Below are positions 1-64,000 of a stretch of DNA of 64,000 nt, one piece after another. A program made the translations under genes and the position numbers. The stretch is from Terebella lapidaria (Eukaryota; Annelida; Polychaeta; Terebellida; Terebellidae). Position 1 is the first letter of the stretch; each line of letters begins with the position of its first letter. Below the pieces are notes generated by a model. The model was not told where the DNA came from and ran no database searches. It saw only the letters and a list, made by a program, of their open reading frames with translations. The stretch is taken from positions 20,237,402 through 20,301,401 of the forward strand of contig OX424567.1 in the NCBI GenBank assembly GCA_949152475.1, read 5' to 3'.

Positions 1-355
1 AGCTTTTTCAGAGAAAGTGAATTGAAAGAACAGCAGGAAATGTTGATTGAATATGTAAGAGCCATGAACGCTTACATAATAAGTGAGTGTCAAGTTCAAA
101 ATTTGACATGGGTTAATGCAGCAGAAATTGAAAAGGTATTGACAAAAGGCAAAGGTAAAGGCAAAGCAACGAGGAAGAAAACTCAAACAAACTTCTGCCA
201 AATGGTGTACACACTGACAGAGCATTATCTGAAAGAATGTTCCATAAAATTATTAAAGTTTGTCTACTAAGTGAGGAAGGTGATAATGAAGATAGTAGCG
301 ATGAACAAGAAATCCAAAATTTCAAGAGGCGGAAAGTGGAAAAGAATCAGTCTGA
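1..355 (+). pseudogene. Coding-like fragment of an unrecognised protein
   Basis: The first part (22-200) reads as a lysine-rich stretch containing KGKGKGK. From about 189 the neighbouring frame takes over, with LPNGVHTDRALSERMF, then an acidic run EEGDNEDSSDEQ and a basic run KRRK. The two frames read as one protein only if a frame change is accepted near 190-200. A possible donor (GTATAT) follows near 356, and an acceptor-like TTTTCAG lies at 456-462. I do not recognise the protein. It could be a 5' exon of the decayed gene that follows at 2 kb. Confidence 0.25.
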
Positions 356-462
356 AGTATATTATATTTGTTATTTCTGATGTTGTTTTTACTAAAGATG
401 TATATACTACAAAATTAGTTCCTGTGATGCAATACCATTGTATTCATTCCTTCTGTTTTCAG

Positions 463-669
463 AGCAACAAGTCGCCATCTTTGAACTATTTGGAGTCAAC
501 TAACAGTACAGGGTGGATAGCACTTTCAAGTAAAAATGTGATTGATGTGATTGATCGGCTCGTGGTTGGCACTATGGGTGGCAGTGATTTCACAGATAAC
601 ATGGAGTACCTGAATTTTTCATCAAGAAGCTGCCCACAACGCCCATCTTGGGTGTGTCGGTTGCCATGA
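463..669 (+). other. Possible exon after a TTTTCAG acceptor, unknown product
   Basis: A pyrimidine-rich tract ending TTCTGTTTTCAG precedes an open frame of 69 codons to a stop at 669. The frame contains STGWIALSSKNVIDVIDRL. No motif is recognised. The acceptor and open frame are the only evidence. Confidence 0.2.
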
Positions 670-827
670 CATACAGGAAATAACACTCTACCCAGAGTAA
701 CCTCAAAAGATGTATGCTGAGCATACTCGATTGCCCGTCATGCTTGTCGCGGCATGCCGGAAGATTTTCGCTGGCCTATATCCAGGACATGTAATGTGGG
801 AGTTAGAGCGACACTGATAGTGTAGAA

Positions 828-1016
828 TTGAGTGTCGTCCCGACGGCACTGTTCTTTGCCTCTGCACTAGATGAATACATCCCAGGGCATTACCCATCAG
901 ATGCGATCTCAGAAGCTGAGAGATTGTACTACCTCATACTGTCCGGGACACTGGCAGCCTTTGGCAACTGTAGGTACCTCTCGCCAGATGAGATTTCGGC
1001 ATCAGATGATGAATGA
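828..1016 (+). other. Coding-like 3' end of an unrecognised gene
   Basis: The frame ends ...LSPDEISASDDE-stop, a typical acidic, serine-rich C-terminus, and the preceding sequence (LDEYIPGHYPSDAISEAERL) has protein-like composition and higher GC than its flanks. No family is recognised and no promoter or start is visible. It could be a fragment of the gene whose remnants start at position 1. Confidence 0.25.
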
Positions 1017-1165
1017 ATGAAGATGGGGTGTTTGAGGATATGTTTTGGGGTGTGTAGATATATGGGTGTTATTGATTGATTGATCATTGTTACATCTTCC
1101 CAGGTTTTTTTTCAGTTGTGGATACTTTGGTTGTTTGATGGGTATTGATATTGTAGTGAGATGAC

Positions 1166-1320
1166 CTGTCGCCCGGGATACCTGACTCAAGTCGGGTCGA
1201 CCGAACTAATCTAGCCCCCTTGACTAGATTATTATCAACCGCCGGAAGTTCAGCCTGGGCTGTCAGAAGATACTCGGACACCAGACCGACAACACGGGAA
1301 TCGAATCGCTCCAGCCAACT
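1166..1320 (+). other. GC-richer candidate exon with good splice donor
   Basis: An open stretch begins just after a TGA near 1,154, is noticeably GC-richer than its surroundings, and ends in CCAACTG followed by the donor GTAAGC at 1321. The translation (TAGSSAWAVRRYSDTRPTT) is rich in R, S and T. The reverse strand is also open here, so the coding strand is uncertain. Confidence 0.22.
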
Positions 1321-1329
1321 GGTAAGCTG

Positions 1330-1990
1330 ATCATTGCTCGCCCAGGTCGTGCTCCACAACAATGTGTATGAAAATATATGTAGAACTTACGTTTGTTCAT
1401 GAATTGTTCATTGTTGCATTTATTCCAGGTTTTCGCAGATGCTCAGCCTGAATCGAGACAATATTTCCAAAAGTTGACCACCACTTCATATACAATGGTT
1501 TTCAAAGAGGGTCCAAAATTAGTTTTGTGAAATGGGTGTGAATGATTCATGGTTGTTCGCAGCATTTGTAATTATTTGTTAGGACAGTAATGATCTCCTG
1601 GAAGGACACCGGTGGTATTCAGCAGATGGGACAATATTGGGAAGAATCACTCCTGTATGCTTTTACAAAAACAATGGTGGTTAGCTTACATGATACTTTA
1701 TTTTTCATGCTGACAACTGTGAATTTTATTGTGCTGCTTAACTATGTATGTATGTAATGATGTTAAAACATCATGTTTGTGCCATGTAGCACAACTTATC
1801 ATATCTGTCACTCATTATTTTTCGATAATTTCATGATAACTCTACTGTATGACATATGTTTGTACATGTATTTTTTGCATGTGATATGCAACAACGGCAT
1901 TCAGCACCCAAAGCTTTCTGTGTGCATGAATATACCAATATTTTGTCATTGGCAACTCATTGCATATTGTTGTGCTTCTAAAACTTAATC
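1330..1990. other. Stretch without a recognised gene
   Basis: AT-rich sequence with short coding-like pieces near 1,430-1,500 (after TTTATTCCAG) and 1,590-1,660 (GHRWYSADGTILGRITP). They may be small exons, but no start, stop or family supports them. Confidence 0.3.
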
Positions 1991-3044
1991 ATCAACCATG
2001 GAAGCATTGACAGATGAAGTAATACTTCGTGGAGAACCTCTTCCATGTACAGGATCCATCAATAATGATGATGCCATTCGACTCTACAAGTTGAATAAAG
2101 TACAAAGATAATGCCTCACTACCCACCTATTTCTCTCAGAGGTGAGCCTGAAGTCAGTGGTGAGCCTGAACATTACACAAACTTTAATACTCTCTTGTGC
2201 ACACTACGTAGAGTGGCCATTAAATTGGATAAACAAACACGTAGGGCAATGAGGACAGCTTTAAAATGAAGTTTTCTATCTTCCCACTATCCCCGTAAAG
2301 CATCCTCTAGTACTTAAGCAGATGACACGGAGGTTGGTGTCAACGAGCTAAATAAAGCTCTCAAAAGAAAATCCCACACGATTCAGAAACTGATCTAGAT
2401 TAAGAAATATTGACAAGGCGCATCACGAAATGTTAGGAGTGTCAATCGCTGCGTCTGTGATCTTGTGGGAGATAACAAAACAGACTTCCTTCACATGAGT
2501 GTGTTAACAATGTCAATGTCCAAAGGCTGGCCCTAGCTCACAAGCAATTTGAAAAAGTGCACTCAAAGCCAAATATTACATTTTAAACTGCTGAAACGTC
2601 CAAGTATGGTCAACAATACATGATATATGCCACACCAACAGATGGCCAGGTGCCAAAAGTCATAAAGCCAATCATGAAACCAATCACCAGCAAGTCAGCA
2701 CAAGAAAGGCATCGAGGGTTTCTTGATGTGACAGATGAAATCAGCAAAACTTGCAGCAACACAGGTCTCAGTGATACTTTCATCACTATCGTCAAGAACA
2801 TCATGTCAGATAGAGCATCGACAAGGAAATCTTCAATGTCCTGCTAACAGAGCATCGAAGCAAGATCTTGCCAAAAGTCATTGATAACTTTGACAAACTA
2901 TAAAATCCCGAGAAAGGAAAGTTACAGGAAATGAACAACTTCTGTGGTCCCCACATTCCTGGTCTCCTTGGCTAAGTCCATAGGATCTTCGATCAAACAG
3001 ATACGAATACTCAACATGCAGATATAGAGCCACGAGAACCAGAC

Positions 3045-3642
3045 TATGGAAGCGTTAATTGATCATCCACTTAACCACATAATTTTTCACAATATGGCGT
3101 GTTGAGTATCACAGTAAGTTGCCTTATCGTGATAAATATCATGGCAAGTTGTCGTGTTGTGAAAAGTAGGAAAATCATTTTGACAAGACGTGTGACCATG
3201 AAAATTATCACAACAATGCATCTTACCGTGAAAAAATATCACGTCTATTACCGTGAAAATCAACATAAAAAAACGTTTTATCGTGTTAAATATAATGGTA
3301 AGTCAGCATAAATATCGTTATATTTTTTCACGTAGATGTCTTGTCATCATATTGTTTCACAGTAAGACTTGTTATTGTGATAGTTTTTCATATTAAGACG
3401 TCTTGTCGTTAAATTTTTTCAGAGTACCCGGTCAGACATTATATCGTTATATTTTTCACGATAAGACGTCTTGTCGTGATAAATATTCACAGTATGTCTC
3501 CTTGTCATTATAATTTAGGAGATGTTCATAACATGAGTACTTGCTATGATATTTAACATGACAAGACGTCTTATTGTGATACTGAACACGCCAGGTCGTG
3601 AAAAATTATGTGGTTAGGTGGATGATCAATTAACGCTTCCGT
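3045..3642. mobile_element. 598-bp MITE with about 40-bp terminal inverted repeats and 7-bp target duplication
   Basis: The left end GGAAGCGTTAATTGATCATC (3,048 on) is matched in reverse complement at the right end (to 3,640), and the inverted match continues for about 40 bp through AACCACATAATTTTTCAC. ACCAGAC stands on both sides (3,038-3,044 and 3,643-3,649) as target duplication. A 7-8 bp duplication would suit a hAT-type transposase, but the superfamily is not certain. The interior is filled with degenerate short repeats containing AAGACGTCTTGTCGTGATA. The element interrupts the decayed gene between its SDRA and RFNILF segments. Confidence 0.9.
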
Positions 3643-4115
3643 ACCAGACACATTATCTCAACCAGACTCACTATCTCACGCACAACAGGTTCAACATTCT
3701 ATTCCACAATGGTGGTGTAGCCTTCTACTTGCTTCAGGACCTCATGGGAGGTCATGTTTAGAATTCTTTGGGAAAGACTGTCCTGTATGATGCGATGGAG
3801 GTATGGTGCGTCGCCGGTAGCAAGGCGCTGGGTCTCATCAGCAAGTTCAACACTGCCCGCCTCTGGGGATACATCGAGAATAAGTCTTTGCACACTGCAG
3901 ACATCATTGCATCATATCAGTCCTTCATTGACTTCTTGAGGATGTGTCTCAACAATGGAGAGAATATGGTTTGCTTCACAAAGGGTTCCTTCTACCCATC
4001 ATGTTTTGGAACGAGCCCCGACAGTGATGACGATGGCATGAATACCCGGTGTTCAAGGTCCTGCAGTCAAGAATTCTGTACATCGATCTTGGAAGCTAAT
4101 TCCACAGATTGTATA

Positions 4116-4682
4116 TACTCGGATTTTTCTAACTCGTTTACACTGTTTTTCGCCAATATATTTGTGATGGTGAACGCTATCGTTTTATAACTTGGCATAC
4201 TTCACCTAGGAGTCAAACGGCAATTTTCTACCAAATTTCAGACAGCTGTCGCGAAAATTGAAAAAGTTGGTAATCTACCTCAATGTTAAATTTCAGCCCA
4301 AAACGGGATCTCGAGAATCTGAGCATTTTCGAGGAATTTGTCCTGTTTACATCCATCAGGATTCGAAATATTCTTGTAACTTTGAACCAGAAGAAACACT
4401 GGGATGTACTCAGTCAAACATGTTGATTTTGAAACATTACTCCGCTACAAAACCGAGCAAATGCACAAAATTTTGTGCGGGTCCAGAAATTAAATAATAG
4501 GGCTAAATTTACCATTGGGGTAGATTGCCAACTTTTTCAATTTTCGCGATAGCTGTCTGAAAGTTGGTAGAAAATTGCCGTTTGACTCCCAGGTGAAGCA
4601 TGCCAAGTTATAGAACGATAGCGTTAAGCATCACAAAAATATTAGCGAAAAACAGTGTAAACGAGTTAGAAAAATCCGAGTA
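4116..4682. mobile_element. 567-bp MITE with about 165-bp inverted repeats, TA target duplication
   Basis: Left arm 4,116-4,281 and right arm 4,517-4,682 are inverted copies with roughly ten differences. Both start TACTCGGATTTTTCTAACTC, and TA flanks each end (4,114-4,115 and 4,683-4,684). The interior of about 235 bp shows no conserved gene; the open frame at 4,258-4,497 lies mostly inside it and is not credited. A TA duplication with long inverted repeats suggests a Tc1/mariner-related or other TA-targeting MITE. It interrupts the decayed gene downstream of its ALGLISK segment. Confidence 0.9.
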
Positions 4683-5401
4683 TAGTGCTTCTTGACCATC
4701 TGGCAGGAGGGAAGTTTGAGAATATGGAAGAAGTCACAGTAACTGAGACCACCTTAGTTGTAAAGCACAACAAATTAGCGGGATAACTGTTTGGTAAGCT
4801 TAATTGGCTAATGCAGATGAGACCTGCAACATCCTGTCTTACCAATGAATCACACATTTTGCTCGCCAAGAACAGGACCCTGTTATGGCTGGAGGAAAAA
4901 TCCGAAGAAGAACAGGCCAAAATTCACAATCAAGAAAGCAAGCACAGCAGCTGAAAGTGAGGGCTAAGGAAGGATCGGAGGAAATAGCAAACAGACTATT
5001 GTTATCCTTGAAAGAAAGACAGGGAGAACTCGAGCGATTAAACCAAAGAGGGTTCAAAATTAAGAAGGATCTGACTAGAAAAGTCAGGATCCAATACAAA
5101 CAGAAGTAGCAAAGATTAAAAACAATAAGAAAAAAGTTGAAGCTGTGAAAACACAGATATTGTTCAGGGAAAAAGTGTTCCAATAGTCAGTCACAAACAT
5201 GCGAGTTTACAACTTCAGCAGCAAATTTGAAGGAAGTTTCTTCCTGCAGAAGTTGATTTAAAACTTGGATGAGCTGGTTTCTGCTGCGGGCAATGCGAGC
5301 GACAGTTCAACAGTTCGTTCTTAGTGGGTCGCGATGTCAGACACAGGTTAACCAACAATGGGCAGCCAACATGGTACAGAGGCTATATAATTTCAGGTAC
5401 C

Positions 5402-6730
5402 AGGGGCCTCTAATTCGATGGCGCCTTACGTAAGTATGTCTTATATCCTAAGACATACTTACACCGAAATCTTAGCTCAGTCACGTCTATAACTCGAAGC
5501 ACTCGTAACACACACTTGGGTAAGACCAACTTAAGACAATGTCATGTAGGTTAGGAAAATTGCAATGTCATGAAATATTTCTTTGATTCGCTTTTGACTC
5601 GCAGCATCAAGTGGAAATAATATGAAACTATTATCCCGCCGGCATATTGCAGCAGCTTCACTGTCTACATAGCGAGACGCAGACATGGAACTAAGACCAT
5701 GCACATCAGTATGCTTCTCACCATTGAGCTGTGGAGAGCTCTGATCGATAACTGGTGTAACTTGCATTGGTACGGACAATGCAATACAACGAGCAGTTGG
5801 CTTCTCCAAGTCATTTTTGAACATATTAAATACCGGTAGTTTGAAAATACTAAAGTCGATTTCAACACGAAAATTCGAATGATTTTTTGTCCATAAATGT
5901 ATTTTGCTTCAATTGTGATCCCTTTTCATTTGGCATAGAACCATATTATATTATTTCCAGAACATTTTATCTTCAAAACTGAAAGAAAAAAGGGTAAAAA
6001 TTGACGCTGTTAAATTTCACCTCAAACATTAACTTTGCTATTCTGAGCACAATTTGGCAAGTTAATGGATGTTTGAATTGTACAGTGCTTTGGCAAGAAG
6101 ATGTTTGATCAGAATACACTGGTAGTCTTCTATCATAAAAACCTAACAATTTGTACATCGCTCTTGGGCACAAACAAACATCACGAAATCCCTGAATTTG
6201 CTCGAATTCACGTGATCCCAATTGCGGCTGACACTTAACATTGCAGTAGATATTGCATTATTTTTATCCAGTTTTGAAGATAAAAGACCTTTGAAAATAT
6301 GGTTTTATATCAAGTAAAGATATACAAATTCAAATTGAACTGACGATCCAAATTAATGCTATGGCCAAAACAATTCGTAATTGTGTATTGAACTTAACTT
6401 TAGACATGTCCAACCTGTAGTTTTTTTTACTATTCAATGATCACCCTCGAGTCCAAAGGGTTCCTACTTGCGCGAAAATCCCTTTTTCGGAAAACGCCTT
6501 CGATTGTCACGTCGTTGCAATAAAATTATGTGAAACATTTGAGAGCAGAGCTCATTGCAAATTCAGCTAAGATGTTACACCACCTCCCAAGCTCCCTTAA
6601 GTTAAGATGAAAATATATATGACTTAAGATTGCGATCTCAGCTAAGACACTGTTGAGTTAGAGGGAGAAAATCTTAAGGTTGTCTTAAGTATTAACGTAG
6701 GGATAAGAGTGCTTTGAGTTAGAGGCCCCT
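5402..6730. mobile_element. 1.3-kb non-autonomous DNA transposon, AGGGGCCTCTAA ends, TACC target duplication
   Basis: The left end AGGGGCCTCTAATTC matches the reverse complement of the right end (GAGTTAGAGGCCCCT). Below the ends, both sides carry repeated CTTAAG and CTTAGCT(C/G)AG motifs, likely transposase-binding sites. The target duplication TACC is at 5,398-5,401 on the left. On the right it is 9,466-9,469, because a later element landed inside it. Two reverse-strand open frames (5,531-5,824 and 5,973-6,221) are not similar to any transposase I know. A 4-bp duplication occurs in Sola and Ginger among others, so the superfamily is left open. Confidence 0.8.
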
Positions 6731-6732
6731 TA

Positions 6733-9465
6733 GTCGGGCATGTACGGGGGGTCCCTTTGCACCCCCCCCATGATCCTCCAAAACCAACTTTTTTCTCAAG
6801 GTTTTTTAATACTAAAAAACATTACATATGTCTCCGGTTGCGCATCCATTGCAAAAATTGGTTTTCGGGCCATTTTTCAAAATGGCCGCCCCGCGAAATC
6901 TCGAATTTTGAGATTGCTTCACTTTAGGCTGCATAGGTCTACAAAATAAAATCTTTGTTACCTTTTGCTGCTTATTATAGGGGCCTGATACATTGTACAT
7001 GAGAAAACAGTGGTTAAATAAATACTTATAACATGAATATGTCCATAAATCCAACATGGCCGCCAAATTTAGACAGTTTTTCACTAAAATGTCCATAACT
7101 TCGGACTCAGTCAACCTAGGATGTTCATTTTGGGGTCTATACCTAGGTTTTCATATACAGGGAATCCATTTAGACCAAAATAAATACAATCAAGCTATTT
7201 CTTTCGATGCATGTACACCTGCACACATGGTACACGCTACATATTCATTTAGATATCTCTCGAACATAGCCCACTTGACACCCCTATGGTCTCAATTGTG
7301 GATCTTGCTTGGATATTTCTGATAGAGACTTTTACTGATTTGCAATCCCAATAAATCCTTGAACAAATGGAGCTTGATTTGGTTAGTTTTGTTAATTAAC
7401 ATAAACCCAAGATGCCTGCTAAAAACACCCCGAAAATTCAAGTTCGTAACTAATTGTGCTATAAAGATGTGTGATACTTACTTTTAAGGGTATTTTGGTA
7501 TGTAGATTCCATTTTTGGTGTTATTCTAGCCATATAATATCAATCTAAAATGATAACAGCATCTCATTGAGATGGAAAGCAAATAAGAACACAATGTTAT
7601 TCGAATTTATTCATACACTTATGAATTACACGTTACTCACAAACATGCTTGGGATACATTTTATATCACAAACAGAGAACAATAATATAGATATCTTCAT
7701 TGGCAATCTTTACACATGAACATGATGGAACATGAAACTATGATATTGGTACTGCTATGTTGGATGAATTGACATATCTTCACCATTGCCCTGCATTCTC
7801 TTGTAGTACAACAACGTTGTCTTGAGCTGTCCGACATCATACCCCTCAACATCCTCTATCTCCTCAGTTCTGGAAAATTCTGCATCACTTTCATCACAAC
7901 AGTCTCATTCATTGATCTAGCTTAGACACACCTTCAGGTTGCCACTCTCCTGGGGCTGAACAGTTGTAATGCAAGTGCATAACTGGTGTGTCCAGTGACA
8001 ACTATAAGTACACCCATTCGAACAACAATTCGTCAAATTCATATGGGAAAGATGTCATGCAATAGCTGAGAGGGTGCATACTAAATAGCTAGAGGCACTT
8101 TGATCCTAGTTCAGCACACGTTGCTTTTATATAAAAGCAATGATCCGTCGCATCCTTCCATACATGCATTGCAGCTCTGCCAGACACAAGCAACTCAACA
8201 TCCTCTCCATATGCCAACATACAAGAAATTTGGACAGCATTCAGCTGATCTACTCACATCAGCAGATCAACTGAAACAATTGCTTGTTTGGCTGGGATAT
8301 TATACATGTAGATGACAGCTCAGTTCATGCTGTTGCCAAAAGTGACCCAGCCCCTTCAAGGCTCAGTGATGTCATCCAGTGTCAATGAAAGATAGTCAGA
8401 AAAATTGTAGTACCAAGGGATGTATTGAGTAGTTGTCACTGGACACACCAGTGATGCACTTGTACAGCAACTGTTCTGCTCCAGGAGAGTGTGGCAACCC
8501 ATACACGAAGATGTGTCTAAGCTAGATCAATGAATGAGACTGTTGTGACAAAAGTGATGTAGAATTTTCCAGAACTGAGGAGAATTCGAATATTCGAATA
8601 ACAATGTGTTCTTATTTGCTTTCCATCTCAATGAGATGCTGTTATCATTTTAAATTGATATTATATAGCTAGAATAACACCAAAAATGGAATCTACATAC
8701 CAAAATACCCTTAAAAGTAAGTATCACACATCTTTATAGCACAGTTAGTTACGAACTTGAATTTTCGGAGTGTTTTTAGCAGGCATCTTGGATTTATGTT
8801 AATTAACAAAACTAACCAAATCAAGCTCTATTTGTTCAAGGATTTATTGGGATTGCAAATCAGTAAAAGTCTCTATCAGAAATATCCAAGCAAGATCCAC
8901 AATTGAGACCATAGGGGTGTCAAGGGGGCTATGTTCGAGAGATATCTAAATGAATATGTAGCGTGTACCATGTGTGCAGGTGTACATGCATCGAAAGAAA
9001 TAGCTTGATTGTATTTATTTTGGTCTAAATGGATTCCCTGTATATGAAAACCTAGGTATAGACCCCAAAATGAACATCCTAGGTTGACTGAGTCCGAAGT
9101 TATGGACATTTTAGTGAAAAACTGTCTAAATTTGGCGGCCATGTTGGATTTATGGACATATTCATGTTATAAGTATTTATTTAACCACTGTTTTCTCATG
9201 TACAATGTATCAGGCCCCTATAATAAGCAGCAAAAGGTAACAAAGATTTTATTTTGTAGACCTATGCAGCCTAAAGTGAAGCAATCTCAAAATTCGAGAT
9301 TTCGCGGGGCGGCCATTTTGAAAAATGGCCCGAAAACCAATTTTTGCAATGGATGCGCAACCGGAGACATATGTAATGTTTTTTAGTATTAAAAAACCTT
9401 GAGAAAAAAGTTGGTTTTGGAGGATCATGGGGGGGGTGCAAAGGGACCCCCCGTACATGCCCGAC
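6733..9465. mobile_element. 2.7-kb palindromic fold-back element, TA target duplication
   Basis: The two halves are inverted copies: left arm 6,733 to about 8,010, right arm about 8,430-9,465. The outer 590 bp differ at about one base, as shown by identical mirrored 100-residue and 69-residue frames and an 88-residue pair with one change (H/P). The ends read GTCGGGCATGTACGGGG, with TA at 6,731-6,732 and 9,466-9,467. The left arm has about 250 bp (7,605-7,855) missing from the right arm. No transposase is visible; the mirrored frames are a by-product of the palindrome. CAAAATGGCCGCC and AACATGGCCGCC motifs recur. The ends resemble those of the element at 22,723-27,007. Confidence 0.9.
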
Positions 9466-9607
9466 TACCTGGCTTCCCAGATTGGTACAATATGGTCTAT
9501 GATGAAGACCCTGCTGTTTATACGTACAAACTGATGGAAGATTTTAATGCCGGGGACATGGAGTTGTTGCCACAAGAGCAGAATCAGGAGGAAAAATCAG
9601 ATCAAAG

Positions 9608-9842
9608 TTGTTTCGGATTTCTAAATTGTTTGATAAGTTGTTGGGAAGTTGTACACTAATTCCATCTGGTGTACAGTAGAAACAACTATAATTGCACACT
9701 GTCTGCCCCTTATGACGCCAGTGTGGCTTCGGATATGAATGTTTGGTCGGGCTTTGTTTCTATTCTGAAAGTTTTTGATATTGGGTTTTTATTGGCATAA
9801 TCAAAATTTGGTTTACAGCGGTAATAGGTTGATACATTCATT
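9608..9842 (+). repeat. Interspersed repeat R1, single A unit
   Basis: Matches the A part of the 364-bp units at 21.8 and 38.5 kb, from TTTCGGATTTCTAAATTG through GTACAGTAGAAACAACTA and CTGTCTGCCCCT to the constant 3' end GGTAATAGGTTGATAC. It lies at the very end of the decayed gene. Other single or partial copies in this window are near 12.1, 18.3, 29.0 (reverse) and 32.1 kb. Confidence 0.75.
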
Positions 9843-10455
9843 GGAATCAATTTTAAAATCAACGAAATTTAGGATTCTTGTTTGACACGCAAACTTGAAA
9901 GTACATCTCGAGATATATAGGAAATATATAGGAAATGTGCACAGTTCGACAACAGATACTCAGAAAATTGCCGTTAATCGTGCATGAAAACAAAAGACAG
10001 AGAATGATCGGCCTGCCAACATTGCCGTTTGCCATGCACATTATCTAGACAAATACCAATGACGTCATGAGACTGTGTGTAGAACTGGCCAGCAAGACGG
10101 GCCGCTTTGAGGAAAAAAAATGTTGCGAAATAGACTGGGCCGAATTTGATTCGATTTGACAACTCAATTCAGGCACGTAATACACATTTTCAGACCCAAA
10201 TTAGTACGATTTCCCATTCTATACACAATATAGAGCTACCGCAGAATGAATCAATTTTGTCAATTCTAAAAGTGATTATAGCTTTAAGGAGACGTAGGTT
10301 TTATACCTATGATAAGGATTTCAGAGGAACCGTTTTTAAAATGGGATTGAAATGTTTCATTTGTCCATTGCATGGTACTTCAATCAATCCATATAATTTG
10401 CAGCTTAGTTCAAAGAGTCATGAGAAAAGAGTTCAAAGAGTAGTTAGCTTAGTAC
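9843..10455. other. Intergenic stretch, nothing convincing
   Basis: AT-rich sequence. The open frame that starts at 10,146 becomes recognisable only from about 10,460, where the RT fragment begins. Confidence 0.3.
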
Positions 10456-10459
10456 AGAG

Positions 10460-10862
10460 AGTTTATCGAAGTACCCAGCTAGTCTCTAGACTGCTACGAC
10501 AAGGATATGTTTTACCAAGGCTTTCAGTTGCCTTTAAGAAATTCTGTGGACGTCTCATGATCTGGTTAATAAATACACCAAATCCATGACTGCCATGCAA
10601 CTAGATCTATTTTCATGTTAATTTTGGGGGAATTCATGACGGGTGCCACTAGTGGGGCAGGAAATGCTCACTCTTTCGGGAACACCTGATGTCACCTCCT
10701 AATGGCCATTCTGGGGGTTCATGAATTTCCCTGTCATTTTTTTTCCCTCCCATTTCGCATGCCTGATATTACTTTCTGTCCGCGGACTATGAGAGTGGAT
10801 TAAGGAAATTGTTTTTTTTTCGCTCGGAATACTTGATACTGGGTATTGATTCCACGTCTATT
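10460..10862 (+). mobile_element. 5'-truncated 3' end of an RT element (same family as 59.9-60.9 kb)
   Basis: The reading RSTQLVSRLLRQGYVLPRLS followed by AFKKFCGR matches the C-terminal end of the RT fragment on the reverse strand at 60.4-60.9 kb. The 3' untranslated part (AATTCATGACGGGTGCCACT, CATTTCGCATGCCTGATA) also matches that copy through CCACGTCTATT. Only the last part of the element is present, as expected of target-primed, 5'-truncated insertion. The two copies are close in sequence, so the family was active fairly recently. Confidence 0.75.
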
Positions 10863-11441
10863 AGTACGCTTCAAGTTTTCGCCTCTTTGACATTTTAAAC
10901 TCATCATAATAATTGCTTTCCCGTGTTGAATGTTGGACACGTTACATATTCAAGATATTTGTTCGATGTTTAATCCCTTTTCAGATTTCAATCTATATAC
11001 TGTTCTTTTCTTTGCGAACACTAACTGTACACTACATATAGATTCAGCACCGTTTCTTTTCTCTTTCAGCGGTTCAGGATGGTTCGTGGATTGTGTTACA
11101 GACATATTAAAATTATGATGGCCTTTTAAAATTCAAAATGACTGTGAGAGAGCAATGTCTGTATAGATCTGTGAACTAATGTGATATTCAATTCCCAAAT
11201 ACGATGATATCAATTTCACACATTGAATACTTGAAGTGTACCTGTGCAGATATGAACGATCTACAATGTTACATGTATGTTTTTGTTCATTCTCCATTCA
11301 TATTTTATCAAATTAGGTTATTCAATTTTGATAGTATCACAGGAAAAGAGTACCTTGGACGCTATTCTACATATACAAACATTTTCGTGACTAGAATTCT
11401 GTCACAAATGTCTCCAGTGATCATTTGTTCAATTTGTACAG

Positions 11442-11501
11442 GTCTGACGAGCGCTAATGTTACCACTTTGGACGCTGTCACTAGCGACGTCACAAGTTTG
11501 G
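11442..11501 (+). other. Candidate 60-nt exon
   Basis: TTTGTACAG precedes the stretch and GGTGAGT follows it, so both splice signals are good. It encodes LTSANVTTLDAVTSDVTSL. Its last base joins in frame (G|TG) to the candidate exon at 12,236. The joined text has the N/T-rich, alternating hydrophobic character of extracellular stalk or GAIN-like regions of adhesion receptors; that comparison is only an impression. Confidence 0.3.
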
Positions 11502-11562
11502 GTGAGTTTGATGTTACAGTGTGTAAAGTAATTAGTAGTCAGTATATTCAAGCCCTGAACTA

Positions 11563-11847
11563 TGTATCATTACGTTCTGTTTGTGAGTAAACAGCGAGGT
11601 TCACTTTTTTGGACTTTTTCCTAAATTTGTTCTCCAGGAGGATCTGACGGTACCCCTTTTTGAACTGCTTTAGCTCCTCTGCATCAGTACCTACACTCAC
11701 TTTTATTTCATGTTCCTGAAGATCCAAGCTTTCTTTTGGTGTATTGTATGACCACGTAGACCCAATATTTAAAAAAAATGTTGTCATGCGAGTGTACGGG
11801 TCTTGTGTGTGGCGTTCCCTCGTTCCTTTCTGGACGTTCCCCTGCAT
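11563..11847 (-). CDS. Hypothetical 95-residue open frame
   Basis: An ATG-started frame rich in K, E and Q (for example EELKQFKKGYRQILLENKFR) on the reverse strand. Its composition looks protein-like rather than random for such AT-rich DNA. No homologue is recognised, and no TATA, splice site or second copy supports it. It could be an exon or transposon fragment. Confidence 0.25.
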
Positions 11848-12235
11848 ATTACTTCGGATGAGCAGAGGCTCATTTCGGCGCGTACTCCAGAGTTAGCCAC
11901 CCCGTCGCCTCATCGCAACTAGGCATTGCTTATCGTGTAGCTCGTACAAATGATAGATGATTGAACCTCCTTTTATGATGCATATTCGATCAATGCACAT
12001 AGGTGATGCACATAAATGATATAAAACAAATCCCATTGACACCTTATTCCAGTCCAATCACGCGATATACATTATTTCGTCAAATACCTATCATTTCGTC
12101 AAATACCTATAGATTGTGTGAGGTTTGGTTCAGATTTCTAAATTGTTCTCATAGGAAAAATATCAGAAGTCATTTAATGGAGTACATTAAGGGGCTAAGA
12201 GTTGTGAGCTAAAATAATATTGATATGTTCTTCCA

Positions 12236-12418
12236 GTGTTGATTTTTGGTACAAGTTTATTAGTCACACTACATGAAATACTTGAATGTAATGGAATAGT
12301 ACAAAGCGAATCATTCGAAATGCTTCAGAAGCTTTCGAAAGTCATGATTATGCCGTTTTCGGCAAGTAAACTGTTCGTTCACTTGTTATTTGCTCTTGAC
12401 TCCACATCATGGTCATAA
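12236..12418 (+). other. Candidate exon, unknown protein
   Basis: A TTCTTCCAG acceptor precedes the stretch. It encodes FGTSLLVTLHEILECNGIVQ, SESFEMLQKLSKVM and a hydrophobic end, then a stop at 12,416-12,418. The phase agrees with the donor at 11,502. A GC-type donor (GCAAGT) lies inside at about 12,362. No domain is recognised for certain. Confidence 0.3.
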
Positions 12419-12443
12419 TGGTGTAATTTGGATAATTTTTATA

Positions 12444-12645
12444 GCTCACCGTCTCTACGATGACAAATCCCACTGAACACGTTTATACCATTTTCAATCA
12501 GGCGATATGTCTAACGCTGTGGCCGTTAAATTATGACGCCGTAGAAGATAATGATGTCGTTATGATAGTGCTATACCTATTGCTCAGGCGAAGGAAGGGT
12601 GTCCATTATGATGATCCCGATGCCAGCGTCGCGCTGGCCTTCTAA
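12444..12645 (+). other. Candidate terminal exon with one hydrophobic segment
   Basis: A TTTTTATAG acceptor is followed by an open frame to a stop at 12,643-12,645. It encodes TNPTEHVYTIFNQAICLTLW, an acidic link (AVEDND), a short hydrophobic run (VVMIVLYLLL), the basic stop-transfer-like RRRKG and a tail HYDDPDASVALAF. GC is higher than in the flanks. The layout would suit a membrane segment with a cytoplasmic tail. The hydrophobic run is short (about 10 residues), so this is only a suggestion. Confidence 0.3.
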
Positions 12646-12649
12646 GTTT

Positions 12650-13930
12650 GGGTAAAAACAGACCCACGGAGGATAGTCATGAGTGGGCCCGGCCCGGCTC
12701 TGCTATCATTTGTTAAATATAGTAATCTCAACAAAAGGATAACAACACTTTCAAAAATAATATTTCTGATTGTTTCCACAAGATTTTACATTTTAATCTT
12801 GTGAGTAAACGCAAATACTGTGAGAGCTTTGCGATATTTGTTGACTTACCGTAATACATACGCATACAATAGCGCAACGAAAATATTGAGCTAAATTTCT
12901 GATGTTGGCAGAACAATTGTGAAAGGTTGCCAACGTTTATAGTTTACGATATCATGGATATAGAAGTGATAAAATGTGATGACAAATATTTTGTTTACAC
13001 CCAATTAGACGCATAAACTAGCAATTTGATCCAAGACATTGGGCAACATTAAAACCATTGAATGTCTGTGCTCGGATATACATTTATAGATATGTTCTTC
13101 TTTGTTTATTAAATGGAAAATAATGAGCAATTTAATCCAATAAATTAAGATTATTAATCACATAATTTTTCCCATCCCAAAATATTTTCCCATCCCAATA
13201 ATTATCTCCACTGCAGGTTACATTATAAGTAGAGTTTAGGCCACTCTTGTGTTCGACAACATTCCCCTTTTCACTGGATGACACATGACTACATGGACAA
13301 AGTCACGGTCTATTTTCAATACAATGCTTGGCTCGATATACCTTACTGCAATAATTGTCCACAATAAATTTTGTGATACATTCAAATATCATCAGATGAC
13401 ACTGGGAAAAAATGATTGGAATTTTCAGCAAAATGTCTGGCATCTAACATTCTGCCTGAATAGCAATAAATCGTATGACATTTTCATCCGCAATGGTAAT
13501 GAATGATAATGTCAGACCTATTTTATTGTACGTACGACCTTGATAGTAATATACATGTAGCTGTGTGTATATTAGATGTGCTACGTAAGTAAACTGAATA
13601 GCATAGAACCAAAACAAAACTATAAAACTAAACGGAAATATGTTGAATGACAAGTGGCACTGAATGACTTGGGGTACACAATTAGAACAACGGTGAAAAA
13701 TGACCCTCGGATCGGATGGAAGAGTGGGTATGGTTCGTTAATGTTGCACTGGGAAAAATATTGCTTCCAAATGAACAACAAATATGCCTGGTGGCGTATT
13801 ATGGTGCATTAGTTAATGAATATCAAACACTGGATATTACCAGCACCCTGTTCTCTTTTGTTTAGTGCGCCATTCAGAGTTACCTCTAACTAAGTTTACG
13901 TTCAAACATGTATACAGAAATAAGCTGAAA
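12650..13930. other. Gene-poor AT-rich stretch
   Basis: No gene or element recognised. A small direct repeat of CCCATCCCAA occurs at about 13,170-13,200. Confidence 0.3.
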
Positions 13931-13933
13931 TCG

Positions 13934-14017
13934 TGTTGCATCAAATGATACAAAACACCGAGTATGTTGGTAATGTTGTTGCATCAAATGATACAAAACA
14001 CCGAGTATGTTGGTAAT
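13934..14017 (+). repeat. Two-copy tandem repeat, period about 44 bp
   Basis: GTTGCATCAAATGATACAAA...ACACCGAGTATGTTGGTAAT occurs twice in a row with essentially no difference, so the duplication is recent. Confidence 0.9.
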
Positions 14018-14525
14018 TTATACAAACATTCGACATTCTCCATCAGAAACATCAGAAAGTGGCATCTGTTTGACAGAATAAGGGCATATATATAACTATT
14101 GTGTTGTCTTCGTTCGGTCAGAAATGTACGGCAAAATCTATATAACTTTCTCCCAATATGTCTTTAAGACTGGTGGTTAGTAATTTTGGTACAGAGATCC
14201 TTCTCAAAATTTACCGAGGAGCAAAACGAAGCATTTCAGTACTTTGCTCAGAATTCAATTATTCGGTACAAAAACATTTTGGGAAGAGGTATTGTCATGT
14301 TTCATAGGGTTATAATTCTATAACATTACATAGGTTTCCACTTTGATTCAATGTTCTTCCTAAAAAAAAATACATGAACACCAGTTTCGGTTTGCTCCTT
14401 AGCAAATTGTGAGTAGTGTTATAAAGTGCGTTAAGTACGCTGTTGGTTCAGACAAGGACAGGTACCGAGTGCTGATTGGCACCATCTTCATCCGGGACCT
14501 TGGAATACCACTTCAAATTCAATCG

Positions 14526-14533
14526 TATAAAAG
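14526..14533 (+). promoter_or_regulatory. TATA box of the two-exon gene
   Basis: TATAAAAG lies 66 bp upstream of the ATG at 14,599. A T-rich initiation region follows about 25-35 bp downstream. Confidence 0.4.
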
Positions 14534-14598
14534 CAGTCCGTCTTTGATCTCCCATTCTCTTTTTTTATTTCACATGCCTATTTTGTTCCCTAATGTCA

Positions 14599-15656
14599 AT
14601 GCCAAGTCCCATCACGGTGGAGTTTGTTACAAATGAAATCCAACAAGGTCGTTCCCAGATTGATCGTGCATGTATATATGATTATCTCAGTGTGATAACG
14701 CTGTCCAGTAGGTATTGAATATTCCCCAGACCATGCGAGTAATCTGTGTTATTACTTTCCAATAGGTTAATCATGAAGAAGCCAAGCAGTGCCCCTGAAA
14801 TGAAAAAATAGGGAAATAACACCGCCAAGGGGGCATGTCTGCGACAAAGCTGATTAAGTTTGACTGTCCTTGCACTCGCTATATGATTTAACATATTCAT
14901 GTACAGTGTAATCTGTATAAACCGGATCTCTAGGGGACCAGGCAAAAAATCCGATATGGACAGAACGCCGGTTTATCAAGAGTTTCAAGAGAGAGTGCAT
15001 CGATGTGCTCACCCAATATGTGCAAATAACAGCTGCCTACATTTTGTACTGCGGAACTGTACATAACATAATGTAATCAAACCATTTTAAGTAGTTACAA
15101 AGTTTATGGACATCAGTAAAATATTATGTTACTTGTATTAGGTGGATGGATTTATATAGTTTTGTTGAAAAACATTCAATTAAATAATTTGAGTCAATTG
15201 GATACAAAATGTAGGTTTTCTATCGACGTCATCATAATCTGATGCAATTGGCAACATGTCGATTATAACATCTTATAACCACTTGCAGAATACAGCACAC
15301 ACAAAGTTTGGAATAAACGATCTACTTATCATTGGCATGAATTATACAACGAGAACGTTTCCGTGGAGGAGGTGATATTTTGGGACACTGTTTCCATTGA
15401 GACAAGATTGTATGATGCAATAGATTTGCCTGATTTTATAGTATGCGCTGATAGAATCATTTTGAACAATACGAGTAAAGGTAAACCATACATTCGGCAG
15501 TTCACAGTCTTCAAACGACCCCTAACTGACGAAGTTCAGTCTGTGTTATTTACAATTCTGGACCGCCATATTCCTGATGCTGTTGTATTCAAACAAAAAA
15601 ACGCAGCTTTTGGCATCGGTCTGCGACCTGATAAAGCAAGGCTGATTGCCAATTAG
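14599..15656 (+). CDS. Two-exon gene for an unknown 158-residue protein (joined 14,599-14,707 and 15,289-15,656)
   Basis: Exon 1 starts MPSPITVEFVTNEIQQGRSQ and is open for 36 codons plus one base up to a donor GTAGGT at 14,708. Exon 2 follows the acceptor TTGCAG (15,283-15,288), restores the phase, and runs 121 codons to TAG at 15,654-15,656. It contains WNKRSTYHWHELYNENVSVE, VIFWDTVSIETRLYDAIDLP and ends FGIGLRPDKARLIAN. There are two N-glycosylation-type NxS/T sites but no clear signal peptide. No stops or shifts are seen, in contrast to most coding-like pieces here. The intron carries a mariner-type remnant at 14,904. I do not recognise the family. The splice choice is inferred from phase and signals only. 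Confidence 0.5.
14904..14985. mobile_element. Mariner-type MITE remnant
   Basis: After TA, the sequence CAGTGTAATCTGTATAAACC, then CCGGATCTCTAGGGGACCA and GCCGGTTTATCAAG has the layout of small Tc1/mariner MITEs (CAGTGTAACCTG... TCCGGTTTA). The right end is degraded. Confidence 0.55.
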
Positions 15657-15835
15657 ACGCAATGGTTTCAAAATATTGGAGTAACCCCGGTTTGGACAAT
15701 ACAATATGGCCGGTTGGGTCAAAGGAATGGACAATATGATTTGCAAACTACACAAAAAATGCTCTTCCTAAAAACATTATAGGACAGGTTTGCCATCTTA
15801 ACACATGTAAGTTGATCTACATGACATTTTGAGGC

Positions 15836-16010
15836 AGTACTTCGCTGGCATAAGACAGATGGTTCCTGATATCGCCTGAGAACTATGAGTTTTGCAAATT
15901 GTGCTCTATGTCCTGTCAACACCATAGCCAAATAACTCGTAAAATGATTTATCATGCGTCACAAGCTTTTACGTATATAATCCCGAGATGTACTCTCATC
16001 CTTTCACATA
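15836..16010 (+). repeat. Dispersed duplicated block P, copy 1
   Basis: Matches 33,345-33,600 and 42,335-42,540 on the same strand and 28,480-28,790 in reverse. Shared landmarks are CATAAGACAGATG, TTTTGCAAATTGTG and CAAATAACTC followed by GATGATTTATC. No coding function is seen. The copies belong to duplicated gene-flanking DNA. Confidence 0.65.
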
Positions 16011-16394
16011 TTTATTTACTTATTGATTTTGGATTCAAATGATGTATTGATTTATCACAGTTATGAATGAGGTAATTATTTATGAAGCAGGTATCAGTGA
16101 TCTCTTCATGCACGAGAATTTCAATTTTTGGATTTTCAATGTCACATTTCAATGACAGGACATAAAATTGGAATTTCAACAAGAGTGAGATATACGTTAC
16201 ATGTACGAATATCCCACTGTCATCAAATAAATATTTTATGAAGGAATCCTAATTGTGTCTCAATGTCGCAGCTACGAAAACAAATCTCCCACCCAATTCA
16301 TACCTCCATCATACCGAGCTCCATCCCCATCTAAACCTCTCCTTTGACAAAAGAATACTCCCCGTTATATCTCACCAAAGGCTTGTGTCTAAAC

Positions 16395-16607
16395 GATGTG
16401 ACACACGACGTCATTCATGGGCCTTTTAACATAAAAAGGTAAAGTGTCACACGCTCATTCTGAGTCGAGATACCGGATAAGTGATAGCAGATGCAACTGT
16501 CCCCAAGAACTAAACGTTTGACTTTGTAAGGAAGGGTGCCGAGAGTATTAAGGCACACAACGATATTGCTCTATAACTAGACATTTAAGAAAGGAAACCA
16601 AGAGAAA
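16395..16607 (+). promoter_or_regulatory. 5' region and non-coding first exon of a small gene, copy 1
   Basis: A block with GACGTCATTCATGGGC (CRE-like TGACGTCA relative) then TTTAACAT is conserved at 46,146 and, reversed, at 40,805-40,822. Conservation continues about 200 bp to a splice donor: GTAAAT at 16,608 here, GTAAGT at 46,285, and a degraded GTGCAA in the 40.6-kb copy. The next acceptor, TAG at 17,028-17,030, lies directly before an ATG. I infer a promoter plus 5' UTR exon. Confidence 0.4.
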
Positions 16608-17030
16608 GTAAATGCAAATGATGTACGGTTTTTGACAAGATTGATTGAACTTGATTGATTGATATAAAATTCTTAACAATATCCACTGTATGGGAATGCC
16701 TTTTGGTTACTTTTTGTGTGCATATTGTGGATCGTATTTAAAACTACTCATCTGTGTCAAAAGGATTGGAAAATTTCGTGTTCACGTCTGTAACATAATG
16801 CTATGCTAAAACGTCATTACTTCCGTTTGATTGAAGTATATTGAACGGCACAATAGGGGAATGCACGGATCTCCAGAAGTCATTGCTTTTCATTGTGACA
16901 AACTTAGTTCTCGGGGTTAACGCCGGATATCCTGGTTTTTATAACTGATTCATTGAGCGTCATCATGCATACATGCGTACAATGCATTATGTGAAAGCAT
17001 TAAGCTGATGTATATATACAAATTGTGTAG

Positions 17031-17267
17031 ATGATACTTGTACTACTTGTCATACTTGGCAAGGATATAAATGTCCTGATTAGTGGTAGAGGGAGGCATG
17101 ACGGGCATGAACTAATTGGCAAAGCACCGGTTGATCCGTTACTCGAAGCACTTGAACGGAACAATACCACGAATTTCCATGTGTATATCTGGCACTGTCG
17201 TGGGAAAGTTATTTTTTCCTGGGAAACAAGCCACGTCAAAATTCCTCGAGATTGCAGCATAAACTAG
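17031..17267 (+). CDS. Small gene of the 'EFPC' family, coding exon, copy 1 (probably frame-damaged)
   Basis: ATG follows immediately on the acceptor AATTGTGTAG, as in the paralogue at 40,205. The open frame has a short hydrophobic start (MILVLLVILG) and VDPLLEALERNN. The paralogues at 40.1 and 52.1 kb share the reading Y(H/D)EFPCxY. Here that motif (YHEFPCVYLALSW) lies in a neighbouring frame after the ERNN segment, so this copy is either shifted or uses a different C-terminal half. The 78-codon frame ends at TAA 17,265-17,267. The product might be secreted. The function is unknown. Confidence 0.4.
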   Translation: MILVLLVILGKDINVLISGRGRHDGHELIGKAPVDPLLEALERNNTTNFHVYIWHCRGKVIFSWETSHVKIPRDCSIN

Positions 17268-18289
17268 CATTCTAGCTGATGACTCATTTGTTTTGTTCAT
17301 GATGCGTTCACACGATTCCCAGGATTACCCTGGAAAATCTCATTGTCAGAAACGATTTTCTACTCATTGCACGGGAACTGTTTCATCCAAAAAAGTCGAG
17401 CAAAAGTGGGACATTGCTATATCAGCTTTTTACATTTTACTCAAGTTGATAGCGTTAACCTGATTCATTGGAAGACATTGAGAAAAAACGCAGACAAAAA
17501 ACAGATACAGTTGTATCCATGGTGCCCATCTTTGAACTCTTACCCCGAACGCAGTGAATGAGAAGAGTGTAGTTTCGATGAGATCAAAACCAGGAGAGTG
17601 TGGTTGTGTATTTCTTGAGGTAGTGAAAGAGTGCAGAATAACTGAATAAAAAGTGTAGACACTACGTGTCGTCACAACAATACACTAACCCTTACATCTA
17701 ATAACATAATCACACGGAAAACAAAACAAAAATGTTCCACGCAGAACAAACAATGTTATAATATAATAAAACTCTGGTCACTGTGAATAATAATCTTCAA
17801 TGACCGAATTGTTTGGTTACAGGATTCTTATTCTTGAAAAGCTTGACGAAATATCGTGGAACAACATCAGTGCAAACAGATCGTATAACACCAATACACC
17901 ACCCAGCATACTTACAAAAATACAGAGCCACTTCAAAGCGATGACCACACAGTAATTGTTATACCAGAATGATAGGGTGTTATATTGGGGTCAAAAGGGT
18001 TGAATAGTCCTGGCACATAGGATCCAGATCATTACTACTCATTCCGGCCTGACCTCACAAGAGTGGCAAGTGGATGGCTTTATTTGTTCGCCTGTTGCTG
18101 GGTCCAACAGTCATCAATATTCAGATCATTACACTTCAGTTTTTACATGCTAATGCGATTACTGAATACTGTAGACTGAATGTATTTGCTATATACAGGG
18201 TACTGAGTAATCAGCATTCTAGAACTATACTCATTTTTACACACGACGTGTACTTGTGGGTGTGCCAAGCGTATCATACATAATATTAC

Positions 18290-18335
18290 ATCATCAAAAT
18301 CTGGTTATTAGGGGTAATAGGTTGATACATACATT
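18290..18335 (+). repeat. 3' end of an R1 A unit
   Basis: TCATCAAAATCTGGTTATTA followed by GGTAATAGGTTGATACATAC matches the constant 3' end of R1. The upstream part is missing. Confidence 0.6.
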
Positions 18336-18470
18336 AGCCAGAAAACGTGGCTAAATGACGAAGCATGTGATGCAATTTAGGGCATAGTAATTTCCAATTT
18401 TATGATCATAATGCCTAGGGCCATGGCTTGGTTTTTACTAGCTGTTGAGAATAATATTTTTTCTTAATTG

Positions 18471-18830
18471 TTATCGGGCTTGGTTATGTTGAATTATGTT
18501 GCAGCCGATTTCCGGGAAAGACAACAAGTGTTGTAGTAGAATACCAAACACACTGACATTCATGACACTGAGATTCATTTTAGTGGAAATCATTGATATG
18601 GGTGTTCTGACGCAAATGAATCGCACATAAACCGGGACACGTTTGTTTTGCTGCATTATTGATTTTTTTTCATGAAATGTTAGTACACGAAAAGGATGAC
18701 AAAATATCTCCAAGGTCATTATTTCATGTTCAATGAGTTTTATCAAATGCTCAATCAGTGGTCTTACACGTTGAGTATAATGCCTCTCCTGTTCTGACGA
18801 AAAATGTTATTGTTCCGGACAATGGCATGA
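18471..18830 (-). pseudogene. Fragment of an unknown protein family (IKLIEHEI motif), left-arm copy
   Basis: On the reverse strand the reading RPLIEHLIKLIEHEIM is shared with 37,400-37,470 (PLVEQLIKLIEHEIM) and with 32,478-32,515 (MVEQTIKLIDHEI). Substitutions are conservative (I/V, H/Q, E/D), which suggests that this segment was under protein selection in the ancestor. The downstream part (VYVRFICVRTPISM) is shared with 37,570 in one frame. Other parts agree better in a second frame, so the copies are damaged. No domain is recognised. Confidence 0.45.
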
Positions 18831-19499
18831 ATACCAACTAAAACCGTAAGTAGTTATGTTAGCCATAGCCTCTTGATTATGCCTGATTGATGTCGATTGA
18901 TATTGGGCTACCATTGGTGATTCTTATATTGCACTCATCGGCAGATTTGATGTCACATCACAAAGAACCAGATTTTCGGAATTACACATAGATGATATGT
19001 GCGTATACCCAAAAGAATAAGCCATCTTCCAGAGAAACAGGAAAAAATAGCTGAAACGTCACATAATTTAAAGCTGCTGGAAGTTTCATATCTTTCAAAC
19101 TTGTGTAATCATTTGGGTATTTTTGTTGTTTGATCCCTGGCTTGCTGAACTGGATGGGTCTAGTCTTTTTGGTTTTTCATGTTCTCATATAACATGTGAG
19201 AGGGTGAGATAGTCCAGACCCAAAAACCGAAAACAAACCCCTTAGGATAGAAGTATAATCAGTACCAATCATAGATCAAAATGTGATTGAGACATTACAT
19301 ACAGTATATTATGAAATCCGTATAAGAACACCCGAGCAACTTTCATAAGCATGCTGGTATCCCCCATATAATGACTAAGATTCCCCAGTTTTGGCCAGTG
19401 CAGAAAACTTGTCACGACAGCTGAGTCCTGGTATACTTCCTTTGATTGTTTACATGTCATACACATTGGGTACACCTAAGAATTGTTTGATTATTTCCT

Positions 19500-19930
19500 A
19501 AAACAAGCGAACAACATATTGTTCACTTGTCCGAGACGCCCAAGAAATTCAGCTACCACCAGGACATACAGGCAAATGCCCACACCACCACGGTGGAATA
19601 CCTCATGCGGGACAATCCCTCGCAGCTACAACAATATATGTTTCAACTTCAAGATGTTGTTTGTAAGAAAACTACCAAACTCAAAACAACCTTAGACGCT
19701 CGCGAAAAAAAGCCAAAGATAAAACACTAGACATCTCTGTATACACATCTCGCCTGGACACCTCGACCACCAACGCAGGAAGCAGCCGCCCTTTCCCCGA
19801 CAGACGTGGGACTAACTCTTCAACAGGCGGATCAACACGCCGGACCCCAGACAACCAAAACAGGAGACCACAGGGTACCAACAGGCCCAGAACAGACGAC
19901 GCCATCTATTGTCATCATCATTCGTCACAT
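19500..19930 (+). mobile_element. Possible retroelement gag or ORF1 remnant
   Basis: A GC-richer island. Its predicted protein text is rich in Q, T, R and P and ends in a C/H-rich patch, as in nucleic-acid-binding ORF1 or gag products. No polymerase is adjacent, and the family cannot be named. It looks broken and old. It could equally be a host gene fragment. Confidence 0.25.
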
Positions 19931-20191
19931 TCAAGATGCCACATAATAATTCAGTGTTAATTCATCCAGTTGACACTTCTCAGTCAGTGATCAAATGAAT
20001 TAGTATTTTTGTATCTTGTCATCAATGGTAGTAATCTATTGTCCTTGTTCTTATAAACAGTCCAAAAATTACACCCTTCCTCTTCTTGATGTTTCGTATT
20101 TTTTGTAAGACCTATTCTGAGGATCCCTTAGTGCTGGAAAGTGGTGCTTTATCTACTTTTATTAATTTTGCAGTTAACGAGTGAATGAAGG

Positions 20192-20526
20192 TCATGTAAT
20201 TTCATTCATATATTGGTCATATTTTTTGTGTGAATACCCAATGCAATATTCAACAGCGCTGTGAATTCGATTAATCATACATGTTATAGAATCCACATGA
20301 TCGGGGTGAAAATGTGGCACGGTGTAACCAGCATGAAAAGGATGCACGTTATGCATTCCACCTGACATATTCGCGAAGGGAACACACTGCAACATGCATA
20401 TCATCTGTCCATCAGCTGATGTATTGTAGATGACTATGTCTCGATAGATGAACAGACAATAATTATTAATGCACGAGATACATGTAAGATGGGGGACCAA
20501 CACAAGAATAGCACTGATTCGATTCC
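20192..20526 (-). pseudogene. C-terminal exon of an unknown gene ('YDQYxNEIT' family), left-arm copy, cut by an insertion
   Basis: Reads WNRISAILVLV, then FANMSGGMHNVHPFHAGYTV, and ends KKYDQYMNEIT-stop. The right-arm copy (34,530-34,858) has the matching WNRISALLVL, FASMPDGVCNVHSFHVGHTV and KTYDQYKNEIT-stop, but in two frames. The pattern of conservative replacement points to a real protein. The upstream part of the exon is cut off by the CACTGGGG element at 20,532; its continuation should lie beyond 27,092. The family is not recognised. Confidence 0.5.
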
Positions 20527-21802
20527 AACTCCACTGGGGGGAACACATGATGCGGTAACTGCAGTTACCGAATCATTTTCAGAATGGACGCGGCGTGTAC
20601 GTATATTTAAATTGTGTGTTTTTGGCATTTATATTGTATATTACCGCTATTTTTTGGTCAATATTTTCTGATTTGTCTTGCCTGAACCAAATACTTGCCT
20701 GTAATTTCATTGATATGACTGTTTATAAATGTCGTAGCTTCAGCTAAATTGATTCGGTAACTGTGACATTGGGATTCGGTAACTGACAGTTCTTCAGACC
20801 AATGAGATCCATTCTCAGCACGTGTGAACGACCCCTGCACCGGTTGAAAATGTGTATTGTTGGTAATGATAATGTACATGTACAACCATTTTGGTTGAAA
20901 TTTCATAGTCTGTAGTGTTTGTAGCAGACGTGTCGGTGATCGAAGTGGGCAGCTTCACACTTTATTGAATCGTTACTAAGGAGGCCGTGAAAAAAGCTAA
21001 TCGGTAATTTACTTGGACACCTGATCCTTTTTACCTATCAGAGTCTTTATTTCGTCAAAATAATGGCCTGTTTTTTTTCTACAGGGAAGGAAGGGGTCAA
21101 GGGAGGGAAATACATAATACCGTATGTGTTACTAGAGTTGTAGTGTACTATGAAAGAATACTAATATCCCTATACACGGGAATATATGGTATATAGATCT
21201 GCAAAACATATATCATGTCATCCTATTTTTTTTACAGACAAGGGAAAAACTACATGGATGTCAGTGGTAAGTATCATACAGAAGAGCATGTTTATTCTAT
21301 AGCCACATTAATGTTGAGATTAATGATAACTCGTTTGAGTTTTGTTTACTTTTTGTTCATTTGTAGATTGTCCATTTGAACTTGAATTTCTTTTTTTAGT
21401 TCGAGGTGATTCCAACTTGCGTGTTAGTTTGTTATATCTATTTGAAAGGCCAAATCTAGCTGAAAATAGCTTAGAGTGATCATGATTTGCTGGGATGCTC
21501 GCTTAACCGGAGCACTTGATCTCACACTCAGCTGGCTGTGTGTCTGTGATGTTCACATGGCTTTGACTTTGATACTTTAGCATGTTTAGTATCACTCGGA
21601 TTTGACTACTCATACGGAATCATCAAATTCGTCCATGGATTCGGTTTTGGAATATGAATTTGTCTGTTTGTCGGTATCCATTTCTACTTTTGCAGCACAA
21701 TGCCGGAAAATTTCAAATTAAGTGCTCCCACATTTATTGCAATAATAGCGGATAAACCTACTATCATCTGAGAAGAGATAGAAAATAATTTTGGAATTGG
21801 GT

Positions 21803-22453
21803 ACTTTTGTACTTGTCATATATCTATTCCATGGGGTTAGTTTCAGATTTTTAAATTGTTTTCATAGGTTGTTGGGCAGTTGTATACTAATTCCATCAGG
21901 TGTACAGTAGAAACAACTACATTTAACACACTGTCTGCCCCTGATGACGCCAGTGTGTCTTTGAATTAACTATTTGGTCGGGCTTTGTTTCTATTGCAAA
22001 ATGTTGTATTTTACGTTTCTTATTGGCATCATCAAAATCTGATTGTATTGGTGGTAATAGATTGATACTTACATTCATACCACTGAGTCGGTGTCACTGC
22101 TGGCGGACGTTAAATCTGTCCCCGAGGATACCATCAACTCAGTAGCCTTCTGGCTTGTTATTGGGTACTTTTGTACTTGTCATATATCTATTCCATGGGG
22201 TTAGTTTCAGATTTTTAAATTGTTTTCATAGGTTGTTGGGCAGTTGTATATGGGCAGTTGTATACTAATTCCATCAGGTGTACAGTAGAAACAACTACAT
22301 TTAACACACTGTCTGCCCCTGATGACGCCAGTGTGTCTTTTAATTAACTATTTGGTCGGGCTTTGTTTCTATTGCAAAATGTTGTATTTTACGTTTCTTA
22401 TTGGCATCATCAAAATCTGATTGTATTGGTGGTAATAGATTGATACTTACATT
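21803..22453 (+). repeat. R1 cassette A-B-A, 364-bp period
   Basis: Two A units start at 21,803 and 22,167, exactly 364 bp apart, separated by the B spacer (CATACCACTGAGTCGGTGTC ... AGTAGCCTTCTGG). The second A has a 14-bp internal duplication (GGGCAGTTGTATAT). It lies inside the CACTGGGG element. Same unit as 38,478-39,488, with scattered base differences. Confidence 0.85.
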
Positions 22454-22722
22454 ACTCCACAAATGTCTGAAAAATCGAAGTCATTTTGTTTCAAATATGT
22501 GTCAGTTACGGAATCATTTCATGATCTGTACTTTGAGTTACCGAATCAAGACAAGTCAGTTACCGAATCCTCGCCGATTTTTATAAAGAGCCATATCAGT
22601 GAATTGACACATGGGACCCGGCAGAATCTCACCCGATTTCGTTCAAATACGACATATGAGTAAATACTGACCAAAAACGAGCGCTAATATACGTTTTAAA
22701 TGCAATAACACACAATTTAATA

Positions 22723-25700
22723 GTCCATGAGCACAGGTGGTCCACCGTGCACCCCTCCCCCCAGGACTCTCCGCGAGGGGTGTCATTTTGTTCAGGGGGC
22801 CCTTGAGCTTCAGAATCCACTTGTTAACACTCGATATCCTGGGATGAACTATCCAATATGGCGGCTTTTCAAAATGGCCGCCATCAAAACCGAGACATTT
22901 CTTGAAACACAAATTTGTATTTTTCTTCGCCCCTAATTGTGCTAGAGACATGATTTTGGTACCTAAACATATGTTTTAGAGGTCAAGGAATGCAATAAAA
23001 ATATTTTCAACTACTTCAGCCCATCCCTTCAGCATGAAATCCAAGATGGCGGCCATCAGAATCGCATATTTTGTCATATTTTTTCTAAAACTTTAATATT
23101 CTGAGGAACTCTGTGGCCATTATTTACAATTATGTGCCCTAATACATGCTATTGGTACTTGATAACATTAATGGCAAAAATAACAATGTCCCCAATGCCC
23201 TAATTGCTGAAAAATGCATTGAATTTGGCAATAAACACAATCACGGCGAAACCGAATTCGATCAACAATAAACTTAAAGTTGTATATATCTTTGCCCCTA
23301 ATTGTGCTAGAGACACAAAGTTAGTACCTAAACATATGTTTTAAATAGCAAGGAATGCAATAAAAATATTTTCAACTACTTCAGCATACCCGTTCTGCAT
23401 GAAATCCAAGATGGCGACCATCAGAATCGCATATTTTGTCATATTTTTTTTCTAAAACTTTAATATTTTAAGGAACTCTGTGGAAATTATCAACAATTTT
23501 GTGTCTTAATACATGCTGATGGTGCTTAATAACATCAATGGCAAAAATAACAATGTCCCCAATGCGCTAATTGCTGAAAAATGCGTTGAATTTGGCAATA
23601 AACACAATCGCGGCGAAACCGAATTCGATCAACAATAAACTTGAAGTTGTATATATCTTTGCCCCTAATTGTGCTAGAGACACAAACTTGGTACCCAAAC
23701 TTATGTTTTAGAGGTCAAGGAATGCAATAAAAATGTTTTCAACTACTTTAGCATAGCGCTTCGGCTTGAAATCCAAGATGGCGTCCATCATAATTGCATA
23801 TTTTTTCCTATTTTGTTCATGAAACTTTAATATTTTAAACAAATGTGTGGTCATTATCACCAATTATGTGCTCCAATACATGCTGTTGGTACTCAAAAAC
23901 ATCAGTAGTAGAACTAACAATGTCCCCTATGCCTCAATTGCTCAAGAATATGTTGACTTTAGCAATAAACACAATCGCGACAAGGCCGAAATTGACCAAT
24001 GATAAGCACAAAATTGCATACATGTACATATCTTTTACCCTAATGGGGTACCTGCTGATGCCATGTGCTTTTGGGGCTCTGAAATAGTCTATTATGCCTA
24101 AAAGGTACAAAAAACGTCCTGTCCATTGTCTGCATTATGTGAAAAACAAACACGACAAAATTTCAATGCAACATTATTACGTTTTTGTATTATATGGCAC
24201 AGTAGACTGTTTCTATGGTTTATCTATACCCGAATTACATGGTGGCGATCCTGGTGGCAAACAGGAACCTCATTGTGCGAAATTTTGTACCTAAGCATAT
24301 GTGTTAGAGTTTAGGAAATGCAATAATATTGTTTTCAACTACTTTAGCATAGTCCATTAGCATGAAATCCAAGGTGGCAGCCACCAGAATGGCATATTTT
24401 ATCATATTTTTTTTTCTAAAACTCCAATATTTTAAAACAATTGTGTAGCCATTATCACCAATTTTGTGCCTTAATTACATGCTGATGGTGCTTAATAACA
24501 CCAGTGGTTAAAATAACAATGTCCCAAATGCCTCAATTGCTAAAAGATATATTGAAATTGACAATAAACACAATTGCAGCAATATTGAATTAGATCACAA
24601 TCAACAGTTAAAGTCATGTAATGTGCATAAACGAGACGTTAAATGTCATTAAGTTACCGGTAGTTCATTTATCTGAAATATAAACATGTACATGTACATT
24701 ACAAAAGCCATTCCCAACATGCAAAGCATTCATCATGGGGGAAATCCAAGATGGTTTTGCATATTTTTCTTGGTTTTGCAGCTATTTTGCATAGCTGAAC
24801 GAAGATAATGTACTCTCTTCACCGATATTTGGTCTAGAATTTGGTTTATCCTTACATTTCCATGTATGTAGATTTCAAATATATATGTACTTAATTTGGC
24901 ATGAAATGAACTACTCCTCTTGCAAAAGAACATATAAGGTCGAAATGGTTCTATGGAATGCCAAATCCAGGTAAATTACATTGTAATATTCCAGCGAATG
25001 TTTGTTTTAGAATGATGTCTAATATGTCCATAGATAAGTTTTCACACATGCAGGATATAACGACACACATGTATTGGCAAAAAAGAAAATCTTTATCACT
25101 GTTTCAGAACTCAGGTTTACAACATCAAGTCATCCACAATCATTCAGTTCACACCATTGAGTCATCAGTAGTCGATCAGTCAATAAATGTGAATCATCAC
25201 TCCGGTAAGAACATAATTTCTCCAACATCTACTCTCATATCAAAACTACCGTAAGTAATCTTTTACCACATACCACTGAATATGTTGTTATCTGAACAGT
25301 TGCTGAAAACTGGTAACATCGTTGAGTAAAATAAATGTACATATATGCAATTTTGTGCTTATCATTGATCAATTTCGGCCTTGTCGCGATTTTGTTTATT
25401 GCTAAAGTCAACATATTCTTGAGCAATTGAGGCATTGGGGACATTGTTATTTTAACCACTGGTGTTATTAAGCACCATCAGCATTTAATTAAGGCACAAA
25501 ATTGGTGATAATGGCTACACATTTGTTTTAAAATATTGGAGTTTTAGAAAAAAAATATGATAAAATATGCCATTCTGGTGGCTGCCATCTTGGATTTCAT
25601 GCTAATGGACTATGCTAAAGTAGTTGAAAACAATATTATTGCATTTCCTAAACTCTAACACATATGTTTAGGTACAAAAGTTCGCACAATTAGGGTAAAA

Positions 25701-27007
25701 GATATGTACATATATGCAATTTTGTGCTTATCATTGATCAATTTCGGCCTTGTCGCGATTTTGTTTATTGCTAAAGTCAACATATTCTTGAGCAATTGAG
25801 GCATAGGGGACATTGTTAGTTCTACTACTGATGTTTTTAAGTACCAGCAGCATGTATTGGAGCACATAATTGGTGATAATGACCACACATTTGTTTAAAA
25901 TATTAAAGTTTCATGAACAAAATATGAAAAAATATGCAATTATGATGGACGCCACCTTGGATTTCAAGCCGAAGCGCTATGCTAAAGTAGTTGAAAACAA
26001 TTTCATTGCATTCCTTGACCTCTAAAACAGTTTAGGTACCAAGTTTGTGTCTCTAGCACAATTAGGGGCAAAGATATATACAACTTTAAGTTTATTGTTG
26101 ATCGAATTCGGTTCGCCTCGATTGTGTTTATTGCCAAATTCAACGCATTTTTCAGCAATTAGGGCATTGGGGACATTGTTGTTTTTGCCATTGATGTTAT
26201 CAAGTACCAATAGCATGTATTAAGACACAAACTTGTTGATAATTTCCACAGAGTTCGTTAAAATATTAAAGTTTTAGAAAAAAAATATGACAAAATATGC
26301 GATTCTGGTGGTCGCCATCTTGGATTTCATGCAGAACGGGTATGCTGAAGTAGTTGAAATCATTTTTATTGCAATCCTTGCTATTTAAAACATATGTTTA
26401 GGTACTAACTTTGTGTCTCTAGCACAATTAGGGGCAAAGATATATACAACTTTAAGTTTATTGTTGATCGAATTCGGTTTCGCCGCGATTGTGTTTATTG
26501 CTAAATTCAACGCATTTTTCAGCAATTAGGGCATTGGGGACATTGTTGTTTTTGCCATTGATGTTATCAAGTACCAATAGCATGTATTAGGGCACATAAT
26601 TGTAAATAATGGCCACAGAGTTCCTCAGAATATTAAAGTTTTAGAAAAAATATGACAAAATATGCGATTCTGATGGCCGCCATCTTGGATTTCATGCTGA
26701 AGGGATGGGCTGAAGTAGTTGAAAATATTTTTATTGCATTCCTCGACCTCTGAAACATATGTTTAGGTTCCAAAATCGTGTCTCTAGCACAATTAGGGGC
26801 GAAGAAAAATACAAATTTGTGTTTCAAGAAATGTCTCGGTTTTGATGGCGGCCATTTTGAAAAGCCGCCATATTGGATAGTTCATCCCAGGATATCGAGT
26901 GTTAACAAGTGGATTCTGAAGCTCAAGGGCCCCCTGAACAAAATGACACCCCTCTCGGAGAGTCCTGGGGGGGGGGGGTGCACGGTGGACCCCCTGGGCT
27001 CATGGGC
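22723..27007. mobile_element. 4.3-kb palindromic fold-back element with tandem-repeat arms, TA target duplication
   Basis: Left arm about 22,723-24,650, right arm about 25,260-27,007, inverted and about 98 per cent identical in the outer part. The ends read G(T/C)CCATGAGC, with TA at 22,721-22,722 and 27,008-27,009. After about 320 bp of unique end sequence, each arm consists of four tandem units of about 365 bp, each containing CCAAGATGGC(G)GCCA-like sequence (23,041, 23,406, 23,773, 24,369; reversed at 25,581, 25,951, 26,311, 26,676). A loop of about 600 bp separates the arms. No transposase is visible. The end sequences share GGTCC..NTGCACCCC with the palindrome at 6,733-9,465, so both belong to one group. 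Confidence 0.9.
24045..24271. mobile_element. 227-bp MITE inside the left arm of the palindrome
   Basis: The right arm reads CCCTAATTGTGCG without interruption at the mirrored position (about 25,690). The left arm reads CCTAAT, then this segment, then ATTGTGCG. AT is duplicated. The ends GGGGTACCTGCTGATGCCA and (reverse) GAGGTTCCTGTTTGCCACC form an imperfect inverted repeat. The insertion happened after the two arms had formed. Confidence 0.65.
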
Positions 27008-27063
27008 TATAAATATACACACACGCCACGTCCATTCTGGAAATGAAGTTACTGAATCGTGTG

Positions 27064-27083
27064 CCCCCCCCCCCCCCCCCCCC
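27064..27083. repeat. Poly-C run
   Basis: About twenty C in a row next to the right end of the CACTGGGG element. It is an expansion of the element's own G/C terminal run and likely length-variable. Confidence 0.9.
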
Positions 27084-27194
27084 AGTGAACTCAGCACAAA
27101 GCTTCAGAAATATTTTAGGGATATGAGCCTTTTATGGCAGTATGTCAGATGTGTCATTCCACTAAAAATTTTGCCTCTATTGGAACAACCGATT

Positions 27195-27635
27195 ATTATT
27201 ATTTACCAGTCAAGGTTCAGACCAACAATGATATTATTTGATTTCCCTGATTGAGGACCAACATCTAGCTGTCACTGGCCACATTTGTGTTGATGTCAAC
27301 GTGCCAATTCCAGACGATACAGTTGGCATGTAGGTATGCCACATCAAATGAATCCACATCAAAGAGTTAGGATCTCGACTTTGATATTCAGATTCATCAC
27401 CAGGAAGTCAGGGTTTTTTTTTATTTACAAGTTCTGACCAACTATGATGTCAGTCTTATTTGATCTCCCCGGTTGATGATCAACGACTAGCTGTGACCGG
27501 CGACATTTGTGTTGAAGTCCAGACAGAAAAGTTGCCATGTATGTATGTGACATCAAGTAAGTGCACATTAAGGACCTAGGTTCTCGTATTTGGTGTTCAG
27601 ATTCATCATAAGCAAGTCAGGTTTTTTAAAGTGGC
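27195..27635 (+). repeat. Two tandem copies of a roughly 230-bp repeat
   Basis: Landmarks in both copies are ACCAACNATGATNT, TTTGAT(T/C)(T/C)CCC, GACATTTGTGTTGA and GTTCAGATTCATCA. A third copy is at 44,020-44,240, and part of it occurs in reverse at 34,335-34,400 within the right arm. No coding content is seen. Confidence 0.75.
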
Positions 27636-27639
27636 ATTG

Positions 27640-28790
27640 TCTCCCTTTTCATCAATGTTTGCACCGAAACGACTAAGATATCCCTCATTAAACTTAAAAA
27701 AAAAGTATACCTATTGCACTCGTACATTCTGATGTAATATGACCATGAAAACACGGGTGTATATATTTCTACCTTCGTAGATGTACAGTGTTAGTTAATC
27801 TAACTTCAACCCCACGCATGTATCTTTCGGTTCATGCCGATGTATCTAACATATAAATGTCTAGATTTAAAATTGGCGCCAAAACAACTGCTCAAAAACT
27901 ATGGAACAGAATAATGACCTGTTTCATACACCTTTGGTACCAGATACGAGTTGCTCGTATATTTGATATGCTCAGATATAACTCAAGAAAAAAGCATAAA
28001 ACAGAACTATAAAAATAAACGAAAACCCCCTAATTTACCTTGTAACAAACTATATTTAAACACACAATCAGTAACACTGTCATAACCCAGCGTCAGGGTG
28101 AACCTCTCTATTTCTTATACAGCCCTACTCAACAAGACATCCTAAGTCCAGGTGTACACCACCTGCCGTGACTGTGAACCATATATTTTGGCTTTGTGTG
28201 CTGATTGGCTCATAAACTCAGTCAATAGGCCCACGAGACCTTGAAATGCCAGTGACAAGTCCAAATCTACTGAAATATCAGTGGGTATTTTTAATCCCAT
28301 GCCAATTTGTCAGTTGCAGTGCGAGAGTCCATATCAGGTGGAACAGATAAAGGTCATGTGCTTATCAACATTGTCTTCATTTGGTTGTTGAGACTATTAT
28401 TTTTAAACCAAATGCTCTGGTAAGATAGCAGGACCGGACAAACGAACCCACCCACGGGCCGTTTGTATCTTTTTTAATATCTCGCCTCCTGATTAAGTCG
28501 ACAATGATACCTTCCTTATAGCATATTGTCCAACTCGTAATTGTAAAAAAACAGGTGCAGTATTCGACATAAGCACAATGTAATTCATTATGGGAAAAGG
28601 GTAAGATTACATCTTGTTGAGTTATATTAGATGTTTATGACGCCCCTGACACATGATAAATCATCTTGTGAGTTATTTGACATTTTGTGTTGACATAAAC
28701 ACACAACAATTTGCAAAACACATGGTTTCGCGGGCAAAACCAAAATCATCTGTTTTGAAGCACTGCGGCAAATTGTCATGTGGATTAAAT
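27640..28790 (-). repeat. Inner part of the inverted duplication (matches 33,345-34,400)
   Basis: The reverse complement matches the right arm at TTTTATGCTNTTTTCTTGA, ATCTGGTNCCAANGGTGTAT, ATATNTGGTTCACAGT, and block P (CAAATAACTCACAAGATGAT). It carries no recognisable gene. Confidence 0.75.
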
Positions 28791-28959
28791 TACATATTTT
28801 CAGTTGGAAAAGGTGCCAGTTAATTGCTTTTGGGAAGAGTATGAAATCGAGCTATGTTTGGATATCTTAACCAGAGTTGGTGTTTTCTTTATATCAAACT
28901 ACTACCACCAAGAGAATCAGATTTCGATAACGTCAATAGCAATTTCACGATGCAATCAT

Positions 28960-29105
28960 AATAGAATACAAAAACAAAGCCGGGCCAAATGTTCTAACCC
29001 AAAGCCACACAGGCGTCATCAGGGGCCGTGTGAAGAATATAGGAGTTCCTACTGTACACTCGAGGCATTAAGTATACTCAAAGTCCTACAACAAGGCATA
29101 AATTT
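28960..29105 (-). repeat. R1 A unit, reverse strand, diverged
   Basis: The reverse complement contains CTGTACAC...AGGAGTTCCTA and ACACAGGCGTCATCAGGGGC, the R1 core. An open frame of 186 codons (28,804-29,364) runs through it and is therefore not accepted as a gene. Confidence 0.6.
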
Positions 29106-29369
29106 GATCTGTCGTCATTGTATGTTTGTATTGTTACCATTGAAGTATTATAATCCTTGTTTGGTGTACAGATTGCAGATTATCCATATAATTCACGGCA
29201 CGACCCGTGACATTATTGCTGAGGGTCTGGTGACATTTTGCCCTCAGAGTCAAGCTGCAAACGAAGACCAATTAACAGTAGCTGGTGAACTTTCCGACAC
29301 TCAGATGTTCCGTACGATTATCACAATTGAACATGTTACAATACCCATAGCAAATGCACATTGACGAAT

Positions 29370-30340
29370 AATATTCGCCCCTTGTCTTCAAACCTCTATC
29401 AGTTATGCAATGTCTTTGGAGAGTTGCGTTACGTTTCATGATGTTTTGAGTGGAGTGCGGGCCTCAAAGTCGTGTCTCTTGGTACCAGTTAAAAGTAATA
29501 GCTATTAACATGTGCTCGGCAATGCCATCGGTAAATGTCCTTCGTATGACAAATAACAGCCCTAACAGAGCAGCAACTAGTCGCCACCTCGGTGGCTGAC
29601 TTGAGGCACAAATTAATCACGTGATTAATCTTCATTGCAATCATTTTCTCTCGTATACGTTATTCCCACGTTCAGTGACATAGCTTTAAGTGAGGAAGCA
29701 ATACTCTGGGCCTCATGGACAGCCGAATTGCTGATTCATAACTTCCTACTTTGTCTGAAGGCAAGCACCTGAAGCCATATGAAACTACTTTAGGTTGTCT
29801 TCAGATTGTATTGTTGTTGTTTCTGCGAAAAAACGGATACAAATGAATCATTTGTGTGTGGGATATATTTATTAGGTGCACAATAATACTACAATTACAT
29901 CATATGTTGGACGAAGCGTCAATATGGACATGACCAATCTGATAGCAAACGTCTTGATCCTCACTTGCGTATTCACCTGTTCGACCTCATATGGACTTTG
30001 TATTGCAACTGACAATCGACAGGTGAAAATAAAAATTACCCACTGATCAAAGGTGAATTATTTTCAGGGCAGCAGATTTCAACTCGTTACAGGTCATCCA
30101 AGGTATCTGAACCTATTGGCTGGAAATGATGCCAATTAGCACACACACCATTATGTTCGACCACATGTATATGGTTCATAGTCACGGCAGACGTAGACCT
30201 GTACACAGGCGGTCTTTGTGAATAGGGATATATAACATGAAGTGAGTTAATTGTAACTCCAATGCTTTGAAATAATAACATCTCAGACATCAACCCTGAT
30301 GCTGAGTTGACTAAAATACTAGAAAGTACTAAAATACTTA
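29370..30340. other. Stretch without a recognised gene
   Basis: AT-rich spacer of the inverted duplication. No element ends or convincing open frames were seen. Confidence 0.3.
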
Positions 30341-30344
30341 AACA

Positions 30345-31145
30345 GATCCAAAGGTCAAAGGTAAAGGTCAAAATTTCTTTATTATACTGACAAGTGACAT
30401 AACAAGATAACAAAAAAAAAACATATATGGTAATAAACAAAAGTCACCCAGCCTTATCAGGCTTATTTGTCAGCTACAAAAATGAAATGATCGATGACGT
30501 TATGATGGTTTATGTACAATGCAAGTATAGTGGACGGACAGTGTCATTATTCATATTATTTGTACACTTTTTTCCATTCGTTTTTCCCAAGCTGTGACAA
30601 GATATATAGCAAAATGTTTGCCACCCTGTTTTACTATAGAAATAAATTTGTCCTCATCAGTCATTAATGGAAAGTCGACATTGATATCACACAGTTTCTC
30701 ATATAGTAATTTTCTAGCAGAACAGTACTCTGGACAAATGCATACAAAATGGAATTCATCTTCTACAGTAGACAGAGTACATACAGGGCACAAACTTTCG
30801 TCAAGAGGAATACCAGTAAAGCGCCCAGTTTCAATTGACAATTGTAATATACCACATCTAAATTTTGCAACTATCGATCGGAGACCCTTATTATGAAGAT
30901 GAGTAACATATGGTTCAGTACAAAACTCATTTTTAAATTTAGTGTAGGTAGTGTAGGTTGTTCTGGCAAATAACAATGTCACAGCATGCTTTGTTATCAT
31001 ATATATTGTTCATCCCAATTGAGCAAAGTATGTGTTTGACATCTTTACACCAGTTACGGTAATTTGCTTGGTAATCATACAAAAAAAGTATTTTCGGTAG
31101 TCTGTCATCCAAGTAGTGTATGCCGCACTCTAATACTACTGGTGC
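30345..31145 (-). mobile_element. 3' fragment of a non-LTR retrotransposon (ORF2 C-terminus)
   Basis: The reverse strand reads ECGIHYLDDRLPKILFLY, then RCGILQLSIETGRFTGIPLD, then CPVCTLSTVEDEFHF..C, the CCHC-type motif at the end of many non-LTR RT proteins. The frame ends near 30,551. The 3' end carries a short tail of the type (ACCTTTG)n near 30,345-30,375. It is 5'-truncated, with at least one frame change near 31,000. A relative lies at 53,822-54,505. Confidence 0.7.
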
Positions 31146-31204
31146 ACTAAATGAATGCCATTAAACGCAATTAGGAAAACACTGGAAATGAGAATTCAGT
31201 ATTT

Positions 31205-31335
31205 TGTTTGCAATCCTAGATGCATTGAAAATGTTTTAGACGCATGAAGAATTGTTTCAGAGGCATCAAAAGTATTTTAGAGGTGTCTTAAACTCTTTTT
31301 GATGCGTCTGAAATATTTCCGAGGCATCAGAGAGT
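31205..31335. repeat. Minisatellite of about 21 bp (GATGCGTCTGAAAAT type), both orientations
   Basis: Units such as TTTTGATGCGTCTGAAATAT and, reversed, TTTTAGACGCATGAAGAATT follow each other, with a switch of orientation near 31,290. The same unit fills 33,180-33,335. Confidence 0.75.
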
Positions 31336-32104
31336 GCTGTATCTTATCATTTCGTTTCAAAGTCTCTGCTAGTGATCAAAACTAGAAATTGTAGCAGATT
31401 GGTATTTTACCTGCATTCCATTCTTGACACCAACGATCAAGGAGAGTGCCACTGGCTCACTTTATGCTGAAAGAAGGAAACTGCAATCGTCGTCCAAAAT
31501 CGCGTTTATACTTTCTGAAAAATATAATGCACTTAGTATCCAATGGATATATATTGTATGTAGACTGACTTCTCACCAATACGATCGGTTTGGGTGCGGG
31601 TTCTCTGGTTTCCTCCAACGATAGTGACCACCCTTACGCCAAGATCCGACCCAACAAGATGTTAAAATAAGCACATGCTTATTCGTCAATTGTTGTAAAA
31701 TAAATAAAGTTTAAATATAATTTCATTTCTAGATAGGAAAGGCACTCAAGAGAAAAAATCAATGACAGTAAGTTCGCATCAAGTATGGTTATTGTTAAGA
31801 TTGATTTAACTCGTTTGATTTTTTAATAATTTATAATGATGTGAATTGTCTGGAAATACCTGAAGGTGGGTACCGGTTGCTCCGTCATTGCATATTATAG
31901 ATGACATCAAAAACAGCTCATCTGTGTCAAAACGATTAGATAATTTCATTTTCGCATCTGTCATATAACGCCATTCTAGAATCTAGTCACGTACATTTGA
32001 AACAATTAAATTGACCGACGCCATTGGCGAAAATATCCAGCATCTAATCGCAAAAGTCGTCCGTTCTAATCGACTCACTTCATGATATTTCCGTTTGATG
32101 GTAA

Positions 32105-32258
32105 TCTACTTTTACACACTGTCTGCCCCTGATGATTTTTCCTGTAAATATTTGGTAGGGTTTTCCTATTAAAAGAAATGTTTTATTTATTTTTTGTTTG
32201 CTTTTGGCATAAATCAAAATCTGGTTGTATTGGTGACAAAAGGTCGATACATACATTT
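32105..32258 (+). repeat. R1 A unit, diverged
   Basis: TTTACACACTGTCTGCCCCT, ATTTGGTAGGGTTTT and ATCAAAATCTGGTTGTATTG, ending TCGATACATACATT. Confidence 0.7.
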
Positions 32259-32262
32259 ACAC

Positions 32263-32900
32263 GTCAAAGCTGTATTGTCTGACGAGTGTGTTGGTCACGT
32301 TGACTACAATACCAATGTCACCACTGGTTATATGTCCATAAATGCGGATCAGAAATTTGAAAGGATATGGATAAGATAATTATCTAGGGTCCTGGATATT
32401 TACGATATTGCCTGGAACAACCACAATCATATCATAAGAACAAAGGAGACATTGACATCCACAAAGGAAAATCAATGGTTGAGCAAACGATCAAACTAAT
32501 TGATCATGAAATCCAATGACGTCCAGCACATATATAACACAGGCAGAGGGAACCTCCTCGTGTTATCTGCTTCATTCATGTACAGACATTTCAAAAGACA
32601 CTAAGACGATTGGTTCTTCATGCATCTCAATTGATGTGTGTTTCAGCTGCGCCGGAAGCACAACGGTAAAATTTTTTTGGCTGGAACACGTTTCAGTGTT
32701 TTGTTGTTCATTGGCAGTTATTCGTTCTCGGAAAAACTGGCTGTCAGTCAAAGATAGTTTGATTACATGTCCTTCGTTTTCACACGAAAATGGCGTGCGG
32801 AAGCAACATAACAATCGAAACAAATTTTTATTATGTTTTCCACAAGTGGTAGAAAATGAAAGCAACAGGAGATTGCGAAAAAGAAAAAAAATTATCAATC
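32263..32900 (+). pseudogene. Third copy of the IKLIEHEI-type gene fragment and neighbouring coding-like text
   Basis: At 32,478-32,515 the forward strand reads SMVEQTIKLIDHEI, matching 18.7 and 37.4 kb. Upstream, 32,263-32,380 is open and protein-like (VKAVLSDECVGHVDYNTNVT). Downstream, the reverse strand is open for 108 codons (32,572-32,898; FSCENEGHVIKLSLTDSQFF), so the coding strand there is uncertain. The locus sits in the spacer of the big inverted duplication and after a copy of the 5' intron block (31,860-32,050). No family recognised. Confidence 0.3.
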
Positions 32901-33179
32901 AATGATACAAAAACACGAATGCACACAGGCACCGTAAAATTACTTTCATTTGGTGTCATTGAACATTATTATTACTATTATGGACGGCGTTTGCATTTAT
33001 ATTCTAGGCTTGAAATGGACGAATGTCGCTTTTCTTCATGTTTGGAGTTAAGAATGGACTGCAGGTAAAAAAATCAAACTACGGTGGCCACAATTTCGAG
33101 TTTTGATCCCCGAGTTTTGAGGCTGTAAGACAAAGTCATAAAATACACCATCTTCTGACACGTCGGAAATATTCAAGGG

Positions 33180-33335
33180 GCATCTCAAATATCCATGATG
33201 CGTCTGAAACATTTTTTGATGCGTCTAAAACAATTTTTGATGCGTCTAAAACATTTTCGATGCTTCCAAATTATTTTTTGATGCATTTAAAACATTTCCA
33301 ATGCATAGAAAACCATTTCCGATGTATGCCAAACA
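33180..33335 (+). repeat. Minisatellite, about 21-bp units
   Basis: At least six degenerate units of TTTTTGATGCGTCTAAAACA. It borders the start of the right arm of the inverted duplication at about 33,345. Confidence 0.85.
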
Positions 33336-34404
33336 TAGATGAATCCTGATTCGGCCCGAGAAACCATGTGTTTTGCAAATTGTTGTGTGTTTCATGTCAA
33401 CACAAAATGCCAAATAACTCACAAGATGATTTATCATCTGTCAGGAGCGCCATCAATTATAAATCCACGGAATGTAATGCTCTCCTTTCGCATATTGAAT
33501 TACATTGTTCTTATGTCAAATACTGTACCTATATTTGACAATTACTCGTAGAACGATATGCTTTATGGAAGGTATTATCGTTTCTTTTGTGTATGATAAT
33601 TTCGATATCAGGTTCATGTAGCAATATATCAGTCCAGGTAACATGACTTCTGATAAAGTGTGAAATAATATGCGTCTGTGCGCGTTGATGTCACAACAAA
33701 TAATTAAGTAGGGGACCTATTGGCTGAGTTTATAACACCAATCAGTACACAGAAAAATTGGTTCACAAAAATATATGGTTCACAGTCAAGGTAGGCGATA
33801 TGCCCCTGTATCTATGAGGTCTTGGTGAGTAAGCCTGGTGCTGAACGTGTGCCCAAACATAGCCAGCCACAAGATACTTTAACGGATTTTCGGGGTACGT
33901 GTTACGTTTTATGCTATTTTCTTGACACATCAAAAATGCACGAAACTCATATCTGGTGCCAAGGGTGTATGGATCGGGTCTGACATGATATATTAATCAC
34001 CATTTTGAATGAAATTCGTAAAGGATCATTCTTGTAACCTCTTGTGATTGAGAAGTCACATATGTCTCGTGTTTATTTTGGGTAAATTGTGTTTCATAAA
34101 ATTTTGAGCAGTTGTTTGGTGCCAGTTTCAGATCTAGACATTTTAAGGTTAGCGATATCGGCGGGAACCAGAAAATACAAGTGGGAGTCACTGTACATGT
34201 ATGAAAGTAGAATATACACATCCATCTTGTCATGGTCATGTTCATCAGAACGTACGAGTCGAGTAGGTATACTTTAAACATTCATATTATAGGATATTAG
34301 GTCCATCTCAGTCCTATTGATGCAAATATAGAGGACGTATAATGAAAAACCTGATTTGCTTATGATGAATCTGAACACCAAATTCGAGAACCTAGCTCTT
34401 TGAC

Positions 34405-34858
34405 GTGTCGTTCCCATGTCGACATCCATTGTTTCCAACAGAGGCAGGTGTTCTGGTGACAGGGCGTAATGCTATACATATCTCGTATCCTTCGAAGCTT
34501 TCTGTTAGAGAAGAAGCTATAACGTTGACTTGGAATCGAATCAGTGCCTTGCTTGTGCTTGGTGCCTTATCTTATCTCGTGCTTCGATAATCATCGGCTT
34601 TCCATTCATTGCTCGACCAACTACATTACATTAGCAGAGGATGATATGACGTAGGCAGTGTCCATGCCTTCGCGAGTATGCCCGATGGGGTGTGTAACGT
34701 TCACTCCTTTCATGTTGGTCACACTGTGGCATATCTTTTATACCAATCAAGTGGATTCTATGATAGGTTTCTATGAATTTATGAAAATTCACAATGCTGT
34801 AAGTGCTGCACTGCGAAGTCACAAAACATATGATCAATATAAGAATGAAATTACATGA
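34405..34858 (+). pseudogene. 'YDQYxNEIT' family gene fragment, right-arm copy
   Basis: Reads TEAGVLVTGRNAIHISYPSK and LTWNRISALLVLGAL, then a stop. About 80 bp on, another frame gives FASMPDGVCNVHSFHVGHTV, and the frame after that ends KTYDQYKNEIT-stop. Compared with the left-arm copy it has extra disruptions, so it is a pseudogene or spans small introns. The function is unknown. Confidence 0.45.
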
Positions 34859-35294
34859 TCGTATAACAATCAGTCACTGGTTAACTCTATGATTAATTAT
34901 TTATGATTTTTCAGACTTAACAAAGCACCAATTTCCACCACCAAGTGATGCTCAGACTGAGACTTGAATATGAAACAAATATGAGCCTTAAAACTACTTA
35001 AAGTGATTCACAATTGGACTATCTAGACAGACCGAGCAAAAAACTAAATGTACCTCAACTGAATCGGACATTGATGACTAGGTTACAACAATACTAATTC
35101 ATTTGAACACTGACTTGGTAGTGTCAACTGGATGAATCGGCACTAAAATATTCTGAGAATGAACGATCATAACACGATTTAGTGCTGTAGTTTGGCTGCA
35201 ACAGTGAAAGCTGGTTTCTATACCTCAGAAATGACGAATTCATATTCATTTTTCGTATGAATTCACCATGATTAATCCATTTTGAAAAATGTAC

Positions 35295-35297
<3 letters not shown>

Positions 35298-35334
<37 letters not shown>
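35298..35334. repeat. TA microsatellite
   Basis: About eighteen TA repeats in a row. Confidence 0.95.
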
Positions 35335-35339
<5 letters not shown>

Positions 35340-35384
35340 ATATCCGAATAAAGAAGGTGTGTGACATTATCCAGGAGTAATGTA

Positions 35385-35492
35385 CAGTGGATCGTGTGTT
35401 TTAAAACCACCGAAGGGACCCCCTAAATTGGTCTTAAATGACAGGTGGTCTCTCACGATAGGTGCACGTGGTCTTTAACACATGATCCACTG
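35385..35492. mobile_element. 108-bp mariner-type MITE
   Basis: Ends CAGTGGATCGTGTGTT and (reverse) CAGTGGATCATGTGTT, continuing to ACCAC, with TA on each side (35,383-35,384 and 35,493-35,494). The length, CAGTG ends and TA duplication are those of Tc1/mariner MITEs. Confidence 0.85.
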
Positions 35493-35930
35493 TAGTTTAT
35501 TAACGTATCGATGTTTCTATCGTAATACAACGATGGTTATTCTTGTGTATATGAGTTTATTCATGGCGGAAACTGTGTGATCCTGTCATTTCCAGGATAA
35601 TGCCTGAACGAGACATGGTGAAACTAAATAGCTCCTCCGAGGCTATGGAATCAGTTGTCCATAGAAGTAGCTGTGCATTTTTGTTGAGATTAACTACTCC
35701 TATACTCAAGGTGTATGTCACATAAATGTACAAAGGAAGTGCGCCAGAAATCAGCGGTCAGAAAAGTTTCCTGCATTGACCATAACTGGCCAGTGTTGGT
35801 CATTGTATGAGAGATACTAGCATGCTAATGAACGTTGCTCGGAATGATTTTATACTGATCACATTTCATACTAAGTATATGAGTGGTTTTACATATGGTA
35901 CAGGATAGACTCTAACAATGAACGAACTGT

Positions 35931-36660
35931 GTGAAGCAATTGAACTTGTCACGCCAAGTCAGGGTAAAACGAGTTGACATTTGCGTAAGTGTGATGCTCC
36001 AAATCTGTGCCCACAGCAAAGAGCACATCAATTGTTTATGGGGAAAGTTGTTTATCCGGGTTGACGATCCAGACCACTACAAAAAAAGCAGAAGCACGAT
36101 AGCTCTAGAAAAAGAGAAGCGTACACCAATGTGAGTGAAATTTGTCCACATAATGCAATGAAGCATTTTTCAGCGCCAACTGAAGAAGAAATCCGCCAAG
36201 AACATCATGAACATGGAGAAAAATACAATCAATCCAATCAGCCCACTGTCACACAAACAAATTGTGCTGATGACTCTAGATGGACAGAAAGAATAAAACA
36301 GATTCAAACCACAAGAACAGAGATCCAGACAGTCCAAGCTAAGAAAGCCTATGGGAAACAGACAGACAGAGCAAGTACCTCATCTGAATCAGATGACACA
36401 TAGGACACGCCGAGATCCTATGTAGAAGTTGTGAACAAAGCCCTGAGCAAAACCACTCATCCAAACAAATGGAACTGGAGAAAATGTCATCCGTAAGAAG
36501 ATTACAATAGAAAGAAAAGGAAAGATACTCTATCAAAGTACAGATAATTTGGTTCACGAGTACTAGAAGAGTGCCACAATTTCGAGGGAGGTACCCCTGA
36601 AAAGTGGCTGAAGAAGGGCAAACACTGTTCATTCTGGAGTGTTCTAGGCGATTCAAATCC
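35931..36660 (+). pseudogene. Coding-like, charged protein fragment, unknown
   Basis: Text such as KLFIRVDDPDHYKKSRST, then APTEEEIRQEHHEHGEKYNQ, a Q/T-rich stretch, SSESDDT and, after a stop, RSYVEVVNKALSKTTHPNKW and PEKWLKKGKHCSFWSVLGD. The composition is protein-like throughout, but several stops and frame changes divide it. No domain is recognised. I find no counterpart in the left arm, so it may have been inserted, perhaps as a retrocopy or element gene. Confidence 0.35.
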
Positions 36661-36711
36661 GGCCATCTTATTGTATAAATCGGATGTTGCAAGTTCAGTG
36701 CATTGAACAAG

Positions 36712-36957
36712 TTACAAAGCTATGCTTATGAAGGCTTCTGAGCGCATTGCATGCTGTTGATGTGATTTATTTGCACACACATGCGCGGCTATAGTCAAAC
36801 GCTCCAGAAAAGTGCTTTGACCGCTGCCACCTTGGAATGTGACCAGTATTGACCGAATGAATTCGATTATATGTTGATTACCACAAAATAGTTCTGAGAT
36901 GTCTTCCATGCAATCTCTGAGATGTTTTCGACCAAGACCTTCGACAAAACCAGCCAA
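36712..36957 (-). other. Reverse-strand open frame, unknown, 81 codons
   Basis: GLGRKHLRDCMEDISELFCG, then ILVTFQGGSGQSTFLERLTI has amphipathic, protein-like spacing. There is no homologue and no splice or promoter signal. It could be an exon or part of the same inserted unit as 35.9-36.7 kb. Confidence 0.25.
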
Positions 36958-37379
36958 TTGAAAATAATTTGATGTTTCAAATTTAGAAAAAAAAGTCGTT
37001 GTTCATTTGCAGCATAGTGTTAGGTGGTGCAGCGTAGGGCGCTTATGATATTGAAAAGGTAGAACACATACATGTTACAATGGTTAAATGGGTCGCCTCA
37101 TATTCCATATTGCACATTTTGTAATTTGCATGTTTTTGTACATACAACTTTTACGTTATGTAAACTCGCGGCTGCCATTTCCTGTGACTTTACATGTACA
37201 CTAACGTGTATTTACCCGCACATCAATTATACTGGTATATTATATGTGCTCGCTACATTTAGTCCAATACAAATGTTACCAATGGTAGCCCAACGTCAAT
37301 CGAAATAATCAAAAGGTTATGGCTAACATGATTACTTACGGTTATAGTTGGTATTAATGCCATTGTCCGGAACAATAAC

Positions 37380-37720
37380 ATTTTTAGTCAGAACAAGAGA
37401 AGCATCGCACTCAGGATGAAGACCACTGGTTGAGCAATTGATCAAGCTCATTGAACACGAAATTATGAGTTCGAAGAGATCAGGAACATCCGGGTGTCGT
37501 CGTCCTTTCTCTATACTATTGTGTCATGAAAAAAACATAATCAATAATGCAGCGAAACAAATGTGTCCCAATTTATGTGCGATTCATTTGCGTCAGAACA
37601 CCAGTATCTATGTTGTCTACCAAAACCAGTGTCAGTGTAGCGTTCAGTTTGTTTTGCACTTCACTTCAGCACTTCGTGTCTTTCCTGGGAACTAGCATTG
37701 GAAAAAGTGGTTTGTTTTGG
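37380..37720 (+). pseudogene. IKLIEHEI-type gene fragment, right-arm copy
   Basis: Reads PLVEQLIKLIEHEIMS. Downstream two frames are open: one gives AKQMCPNLCAIHLRQNTSIY, the other VPIYVRFICVRTPVSM, each matching the left-arm copy (18,471-18,830). That both frames are conserved equally means the downstream part is probably no longer under protein selection. Confidence 0.4.
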
Positions 37721-38477
37721 CAGCTAAAAGATGTGCGAATGCAACACAAAAAGTAGATACAATTTAATACATGCTTTTAACAAATATATTTTGTGCTTTC
37801 AAAAAACAAATATCTTTTGTGCTTTCAACAGAATGCAACATATCAAGTCAGATAACAATGTAGAATAAAATAATATCATCAAAGACTCATACAAAGAAAC
37901 CTATGGCCACATGCGCCATGATCATGTAATTGAACGTTGATATAAGCCTTATTGCATCGTAAATTATATCAACCTTTTCCTGGCTAAAATATATGTATGA
38001 AACGCCAAGACAAGTACACGTTGTTCGGTTTGGTTCACATGTCTTTAGGAAGATGAGTAAATTGATAGAATGCTGAAGACTTCAGCACACTGTATATATC
38101 AACGACATTCAGTCTACGTTGATCGCATTAGTATGTAATTACTGATGTGTAATAACCTGAATACTGATGACCGCTGGGCCCCAGCAACATGCGAACAATT
38201 AAAGCCGTCCACTTGCCACTCTTGTGAGGTAAGCTCGGAATGAGTTGTAATGATCTGGATCCTATATGCCAGCATTATCCTTTTGACCGTAATATAACAC
38301 CGTAATACGCTGGTATATGAAGCATTGTGTGGCCATGTTATAATGATGTCAGGCGCTGCAGTATCCCTTTATATTGGCTCTGTATTGTTGTAACTAGATC
38401 TATGCTGGTCCGTGTGTTGGTGTTATACGATCTGTTAATACAGATGTTGCTCCATGATATTTTGCCACGCTTTCCAA

Positions 38478-39488
38478 AATAAACGCAGTACTTATGTACT
38501 TGTCATATATCTGTTTCTTGGGGTTTGTTTCGGATTTCTAAATTATTTTCATAAGTTGTTGGGCAGTTGTATACTAATTCCATCAGGTGTACAGTAGAAA
38601 CAACTATATTTAACACACTGTCTGCCCCTGATGACGCCAGTGTGTCTTTGGATAAACTATTTGGTCGGGCTTTGTTTCTATTGCAAAATGTTGTATTTTA
38701 CGTTTGTTATTGGCATCATCAAAATCTGACTGTATTGGTGGTAACAGATTGATACTTACATTCATACCACTGAGTCGGTGTCACTGCTGGCGGACGTTAA
38801 ATCTGTCCCCGAGGATACCATCAACTCAGTAGCCTTCGGGCTTGTGATTAGGTACTTATGTACTTGTCATATATCTGTTTCTTGGGGTTTGTTTCGGATT
38901 TCTAAATTATTTTCATAAGTTGTTGGGCAGTTGTATACTAATTCCATCAGGTGTACAGTAGAAACAACTATATTTAACACATTGTCTGCCCCTGATGACG
39001 CCAGTGTGTCTTTGGATAAACTATTTGGTCGGGCTTTGTTTCTATTGCAAAATGTTGTATTTTACGTTTGTTATTGCCATCATCAAAATCTGACTGTATT
39101 GGTGGTAACAGATTGATACTTACATTCATACCACTGAGTCGGTGTCACTGCTGGCGGACGTTAAATCTGTCCCCGAGGATACCATCAACTCAGTAGCCTT
39201 CGGGCTTGTGATTAGGTACTTATGTACTTGTCATATATCTGTTTCTTGGGGTTTGTTTCGGATTTCTAAATTATTTTCATAAGTTGTTGGGCAGCTGTAT
39301 ACTAATTCCATCAGGTGTACAGTAGAAACAACTATATTTAACACACTGTCTGCCCCTGATGGCGCCAGTGTGTCTTTGGATAAACTATTTGGTCGGGCTT
39401 TGTTTCTATTGCAAAATGTTGTATTTTACGTTTGTTATTGGCATCATCAAAATCTGACTGTATTGGTGGTAACAGATTGATACTTACA
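38478..39488 (+). mobile_element. R1 cassette A-B-A-B-A, period exactly 364 bp, with target duplication
   Basis: Unit starts at 38,490, 38,854 and 39,218. Each unit is about 272 bp of A (ACTTATGTACTTGTCATATA ... TTGATACTTACATT) and 92 bp of B (CATACCACTGAGTCGG ... GGGCTTGTGATTAGGT). The last copy stops after A. TTCCAA stands at both ends (38,472-38,477 and 39,489-39,494). The left arm of the inverted duplication shows the empty site near 17,836 (reverse: GCTTTTCAAGAATAAG). So this cassette moved as a unit. No terminal inverted repeats or protein are seen; whether it is SINE-, Helitron- or otherwise derived is unknown. Confidence 0.8.
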
Positions 39489-40013
39489 TTCCAAGAACAA
39501 GAATCCCATAACCAAACAATTTGGTCATTAAGTAGGTTTGTCCACAGTGACTGGACTCCGCCTTTTTATGCAATTACAACATTGTTTTTTTCTGCGTCAG
39601 ACCATTTTTTATATATTTCCGGTCTGATTATGTTATTAAACGTCTAGTGGATCCCGATTTTGACTGCCAAACTTTGTCCGTTAGTGTATTGTTATGAGTA
39701 TGCGTAGTGTCTACACTAACACCACGTTTGTTCCGCTATTCTGCACTCTGTCACCACCTCAAATACACAACCACTCTCTCCTCGTAACGGTTATGATCTT
39801 ATTGACACTACACTCTTCACATTCACGTTACAATCTGAATTTTTAACAGGGAACAATTTCAAAGATGGCACAACGGATATCTGTTTTGTGTATGCGTTTT
39901 TACTCAGTATCTTATCTTGAGTCAATGTTTTACTCAGGGTCAGGATAATACAATTAATCTTGCGTAAAATGTTTCAAAGAATGTGATAGTAATGTTCCAA
40001 TATGACTCGAAAT

Positions 40014-40205
40014 TTATGATGAAACAGTTCTCATGCAGTGAGTAGGACTTGTGAGTAGGACTTGTGAGTAGGACTTGTGAGTAGTGGCTTGTTTCCCAGA
40101 ATAACAGCTTTTCCACGGCAATGCCAGATATGAGCATGGAAATTCGTGGTACTCTTCTTTTCGAGTGCTTTGAAGAACGGATGTGCCAAGTATGACCTGT
40201 GTCAT
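40014..40205 (-). CDS. Small gene of the 'EFPC' family, copy 2
   Basis: On the reverse strand AATGTATAG is followed at once by ATG, as in copy 1. It encodes a 63-residue frame: MTQVILGTSVLQ, KEEYHEFPCSYLALPWKSCY, then a repetitive part. The YHEFPCxYLAL text matches copy 1 (17.17 kb, other frame) and resembles YDEFPCAY at 52.1 kb. A 13-bp repeat (GTGAGTAGGACTT, three copies, 40,038-40,084) lies in the frame; since 13 is not a multiple of 3, unit loss or gain shifts the C-terminus. The function is unknown. Confidence 0.35.
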   Translation of the reverse strand: MTQVILGTSVLQSTRKEEYHEFPCSYLALPWKSCYSGKQATTHKSYSQVLLTSPTHCMRTVSS

Positions 40206-40369
40206 CTATACATTGTCGTACATGTTATACAGTTAAAGTATAACAAGGCGTTATGCTTGCAAAATATACCTTGTATGCATGATAACACTAAAACAATTAA
40301 TGATAAAATTTACCCTGAGAACTCAGCTGAATACAATAAAGAACAATGATTTGTGGAGATTCAATGCAT

Positions 40370-40840
40370 TCGCCTATTGTGCCGTTCAATATACTTCAAT
40401 CAAACGGATATAACTAGGACCTAACAGAGCATTATTTGGCAGACGTGAACACGAAATTATCTAATCGTTTTGACAGAGATGAGCTGTTTCACATGCATCT
40501 ACAATATGCACGCACGAAGTAATCAATACACACGTCCAGACATTCCCATACAATGAATATCGTTATGAACTTGTTTTCAATCAATCAAGTTCAATTAATC
40601 TTGACAAAGATCATACATCATTTGCACTCTCTCTTGGGTCCTTTTCTCGACTGTCATTCTATTGACCAATACCGTTGTGTCCGTTGTTACTCTGATCACC
40701 CTCCTCAAAAAGTAAAACCTTGATATTTTTTTAGAACAGTCGCATCTGCTATTCCTCGTCGCTACTCAAAATGAACGGAGGACACTCTCCTTTTTGATGT
40801 TGACATGCCCATGAATGACGTATAGGGGTGCCGCTCATAT
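40370..40840 (-). promoter_or_regulatory. 5' block of the small gene, copy 2
   Basis: The reverse complement carries TACGTCATTCATGGGCAT at 40,822-40,805 and continues as in 16.4-16.9 kb. The donor position reads GTGCAA, so the splice site seen in the other copies is lost here. Confidence 0.4.
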
Positions 40841-41214
40841 ATGAAAACTATCCAAGAACTAATTGGATTTTGCCGTGATTCAAGTATTTATTAATGATTG
40901 CCTCCGCTTTGATACAGCCCTTTTCTGTTAAAACATGGACTATTAACAACCGAATGAAATCTAAATTTGTAGAACTACTCGCCTGAAATAAAACAGATTG
41001 ATGGCCCTCGGAATGGTGGATTTGGTTGGCAAAATTCGGTGTTTTCCTTTTTATTGGTACTTCGATCTGATTTCATTCAGTTCAGTATGCTTTCGGATCT
41101 GGGCTTATAACCAAAAATCAGAAGTTAAATTGCCAGGCAATTTTGACAATAAAAAATGTAAGTACAGTATCCGCTGTGCAGCGATTCCGGGCCATTGGTC
41201 GACAGCTCTCATTA

Positions 41215-42540
41215 GAGAAAATGTCATGTGCTGATTGGCAGCATTTTCAGCCAATAAGTCATTGAGACCTTGAAATGCCGGTAACGAGTTCAGGTCCACT
41301 GGCATCACGAACAACATGAATAAATTATTCGTCTTCGATCACTAGCTATTTTTATCTCACCAATAAGTGTTGTTTCCCTGTTTCAATGTGACGTCAACAT
41401 CATGTCGGACAGGTGATGACAGGTGTTTTTTTGCTTCCAGACAGGTAATACGTCACAAGTTCGGGTTCAGATTGGTGATGCATTGTTGTTTTTGCGGGTG
41501 TGATAACGATGTAGTGGATTTTTGATAGCATCAGACAGCTATCAAATGTCTTCTACTTTCTCGTAAGCATGAGAGTGTGCTCTGTTACAACTTACAACAA
41601 CTTATTTTCTCCAAATGTTTGCCTTCAGACACAATGGAAAACCGTTGGTCAGCAACTAAGCCGATTATTCCTCCAACAGTGGCAGTTGTGTCATTGCATG
41701 TGACATCAACACGAACGTGAGTAAATTACACCATTGGCAAAAACCAAGTAATTAATCAGCGCCTCGAGTCAGCGAACGATATGTCAACAAGTTGCTGCTC
41801 TTGTAGGGCTGTTTCCTGTCGTCACTAGCACACTTGTGGATCGATATTGCCACACAGCCGCCAATTGCTCCTGCTAACTGCTATCAGTGACATCACTGCA
41901 GCTCAGGTAAATTCCCCAAGTGACTGTCTAGTTGCTGATTAGAGAGAAAAGGACGACATGCAAAAATTAGTTGCTGATGTGTATTCGCTGTATATATCTA
42001 TTCAACCATATTCATTTCTGATTTATGTCCTGAGCATTTTATTGTCAGAGTGTTCACTGGCAATGCACACTGTATCCTGGTGACTCTCATGGTGAATTGT
42101 CAAACTGTCTCCTTTTCCTGAGTAATAGAATCACAACATTACCGTGAATATCTCACATGGATCATCTGCAAAATACAAGAAATAATAAACACACTAACAT
42201 AACCTAAATGCTTTTTGAAATGCACTATTTCAAATATTTCGCACAGTTTGCCTCCAAGCCCTTCTCAAAACGAAATATATGACACGTTTTCCAGCTGAAT
42301 ATATGTAATTTGATCCACTTGACCTTTTACTGCAGCAATTTGCCCGCATAAGACAGATGATTCCTGATTTCGCCTGAAAAACCAGATGTTTTGCAGATTG
42401 TGGTCTGTTCCACGTCATCACAATGGGACAAATAACTCACAAGATGATTTATCTTGTGTCACAAACTTCGTCAAGTATATGTTCACGAGATACAACCTTT
42501 TCACATACTGAATTACACATTTTGCTTGTGTCAAATAATC
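41215..42540 (+). repeat. Further copies of the duplicated gene-flanking blocks
   Basis: 41,225-41,290 (TGTGCTGATTGGC ... GAGACCTTGAAATGCCGGT) matches 28,195-28,265. 42,335-42,540 is block P (CATAAGACAGATGATTCCTG). Between them I see no gene. Confidence 0.55.
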
Positions 42541-42579
42541 TAACAATCAACAGATTCATCACGATTGTGGAGGTAAGCG

Positions 42580-42593
42580 GGGGGGGGGGGGGG
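42580..42593. repeat. Poly-G run
   Basis: About fourteen G in a row. Confidence 0.9.
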
Positions 42594-42599
42594 TATATG

Positions 42600-44015
42600 T
42601 ACGAGAAATTGAATCTAAAATTTTATTTGTATGCACCGTGAAAATTGTAGGAAAAACATTAAAATTTCAAAGGAGATGTAGTCTGATATACACTGTCACC
42701 GAACAGATAGTTCATGTATAATTAATTGGTTATATGTCAGGCACGAAACCAACAGACACTGGCCCAAAAGCACCTACCAATTTCGTTGGTTTTGTGGTTG
42801 GAAGACCCGTAACTTAGACCAAACATGTCATGAGAAGTTGATGTGTTTGTTCAATATATTATCAATCTATTACCAAAGCTTCGACCCTATTTTGACAGTC
42901 AGTGCGAGCAGGACCCACACCAGGCCGTGAAATAGGTATATGGCACGACTGATCATGAAGTGTGATCAGTATAAGGAACTTGCAGTCCATTTCATTATAC
43001 GAGAGGGTATCCCTGACACAATTCCAAATTAATGACCAATTTATTCATGAACGATTGGAGAAAACTTTAAACGACTACTAAACTCTAACACATCACTTGT
43101 GGATGTTTATGTGAAGTACACTCTGATTATAACAACAGTTTACATATATATTACCTTCATGGAAGTTATAATATCCATCCTGGTACTATCCTGGAAATAT
43201 TACTACCCACCAACTTCCTCCATGAATAATATCATAAACTCAGACAGCAATGACCATACTTGAAACTCCACTCATGATCTATGATAAATCCGAATGTTAC
43301 TCATGTATTTATCAATCATCTTCCTCACTTTGGTACCATATGCTTTCCTATTTTCTCATTCCTGACTGAATGATTCATATAAATTTGTATTTTTACTGAA
43401 TGAGCACGTGATTATGAAATAAAATTTTCTTTTGGTGCAGTTAGACTACATGGATCTATTTATATTTTTTCATGGTTTTGTATTGATGTATCGACCTCAG
43501 GTACACTTGCAGGAAAGGAAATGTGATGCAGGGAAGTGTGTGGTAACAAAGGTTGTGTAGTATCAAATAATAATATTATTGACTATAAATTATACGATAA
43601 GGCATTGGTTGCATGTTATAAGTTTAAATTTAATTGTCCGAGATATAACTGTGATTATTCATGAAATTCCTTGATATGGGTCAATTGGTTGTTCATACCA
43701 TAATTTATTATAAATGGGATGAAGTTCTGAACACAAATGAGGCGAATTGATTCTGGAATTGAAGCACTTGAAGCACTTCTAACATGAAACATGGAATTGA
43801 AGCACTTCTAACATGAATCCCTCTATGATATGAGCACTGTATGACAAGTTATGTCACATATTTTTTGTCACCATAACATTTGCCACTGTTGCAACAATTA
43901 TTTGGAAACAACAGGTGCTGACAGGAGCACAACTTATTCCTATTGATTATCACACAATATTCGAACCGTCAATGATATGGCAGACCCACAAACACGTCTA
44001 AAGTGCCACTATATT
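42600..44015. other. Gene-poor stretch
   Basis: No gene recognised. A short tandem duplication of GAATTGAAGCACTTCTAACA lies at about 43,755-43,820. Confidence 0.3.
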
Positions 44016-44019
44016 AGGT

Positions 44020-44240
44020 CGTCAAAAAATAAACATTTCATTTCCCCGACCGAGGACCAACGTTAACGTATGGGTGACATTTGCTTGGAGACAACGTGAC
44101 GAGCCCAGACAGTAAACTTGACATGTAAATATGTCACGTCTAATAAAGCCACATTATTGTGAGCGATAGAGTCTGATTCTCGACTCTGGTGTTCAAATAG
44201 ATTACAAGCATGTCACGTTTCAAAGACTGTCATCCTCTCT
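44020..44240 (+). repeat. Single copy of the roughly 230-bp repeat
   Basis: Matches 27,195-27,635: CCCCGACCGAGGACCAACG, GACATTTGCTTGGAGAC, TCTCGACTCTGGTGTTCA. Confidence 0.65.
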
Positions 44241-44664
44241 CTCCTGGTCTGTGTGTGTTTGCACAAGCCTGTAAGTGAATAAATTGCCGACAACACTACA
44301 TATTGTGGTGTTTGAGCTACACTCTTCTCATTCGCACTTTATGATCAACATGTTCATAGAAAAAGGTCGATGTGGGTATGAGAATTTTTTTCATTCCTGT
44401 TCTACAATAGGCCTGAGGGTACTAGATATTTAAAATAGCTTTAACGTTGGCATATAAATTACACATTATTGAGCAATTAGACAACATAAAACACCCTACT
44501 TTGAATATAATTTATTATGGTTCAATTGTTGATGATATCAAAATATATGACATTCTGGACTAATGAGATTCAGAATATTTATGCGTCTAGGAAATTCGAT
44601 CACAGCAAACCTAGATGCCACCACGGGCCTTCAAATGGTGGTCTAGATTGGATAATATATTAAG

Positions 44665-44937
44665 ATGAATGACATATTTTTGTTCGTTTTGATTTTAACA
44701 AAACAACTCGGATACTACCTTCGAATATATGCTCGATACTCAGAGGAATGGTTTGAAAATATTCCGTCATATACCCACATCCCCATAATGAATCGATTTG
44801 CCCAGACTAGAGCTAGGACGGTTGAAATAATTGGAGCTTTTGGGTTGTCATGTCAGCTTCCACATGATCCTCTATGGAATACTTATTCCTGTATTATGAT
44901 GCGTAATGCTGTCAAGTCAAGTAGTGTCTTCATTTGA
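44665..44937 (+). other. Candidate gene fragment, unknown, with a diverged copy at 46.87-47.27 kb
   Basis: A 90-codon frame with a hydrophobic start (MNDIFLFVLILTKQ) and SEEWFENIPSYTHIPIMNRF. The segment 46,870-47,270 is similar at DNA level (CTCGGATACTAC, CATCAGTGTGTCAG), but its open frame (47,056-47,265) differs in text, so protein selection is not evident. A secreted product is possible. No family recognised. Confidence 0.3.
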
Positions 44938-45635
44938 CTTGAATGTCTTCACAATTCTGGAGAAACATCAGTGTGTCAGACAGCAGACAAAGAGAATAAT
45001 TATTCTGGCACACGTATAGGATGGTAAAAAAATCAAGTAGCTGTGTATATTATATGTCCTGAGGTGAGGCTTAGCCATTGACACACTATATGGATATCAC
45101 CATTTCACCAATGGCAAAGGAAGATGTTATTATATGCATGAAATTAGAAATTGAAAAATTATGTCCAATCTAAGAGATAGTTGTCTCAAGGCCGGATAAA
45201 CTCAGGAAGCAAAACCCGAATGAACTGTCTGTCTATCCTCTTTCCAAGTGTGGAATGATTCCGTCCAAAACGGATCACATTTTGCTCTAAGTTTTGCCCC
45301 CATCAAATTTTAAAGCCCTGATTGTTCATACTTCTGCCATGCATATGGGCCCTCAGCCCACTGAAGGCATTTGTTTTCAATGTAACCCATGAAACGTTGT
45401 AACGGCATCAGAACGTTATTCAAACTCGTTCCTTGAACTTCATATTTCGCATGATGCTGAGATCACCCATCTCGATGTTGTGTAGCATCCATCAGGTAAC
45501 CTCTGATAACTTCAATGTGTACTTGTGTAAAAGGCATTCAACCATATAATATCATAAGATTATCTGTTTGTTATATGATGCTGTATTTTATACATTTATA
45601 CATAAACATTTATAATGTCTATGTATAAACGTCTA

Positions 45636-46070
45636 TGAATGTGAATGTTCTGCCAAACATGGATCGCACACCAATAAACACACATCGAATGGGTTCAGCT
45701 CATCATATGAATCAGTATGACACATATAATCAGGGCTCTCTGAGCAGTATCTCTGTCGTCATTCTGACACAAAAGGTTATTAATGAATTCAGCCTGATAT
45801 ATCTGGCATAATGGAGTACTGTATGCGTCTTGGTTCAACAAGAAATACTCTTGCATATTCGCGTGGATGTTTATGGCACAGGTGGGTGAAGCCACAAGTG
45901 CGTCTGTGAATGTTCTGCCAAACATGGATCGCACACCAATAGACACTGGTAGATTCCGATGTAATTCTGACATACGCACCTGTCTGCGTCCAAGTAAATG
46001 GTTGGTGTGCATCCAATTATTGAGGCGCGTCCAAACAAATCTGATTGCCAATCATGTCTATCTCTCATAA
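45636..46070 (+). other. Direct duplication of a coding-like segment
   Basis: GAATGTTCTGCCAAACATGG followed by ATCGCACACCAATA occurs at 45,644 and 45,907, giving VNVLPNMDRTPI(N/D)T in both. The second copy continues FRCNSDIRTCLRPSKWLVC with four cysteines. Opposite-strand frames are also open. Function unknown. Confidence 0.3.
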
Positions 46071-46099
46071 CAGATGACTCCCCCCCCCCCGTGCCCTGT

Positions 46100-46284
46100 T
46101 ACATCTCATCAACGCAAGGCTGGTAGCCCCTTGCTGAGACACATGGCGTCATTCACGAGCTCTTTAACATCAAGGCGAGAGTCACATCAAGCTTCCACTT
46201 CTTAAGAAAAGGTGTTCAGGGTGTTTAAGGGATACAACTTTATTGTTCAATTGGGACGACAGTCAAGAAGAAACTCTGGGGAAG
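46100..46284 (+). promoter_or_regulatory. 5' region and non-coding first exon of a small gene, copy 3
   Basis: GGCGTCATTCACGAGCTCTT matches the conserved block at 16,407 and 40,822. The conserved part ends at an ideal donor, GGGGAAG|GTAAGT (46,285). The intron-like part that follows also matches 16.6-16.8 kb (TTGATTGATTGATATA, TTTGTGTGCATATT). This is the copy with the best splice donor. Its coding exon is not identified. Confidence 0.4.
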
Positions 46285-47779
46285 GTAAGTATGTTTGGTG
46301 TGTGGTCATTTTATCAACATTGATCAAACTTGATTGATTGATATAGATATAATGCAAAACGATATCTATATCTGGACATATGTTTAATATATCTCATTCC
46401 AAACGATATCAGTTGAAAATATCTCGACATGTATACGTCTTTGTGTGCATATTATAGACGGCATTTGAGGAAGATCACCGTGTCAAACATGACTACATAA
46501 TTTTGTGTTCCCCTAATGCAAAACTGGTTGCTAGTTACGGCGTTTGATTGTCCGGGAATACATTTTGCATAGCGTGATTGTGAACGAAATTCAACTTGTA
46601 CATTTAATTGTTGTTCGTTCTAAAGTTATCTAGTGCAACACGATAACTTGCATCATGCTACAACCACCTGGTATATAGATACAGTTTAAGCTGATTTCTT
46701 CGAAGTTGAAATCATGCATGGCTGAATACTAGTGATCATTTCATATTTTGATTTTATGGCATCATCATTCATGAGTTTTTATACAGTATTTAAGCATAAA
46801 TTGCATATACTGGAAGTATTAGTACAATTTTCATATCAAAATTTGGGTTGAGATTTTTTTTTATCACAGAGGTTGGACCTCGGATACTACATTTAGATGA
46901 ACTTATATGGTAATGCAGTGGAATGGTCCATTTCAAAGATTTTCTCAAAGATTTACTCAAGTTGAAGCCTTTTGTATGACACAAAGGCTGAACGTACATA
47001 TATCCATATCTTCATGATAAATCCCAAATTAAAACAAGTCATTTGAACAAGTCGTGTGAAGATGATTCATAGTATCAGGGCTGTTTGTCATGTCAACTTC
47101 CCCCAAATAACGGCTGCCTCGCCAAGAAATTCGGGATCGAATTTCAAACTTGGTTACATGATGTTCAAGTCTGCCATCTTCAGTGGTGTCATATATACAT
47201 ACACTATTCCGAAAATACATCAGTGTGTCAGGCTAGACAGAAAAATTAATTTTTATGTCAAATGATTATGAAAAATTAGTCCGAGGGCTAAGAGAGGTAA
47301 CCGGACAATATACATTTTAGATATTATCATTTTGTCTCATGACCTTGGAAATAAGGTCATTGGTCAATGCAAGGTCATGAGAATATTCAGCATATATCAT
47401 TTCTAGTATATCCTCAATTGATCCCAAAGCTGTCGATAATAAGTCAGATATTAGCTATTTTGTGATGTGACCTTGAAAATGAGGTCAAAGGTCAAATTCA
47501 AAATATTCACCAAAATATTCAGTATATGTAAGTATCAATCTATTACCACAAATACAGTAGATTATATATATTATTTCCTATATGTCCACAATTGATTCCT
47601 AATCTCTAGTCTCAATATTAAGTGAGATATTAGGCAAAATGCGTCCCATTATAAAGCATAAGAGAATTTAACATGGGAAAGTCCCATTTGGCCGGGTTTG
47701 GGCCCAAAATGGATGAATGGATATATGCTAATACTGTTATCGTTTTATTGATATTGATAAAATCGTGTTTTGGTCATTA

Positions 47780-48170
47780 CAGCTCGATAGATTGATTAAT
47801 TTCAGCTAGATATCATCATGCTGTTACAGGTCCCATAAACATTTCATGTCAGTGTTGTTCTCATGTGTCAGTAGAAGAAGCGGCTCAATTAAAATTCCTG
47901 GGTCTTTTGGGATTTGGTAGAAGTTGATATGTTCACCCAAAGGAATAGTTTCTGCTAATCCCACAAGTACCAACCGGTCGTTATCAGCATCATACAGATG
48001 GGCATGTCACATGTCTCAATATCATACAAAAAGAGTCAAGATACTGATATCCTTTTATATACGAAAGAACGCATGGTCAGTGGTCATATAATTTTTATTT
48101 GCAATGTTTTATTTTTTGCCCACATGTGTTCATCGCATTGAGAATAATATTATGTGACATTTGATTGTGC
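47780..48170 (+). repeat. Duplicated block X, copy 1
   Basis: Shares CCCACAAGTACCAACC(G/A)G followed by TCGTTATCAGCATCA with 52,700 and 61,280, plus flanking text. No gene seen. Confidence 0.75.
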
Positions 48171-48177
48171 ATTGTAA

Positions 48178-48920
48178 AATAAACCCTTTGGGCCGATAAG
48201 CTATTATCGTGGTTTTTCGTCCGTCGTCCGTCCGGGTCTGTAACGTTTTTTTGCATGATGAATTTCTCCATAAATTTGTCAGAACATACCCTAGGCCAAT
48301 ATCTAAGAAAGTTTTTTAAAAAATTTTTGATTGAATCGTTTTTGCCGATTTATAGGACATTTTTTTCCGAAAAGTTGCCAATTTTGGACTTTGGTGGCCA
48401 TTCTCTCAAAAAGTGTCTGTTCAGTTTTGTGATTTTTGTTTCAAACATTCCTCACATGTACCTTTATGACGTGTATAAGTTTTGTTGCCCTTGAATCGCC
48501 GGTCTTTGTGTAGCGGCCATTTTGATTTTTTGACGAGTCGGCGAAAAAAAAAAAGTTTGTCCCAAATCAAGTTACTATTCTTTTTCCACCACATTTTTCC
48601 GTCATAATGGGAGCTGTGCAGAGTAATCTCATAGAACACTTCAAGATAGAGCCTAAGTATTGGCACATTCATATGGGAAATCATATATTGCGGTTTGAAT
48701 GGTGACCTTGAATTTGATCCTCAGTGACCTTAGAAGGTCGAAAGGACTTTTTTTGTCGAAAAAAAAATGATGAATTTCTTCTTTGGTGGCCATTTTTTCA
48801 AAACCTGTTCAGGCAATTTTCTTCAAAATGCATAAGATTCTACCTTTGTGATGTGTACCTTTGTGATGTGTAGAAGTTTTGTTGCTTTTGAATCGACGGT
48901 TTGTGAATATATGTCAAATT
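48178..48920 (+). repeat. Interspersed repeat with two internal units of about 430 bp
   Basis: Starts GGGCCGATAAGCTATTATCG then TTTTTCGTCCGTCGTCCGTC, a motif I know from repeats of marine invertebrates. GTGGCCATT(C/T)T(C/T)TCAAAA occurs at 48,392 and 48,784, and GTTTTGTTGC(C/T)(C/T)TTGAATCG at 48,478 and 48,878. A 16-bp tandem duplication (TACCTTTGTGATGTGT) is at 48,851. Confidence 0.6.
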
Positions 48921-49149
48921 TTCAAGATGTAACTTGATTCCGTATTATGGTCCATACAGAAAATGTGTTTCCAGCAACATTTACGAACATGTTTTGACAA
49001 TAGAGTTTAAGATCAGTGTAACAATTTATATGTTGGAAAATCAATACTCGGCATTTCTCATGATTGCCGGTAAGCTACAGCACCCTTGGTGCTATGTTTA
49101 TGTTACTAGTAAACCTTGTTGTTAGTGAAAACGCGAATGTATATTTCAA

Positions 49150-51890
49150 CCTATTACCATTTATAAAGTCGTGAATATAGTTAAGCCATTTATTTCATTA
49201 AGGATTGACTGCGGGTAACAGACCAAACACTGGGAGCCGCTCTCCCATTCATTTGTAATGTAAACATAAAGGTAACAAAATCAGCAAGACTACCCAACCC
49301 TTCTTCTTGAAACTTCAGTAACAGAGATATGTATAGCCATGGATGATGAACCGAGACATGGTTCTATAAAAAGTGTCACATCGATTGTACAAATTGTTGA
49401 TTATAGATATCACTTTTACACGCGCCAGCAAACAACGCGTATTATCTTCAGCGTTACAAACAAGCTGTTGTTGGTATGTACGCTTTGTTGTGTGACCATC
49501 CAATAATAGATGCATATGTACGACTTGAATTTCTGCGAGAGGAATACAATAGGCGGATTTGGTGCACCCGAGCGCAACTCACCAGTGAGCTTTACTAGCA
49601 TTACTAGTTGTCCGCAGTAAAAAATAATCCTGCCGTTGGGCATGTTTCGAGTGTACCTTGTCTTTTGAGAAATAAGTCACAAAATGACATTTGATAATGA
49701 CAATTATCAGACAATTAATCATATTTAGTCCAGAACCAAGTCTCGGTTGGTGATCCTTGATGGCTATAGGTCGCCACAGAAAATTCTGGTGCCAAATGGA
49801 TGTTTGCAAGTTCATGATTTTGTTTCCTTTATATTCACATTATAAGTGAATGGAGAACTGGTGCGTTCCAGATTCGGGATTTTATGGCAATTCGTCCTTT
49901 ATTAGATTTGGAGATGAACTCCAGTTCCAAATTGGTCATCTAGCGATCTGAAGCTTTCAAACTGATAGGGAATTATTCGTGATAATGGACGTCAGGTGCC
50001 AACATTCGTCTGTCCAATTATCTCACTGATCAAGTTCAGGACCACACCTGGTAGAGTAAGGTGCGGTATTTGACTTTCACCATGGTGATCTAACCCCCCT
50101 CATTGGCTAGAAAGGCCCCTAGCACCAACTCAAATATACTATAGCTCACTAATGTGCTCGTACCGCACCTTAAAAATCTGGTAGCAGGCACATACTGGGA
50201 AATAAATATGTATGCTGCTGATCCTTGGGTGGGAAAGAACCTTCTCATATAACGATAGCTTTCGTCCCATATCTTTGTTACTATTGTTTGGACTACTATT
50301 TGCAGGATCAGGGGATTGTGTGCTCTGACACTTTAACACTTTCTCTCGCAATCATATTCCAACAAACAATTATCTCAAACATAATCCGAGGGTTTCTCGG
50401 AAATATGGCGAGACAACACTAAACCCTTCCCATAACGCGTTGATTTGTGCATTCACACAAGTATATGGTGAACGATTTTGGTAGTCGTTTCAGGCAAACG
50501 TCTGCAATTCATAAAATTACTTTGCTTTCCTGATTATCTTGAGGTAGTTGTTATACAAAGAACGGCCCAAGTAGCGCACCTTACTCTGTTAATACTACTC
50601 ACCCACTGAATGTATACCAAATTTAATCCGTCTGGCACATTTTTAATCTTCATTGAATTTAGAAGAAATAGTAAGCTGCGCTACATGAGCCCAAAGGACA
50701 CAGATAACTTTGCTCTTTGATTGAATCGAATCCTCGTTGAATCATAAAAAATGTTGTAACTACCACATGTCTTTCCCATTATGCAAGAAACGAAACGAAA
50801 CCACGAGAATTGCTGAACGAACCTGGTTGGACATTATTATCTCGCGTTGTGTCCAAACACTGTAAGACACTATTACCATAACCGTGCACATGAAAGGCAT
50901 CTCTTATCGTATTTGGATCAATCTGAAATTCCTCTTTGACATAAATTATGGTACGTTTCGTTGCATAATATTTCATCTAGTCTGGTACCTGTACATGTAT
51001 GAGGTAATTCGTGTAGTTATGCATGTTCATTTTCCATGATATTTATACAATATGGTGTTACCATTGACACTTCGAATAAACTCAATAAACTAATTAGCTA
51101 ACTAAATTACAAATAAACAGCAATTGAATCAGCTCATCATAATTATTAATCATTCTGTGGTGAAATATGTTTCAATCAGAATATAAAACAGCATGCAGAT
51201 AATTGGAGGGCATATTGATACGTTGGCTATTAAGCCAACCCATCTGGATTGATTCTGTCCCGTCGTGTGAGAAGATATTATGGCGATGATATTTATCTAA
51301 AAGTGATAAGTCATAGGCATATTTAATTGAATACTTCGACAATGGTGGTTTTTACTATAAAATATTGATCGATATTTTAATGACGAAATATTCATACTCT
51401 TTATTGGACTACACACTGGGGTGATGAATGGGGAAAATACAATATTCCTGTTTAGCTTTCTTTCAGGGTTGCTGATCATCGTCAATTATTGAAGAGAAGG
51501 AAAAGGAGGATTCAATTTCAGTTTGTCCGTGAAGCTTGTGTGCGTTGTCACTTTAATGGGATGTCAAAATTAGTCTGTCCTGGTCGAGCCTGTTTGAGAG
51601 CTATTGAAATGGCTCGACCATACTCGATGATATGTTTGTGCCTCAACCCGCAGTTGCCAGAACATAACTCTCTCTGTGTTTCTGTCCTCAAATTATAGAT
51701 GGAATTTATCTTGACCACAACATGAACAGTGATGACAATCCATCCAAAACACAGCGCCATGATTGTTAGTACATCAGCCCATGACATGACAATGAAGGAG
51801 AGGATGGTTAATTGAAGTATTCGTTCAATATTAACAATGATCATTGTGAAATCCAAGGAAAGATGGAGCATGATTATATTGAAGTTGAGA
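49150..51890 (+). repeat. Duplicated block Z, copy 1
   Basis: Matches 55,970-58,140 over its length, with a 675-bp extra segment at about 49,203-49,880 absent from copy 2 (compare TTATTTCATTAATTAGAATT at 56,010). Landmarks: GATAATGGACGTCAGGTGCC, GGCACATACTGGGAAATAAA, TTGGCTATTAAGCCAACCCA. Confidence 0.8.
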
Positions 51891-51898
51891 TAATACAT
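51548..51898 (-). CDS. Possible membrane-protein exon, 116 residues, unknown
   Basis: The reverse strand encodes a hydrophobic segment, ADVLTIMALCFGWIVITVHV, flanked by LTILSFIVMSW and a polar tail LCSGNCGLRHKHIIEYGRAI. In block Z copy 2 (57,830-58,130) the same text recurs with conservative changes (TDVLTLMALCFEWIVIIVHA; CSDNCGLRHKHVIEYGRAI) but with a stop between. The conservation is suggestive of past protein selection, although the forward strand (KRRKRR, 51,489 and 57,813) is conserved too. No receptor family is recognised. Confidence 0.35.
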   Translation of the reverse strand: MYYLNFNIIMLHLSLDFTMIIVNIERILQLTILSFIVMSWADVLTIMALCFGWIVITVHVVVKINSIYNLRTETQRELCSGNCGLRHKHIIEYGRAISIALKQARPGQTNFDIPLK

Positions 51899-52010
51899 AC
51901 ACGACTGAAACCCTCGTGTCTACCTCATGATATGTTCATTTTCAGCAAAATTGTACTAAGGACTGAGTTGCTGAGGAAGATTTGTAGTACCCACATAGGA
52001 CCTATTTCAC

Positions 52011-52199
52011 ATGGGACCTAATTATCTTTTACACTCGCATGAACTCAATGACGAAACACGAGTTGATCCCTTTTCCTATGAGCTTGAACCGAACAAGTAC
52101 GAAAATTATGACGAATTTCCATGTGCATATGCACCATCCTTGTTGACACGTTGCTCTGCAAAAAAAGTCTGTTTTGGATTCTATGTGAATGGAGCATGA
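52011..52199 (+). CDS. Small gene of the 'EFPC' family, copy 3
   Basis: A 62-codon frame: MGPNYLLHSHELNDETRVDP, then YENYDEFPCAYAPSLLTR and a C-rich end. VDP...LE.N and Y(D/H)EFPCxY are shared with 17.1 and 40.1 kb. In this copy both halves lie in one frame, which helps to define the family's true reading. No start context or splice site was resolved. Function unknown. Confidence 0.35.
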   Translation: MGPNYLLHSHELNDETRVDPFSYELEPNKYENYDEFPCAYAPSLLTRCSAKKVCFGFYVNGA

Positions 52200-52439
52200 A
52201 ATATGGCATTTGTCTCTGATTGATGAGTCATTAACATTGTTTATACATCGGTCTCATTTCACGAGAGTCAAGTATCACACGCATGGTTTACTTTTCATAT
52301 TTCATAATATGTTAACTGTGACAGAGGTGAAATGGAAAAATTAAGCGAAATTGAACAATCATTGCCTGAGGTTCCCGAGTTTAAAATTTAAAAATATTCG
52401 TGAATAATGTCACGGTGCCAAGCGGTTATGACCTTTCAA

Positions 52440-53253
52440 TCATAATGTATATTGATCGAGGTTGAACATTCATTGCCAAAGGTCCCCAAGTTTGCTATCA
52501 TAATCCTCTAGTAGTGAAGGTACATCGATTACTTTCAACTAGTTATCGCCATGTTGTCATCTGTACCATGAGCATTTCATGTCAGTACTGTTTTGTTGCC
52601 ACTCATAGTAGACGATGTGGCTAAATTTGACTTCCTGGTTCTTGTTCGACTTGGCAGAAGTTTATATGTTTACTCAGAGGGATAGTTTCTGGAAATCCCA
52701 CAAGTACCAACCAGTCGTTATCAGCATCATACATATGGGCATGTTGTCACATGTCACAACACCATACAAGAAATAGTCAAAATACGGATAATTATGCTTA
52801 TGATGGTCACATAAATTTTATTCGCAATTTTTTTTTTGGCCCACATGTTTTCGGCGCATTGAGAGTGTGCGATATTTAGTTGCACTTTGTAAGAATAATA
52901 GTAATTATTATATGTCCCACCGCACTACTAGAGTGTTTTTGTTGTTGTTGATTGGTTAATATACTCATCAATGAATGGTGAGTTTTGATAGTCCATCGTT
53001 TTGATAATCCCTTTCAAATATTGTACACCTGTTAAGATATCAGGCAAAAGTTCACACATCTTACACAAGCTATACAAACAAATTTCTAAAATCCCTTCAT
53101 CTTATAAAACCATGTTACAGATAATTGTACTCTTTTCTTTTGTGCTTGTATACAGAACTAGGTCAGAGAAGTATTAGCTGTACGATAATTCGATAGTGCC
53201 AGACTGAGCCACGATCATAATTAGGAAACGCCAAAAAACATAGCATTTGTCTT
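52440..53253 (+). repeat. Duplicated block X, copy 2
   Basis: Matches 61,080-61,745 up to CATAGCATTTG(T/C)CTTA. Copy 3 goes straight on to block Y, whereas here a 1.4-kb insertion follows. Confidence 0.8.
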
Positions 53254-54660
53254 ATCAATGTGGCGATTTTGCCCAAAGATCGCGGCAGGTGACTTTCTTA
53301 AACACTCTAGTTTTACGGCCTATTTTTAGACTGCCTCGGTTCGAAGCGTGCGTTGCCCCAGCAACGCCCTTTACTCTCCTCGCGCCCAGTAAACTATAAC
53401 AATGGTTTGACCTAGTTTCTCCTCCCGCCTCTTGTGCCCGATATATATACTCGAGCATTGGCTTGATCTGAGAGATTGTCCCAGAGCAGGCCAAGAGGCA
53501 GGACGAGAGGCTCGCCATGAGCTTTACGTCCTCGTATCTTGGGTAAAGGCTCTCGCGGGCCTTGGGGACGATTTCCATAGGGGGCCCGGGTTGGGGGAGA
53601 CCTTGTTGACTCGGGGGCGCCAGCCCTCGCACCGGTCTTTTCTCCACCCGGGGTGGTGTGACACAGGCTCTGGCAGACCGTCGGGCTGGCTCAGAGTTCC
53701 ATCTCTGTGACAGTGCCTTCGGCGAGGCCGGCCAGCAACATGCCCACGTGTACGGGTTCCGTGGTGCCGCTCCCATGGCATCTCGGGCTCTACATACGGC
53801 TACATTACCATAACTGTGTAATAGATTAGATTAGATTTCTATCGTTCATTAGAGTGACCAGAGCACATCATAACGTAAACATCATCACAGTACAAAATAC
53901 AAAAAACATAGTACTCCCAGCCTCACAGGGCTTATCAATCACTACAAAACTACATATATTGCAAATGTGACAGGGTTTTTTACAAATAACATTTCGATGC
54001 ATCACATATTAAATCATTTCTATGTTTCATACATTCACACAGGTATATAGATAAATATTTTTGACATGATGAAGCAAGTTTTACAAGTTTGTCTTGGTCG
54101 TTGTACTGTTCAAAATGGGACATAAGATTCACTGCATTAGAAAAAAGTTTTTTTCTTAATTTACAATAGGCTGGGCAAGACATTACTAAATGATACTCAT
54201 CTTCCACTTCTGCCATATCACAAATTTTACATAATCTTTCATTTAGGGGAACATTTTTAAACCTTCCTGTTTCTATTTCAATTGGCAATATACCTGAACT
54301 GAACTGGGCTAACAAAGAACGGTTACGTTACTGCATGTAATAATTTAAATAGTCTTCAGTAGATAGTGTAGATCTAAATAATTTATAGGTACGTAACTCT
54401 GGTTTATTTGACACGTCACCTAGCCATTCTTCTTCATTTAGTTGCATTAATATTTCTCTAACTTCATCAATACGTCGGCGGAGCTGGTAATATGCATGTT
54501 GTAGATAAGGTATTGGTGATGATGCATTGATGTGTTATGTTGTAGTGTATGACGGCCGGACTCGTTCCGGGCTGACTGTACCTGGTTGTAGTGTTCCGTA
54601 GAGTAGTGCCGGACGCCCTGTAGCGGGCGCCCGCCGAACTTTACATCAACTGCAATAGGC
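53254..54660. mobile_element. GC-rich composite insertion with an empty site in the paralogous copy
   Basis: In copy 3 CATTTGCCTTA is followed by ATAGGCCTACTGTTG; here 1.4 kb lies between the same two texts. The insertion holds a strikingly GC-rich part (about 53,290-53,800), a LINE 3' fragment (53,822-54,505) and a second GC-rich part (54,540-54,640). The GC-rich part has a 173-codon reverse frame (53,255-53,776) that I do not recognise. Its base composition is unlike anything else in the window, so transfer from a different element type is likely. No clear target duplication or inverted ends were found. Confidence 0.6.
53822..54505 (-). mobile_element. 3' fragment of a non-LTR retrotransposon
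   Basis: The reverse strand reads RRRIDEVREILMQLNEEEW, then SGILPIEIETGRFKNVPLNE, then CKICDMAEVEDEYHLVMSC, a CCHC-type C-terminal motif. A (TAATC)n-like tail is at 53,822-53,840. One stop interrupts the frame upstream of the SGILPI segment. Related to 30,345-31,145 but with a different tail, so a different family of the same clade. Confidence 0.75.
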
Positions 54661-55510
54661 CTACTGTTGTCTGTTGCCTACTTTCGTCCTACAGCCGCAA
54701 TACAAGCAGTACAAACTTGTCATGGATATACGTAAGCGAAGATTTTGTAGTTTCTGTTGTGAAACTGTATCACTGTGAATCTTTGCTTAATAATGATCTT
54801 TGAATTTGATTTACTGTTATGCTTTATTGGTTTGCTTGGCATATGGTGTCCACAAATGAGTATACTAGGATCATGATATCTTCCTGCTTGAAATTCAAAG
54901 AATGTGCGTGATGAGTTACATTAGTGCCATTGATTTATAATAACTTTAGTGATGTTAAAAATATCCATAGTGTACCTATGGATATGTTCGAAGTTGTGCG
55001 AACAATATACACGTATTATCAACAAGCCCAAAAGATTTCTTTTGACCAATTATTCTCCACCCACGCCATGTGTCTCAATTCATTTAGGCAGAAAAGTCTT
55101 TTTTTTTGCAATATCATGCCAAAATTATTAACATTGTCATTTTCAGCTAAATCAGATGTTATTTAATAACGAAATGCGATATTAACAATCGAATGGCATG
55201 GTGTTTTTTTTCCATCAAGAGGCAACTAGTTTTATGACCAATTGTATTTGTTATTGCCTGATGTCTGCCAATATTGTGAATATGAAGTCTTTGCGAAGCA
55301 CATGGTGGATAATTCTTCCCTTTGACCTTTTCAGTAGGTTGTTGCTCCAAATAGTTCGATTTTTATCCTATTTGCAAAAGGGACATAGAGGCTTTAACAC
55401 GTTTTGGTATAAGTATGACATGCTATATCAAATTTTCAACATGTTTTTGTGTTTTTTTTTTCACAAACCTGTGTTTTCATAGAGTCACATCATTCATTCA
55501 AATCCACTAT
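54660..55510 (+). repeat. Duplicated block Y, copy 1
   Basis: Matches 61,750-62,530: TAGGCCTACTGTTGTCTGTT, GTGTACCTATGGA, TGCCAATATTGTGAA. No gene recognised; open frames here are not conserved. Confidence 0.8.
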
Positions 55511-55969
55511 AAACACTCATAATATTGAAGGTCACAACTTTTAGCTTCTCGTCCAATATAATCTGATGAATATAAAATTGTAAAAAAAAAATTTTGTATG
55601 ATGTGTACATGTATGGTATAGATAGCAGGATCAGTATTTCCCACACCCAAGCTCAAAATCCAATAGGGCACGTTATTTACATTATATAAACAACACTATA
55701 TGCTGAAAATGAAAAAATGTTTAATTTCCAGTCTGACTACCAATGTTCCTTGTAATACCATGAAGAGGAAATGGAGCGTTCACAGCTTGGAAAATTAAGG
55801 GAGTCAAAGGGGAGTTGTTTAACCTTCAAACACAGTGTGGCCATGAGTTGAAAAATACTCGAAATTTTTGATGTCAGTTTTTACACGCATTTTGAAATCT
55901 CAGTTATCACGAATACACAGAATACTGATAACAGAAACCATTTTTGTTACTTTTATTAATGTACGTTTG

Positions 55970-58140
55970 AAGATATTACCTTTTATAAAGTAGTGAATGT
56001 AGTTATGTCATTTATTTCATTAATTAGAATTGGGGATGAAATTCAGTTCCAAACCGGTCATCTGAAGCTTTCAAACTGAAAGCGCATAATGCGTGATAAT
56101 GGACGTCAGGTGCCAACATTCCTTTGTCCAATTATCTCACTGATCAAGTTCAGGACCACACCTGGTAGCAGGCACATACTGGGAAATAAATATGTATGCT
56201 ATTGATCCTTGGGTGGGAAAGAACCTTCTCTTATGACGTTAGCTTTCGTCTCCTCTCTATGTTACTATTGTTGTACTATTTGAGTACTATTTGCAGGATC
56301 AAGGGAATGTGTGCTCTGGTTCTTTAACAATTTGTCCAGCAGTCATACTCCAACTAACACTTATCTAAAATATCATCCACAACCCCGTTGCATTCTCAGA
56401 AATGTGGACAGACAACAGTAAACCTTTCCAATAACGTGTTGATTTGTGCAGTCACACAAGTATATGGTGAACGATTTTGCTACTCATTACAACAAACACC
56501 TGCAGTTATGATGGAATTTCATGAAATTATTTTGCTTTCTTGATTACCTTTTGTTATGACAAAGAACACAGACATTTTTGTTCTTAAGCAAATCGAATCC
56601 TCGTTGAATAAACATTTGTAATAACTGCCACCTGTCGTTTCCCATTATATGAGATACGGAACTAAAACAAGAGGAATGATGAATGAGCCTGCTTGAGTCT
56701 CATTTTATCGCTGTTTGTTCAACCACTGAAAGGCATTATTACCATAACTGCACATGAAAGGCATGTCAGGTCATATTTGGATCAATCTGAGATTTTTCTT
56801 TGTGATATAGTATATTCCGTTGTATAATATTTCATCTAGTCTGGTATCCATCGATCTGATTGACGAACACTATCCACACTAAATCTTTGCACACACGGCA
56901 ACTCTCATTGTTCCATATAAACTATTGTTGTATTCGTATTAAACACTGCTTTTGATGATGTCATGTGTGTTCTTCCTGACAAAACTAATCAATCATTATC
57001 GATGAAAGAGGCTTACACTGTGAAGAAGGATCCAAACAATGTTATGCCTACAATGAGAAATATGATACACTTCCTGTATTTTTCTTCAGTACACTTCCTA
57101 TGGGTAGTATTATGTGAACTCACCTTAGATATACTTGACATTACTTAGCCGAATGAACACAATATCAACGGTAAAATACCGTTTCATGATTTATTGAAAA
57201 CACATAAGGTGTTCTTCAACTACTGAGTACAATGTTTGCTATTTTGTTTCGTTTATTCGGATAGAATCATTGAACTGTAATGTGTATCAGTTTGCCATCC
57301 AAAGACATTGATGTACAAAGAGTAAATGTAGTTGGTGTATCGAGCTCGTAGAACCTGCACATGTATGAGGTAATTCATGTAGCTATGCATGTTAATTTTC
57401 CGTGATATTTATACATTATGGTGTAACCATGTGACAATTCGAATAAACTCAATAAGCTGATTAGCTAACTAAATTACACACAAACAGCAACTGGATCAGC
57501 TCATCATAATTATTAATCATTCTGTGCTGTAAAATGTTTCAATTAGAATATAAAACAGCATGCAGATAATTGGATGACATTTTGATACGTTGGCTATTAA
57601 GCCAACCCATCTTGATTGATTCTGTCCCGTCATGTGGGAAGATGAAGCTAGAGTGATACTAGTGAGTACTTCGACAATGGTAGTTTTTACCTTGATTGAT
57701 AATTTAATGAAATATTCATACTCTTTACTGGACTACACACGTAGGTGATGCATGGGGAAAACGCAGTGTTCATGTTCAGTTTTCTTTCAGGAGTGCTCAT
57801 CATCATCAATTATTGAAGAGAAGGAAAAGGAGGTTTCAATTCCAGTTTGTCCGTGAAGCTTGTGTGCGTTGCCACCTTAATGGAATGTTAAAATTGTCTG
57901 CCCTGGCGGGCCTGTTTGAGAGCTATGGAAATGGCTCGACCATACTCGATAACATGTTTGTGCCTCAACCCGCAGTTGTCAGAACATTCCTCTCTCTCCC
58001 TCTGTTTCTGTCCCCAAATCATTGATGACTAATCCAGATCACAGCATGAACAATGATGACAATCCATTCAAAACACAGCGCCATGAGTGTTAGTACATCA
58101 GTCCATGACATGACAATGAAAGAGAGGATGCTTAATTAAT
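55970..58140 (+). repeat. Duplicated block Z, copy 2
   Basis: Same order and landmarks as 49,150-51,890, about 85-90 per cent identical by eye. It ends where the L2-type LINE begins. Confidence 0.8.
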
Positions 58141-59750
58141 TCAATAGTATTGAATTAGTATTTGAACATTTATACTGCGCTTTACCAAAACTTTGCTCAA
58201 AGCGCATAACAATAGAATTAGATACAAAACTACATAAAATCAATTACAAAATAACATGGTTTTAACAGCCGACTTGAATTGACGGATTGAACACAGAGTC
58301 TCAATTGGGAGCGGGAGACTGTTCCATACATGGGGGCCAGCAAAACTGAGGGCCCTATCTCCTACGGATTTCAGTCTTGTTCTAGGACCAACATATAAGT
58401 TCTGTTAACTGGAGCGCAAGGCCCGAGATGATGTTTGAGGCGTAAACAGAGATGAGAGGTATCCGGGTCCATTGGTGATGAAGCAGAAGAAGAGCAGGGC
58501 AGTTTTGAAAACAACCCTGTCTTGTATGGGAAGCCAATGGAGCTCCCGGATTACTGGTGTGACAGGGTCTCTGCGGGGAACCTTGGACACAATCCGAGCA
58601 GCCGTATTTTGGAGCAACTGTATGCGTCGGATCTGGGATGATGGCAATCCGTAAAGGAGTGAGTTGCCGTAGTCAAAACAGCTAGTGACCAGCTGATTGA
58701 TCAGTGTCTTGACCGAGTGAACGTCAAGATATGGACGCATCCTGCCTATCTTGCGCATGGAGAACATTGCCATTTTGCCTACATGGGATACTTGCTGAGT
58801 CATGTTCAAAGACGAATCCAGATGAACTCCTAGATTGCGGACAACCGAGGATTGCTGTCCACCAACGCCTATATTTGTGTATATCTGAGGGGTGACATGA
58901 AATATACAGCTGAATATCGTCTGCATACATATGAAATTGAAGCCCATGATGCCGGATGATTTGTCCGAGTGGCATGACATACAGTGTATATAAGATGGGA
59001 CCCAAAATGTAGCCCTGAGGAACTCCACACGATAAGGAACGTGGTTGTGAAACATCTCCACCAATCATTACACTCTGTGAGCGACCGGAAAGATAGCTGG
59101 GAAACCACTGGAGCACTCTTAAACGTAGACAGCAAGACTTGATGATCAACAGTGTCAACGGCACTGGACAAATCTAGCAGCACCATCAGTGATACCTGTT
59201 TGCTGTAGTCATGAGAAGATCATTGTAAACAGAGCCGTTTCCGTGCTGCATCTAGGGCGATAGGCGGATTGGAGAGGCTCATGGCAGTTAGTGCTCATGA
59301 GGTGTTGGCGCAGTTGATGTAGCACTACTTTCTGCAACACCTTAGAGACAAAATTAAGGTTCGACACTGGCGTGTAATTCTGGAGATCATTTGGATTCAG
59401 ACCCGGTTTCTTCAGGAGCGGGCGTACGATGGCCTTTCTGAAATCGTCAGGCACAGTTCCAGTCCTGAGTGAGGAGTTAACGATTTGCGTCAACAGTGGT
59501 GCGAGCGAGCCGAGGGTGTCCTTGACGAGCCAGGTCGAGGCCGGGTCAAGAGCACAGTGTTTAGTGGACATGGATCCGACGACTTTGATAATGTGTGATT
59601 GAGATACAGGGCTGAATTCCTCAAGCTTTGGCTGCTCATTTTCAGTTTGGTCCTCTGACATGGCATTCGAGAACATTTGTCTAATATTACTGATCTTTCT
59701 GGCGGAGTAGGAAGAAAACTCGATTGTGTATTATATGTAGGGAGGGCGTG
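58141..59750 (-). mobile_element. Broken CR1/L2-type LINE
   Basis: On the reverse strand the RT text runs in order: LDPASTWLVKDTLGSLAPLL, TGTVPDDFRKAIVRPLLKKP, PLQSAYRPRCSTETALF, VLLDLSSAVDTVDHQ, GVPQGYILGPILYTLYV, the catalytic YADDIQLYIS, NLGVHLDSSLNMTQQVSHVG and DYGNSLLYGLPSSQIRRIQL. The order and wording are those of CR1/L2 elements. It is 5'-truncated near 59,750, needs at least two frame changes, and lacks part of the region between YADD and NLGV. The 3' end has the GCGCTTTGAGCA ... AAAGCGC stem typical of L2. Not active. Confidence 0.85.
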
Positions 59751-59911
59751 TCATTTGATGACAATAGAGGAATCATAAATGTTAGATATAAACTAAGGCG
59801 ACTAGCTGAATGTGTTTGAATTTGGGAATCCGCATGAGCCTCAACTCATGATCAAAGGATGAACCCTGAAATGATGAGGACCCTGTGTGTGATCTACTCA
59901 AGCTTATGACA

Positions 59912-60893
59912 AATAGACGTGGAATCAATACCCAGTATCAAGTATTCCGAGCAAACAAAACAGGGTCCGTTATCCAATCTCATAGTCCGGGGACAGAAAG
60001 TCATATCAGGCATACGAAGTGAGAGAAAACAAAAATGACAGGGAAACTCATGAACCCCCGTAAATGGCCATTAGGAGGTGAAATCAGGTGTTCCGGAAAG
60101 AGTGAGCATTTCCTGCCCCACTAGTGGCACCCGTCATGAATTCCCCAAAATTCCGAGCGAGCAAAACAGAGTCCGTTATCCAATCTCATAATACGTGGAC
60201 AGAAAAGTCATATCAGGCATACGAAGTGAGCAAACAAAACAGGGTCCGTCATCCAATCTCACAGTCCGGGGACAGAAAGTAACATCAGGCACACGAAGTG
60301 AGAGAAAACAAAAACAACAAGGAAACTCATGAACCCCCCAAAATGGCCATCAGGAGGTGAAATCAGGTGTTCCGGGAAGAGAGAGCATTTCCTGCCCCAC
60401 TAGTGGCACCCGTCATGAATTCCCCAAAATTAACATGAAAATAGATCTAGTTGCATGGCAGACATGGATTTGCTGTATTTATCAACCAGATCATGATGAC
60501 GTCCATAGAATTTCTTAAACGCAGCGATAAGTTTTGGTAAAACATATCCTTGTCGTAGCAGTTTAGAGACTAGCTGGGCACTTCGATAGACAAAGTCCTC
60601 ATACTTGCAACTAGCTCTGGAATAGCGTATAAGTTGAGAAACAAACACACCATATGCCGGTGACATACGAATGTTGCTGCTTAGAAAAGGGAAATTGACT
60701 ATGGAAAAATTGAAATCATCACGTTTGTCATATAATCTAGTTGACAGGTTAGAATCATTATCAATCTCCAACCTCAGGTCTAGATAGTTGGAAAAATTAG
60801 CGGATTCTGTAGTATCCTTAATTTCAAGTTCCTTAGGATATATGACATCCAAATAATCACCAAACTTGGGATTATTTAGCGACAACATACACG
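59912..60893 (-). mobile_element. 5'-truncated RT element with tandem 3' UTR
   Basis: The reverse strand is open for 152 codons: LSLNNPKFGDYLDVIYPKEL, LSTRLYDKRDDFNFSIVNFP, SPAYGVFVSQLIRYSRASCK, then LLRQGYVLPKL. This is the C-terminal part of an RT family with the D-(Y)-L-D and YDKRDDFNF signature, common in marine invertebrates. I think it is related to Penelope-like elements, but the clade is uncertain. The element begins just after where the RT active site would be. The 3' UTR (59,912-60,425) contains three partial tandem copies of a roughly 200-bp unit (GTTCCGG(A/G)AAGAG, CTGCCCCACTAGTGGCACCC). Confidence 0.75.
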
Positions 60894-61079
60894 TAGGTTC
60901 GTTCCATGTGGCCCAGATGACTGGCCAGTATTTGATGGGCTATACAAAATTACTCTGATATGTTCGAGATTTGATTATATAATTTACATTCATGCCAATC
61001 GTTTGAATCTTGAAGACCGTCAGTGAAAAAAATTATAATGATAAATAATAACACTGGAATTCTCTTATTGTCATTATCA

Positions 61080-61745
61080 TGTTTTAATGTTAGCTTTTTG
61101 TTGTAGTAATGATAGATCGATTACTTTCAGCTAGTTATTGGCATGTTGTTACATGTCCCATGAGCATTTCGTGTCAGTGTTGTTCTCTTGCCACACACAG
61201 TAGAAGATGCGTTTCTTGTTCTTGTTGGACTTCGTAGAAATTGATATATTCACCCAGAGGGATAGTTTTCAGAAATCCCACAAGTACCAACCGGTCGTTA
61301 TCAGCATCACACAAATGGGCATGCTGTCACATGTCACAATACCATACAAGAAATAGTCGAGATACGAATATGGTATGAAATAACTTATGTTTCTTAATAT
61401 ATGATGATCATATAATTTCTTTTGCAGTGTTTTTTTTGGCCCATATGTTTTCGGCGCATTGAGAATGTGTGATATTTAGTTGCATCGTGTTGATAATCCC
61501 TTTCAAATATTGTATACCTGTTTTGATATCAAAAGGCAAAAAGTTCACACACCTTAAAACAAGTACTACAAATCTTATAGAACAATGTTCCATGTAAACT
61601 TATGGAACAATGTTCCATGTAATTTTACTCTTTCCTTTTGTGCTTGTATACAGAACTAGGTCAGAGAATTGTCAGCTGTACAATTACTTAAAAGTGCCAG
61701 ATTGTGCCACGATCATAATTATGAAACGCCCAAAAACATAGCATT
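61080..61745 (+). repeat. Duplicated block X, copy 3
   Basis: Shares CACAAGTACCAACCGGTCGT, CATGTTTTCGGCGCATTGAG-like text and CAGAACTAGGTCAGAGAA with copy 2. It supplies the empty site for the insertion at 53,254. Confidence 0.8.
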
Positions 61746-61749
61746 TGCC

Positions 61750-62530
61750 TTAATAGGCCTACTGTTGTCTGTTGCCTATATACGTCCTACAGCTGCAATG
61801 CAAGCAGTTCGAACTTGTCATGGACATACGTAAGGGAAGGGTAAGGGTAGTTGTTTTGCCAAACTGTGTCAACTGTGTGACTCTTGTGTAGCATACAGGA
61901 CGCCACTCAGTGTCGACAAATCTAAAACACAATTAGAAAAATGTACACGATACCTTACATTAGGCTATTGATTTATTATAACTTTTGTGATATTAAGAAT
62001 ATCCAGGGTGTACCTATGGAATTTACCTATGGAACCATATACATGTATTATCAACAACCCAAACAGATCTCTTTTGACCAATTATTCTTTACCCATGTCA
62101 TATACCTCAATTGATTTAGCTGGATAAAATCATTTATTGCAATATCATGCCAAAATTAATCACATTTTCATTCTAAATCAGATGTTATTTAATAACGATG
62201 CGTGATATTAACTTTCGAATGGCATGGTGTTTTTGTCCCATCAGGAGGCAACTAATTTTGTGACCAATTGTATCTGATATTGCCTGAAGTTTGCCAATAT
62301 TGTGAAAATGAAGTTGTGAATGATTCTTCCCTCTGACAATCTAAATAGGTGATTTTTATCACATTTGCAATAAAGGATACCAAAGAGACATAGAGGCATT
62401 CAAACATTGTTGTATAAGTATGACATGCTGTGCTAAAATTTCAACTTGTGTTTGTGTATTATTACAAACCTGTGTTTTTATAGTATTACATCATTTATTC
62501 AAATCCGCTCTGAACACTCGTGATATTTAA
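61750..62530 (+). repeat. Duplicated block Y, copy 2
   Basis: Matches 54,660-55,510. A tandem CTTATGGAACAATGTTCCAT-type duplication lies just upstream at 61,576-61,620. Confidence 0.75.
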
Positions 62531-62534
62531 AGGG

Positions 62535-63550
62535 TTAGTTCCTAGTAAACATAAAGTTGTCAAAACAAATAAAATTAAGTATAAATTGATTGATGGTGGT
62601 GTACTGATTCAGAATCGCCCATTTGTGGATTTTATTTTCCATCCTATATGCACTCTATATGTCAATAATGACATGTCTGCGGCCGCCCCCTCTTTCCGGG
62701 ATTATGAATGCGCGATCCCTTGTGACGTCATCGGTTGTACAACTTGTCAACACGTGTCGTTCGCCTCAAACACTGTGTTCAGCCAAACGTCTAGAAAATG
62801 CATCTAGGTTAGTAACCAGAATGAAAATAAGCAATAATAATCATTATTATGTCTTAATGTAAATCATGGACACAGTAGAATATATAAAATTGCTCCCAAG
62901 TTGTCGATTTGGGGTTGAAGTGGGCGATGATAGGTGCGGGACAATTCGTGCGCGATAGGGTTTTTGACGGGGCGTAGATCTGTCGATAAATGATTGATCT
63001 GAATTTTGTAAGCGATGTTTAGAAGACATTTATCCATACAAGAAAATCTTGCAGTTTCGTTCATTTTCCTCTAGTAGTTCGTCCACAATCGTAAATCTAA
63101 AACGCTGATTCGTACGATGTGATTTTCCTTATTTCTGACCGTCGCCGTCAGCGTCCTCATCCATGATCATTCGAGTTTTTTTTTCATGGAATGTCTACCG
63201 CAGTTTCCAGCTTTTCTATAATACTTTCGTATATATTCTGTATATTTTATCATATAGATCTGGAATTTATTTATCACATATATATTAATCGTGGTCATTT
63301 GCGCACTTGACTAGATCTAGTGCAGACTAGAACTATATGGAAATTATGGATCACGAGGATAATTTAGGGATGATTATTTTATACTAGGAATTTGGATACT
63401 GCCAAACCGCACGCATGCAGCAACTACCAGTATATATCAAAATTTATACCTGAAAAGCCATACCTCTACATCATGCAGTCTAGATATAGGGTAGTACGTA
63501 TTGCTAAGAGTCTGACATACCTACTGGTATTTTAACAGATAAATTTATAT
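62535..63550. other. Stretch without a recognised gene
   Basis: Mostly AT-rich. A GC-richer patch at 62,680-62,770 and one at 63,130-63,170 carry no recognisable signal. The frame at 62,520-62,807 is not convincing. Confidence 0.3.
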
Positions 63551-63557
63551 TACAGTT

Positions 63558-63803
63558 TCAAACCAGTTGTCCGTGGAGAAAAATGGAGATGCGTTGTCGG
63601 TGGTTGCACTGACCAACACGATTGAGACTGGTTATTCACACAAGTCCATACATGTTCAGCCGCCATCTTCCCCCCCCCCCCCCCCACCACAGGAGCTACC
63701 ACAACTTCAACCACTGGACACTCTCACACTGAGGTACTTATTGCTGGATAAAGATTACATCATTCGAAATATACTGCATCATGAAATGTGTAGGAAATTG
63801 AAG
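63558..63803 (+). other. Candidate internal exon, proline-rich, unknown
   Basis: Preceded by ATTACAG and followed by AAATTGAA|GTGAGT. The main frame reads EKNGDALSVVALTNTIETGY, a proline run from a C-tract (63,670-63,684), then TLRYLLLDKDYIIRNILHHE. The C-run length can change the frame. A second frame before the C-run gives KPVVRGEKWRCVVGGCTDQH with two cysteines. No family recognised. Confidence 0.35.
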
Positions 63804-64000
63804 TGAGTTGTGTGAGTGTTTGCAGTAAAAAATACTTTGTAGATCTGGTAATGTTTCATATCATACAATTTCAATCATATAAAAAATGATCTCATGGCTA
63901 CTCATTTTCATTCGAGGCATTAAACTACTGTGACGAGAGCAGTAAAACACGACCATTTCTCACTTATGATGATTAATAATGCATAAATTAACTATTGCTT

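What the first reader, a model, noticed from the sequence alone, without database searches (positions are those of the whole stretch)
22723..27007. Palindromic element whose arms are built of 365-bp tandem units
Each arm holds four units of about 365 bp, mirrored in the other arm, plus a constant end of about 320 bp and a 600-bp loop. So the element combines fold-back and tandem-repeat design. Its ends share TAG(T/C)C...GGTCC...TGCACCCC with the palindrome at 6.7 kb, so a family of such elements exists here.
Basis: partly seen in the sequence, partly recalled or inferred. Interest (0 to 1): 0.7.

Follow-up and report, generated by a model that had tools for sequence, protein, structure and literature searches.

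The report
Palindromic transposon with tandem-repeat arms
This is one copy of a family of jumping DNA elements built as almost perfect mirror images, and comparison of copies suggests that the two mirror halves keep overwriting each other while a small centre is left to drift apart.

Summary
Window 22721-27009 is a foldback DNA transposon: each arm is a 184-bp end plus four ~365-bp units, flanked by TAA. The 32-bp end occurs 240 times in this 761.6-Mb genome; the end motif shared with the 6.7-kb palindrome occurs 586 times, reversed pattern 0. Of 17 scorable copies, 12 have exact 3-bp target-site duplications, against 19 of 272 cross-pairings.

The '600-bp loop' is misleading. Eleven of 12 near-full-length copies are 4.63-4.75 kb, with ~2.3-kb arms and a short centre; the window copy lost one inner arm segment. 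In those 12 copies the innermost ~500 columns form two arm types shared across subfamilies, while the outer 1.5 kb groups by subfamily, both arms together. So an old palindrome has had its outer arms homogenised repeatedly.

The likely mobiliser is an AcademX-type transposon: elements here with open frames of ~1,500 codons end TAGT...ACTA, have 3-bp duplications and carry an XPG/FEN-like nuclease domain. That link is inferred; no autonomous element with identical ends was found.

The parts
22718..22720 (.). left target-site duplication TAA
22721..22904 (+). left terminal domain (END, 184 bp), starts TAGTCCATGAGC
22905..23270 (+). left unit 1 (~365 bp)
23270..23637 (+). left unit 2
23644..23976 (+). 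left unit 3 (aligned part)
24039..24275 (+). 237-bp stretch between units 3 and 4, found only in this copy among the 20 regions
24282..24601 (+). left unit 4 (partial)
24615..25325 (+). centre, 711 bp; in full-length copies this inner domain is present in both orientations (types p and q); one is missing here
25365..25679 (-). right unit 4
25734..26087 (-). right unit 3
26093..26453 (-). right unit 2
26459..26824 (-). right unit 1
26825..27009 (-). right terminal domain (END), ends GCTCATGGGCTA
27010..27012 (.). right target-site duplication TAA
6731..9467 (.). related foldback element of a second family (B), ends TAGTCGGGCATG, duplication CCT at 6728-6730 and 9468-9470; a shortened copy of a ~2.98-kb element

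Best explanation
The feature is a non-autonomous cut-and-paste DNA transposon of the foldback type. It moves when a transposase made elsewhere in the genome binds its TAGTCC...GGACTA ends and inserts it with a 3-bp duplication. The likely transposase source is a group of AcademX-like elements with the same TAGT...ACTA termini, 3-bp duplications and an XPG/FEN-family nuclease domain. The palindrome arose once, before the present subfamilies split. Since then the outer ~1.5-1.9 kb of the two arms have been kept nearly identical within copies by arm-to-arm exchange (gene conversion or crossing-over), which stops where the two inner arm types have diverged. Shown: anatomy, ends, duplications, end count, concerted outer arms, two-type centre shared across subfamilies. 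Inferred: the source of transposase, and conversion as the exchange mechanism.
Against: No autonomous element with TAGTC ends was found; the three whose two ends I found share only TAGT and 3-bp TSDs with family A and, for L053 alone, a 21-bp motif whose hits are individually insignificant (E 0.16 and worse); the shorter core AAGATGGC is absent from L054 and L055. The transposase catalytic region could not be confirmed (model pLDDT 42; Pfam gave only DUF6589 at E 0.0057 for L055, below its curated cut-off). Five of 17 copies lack an exact TSD. L015 has non-matching flanks (CAT/ATA), so its arm exchange may be an ectopic crossover rather than conversion. Families C and D do not show the clean decline: their outermost 100 columns (0.71 and 0.85) are less alike than the next ones, and their arms are more diverged throughout. 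The copies compared were best hits to the window copy, not a random sample. The p/q labels were taken from the inner region itself.
Confidence: 0.75

Rival explanations
1. Each subfamily made its palindrome anew (repeated hairpin- or template-switch-type inverted duplication), so the arms are similar because each palindrome is young, with no arm-to-arm exchange.
For: Outer arms of a copy are 95-100% identical per 250-column window over the first 1,750 columns.
Against: The inner arm types p and q are shared across the subfamilies in 12 of 12 copies, which a new palindrome per subfamily would not give; breakpoints between shared and arm-specific states are visible in L015, L016 and L027.
Confidence: 0.08
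2. The outer arms are similar only because selection keeps transposase-binding sequence constant.
For: The terminal 300 columns are the most conserved also between subfamilies (0.97-0.99); tandem units have been proposed to hold secondary transposase-binding sites (passages of PMC3573991; section of PMC4079207).
Against: From column 400 to 1300 the two arms of a copy are on average 98.7-99.6% identical per 100 columns while subfamilies differ by 4-9%; pure selection would hold both comparisons alike.
Confidence: 0.07
3. Mobilised by another superfamily with 3-bp duplications (Zator, PIF/Harbinger, CACTA/EnSpm or a Tc4/Tc5-like element).
For: 3-bp TSDs fit several superfamilies (passages of PMC10045372 and PMC12730594); Tc4 of C. 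elegans is a foldback with 3-bp duplications (recalled).
Against: Ends are TAGTC, not CAC (EnSpm rule); TSDs include TTC, CTG, ATT, CAA, not only TWA or TNA (recalled Harbinger and Tc4 rules); the Zator-like probe PF07592 found nothing, which is uninformative because its controls were silent too.
Confidence: 0.2
4. Assembly or sequencing artefact (palindromic chimeric reads).
For: Palindromes are a known long-read artefact (recalled); L011 shows a duplicated right end with the same flank, which may be an assembly error.
Against: 240 near-identical ends across the genome, exact TSDs in 12 of 17 copies, and arms that differ in fixed ways.
Confidence: 0.02

Closest known systems
Tetris (Drosophila virilis)
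   Same: Foldback; long inverted repeats made of a flanking domain, ~220-bp tandem units and an inner domain; apparently non-autonomous (abstract and two sections of PMC4079207)
   Different: 8-9 bp TSDs; variable unit number; its units also form satellite-like arrays. Here 3-bp TSDs and four units in each of 24 full-length arms; I saw no long array among the places listed, which scored 40 of 323 candidates
Galileo (P superfamily, Drosophila)
   Same: Long inverted repeats with internal tandem repeats; 98-100% identity between repeats of one copy; chimeric copies without matching TSD (passages of PMC3573991)
   Different: 7-bp TSD and P-type transposase; here 3-bp TSD, TAGT ends, and an inner two-type centre that escaped homogenisation
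AcademX lineage of the Academ superfamily
   Same: 3-4 bp TSDs and a nuclease-encoding autonomous form (passage of PMC10045372); here autonomous relatives have 3-bp TSDs and an XPG/FEN-like domain
   Different: I found no coding sequence in the foldbacks of family A and no autonomous copy with their exact ends
Tc4/Tc5 of C. elegans (recalled)
   Same: Near-complete palindrome, 3-bp duplication (recalled)
   Different: TNA target rule and pogo-like transposase (recalled); TSDs here do not follow TNA

Membership tests
[quoted passage not shown]
foldback (FB-like) DNA transposons, descriptive class | multi-copy with defined ends and target-site duplication | tested here: met
   240 ends; 12 of 17 copies with exact 3-bp TSD
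AcademX (non-autonomous member) | 3-4 bp TSDs | tested here: met
   for family A; for the three autonomous relatives with both ends found; definition from the passage
AcademX (non-autonomous member) | autonomous partner encodes transposase with XPG-type nuclease | tested here: inconclusive
   nuclease fold matched in the TAGT-ended elements; DDE part not confirmed; that Academ nucleases are XPG-like is recalled; partnership with family A not shown
AcademX (non-autonomous member) | shares terminal inverted repeats with an autonomous member | tested here: inconclusive
   TAGT...ACTA shared, plus a 21-bp subterminal motif with L053 at E 0.16 or worse; no identical ends found
Zator | ISAzo13/TP36-like transposase in the partner element | tested here: inconclusive
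   PF07592 found nothing here nor in the 14 control genomes
CACTA/EnSpm | CAC...GTG termini | tested here: not met
   17 of 17 copies with both ends start TAGTC and end CTA; rule from the passage
Galileo / P superfamily | 7-8 bp TSD | tested here: not met
   7-bp and 8-bp matches 0 of 17

The most novel reading that the evidence does not exclude
The mobilising transposon family supplies its own junction nuclease: the XPG/FEN/GEN1-like domain of the AcademX-like protein cuts cruciforms extruded by the long palindrome and so drives arm-to-arm conversion. This would keep the two terminal binding sites identical, and a diverged centre would be retained because a perfect palindrome would be destroyed. 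The foldback form would then be the favoured parasite of a nuclease-bearing transposase rather than a decay product.
Probability: 0.12. Interest if true: 0.75.

Novelty: new variant of a known kind. Interest (0 to 1): 0.5.

Why it matters
Long palindromes are unstable (recalled), yet by end count this one has spread to roughly 120 sites (240 ends, if ends are paired). The copies act as replicate natural experiments on palindrome maintenance: outer arms evolve in concert, as described for Y-chromosome palindromes (recalled), and a short diverged centre is present in 12 of 12 near-full-length copies (copies chosen for being near full length). If the AcademX link holds, it adds foldbacks to a superfamily whose transposase carries a structure-specific nuclease domain.

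Tried and rejected
Pfam scan of ten short frames in L023, L025 and L029 found nothing. PF07592 as a Zator probe found nothing and its controls were silent too. Family D (TAGTCCAG ends; beside a truncated family A copy in L025, TSD TGA; alone in L045, TSD GTA) looked like the coding partner because of a 177-aa frame with 155 matches in the genome (list cut). It turned out to be another decayed foldback, and its frame matches the autonomous proteins only at E 0.16 or worse. Two neighbouring frames in L025 read to me as retrotransposon pieces (recalled; the one I scanned had no Pfam match). A fold model of the putative catalytic region was too poor to search. phmmer of L055 against PDB gave four matches, best E 0.011, none meaningful. 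Satellite arrays of the unit: I saw no long array among the listed places, but one search scored 40 of 323 candidates and its list is cut, so arrays are not excluded. The TAGT...ACTA search over the window found only family B; 1 match in 20 shuffles, 0 in the reversed window; it missed the window's family A copy because that copy's right end reads GCTA. Papers sought and not held. My paper searches listed no paper that by title or start of abstract describes this family; I looked inside seven papers, by abstract, passages or single sections only.

Rows dropped: of the 20 regions fetched, TSDs were scored in 17 (L023 and L025 have one end, L028 lacks its last bases) and arms compared in 12 (dropped: L010, the window copy with deleted centre; L018-L022, internally deleted; L023, L025). 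L011 was bounded at its outer right end for TSDs and at its inner right end for arms; both are followed by the same flank. The p/q labels came from the inner region itself, so the clustering of arm-type columns there is partly by construction; their absence from the outer part is not.

Full report
Observation. The window lies on contig C14 of a 761.6-Mb genome in 438 contigs, by size a eukaryote. Between 22721 and 27009 lies a palindrome: TAGTCCATGAGC... to ...GCTCATGGGCTA, flanked by TAA on both sides. Outer arms of 866 nt are 97% complementary. Each arm consists of a 184-bp end followed by four ~365-bp units (TRF counts 2.9 and 4.0 units). The left arm of this copy carries a 237-bp stretch between units 3 and 4 that does not occur in the other regions.

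What the loop is. In the longer copies the 711-bp centre occurs twice, in opposite orientation, mostly with about 50 bp between the two. Eleven of the 12 near-full-length copies are 4.63-4.75 kb, almost complete palindromes with ~2.3-kb arms; L027 is 5.55 kb because about 900 bp of other sequence sits in its centre. The window copy lost one of the two inner segments. The shorter copies L018-L022 (2.2-3.3 kb) also lack inner segments.

Family and mobility. The 32-bp end occurs 240 times within 3 mismatches, against 0 for the backwards pattern. Of 17 copies with both ends, 12 have an exact 3-bp duplication (TTC, TAA, CTG, ATT, ATA, CTA, AAA, CAA, TAT); when left and right flanks of different copies are paired, 19 of 272 match. 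The palindrome at 6731-9467 is a second family (B) with ends TAGTCGGGCATG and duplication CCT; copies run to ~2.98 kb. One pattern for both ends gives 586 matches, reversed control 0. Two further foldback families turned up: C, nested in the family A copy L029 (1978-5744, duplication TTA), and D, beside a truncated family A copy in L025 (duplication TGA) and alone in L045 (duplication GTA). A profile of family A units finds C (best E 3.2e-6) and D (best E 2.1e-4), on both strands of the element in each case, while the best reversed control is 3.9. Family B matches the same profile positions only at E 2 and worse.

How the arms evolve. I aligned 24 arms of 12 near-full-length copies. Averaged over the copies, the two arms of a copy are about 99% identical per 100 columns over the first 1.3 kb and 96-98% from there to column 2000, then fall to 0.86-0.91, 0.78 and 0.44 towards the centre. 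The tree of the inner part separates 12 arms of one type (p) from 12 of the other (q), one of each per copy, across the subfamilies. The tree of the outer part instead places both arms of L009 and L024 together, both arms of L011 and L012 together, and both arms of the other eight copies together. Of 29 alignment columns fixed by arm type none lies before column 1750; of 55 columns fixed by subfamily (2 against 8 copies) none lies at or after column 2000. The simplest history is one palindrome, formed before the subfamilies split, whose outer arms have since been overwritten repeatedly. Individual boundaries can be seen: in L015 one arm carries the other arm's state at 14 of 14 diagnostic sites up to column 1921 and its own at 61 of 61 from column 2016; in L016 the arms agree at 21 of 21 sites up to column 1921 and then differ at 72 of 74; in L027 they agree at 12 of 12 up to column 1544 and then differ at 79 of 83. 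L016 and L027 have intact duplications; L015 does not, so in L015 an ectopic crossover between two copies is as good an account as conversion. Family B (L030 and the window copy) shows a decline from 1.00 at the ends to 0.96-0.99 and then to an unrelated centre. Families C and D do not show it so cleanly: their outermost 100 columns are 0.71 and 0.85 alike, less than the next ones, and their arms are more diverged throughout.

Known or new. Foldback transposons with tandem units in their repeats are known (Tetris, abstract and two sections read; Galileo, passages), and the Galileo paper already reports 98-100% identity between the repeats of one copy and chimeric copies without TSD. New here, as far as my searches show, are the TAGT...ACTA 3-bp class of foldbacks in a genome rich in nuclease-bearing TAGT elements, and the sharp contrast between homogenised outer arms and a two-type centre kept across subfamilies. 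I call it a new variant of a known kind.

Noticed in passing
38488-39491: Tandem array of 364-bp units, 2.8 copies, 99% matches; similar period to the foldback unit but its printed consensus looks different.
   Followed up: no
4114-4684 and 3045-3643: Two shorter inverted-repeat pairs (180 nt at 93%, 162 nt at 77%) that look like other terminal-inverted-repeat elements.
   Followed up: partly
58405-59676: Broken reverse-transcriptase frames on the minus strand (RVT_1 matches in two of the frames), a retrotransposon remnant.
   Followed up: partly
L011 5244-6632: The right end of a family A copy is followed by a second right end; both are followed by the same flank beginning ctgtccttgatg: local duplication or assembly error.
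   Followed up: no
L029 1978-5744: A foldback of family C inserted inside a foldback of family A: nested palindromes.
   Followed up: partly
L023 from about 2400: A family A arm that stops 153 bp into the inner domain, with no right end in the next 4.5 kb.
   Followed up: partly
L014, L015, L022, L024, L026: Family A copies without matching 3-bp duplications, possible products of ectopic exchange and so possible rearrangement breakpoints.
   Followed up: no
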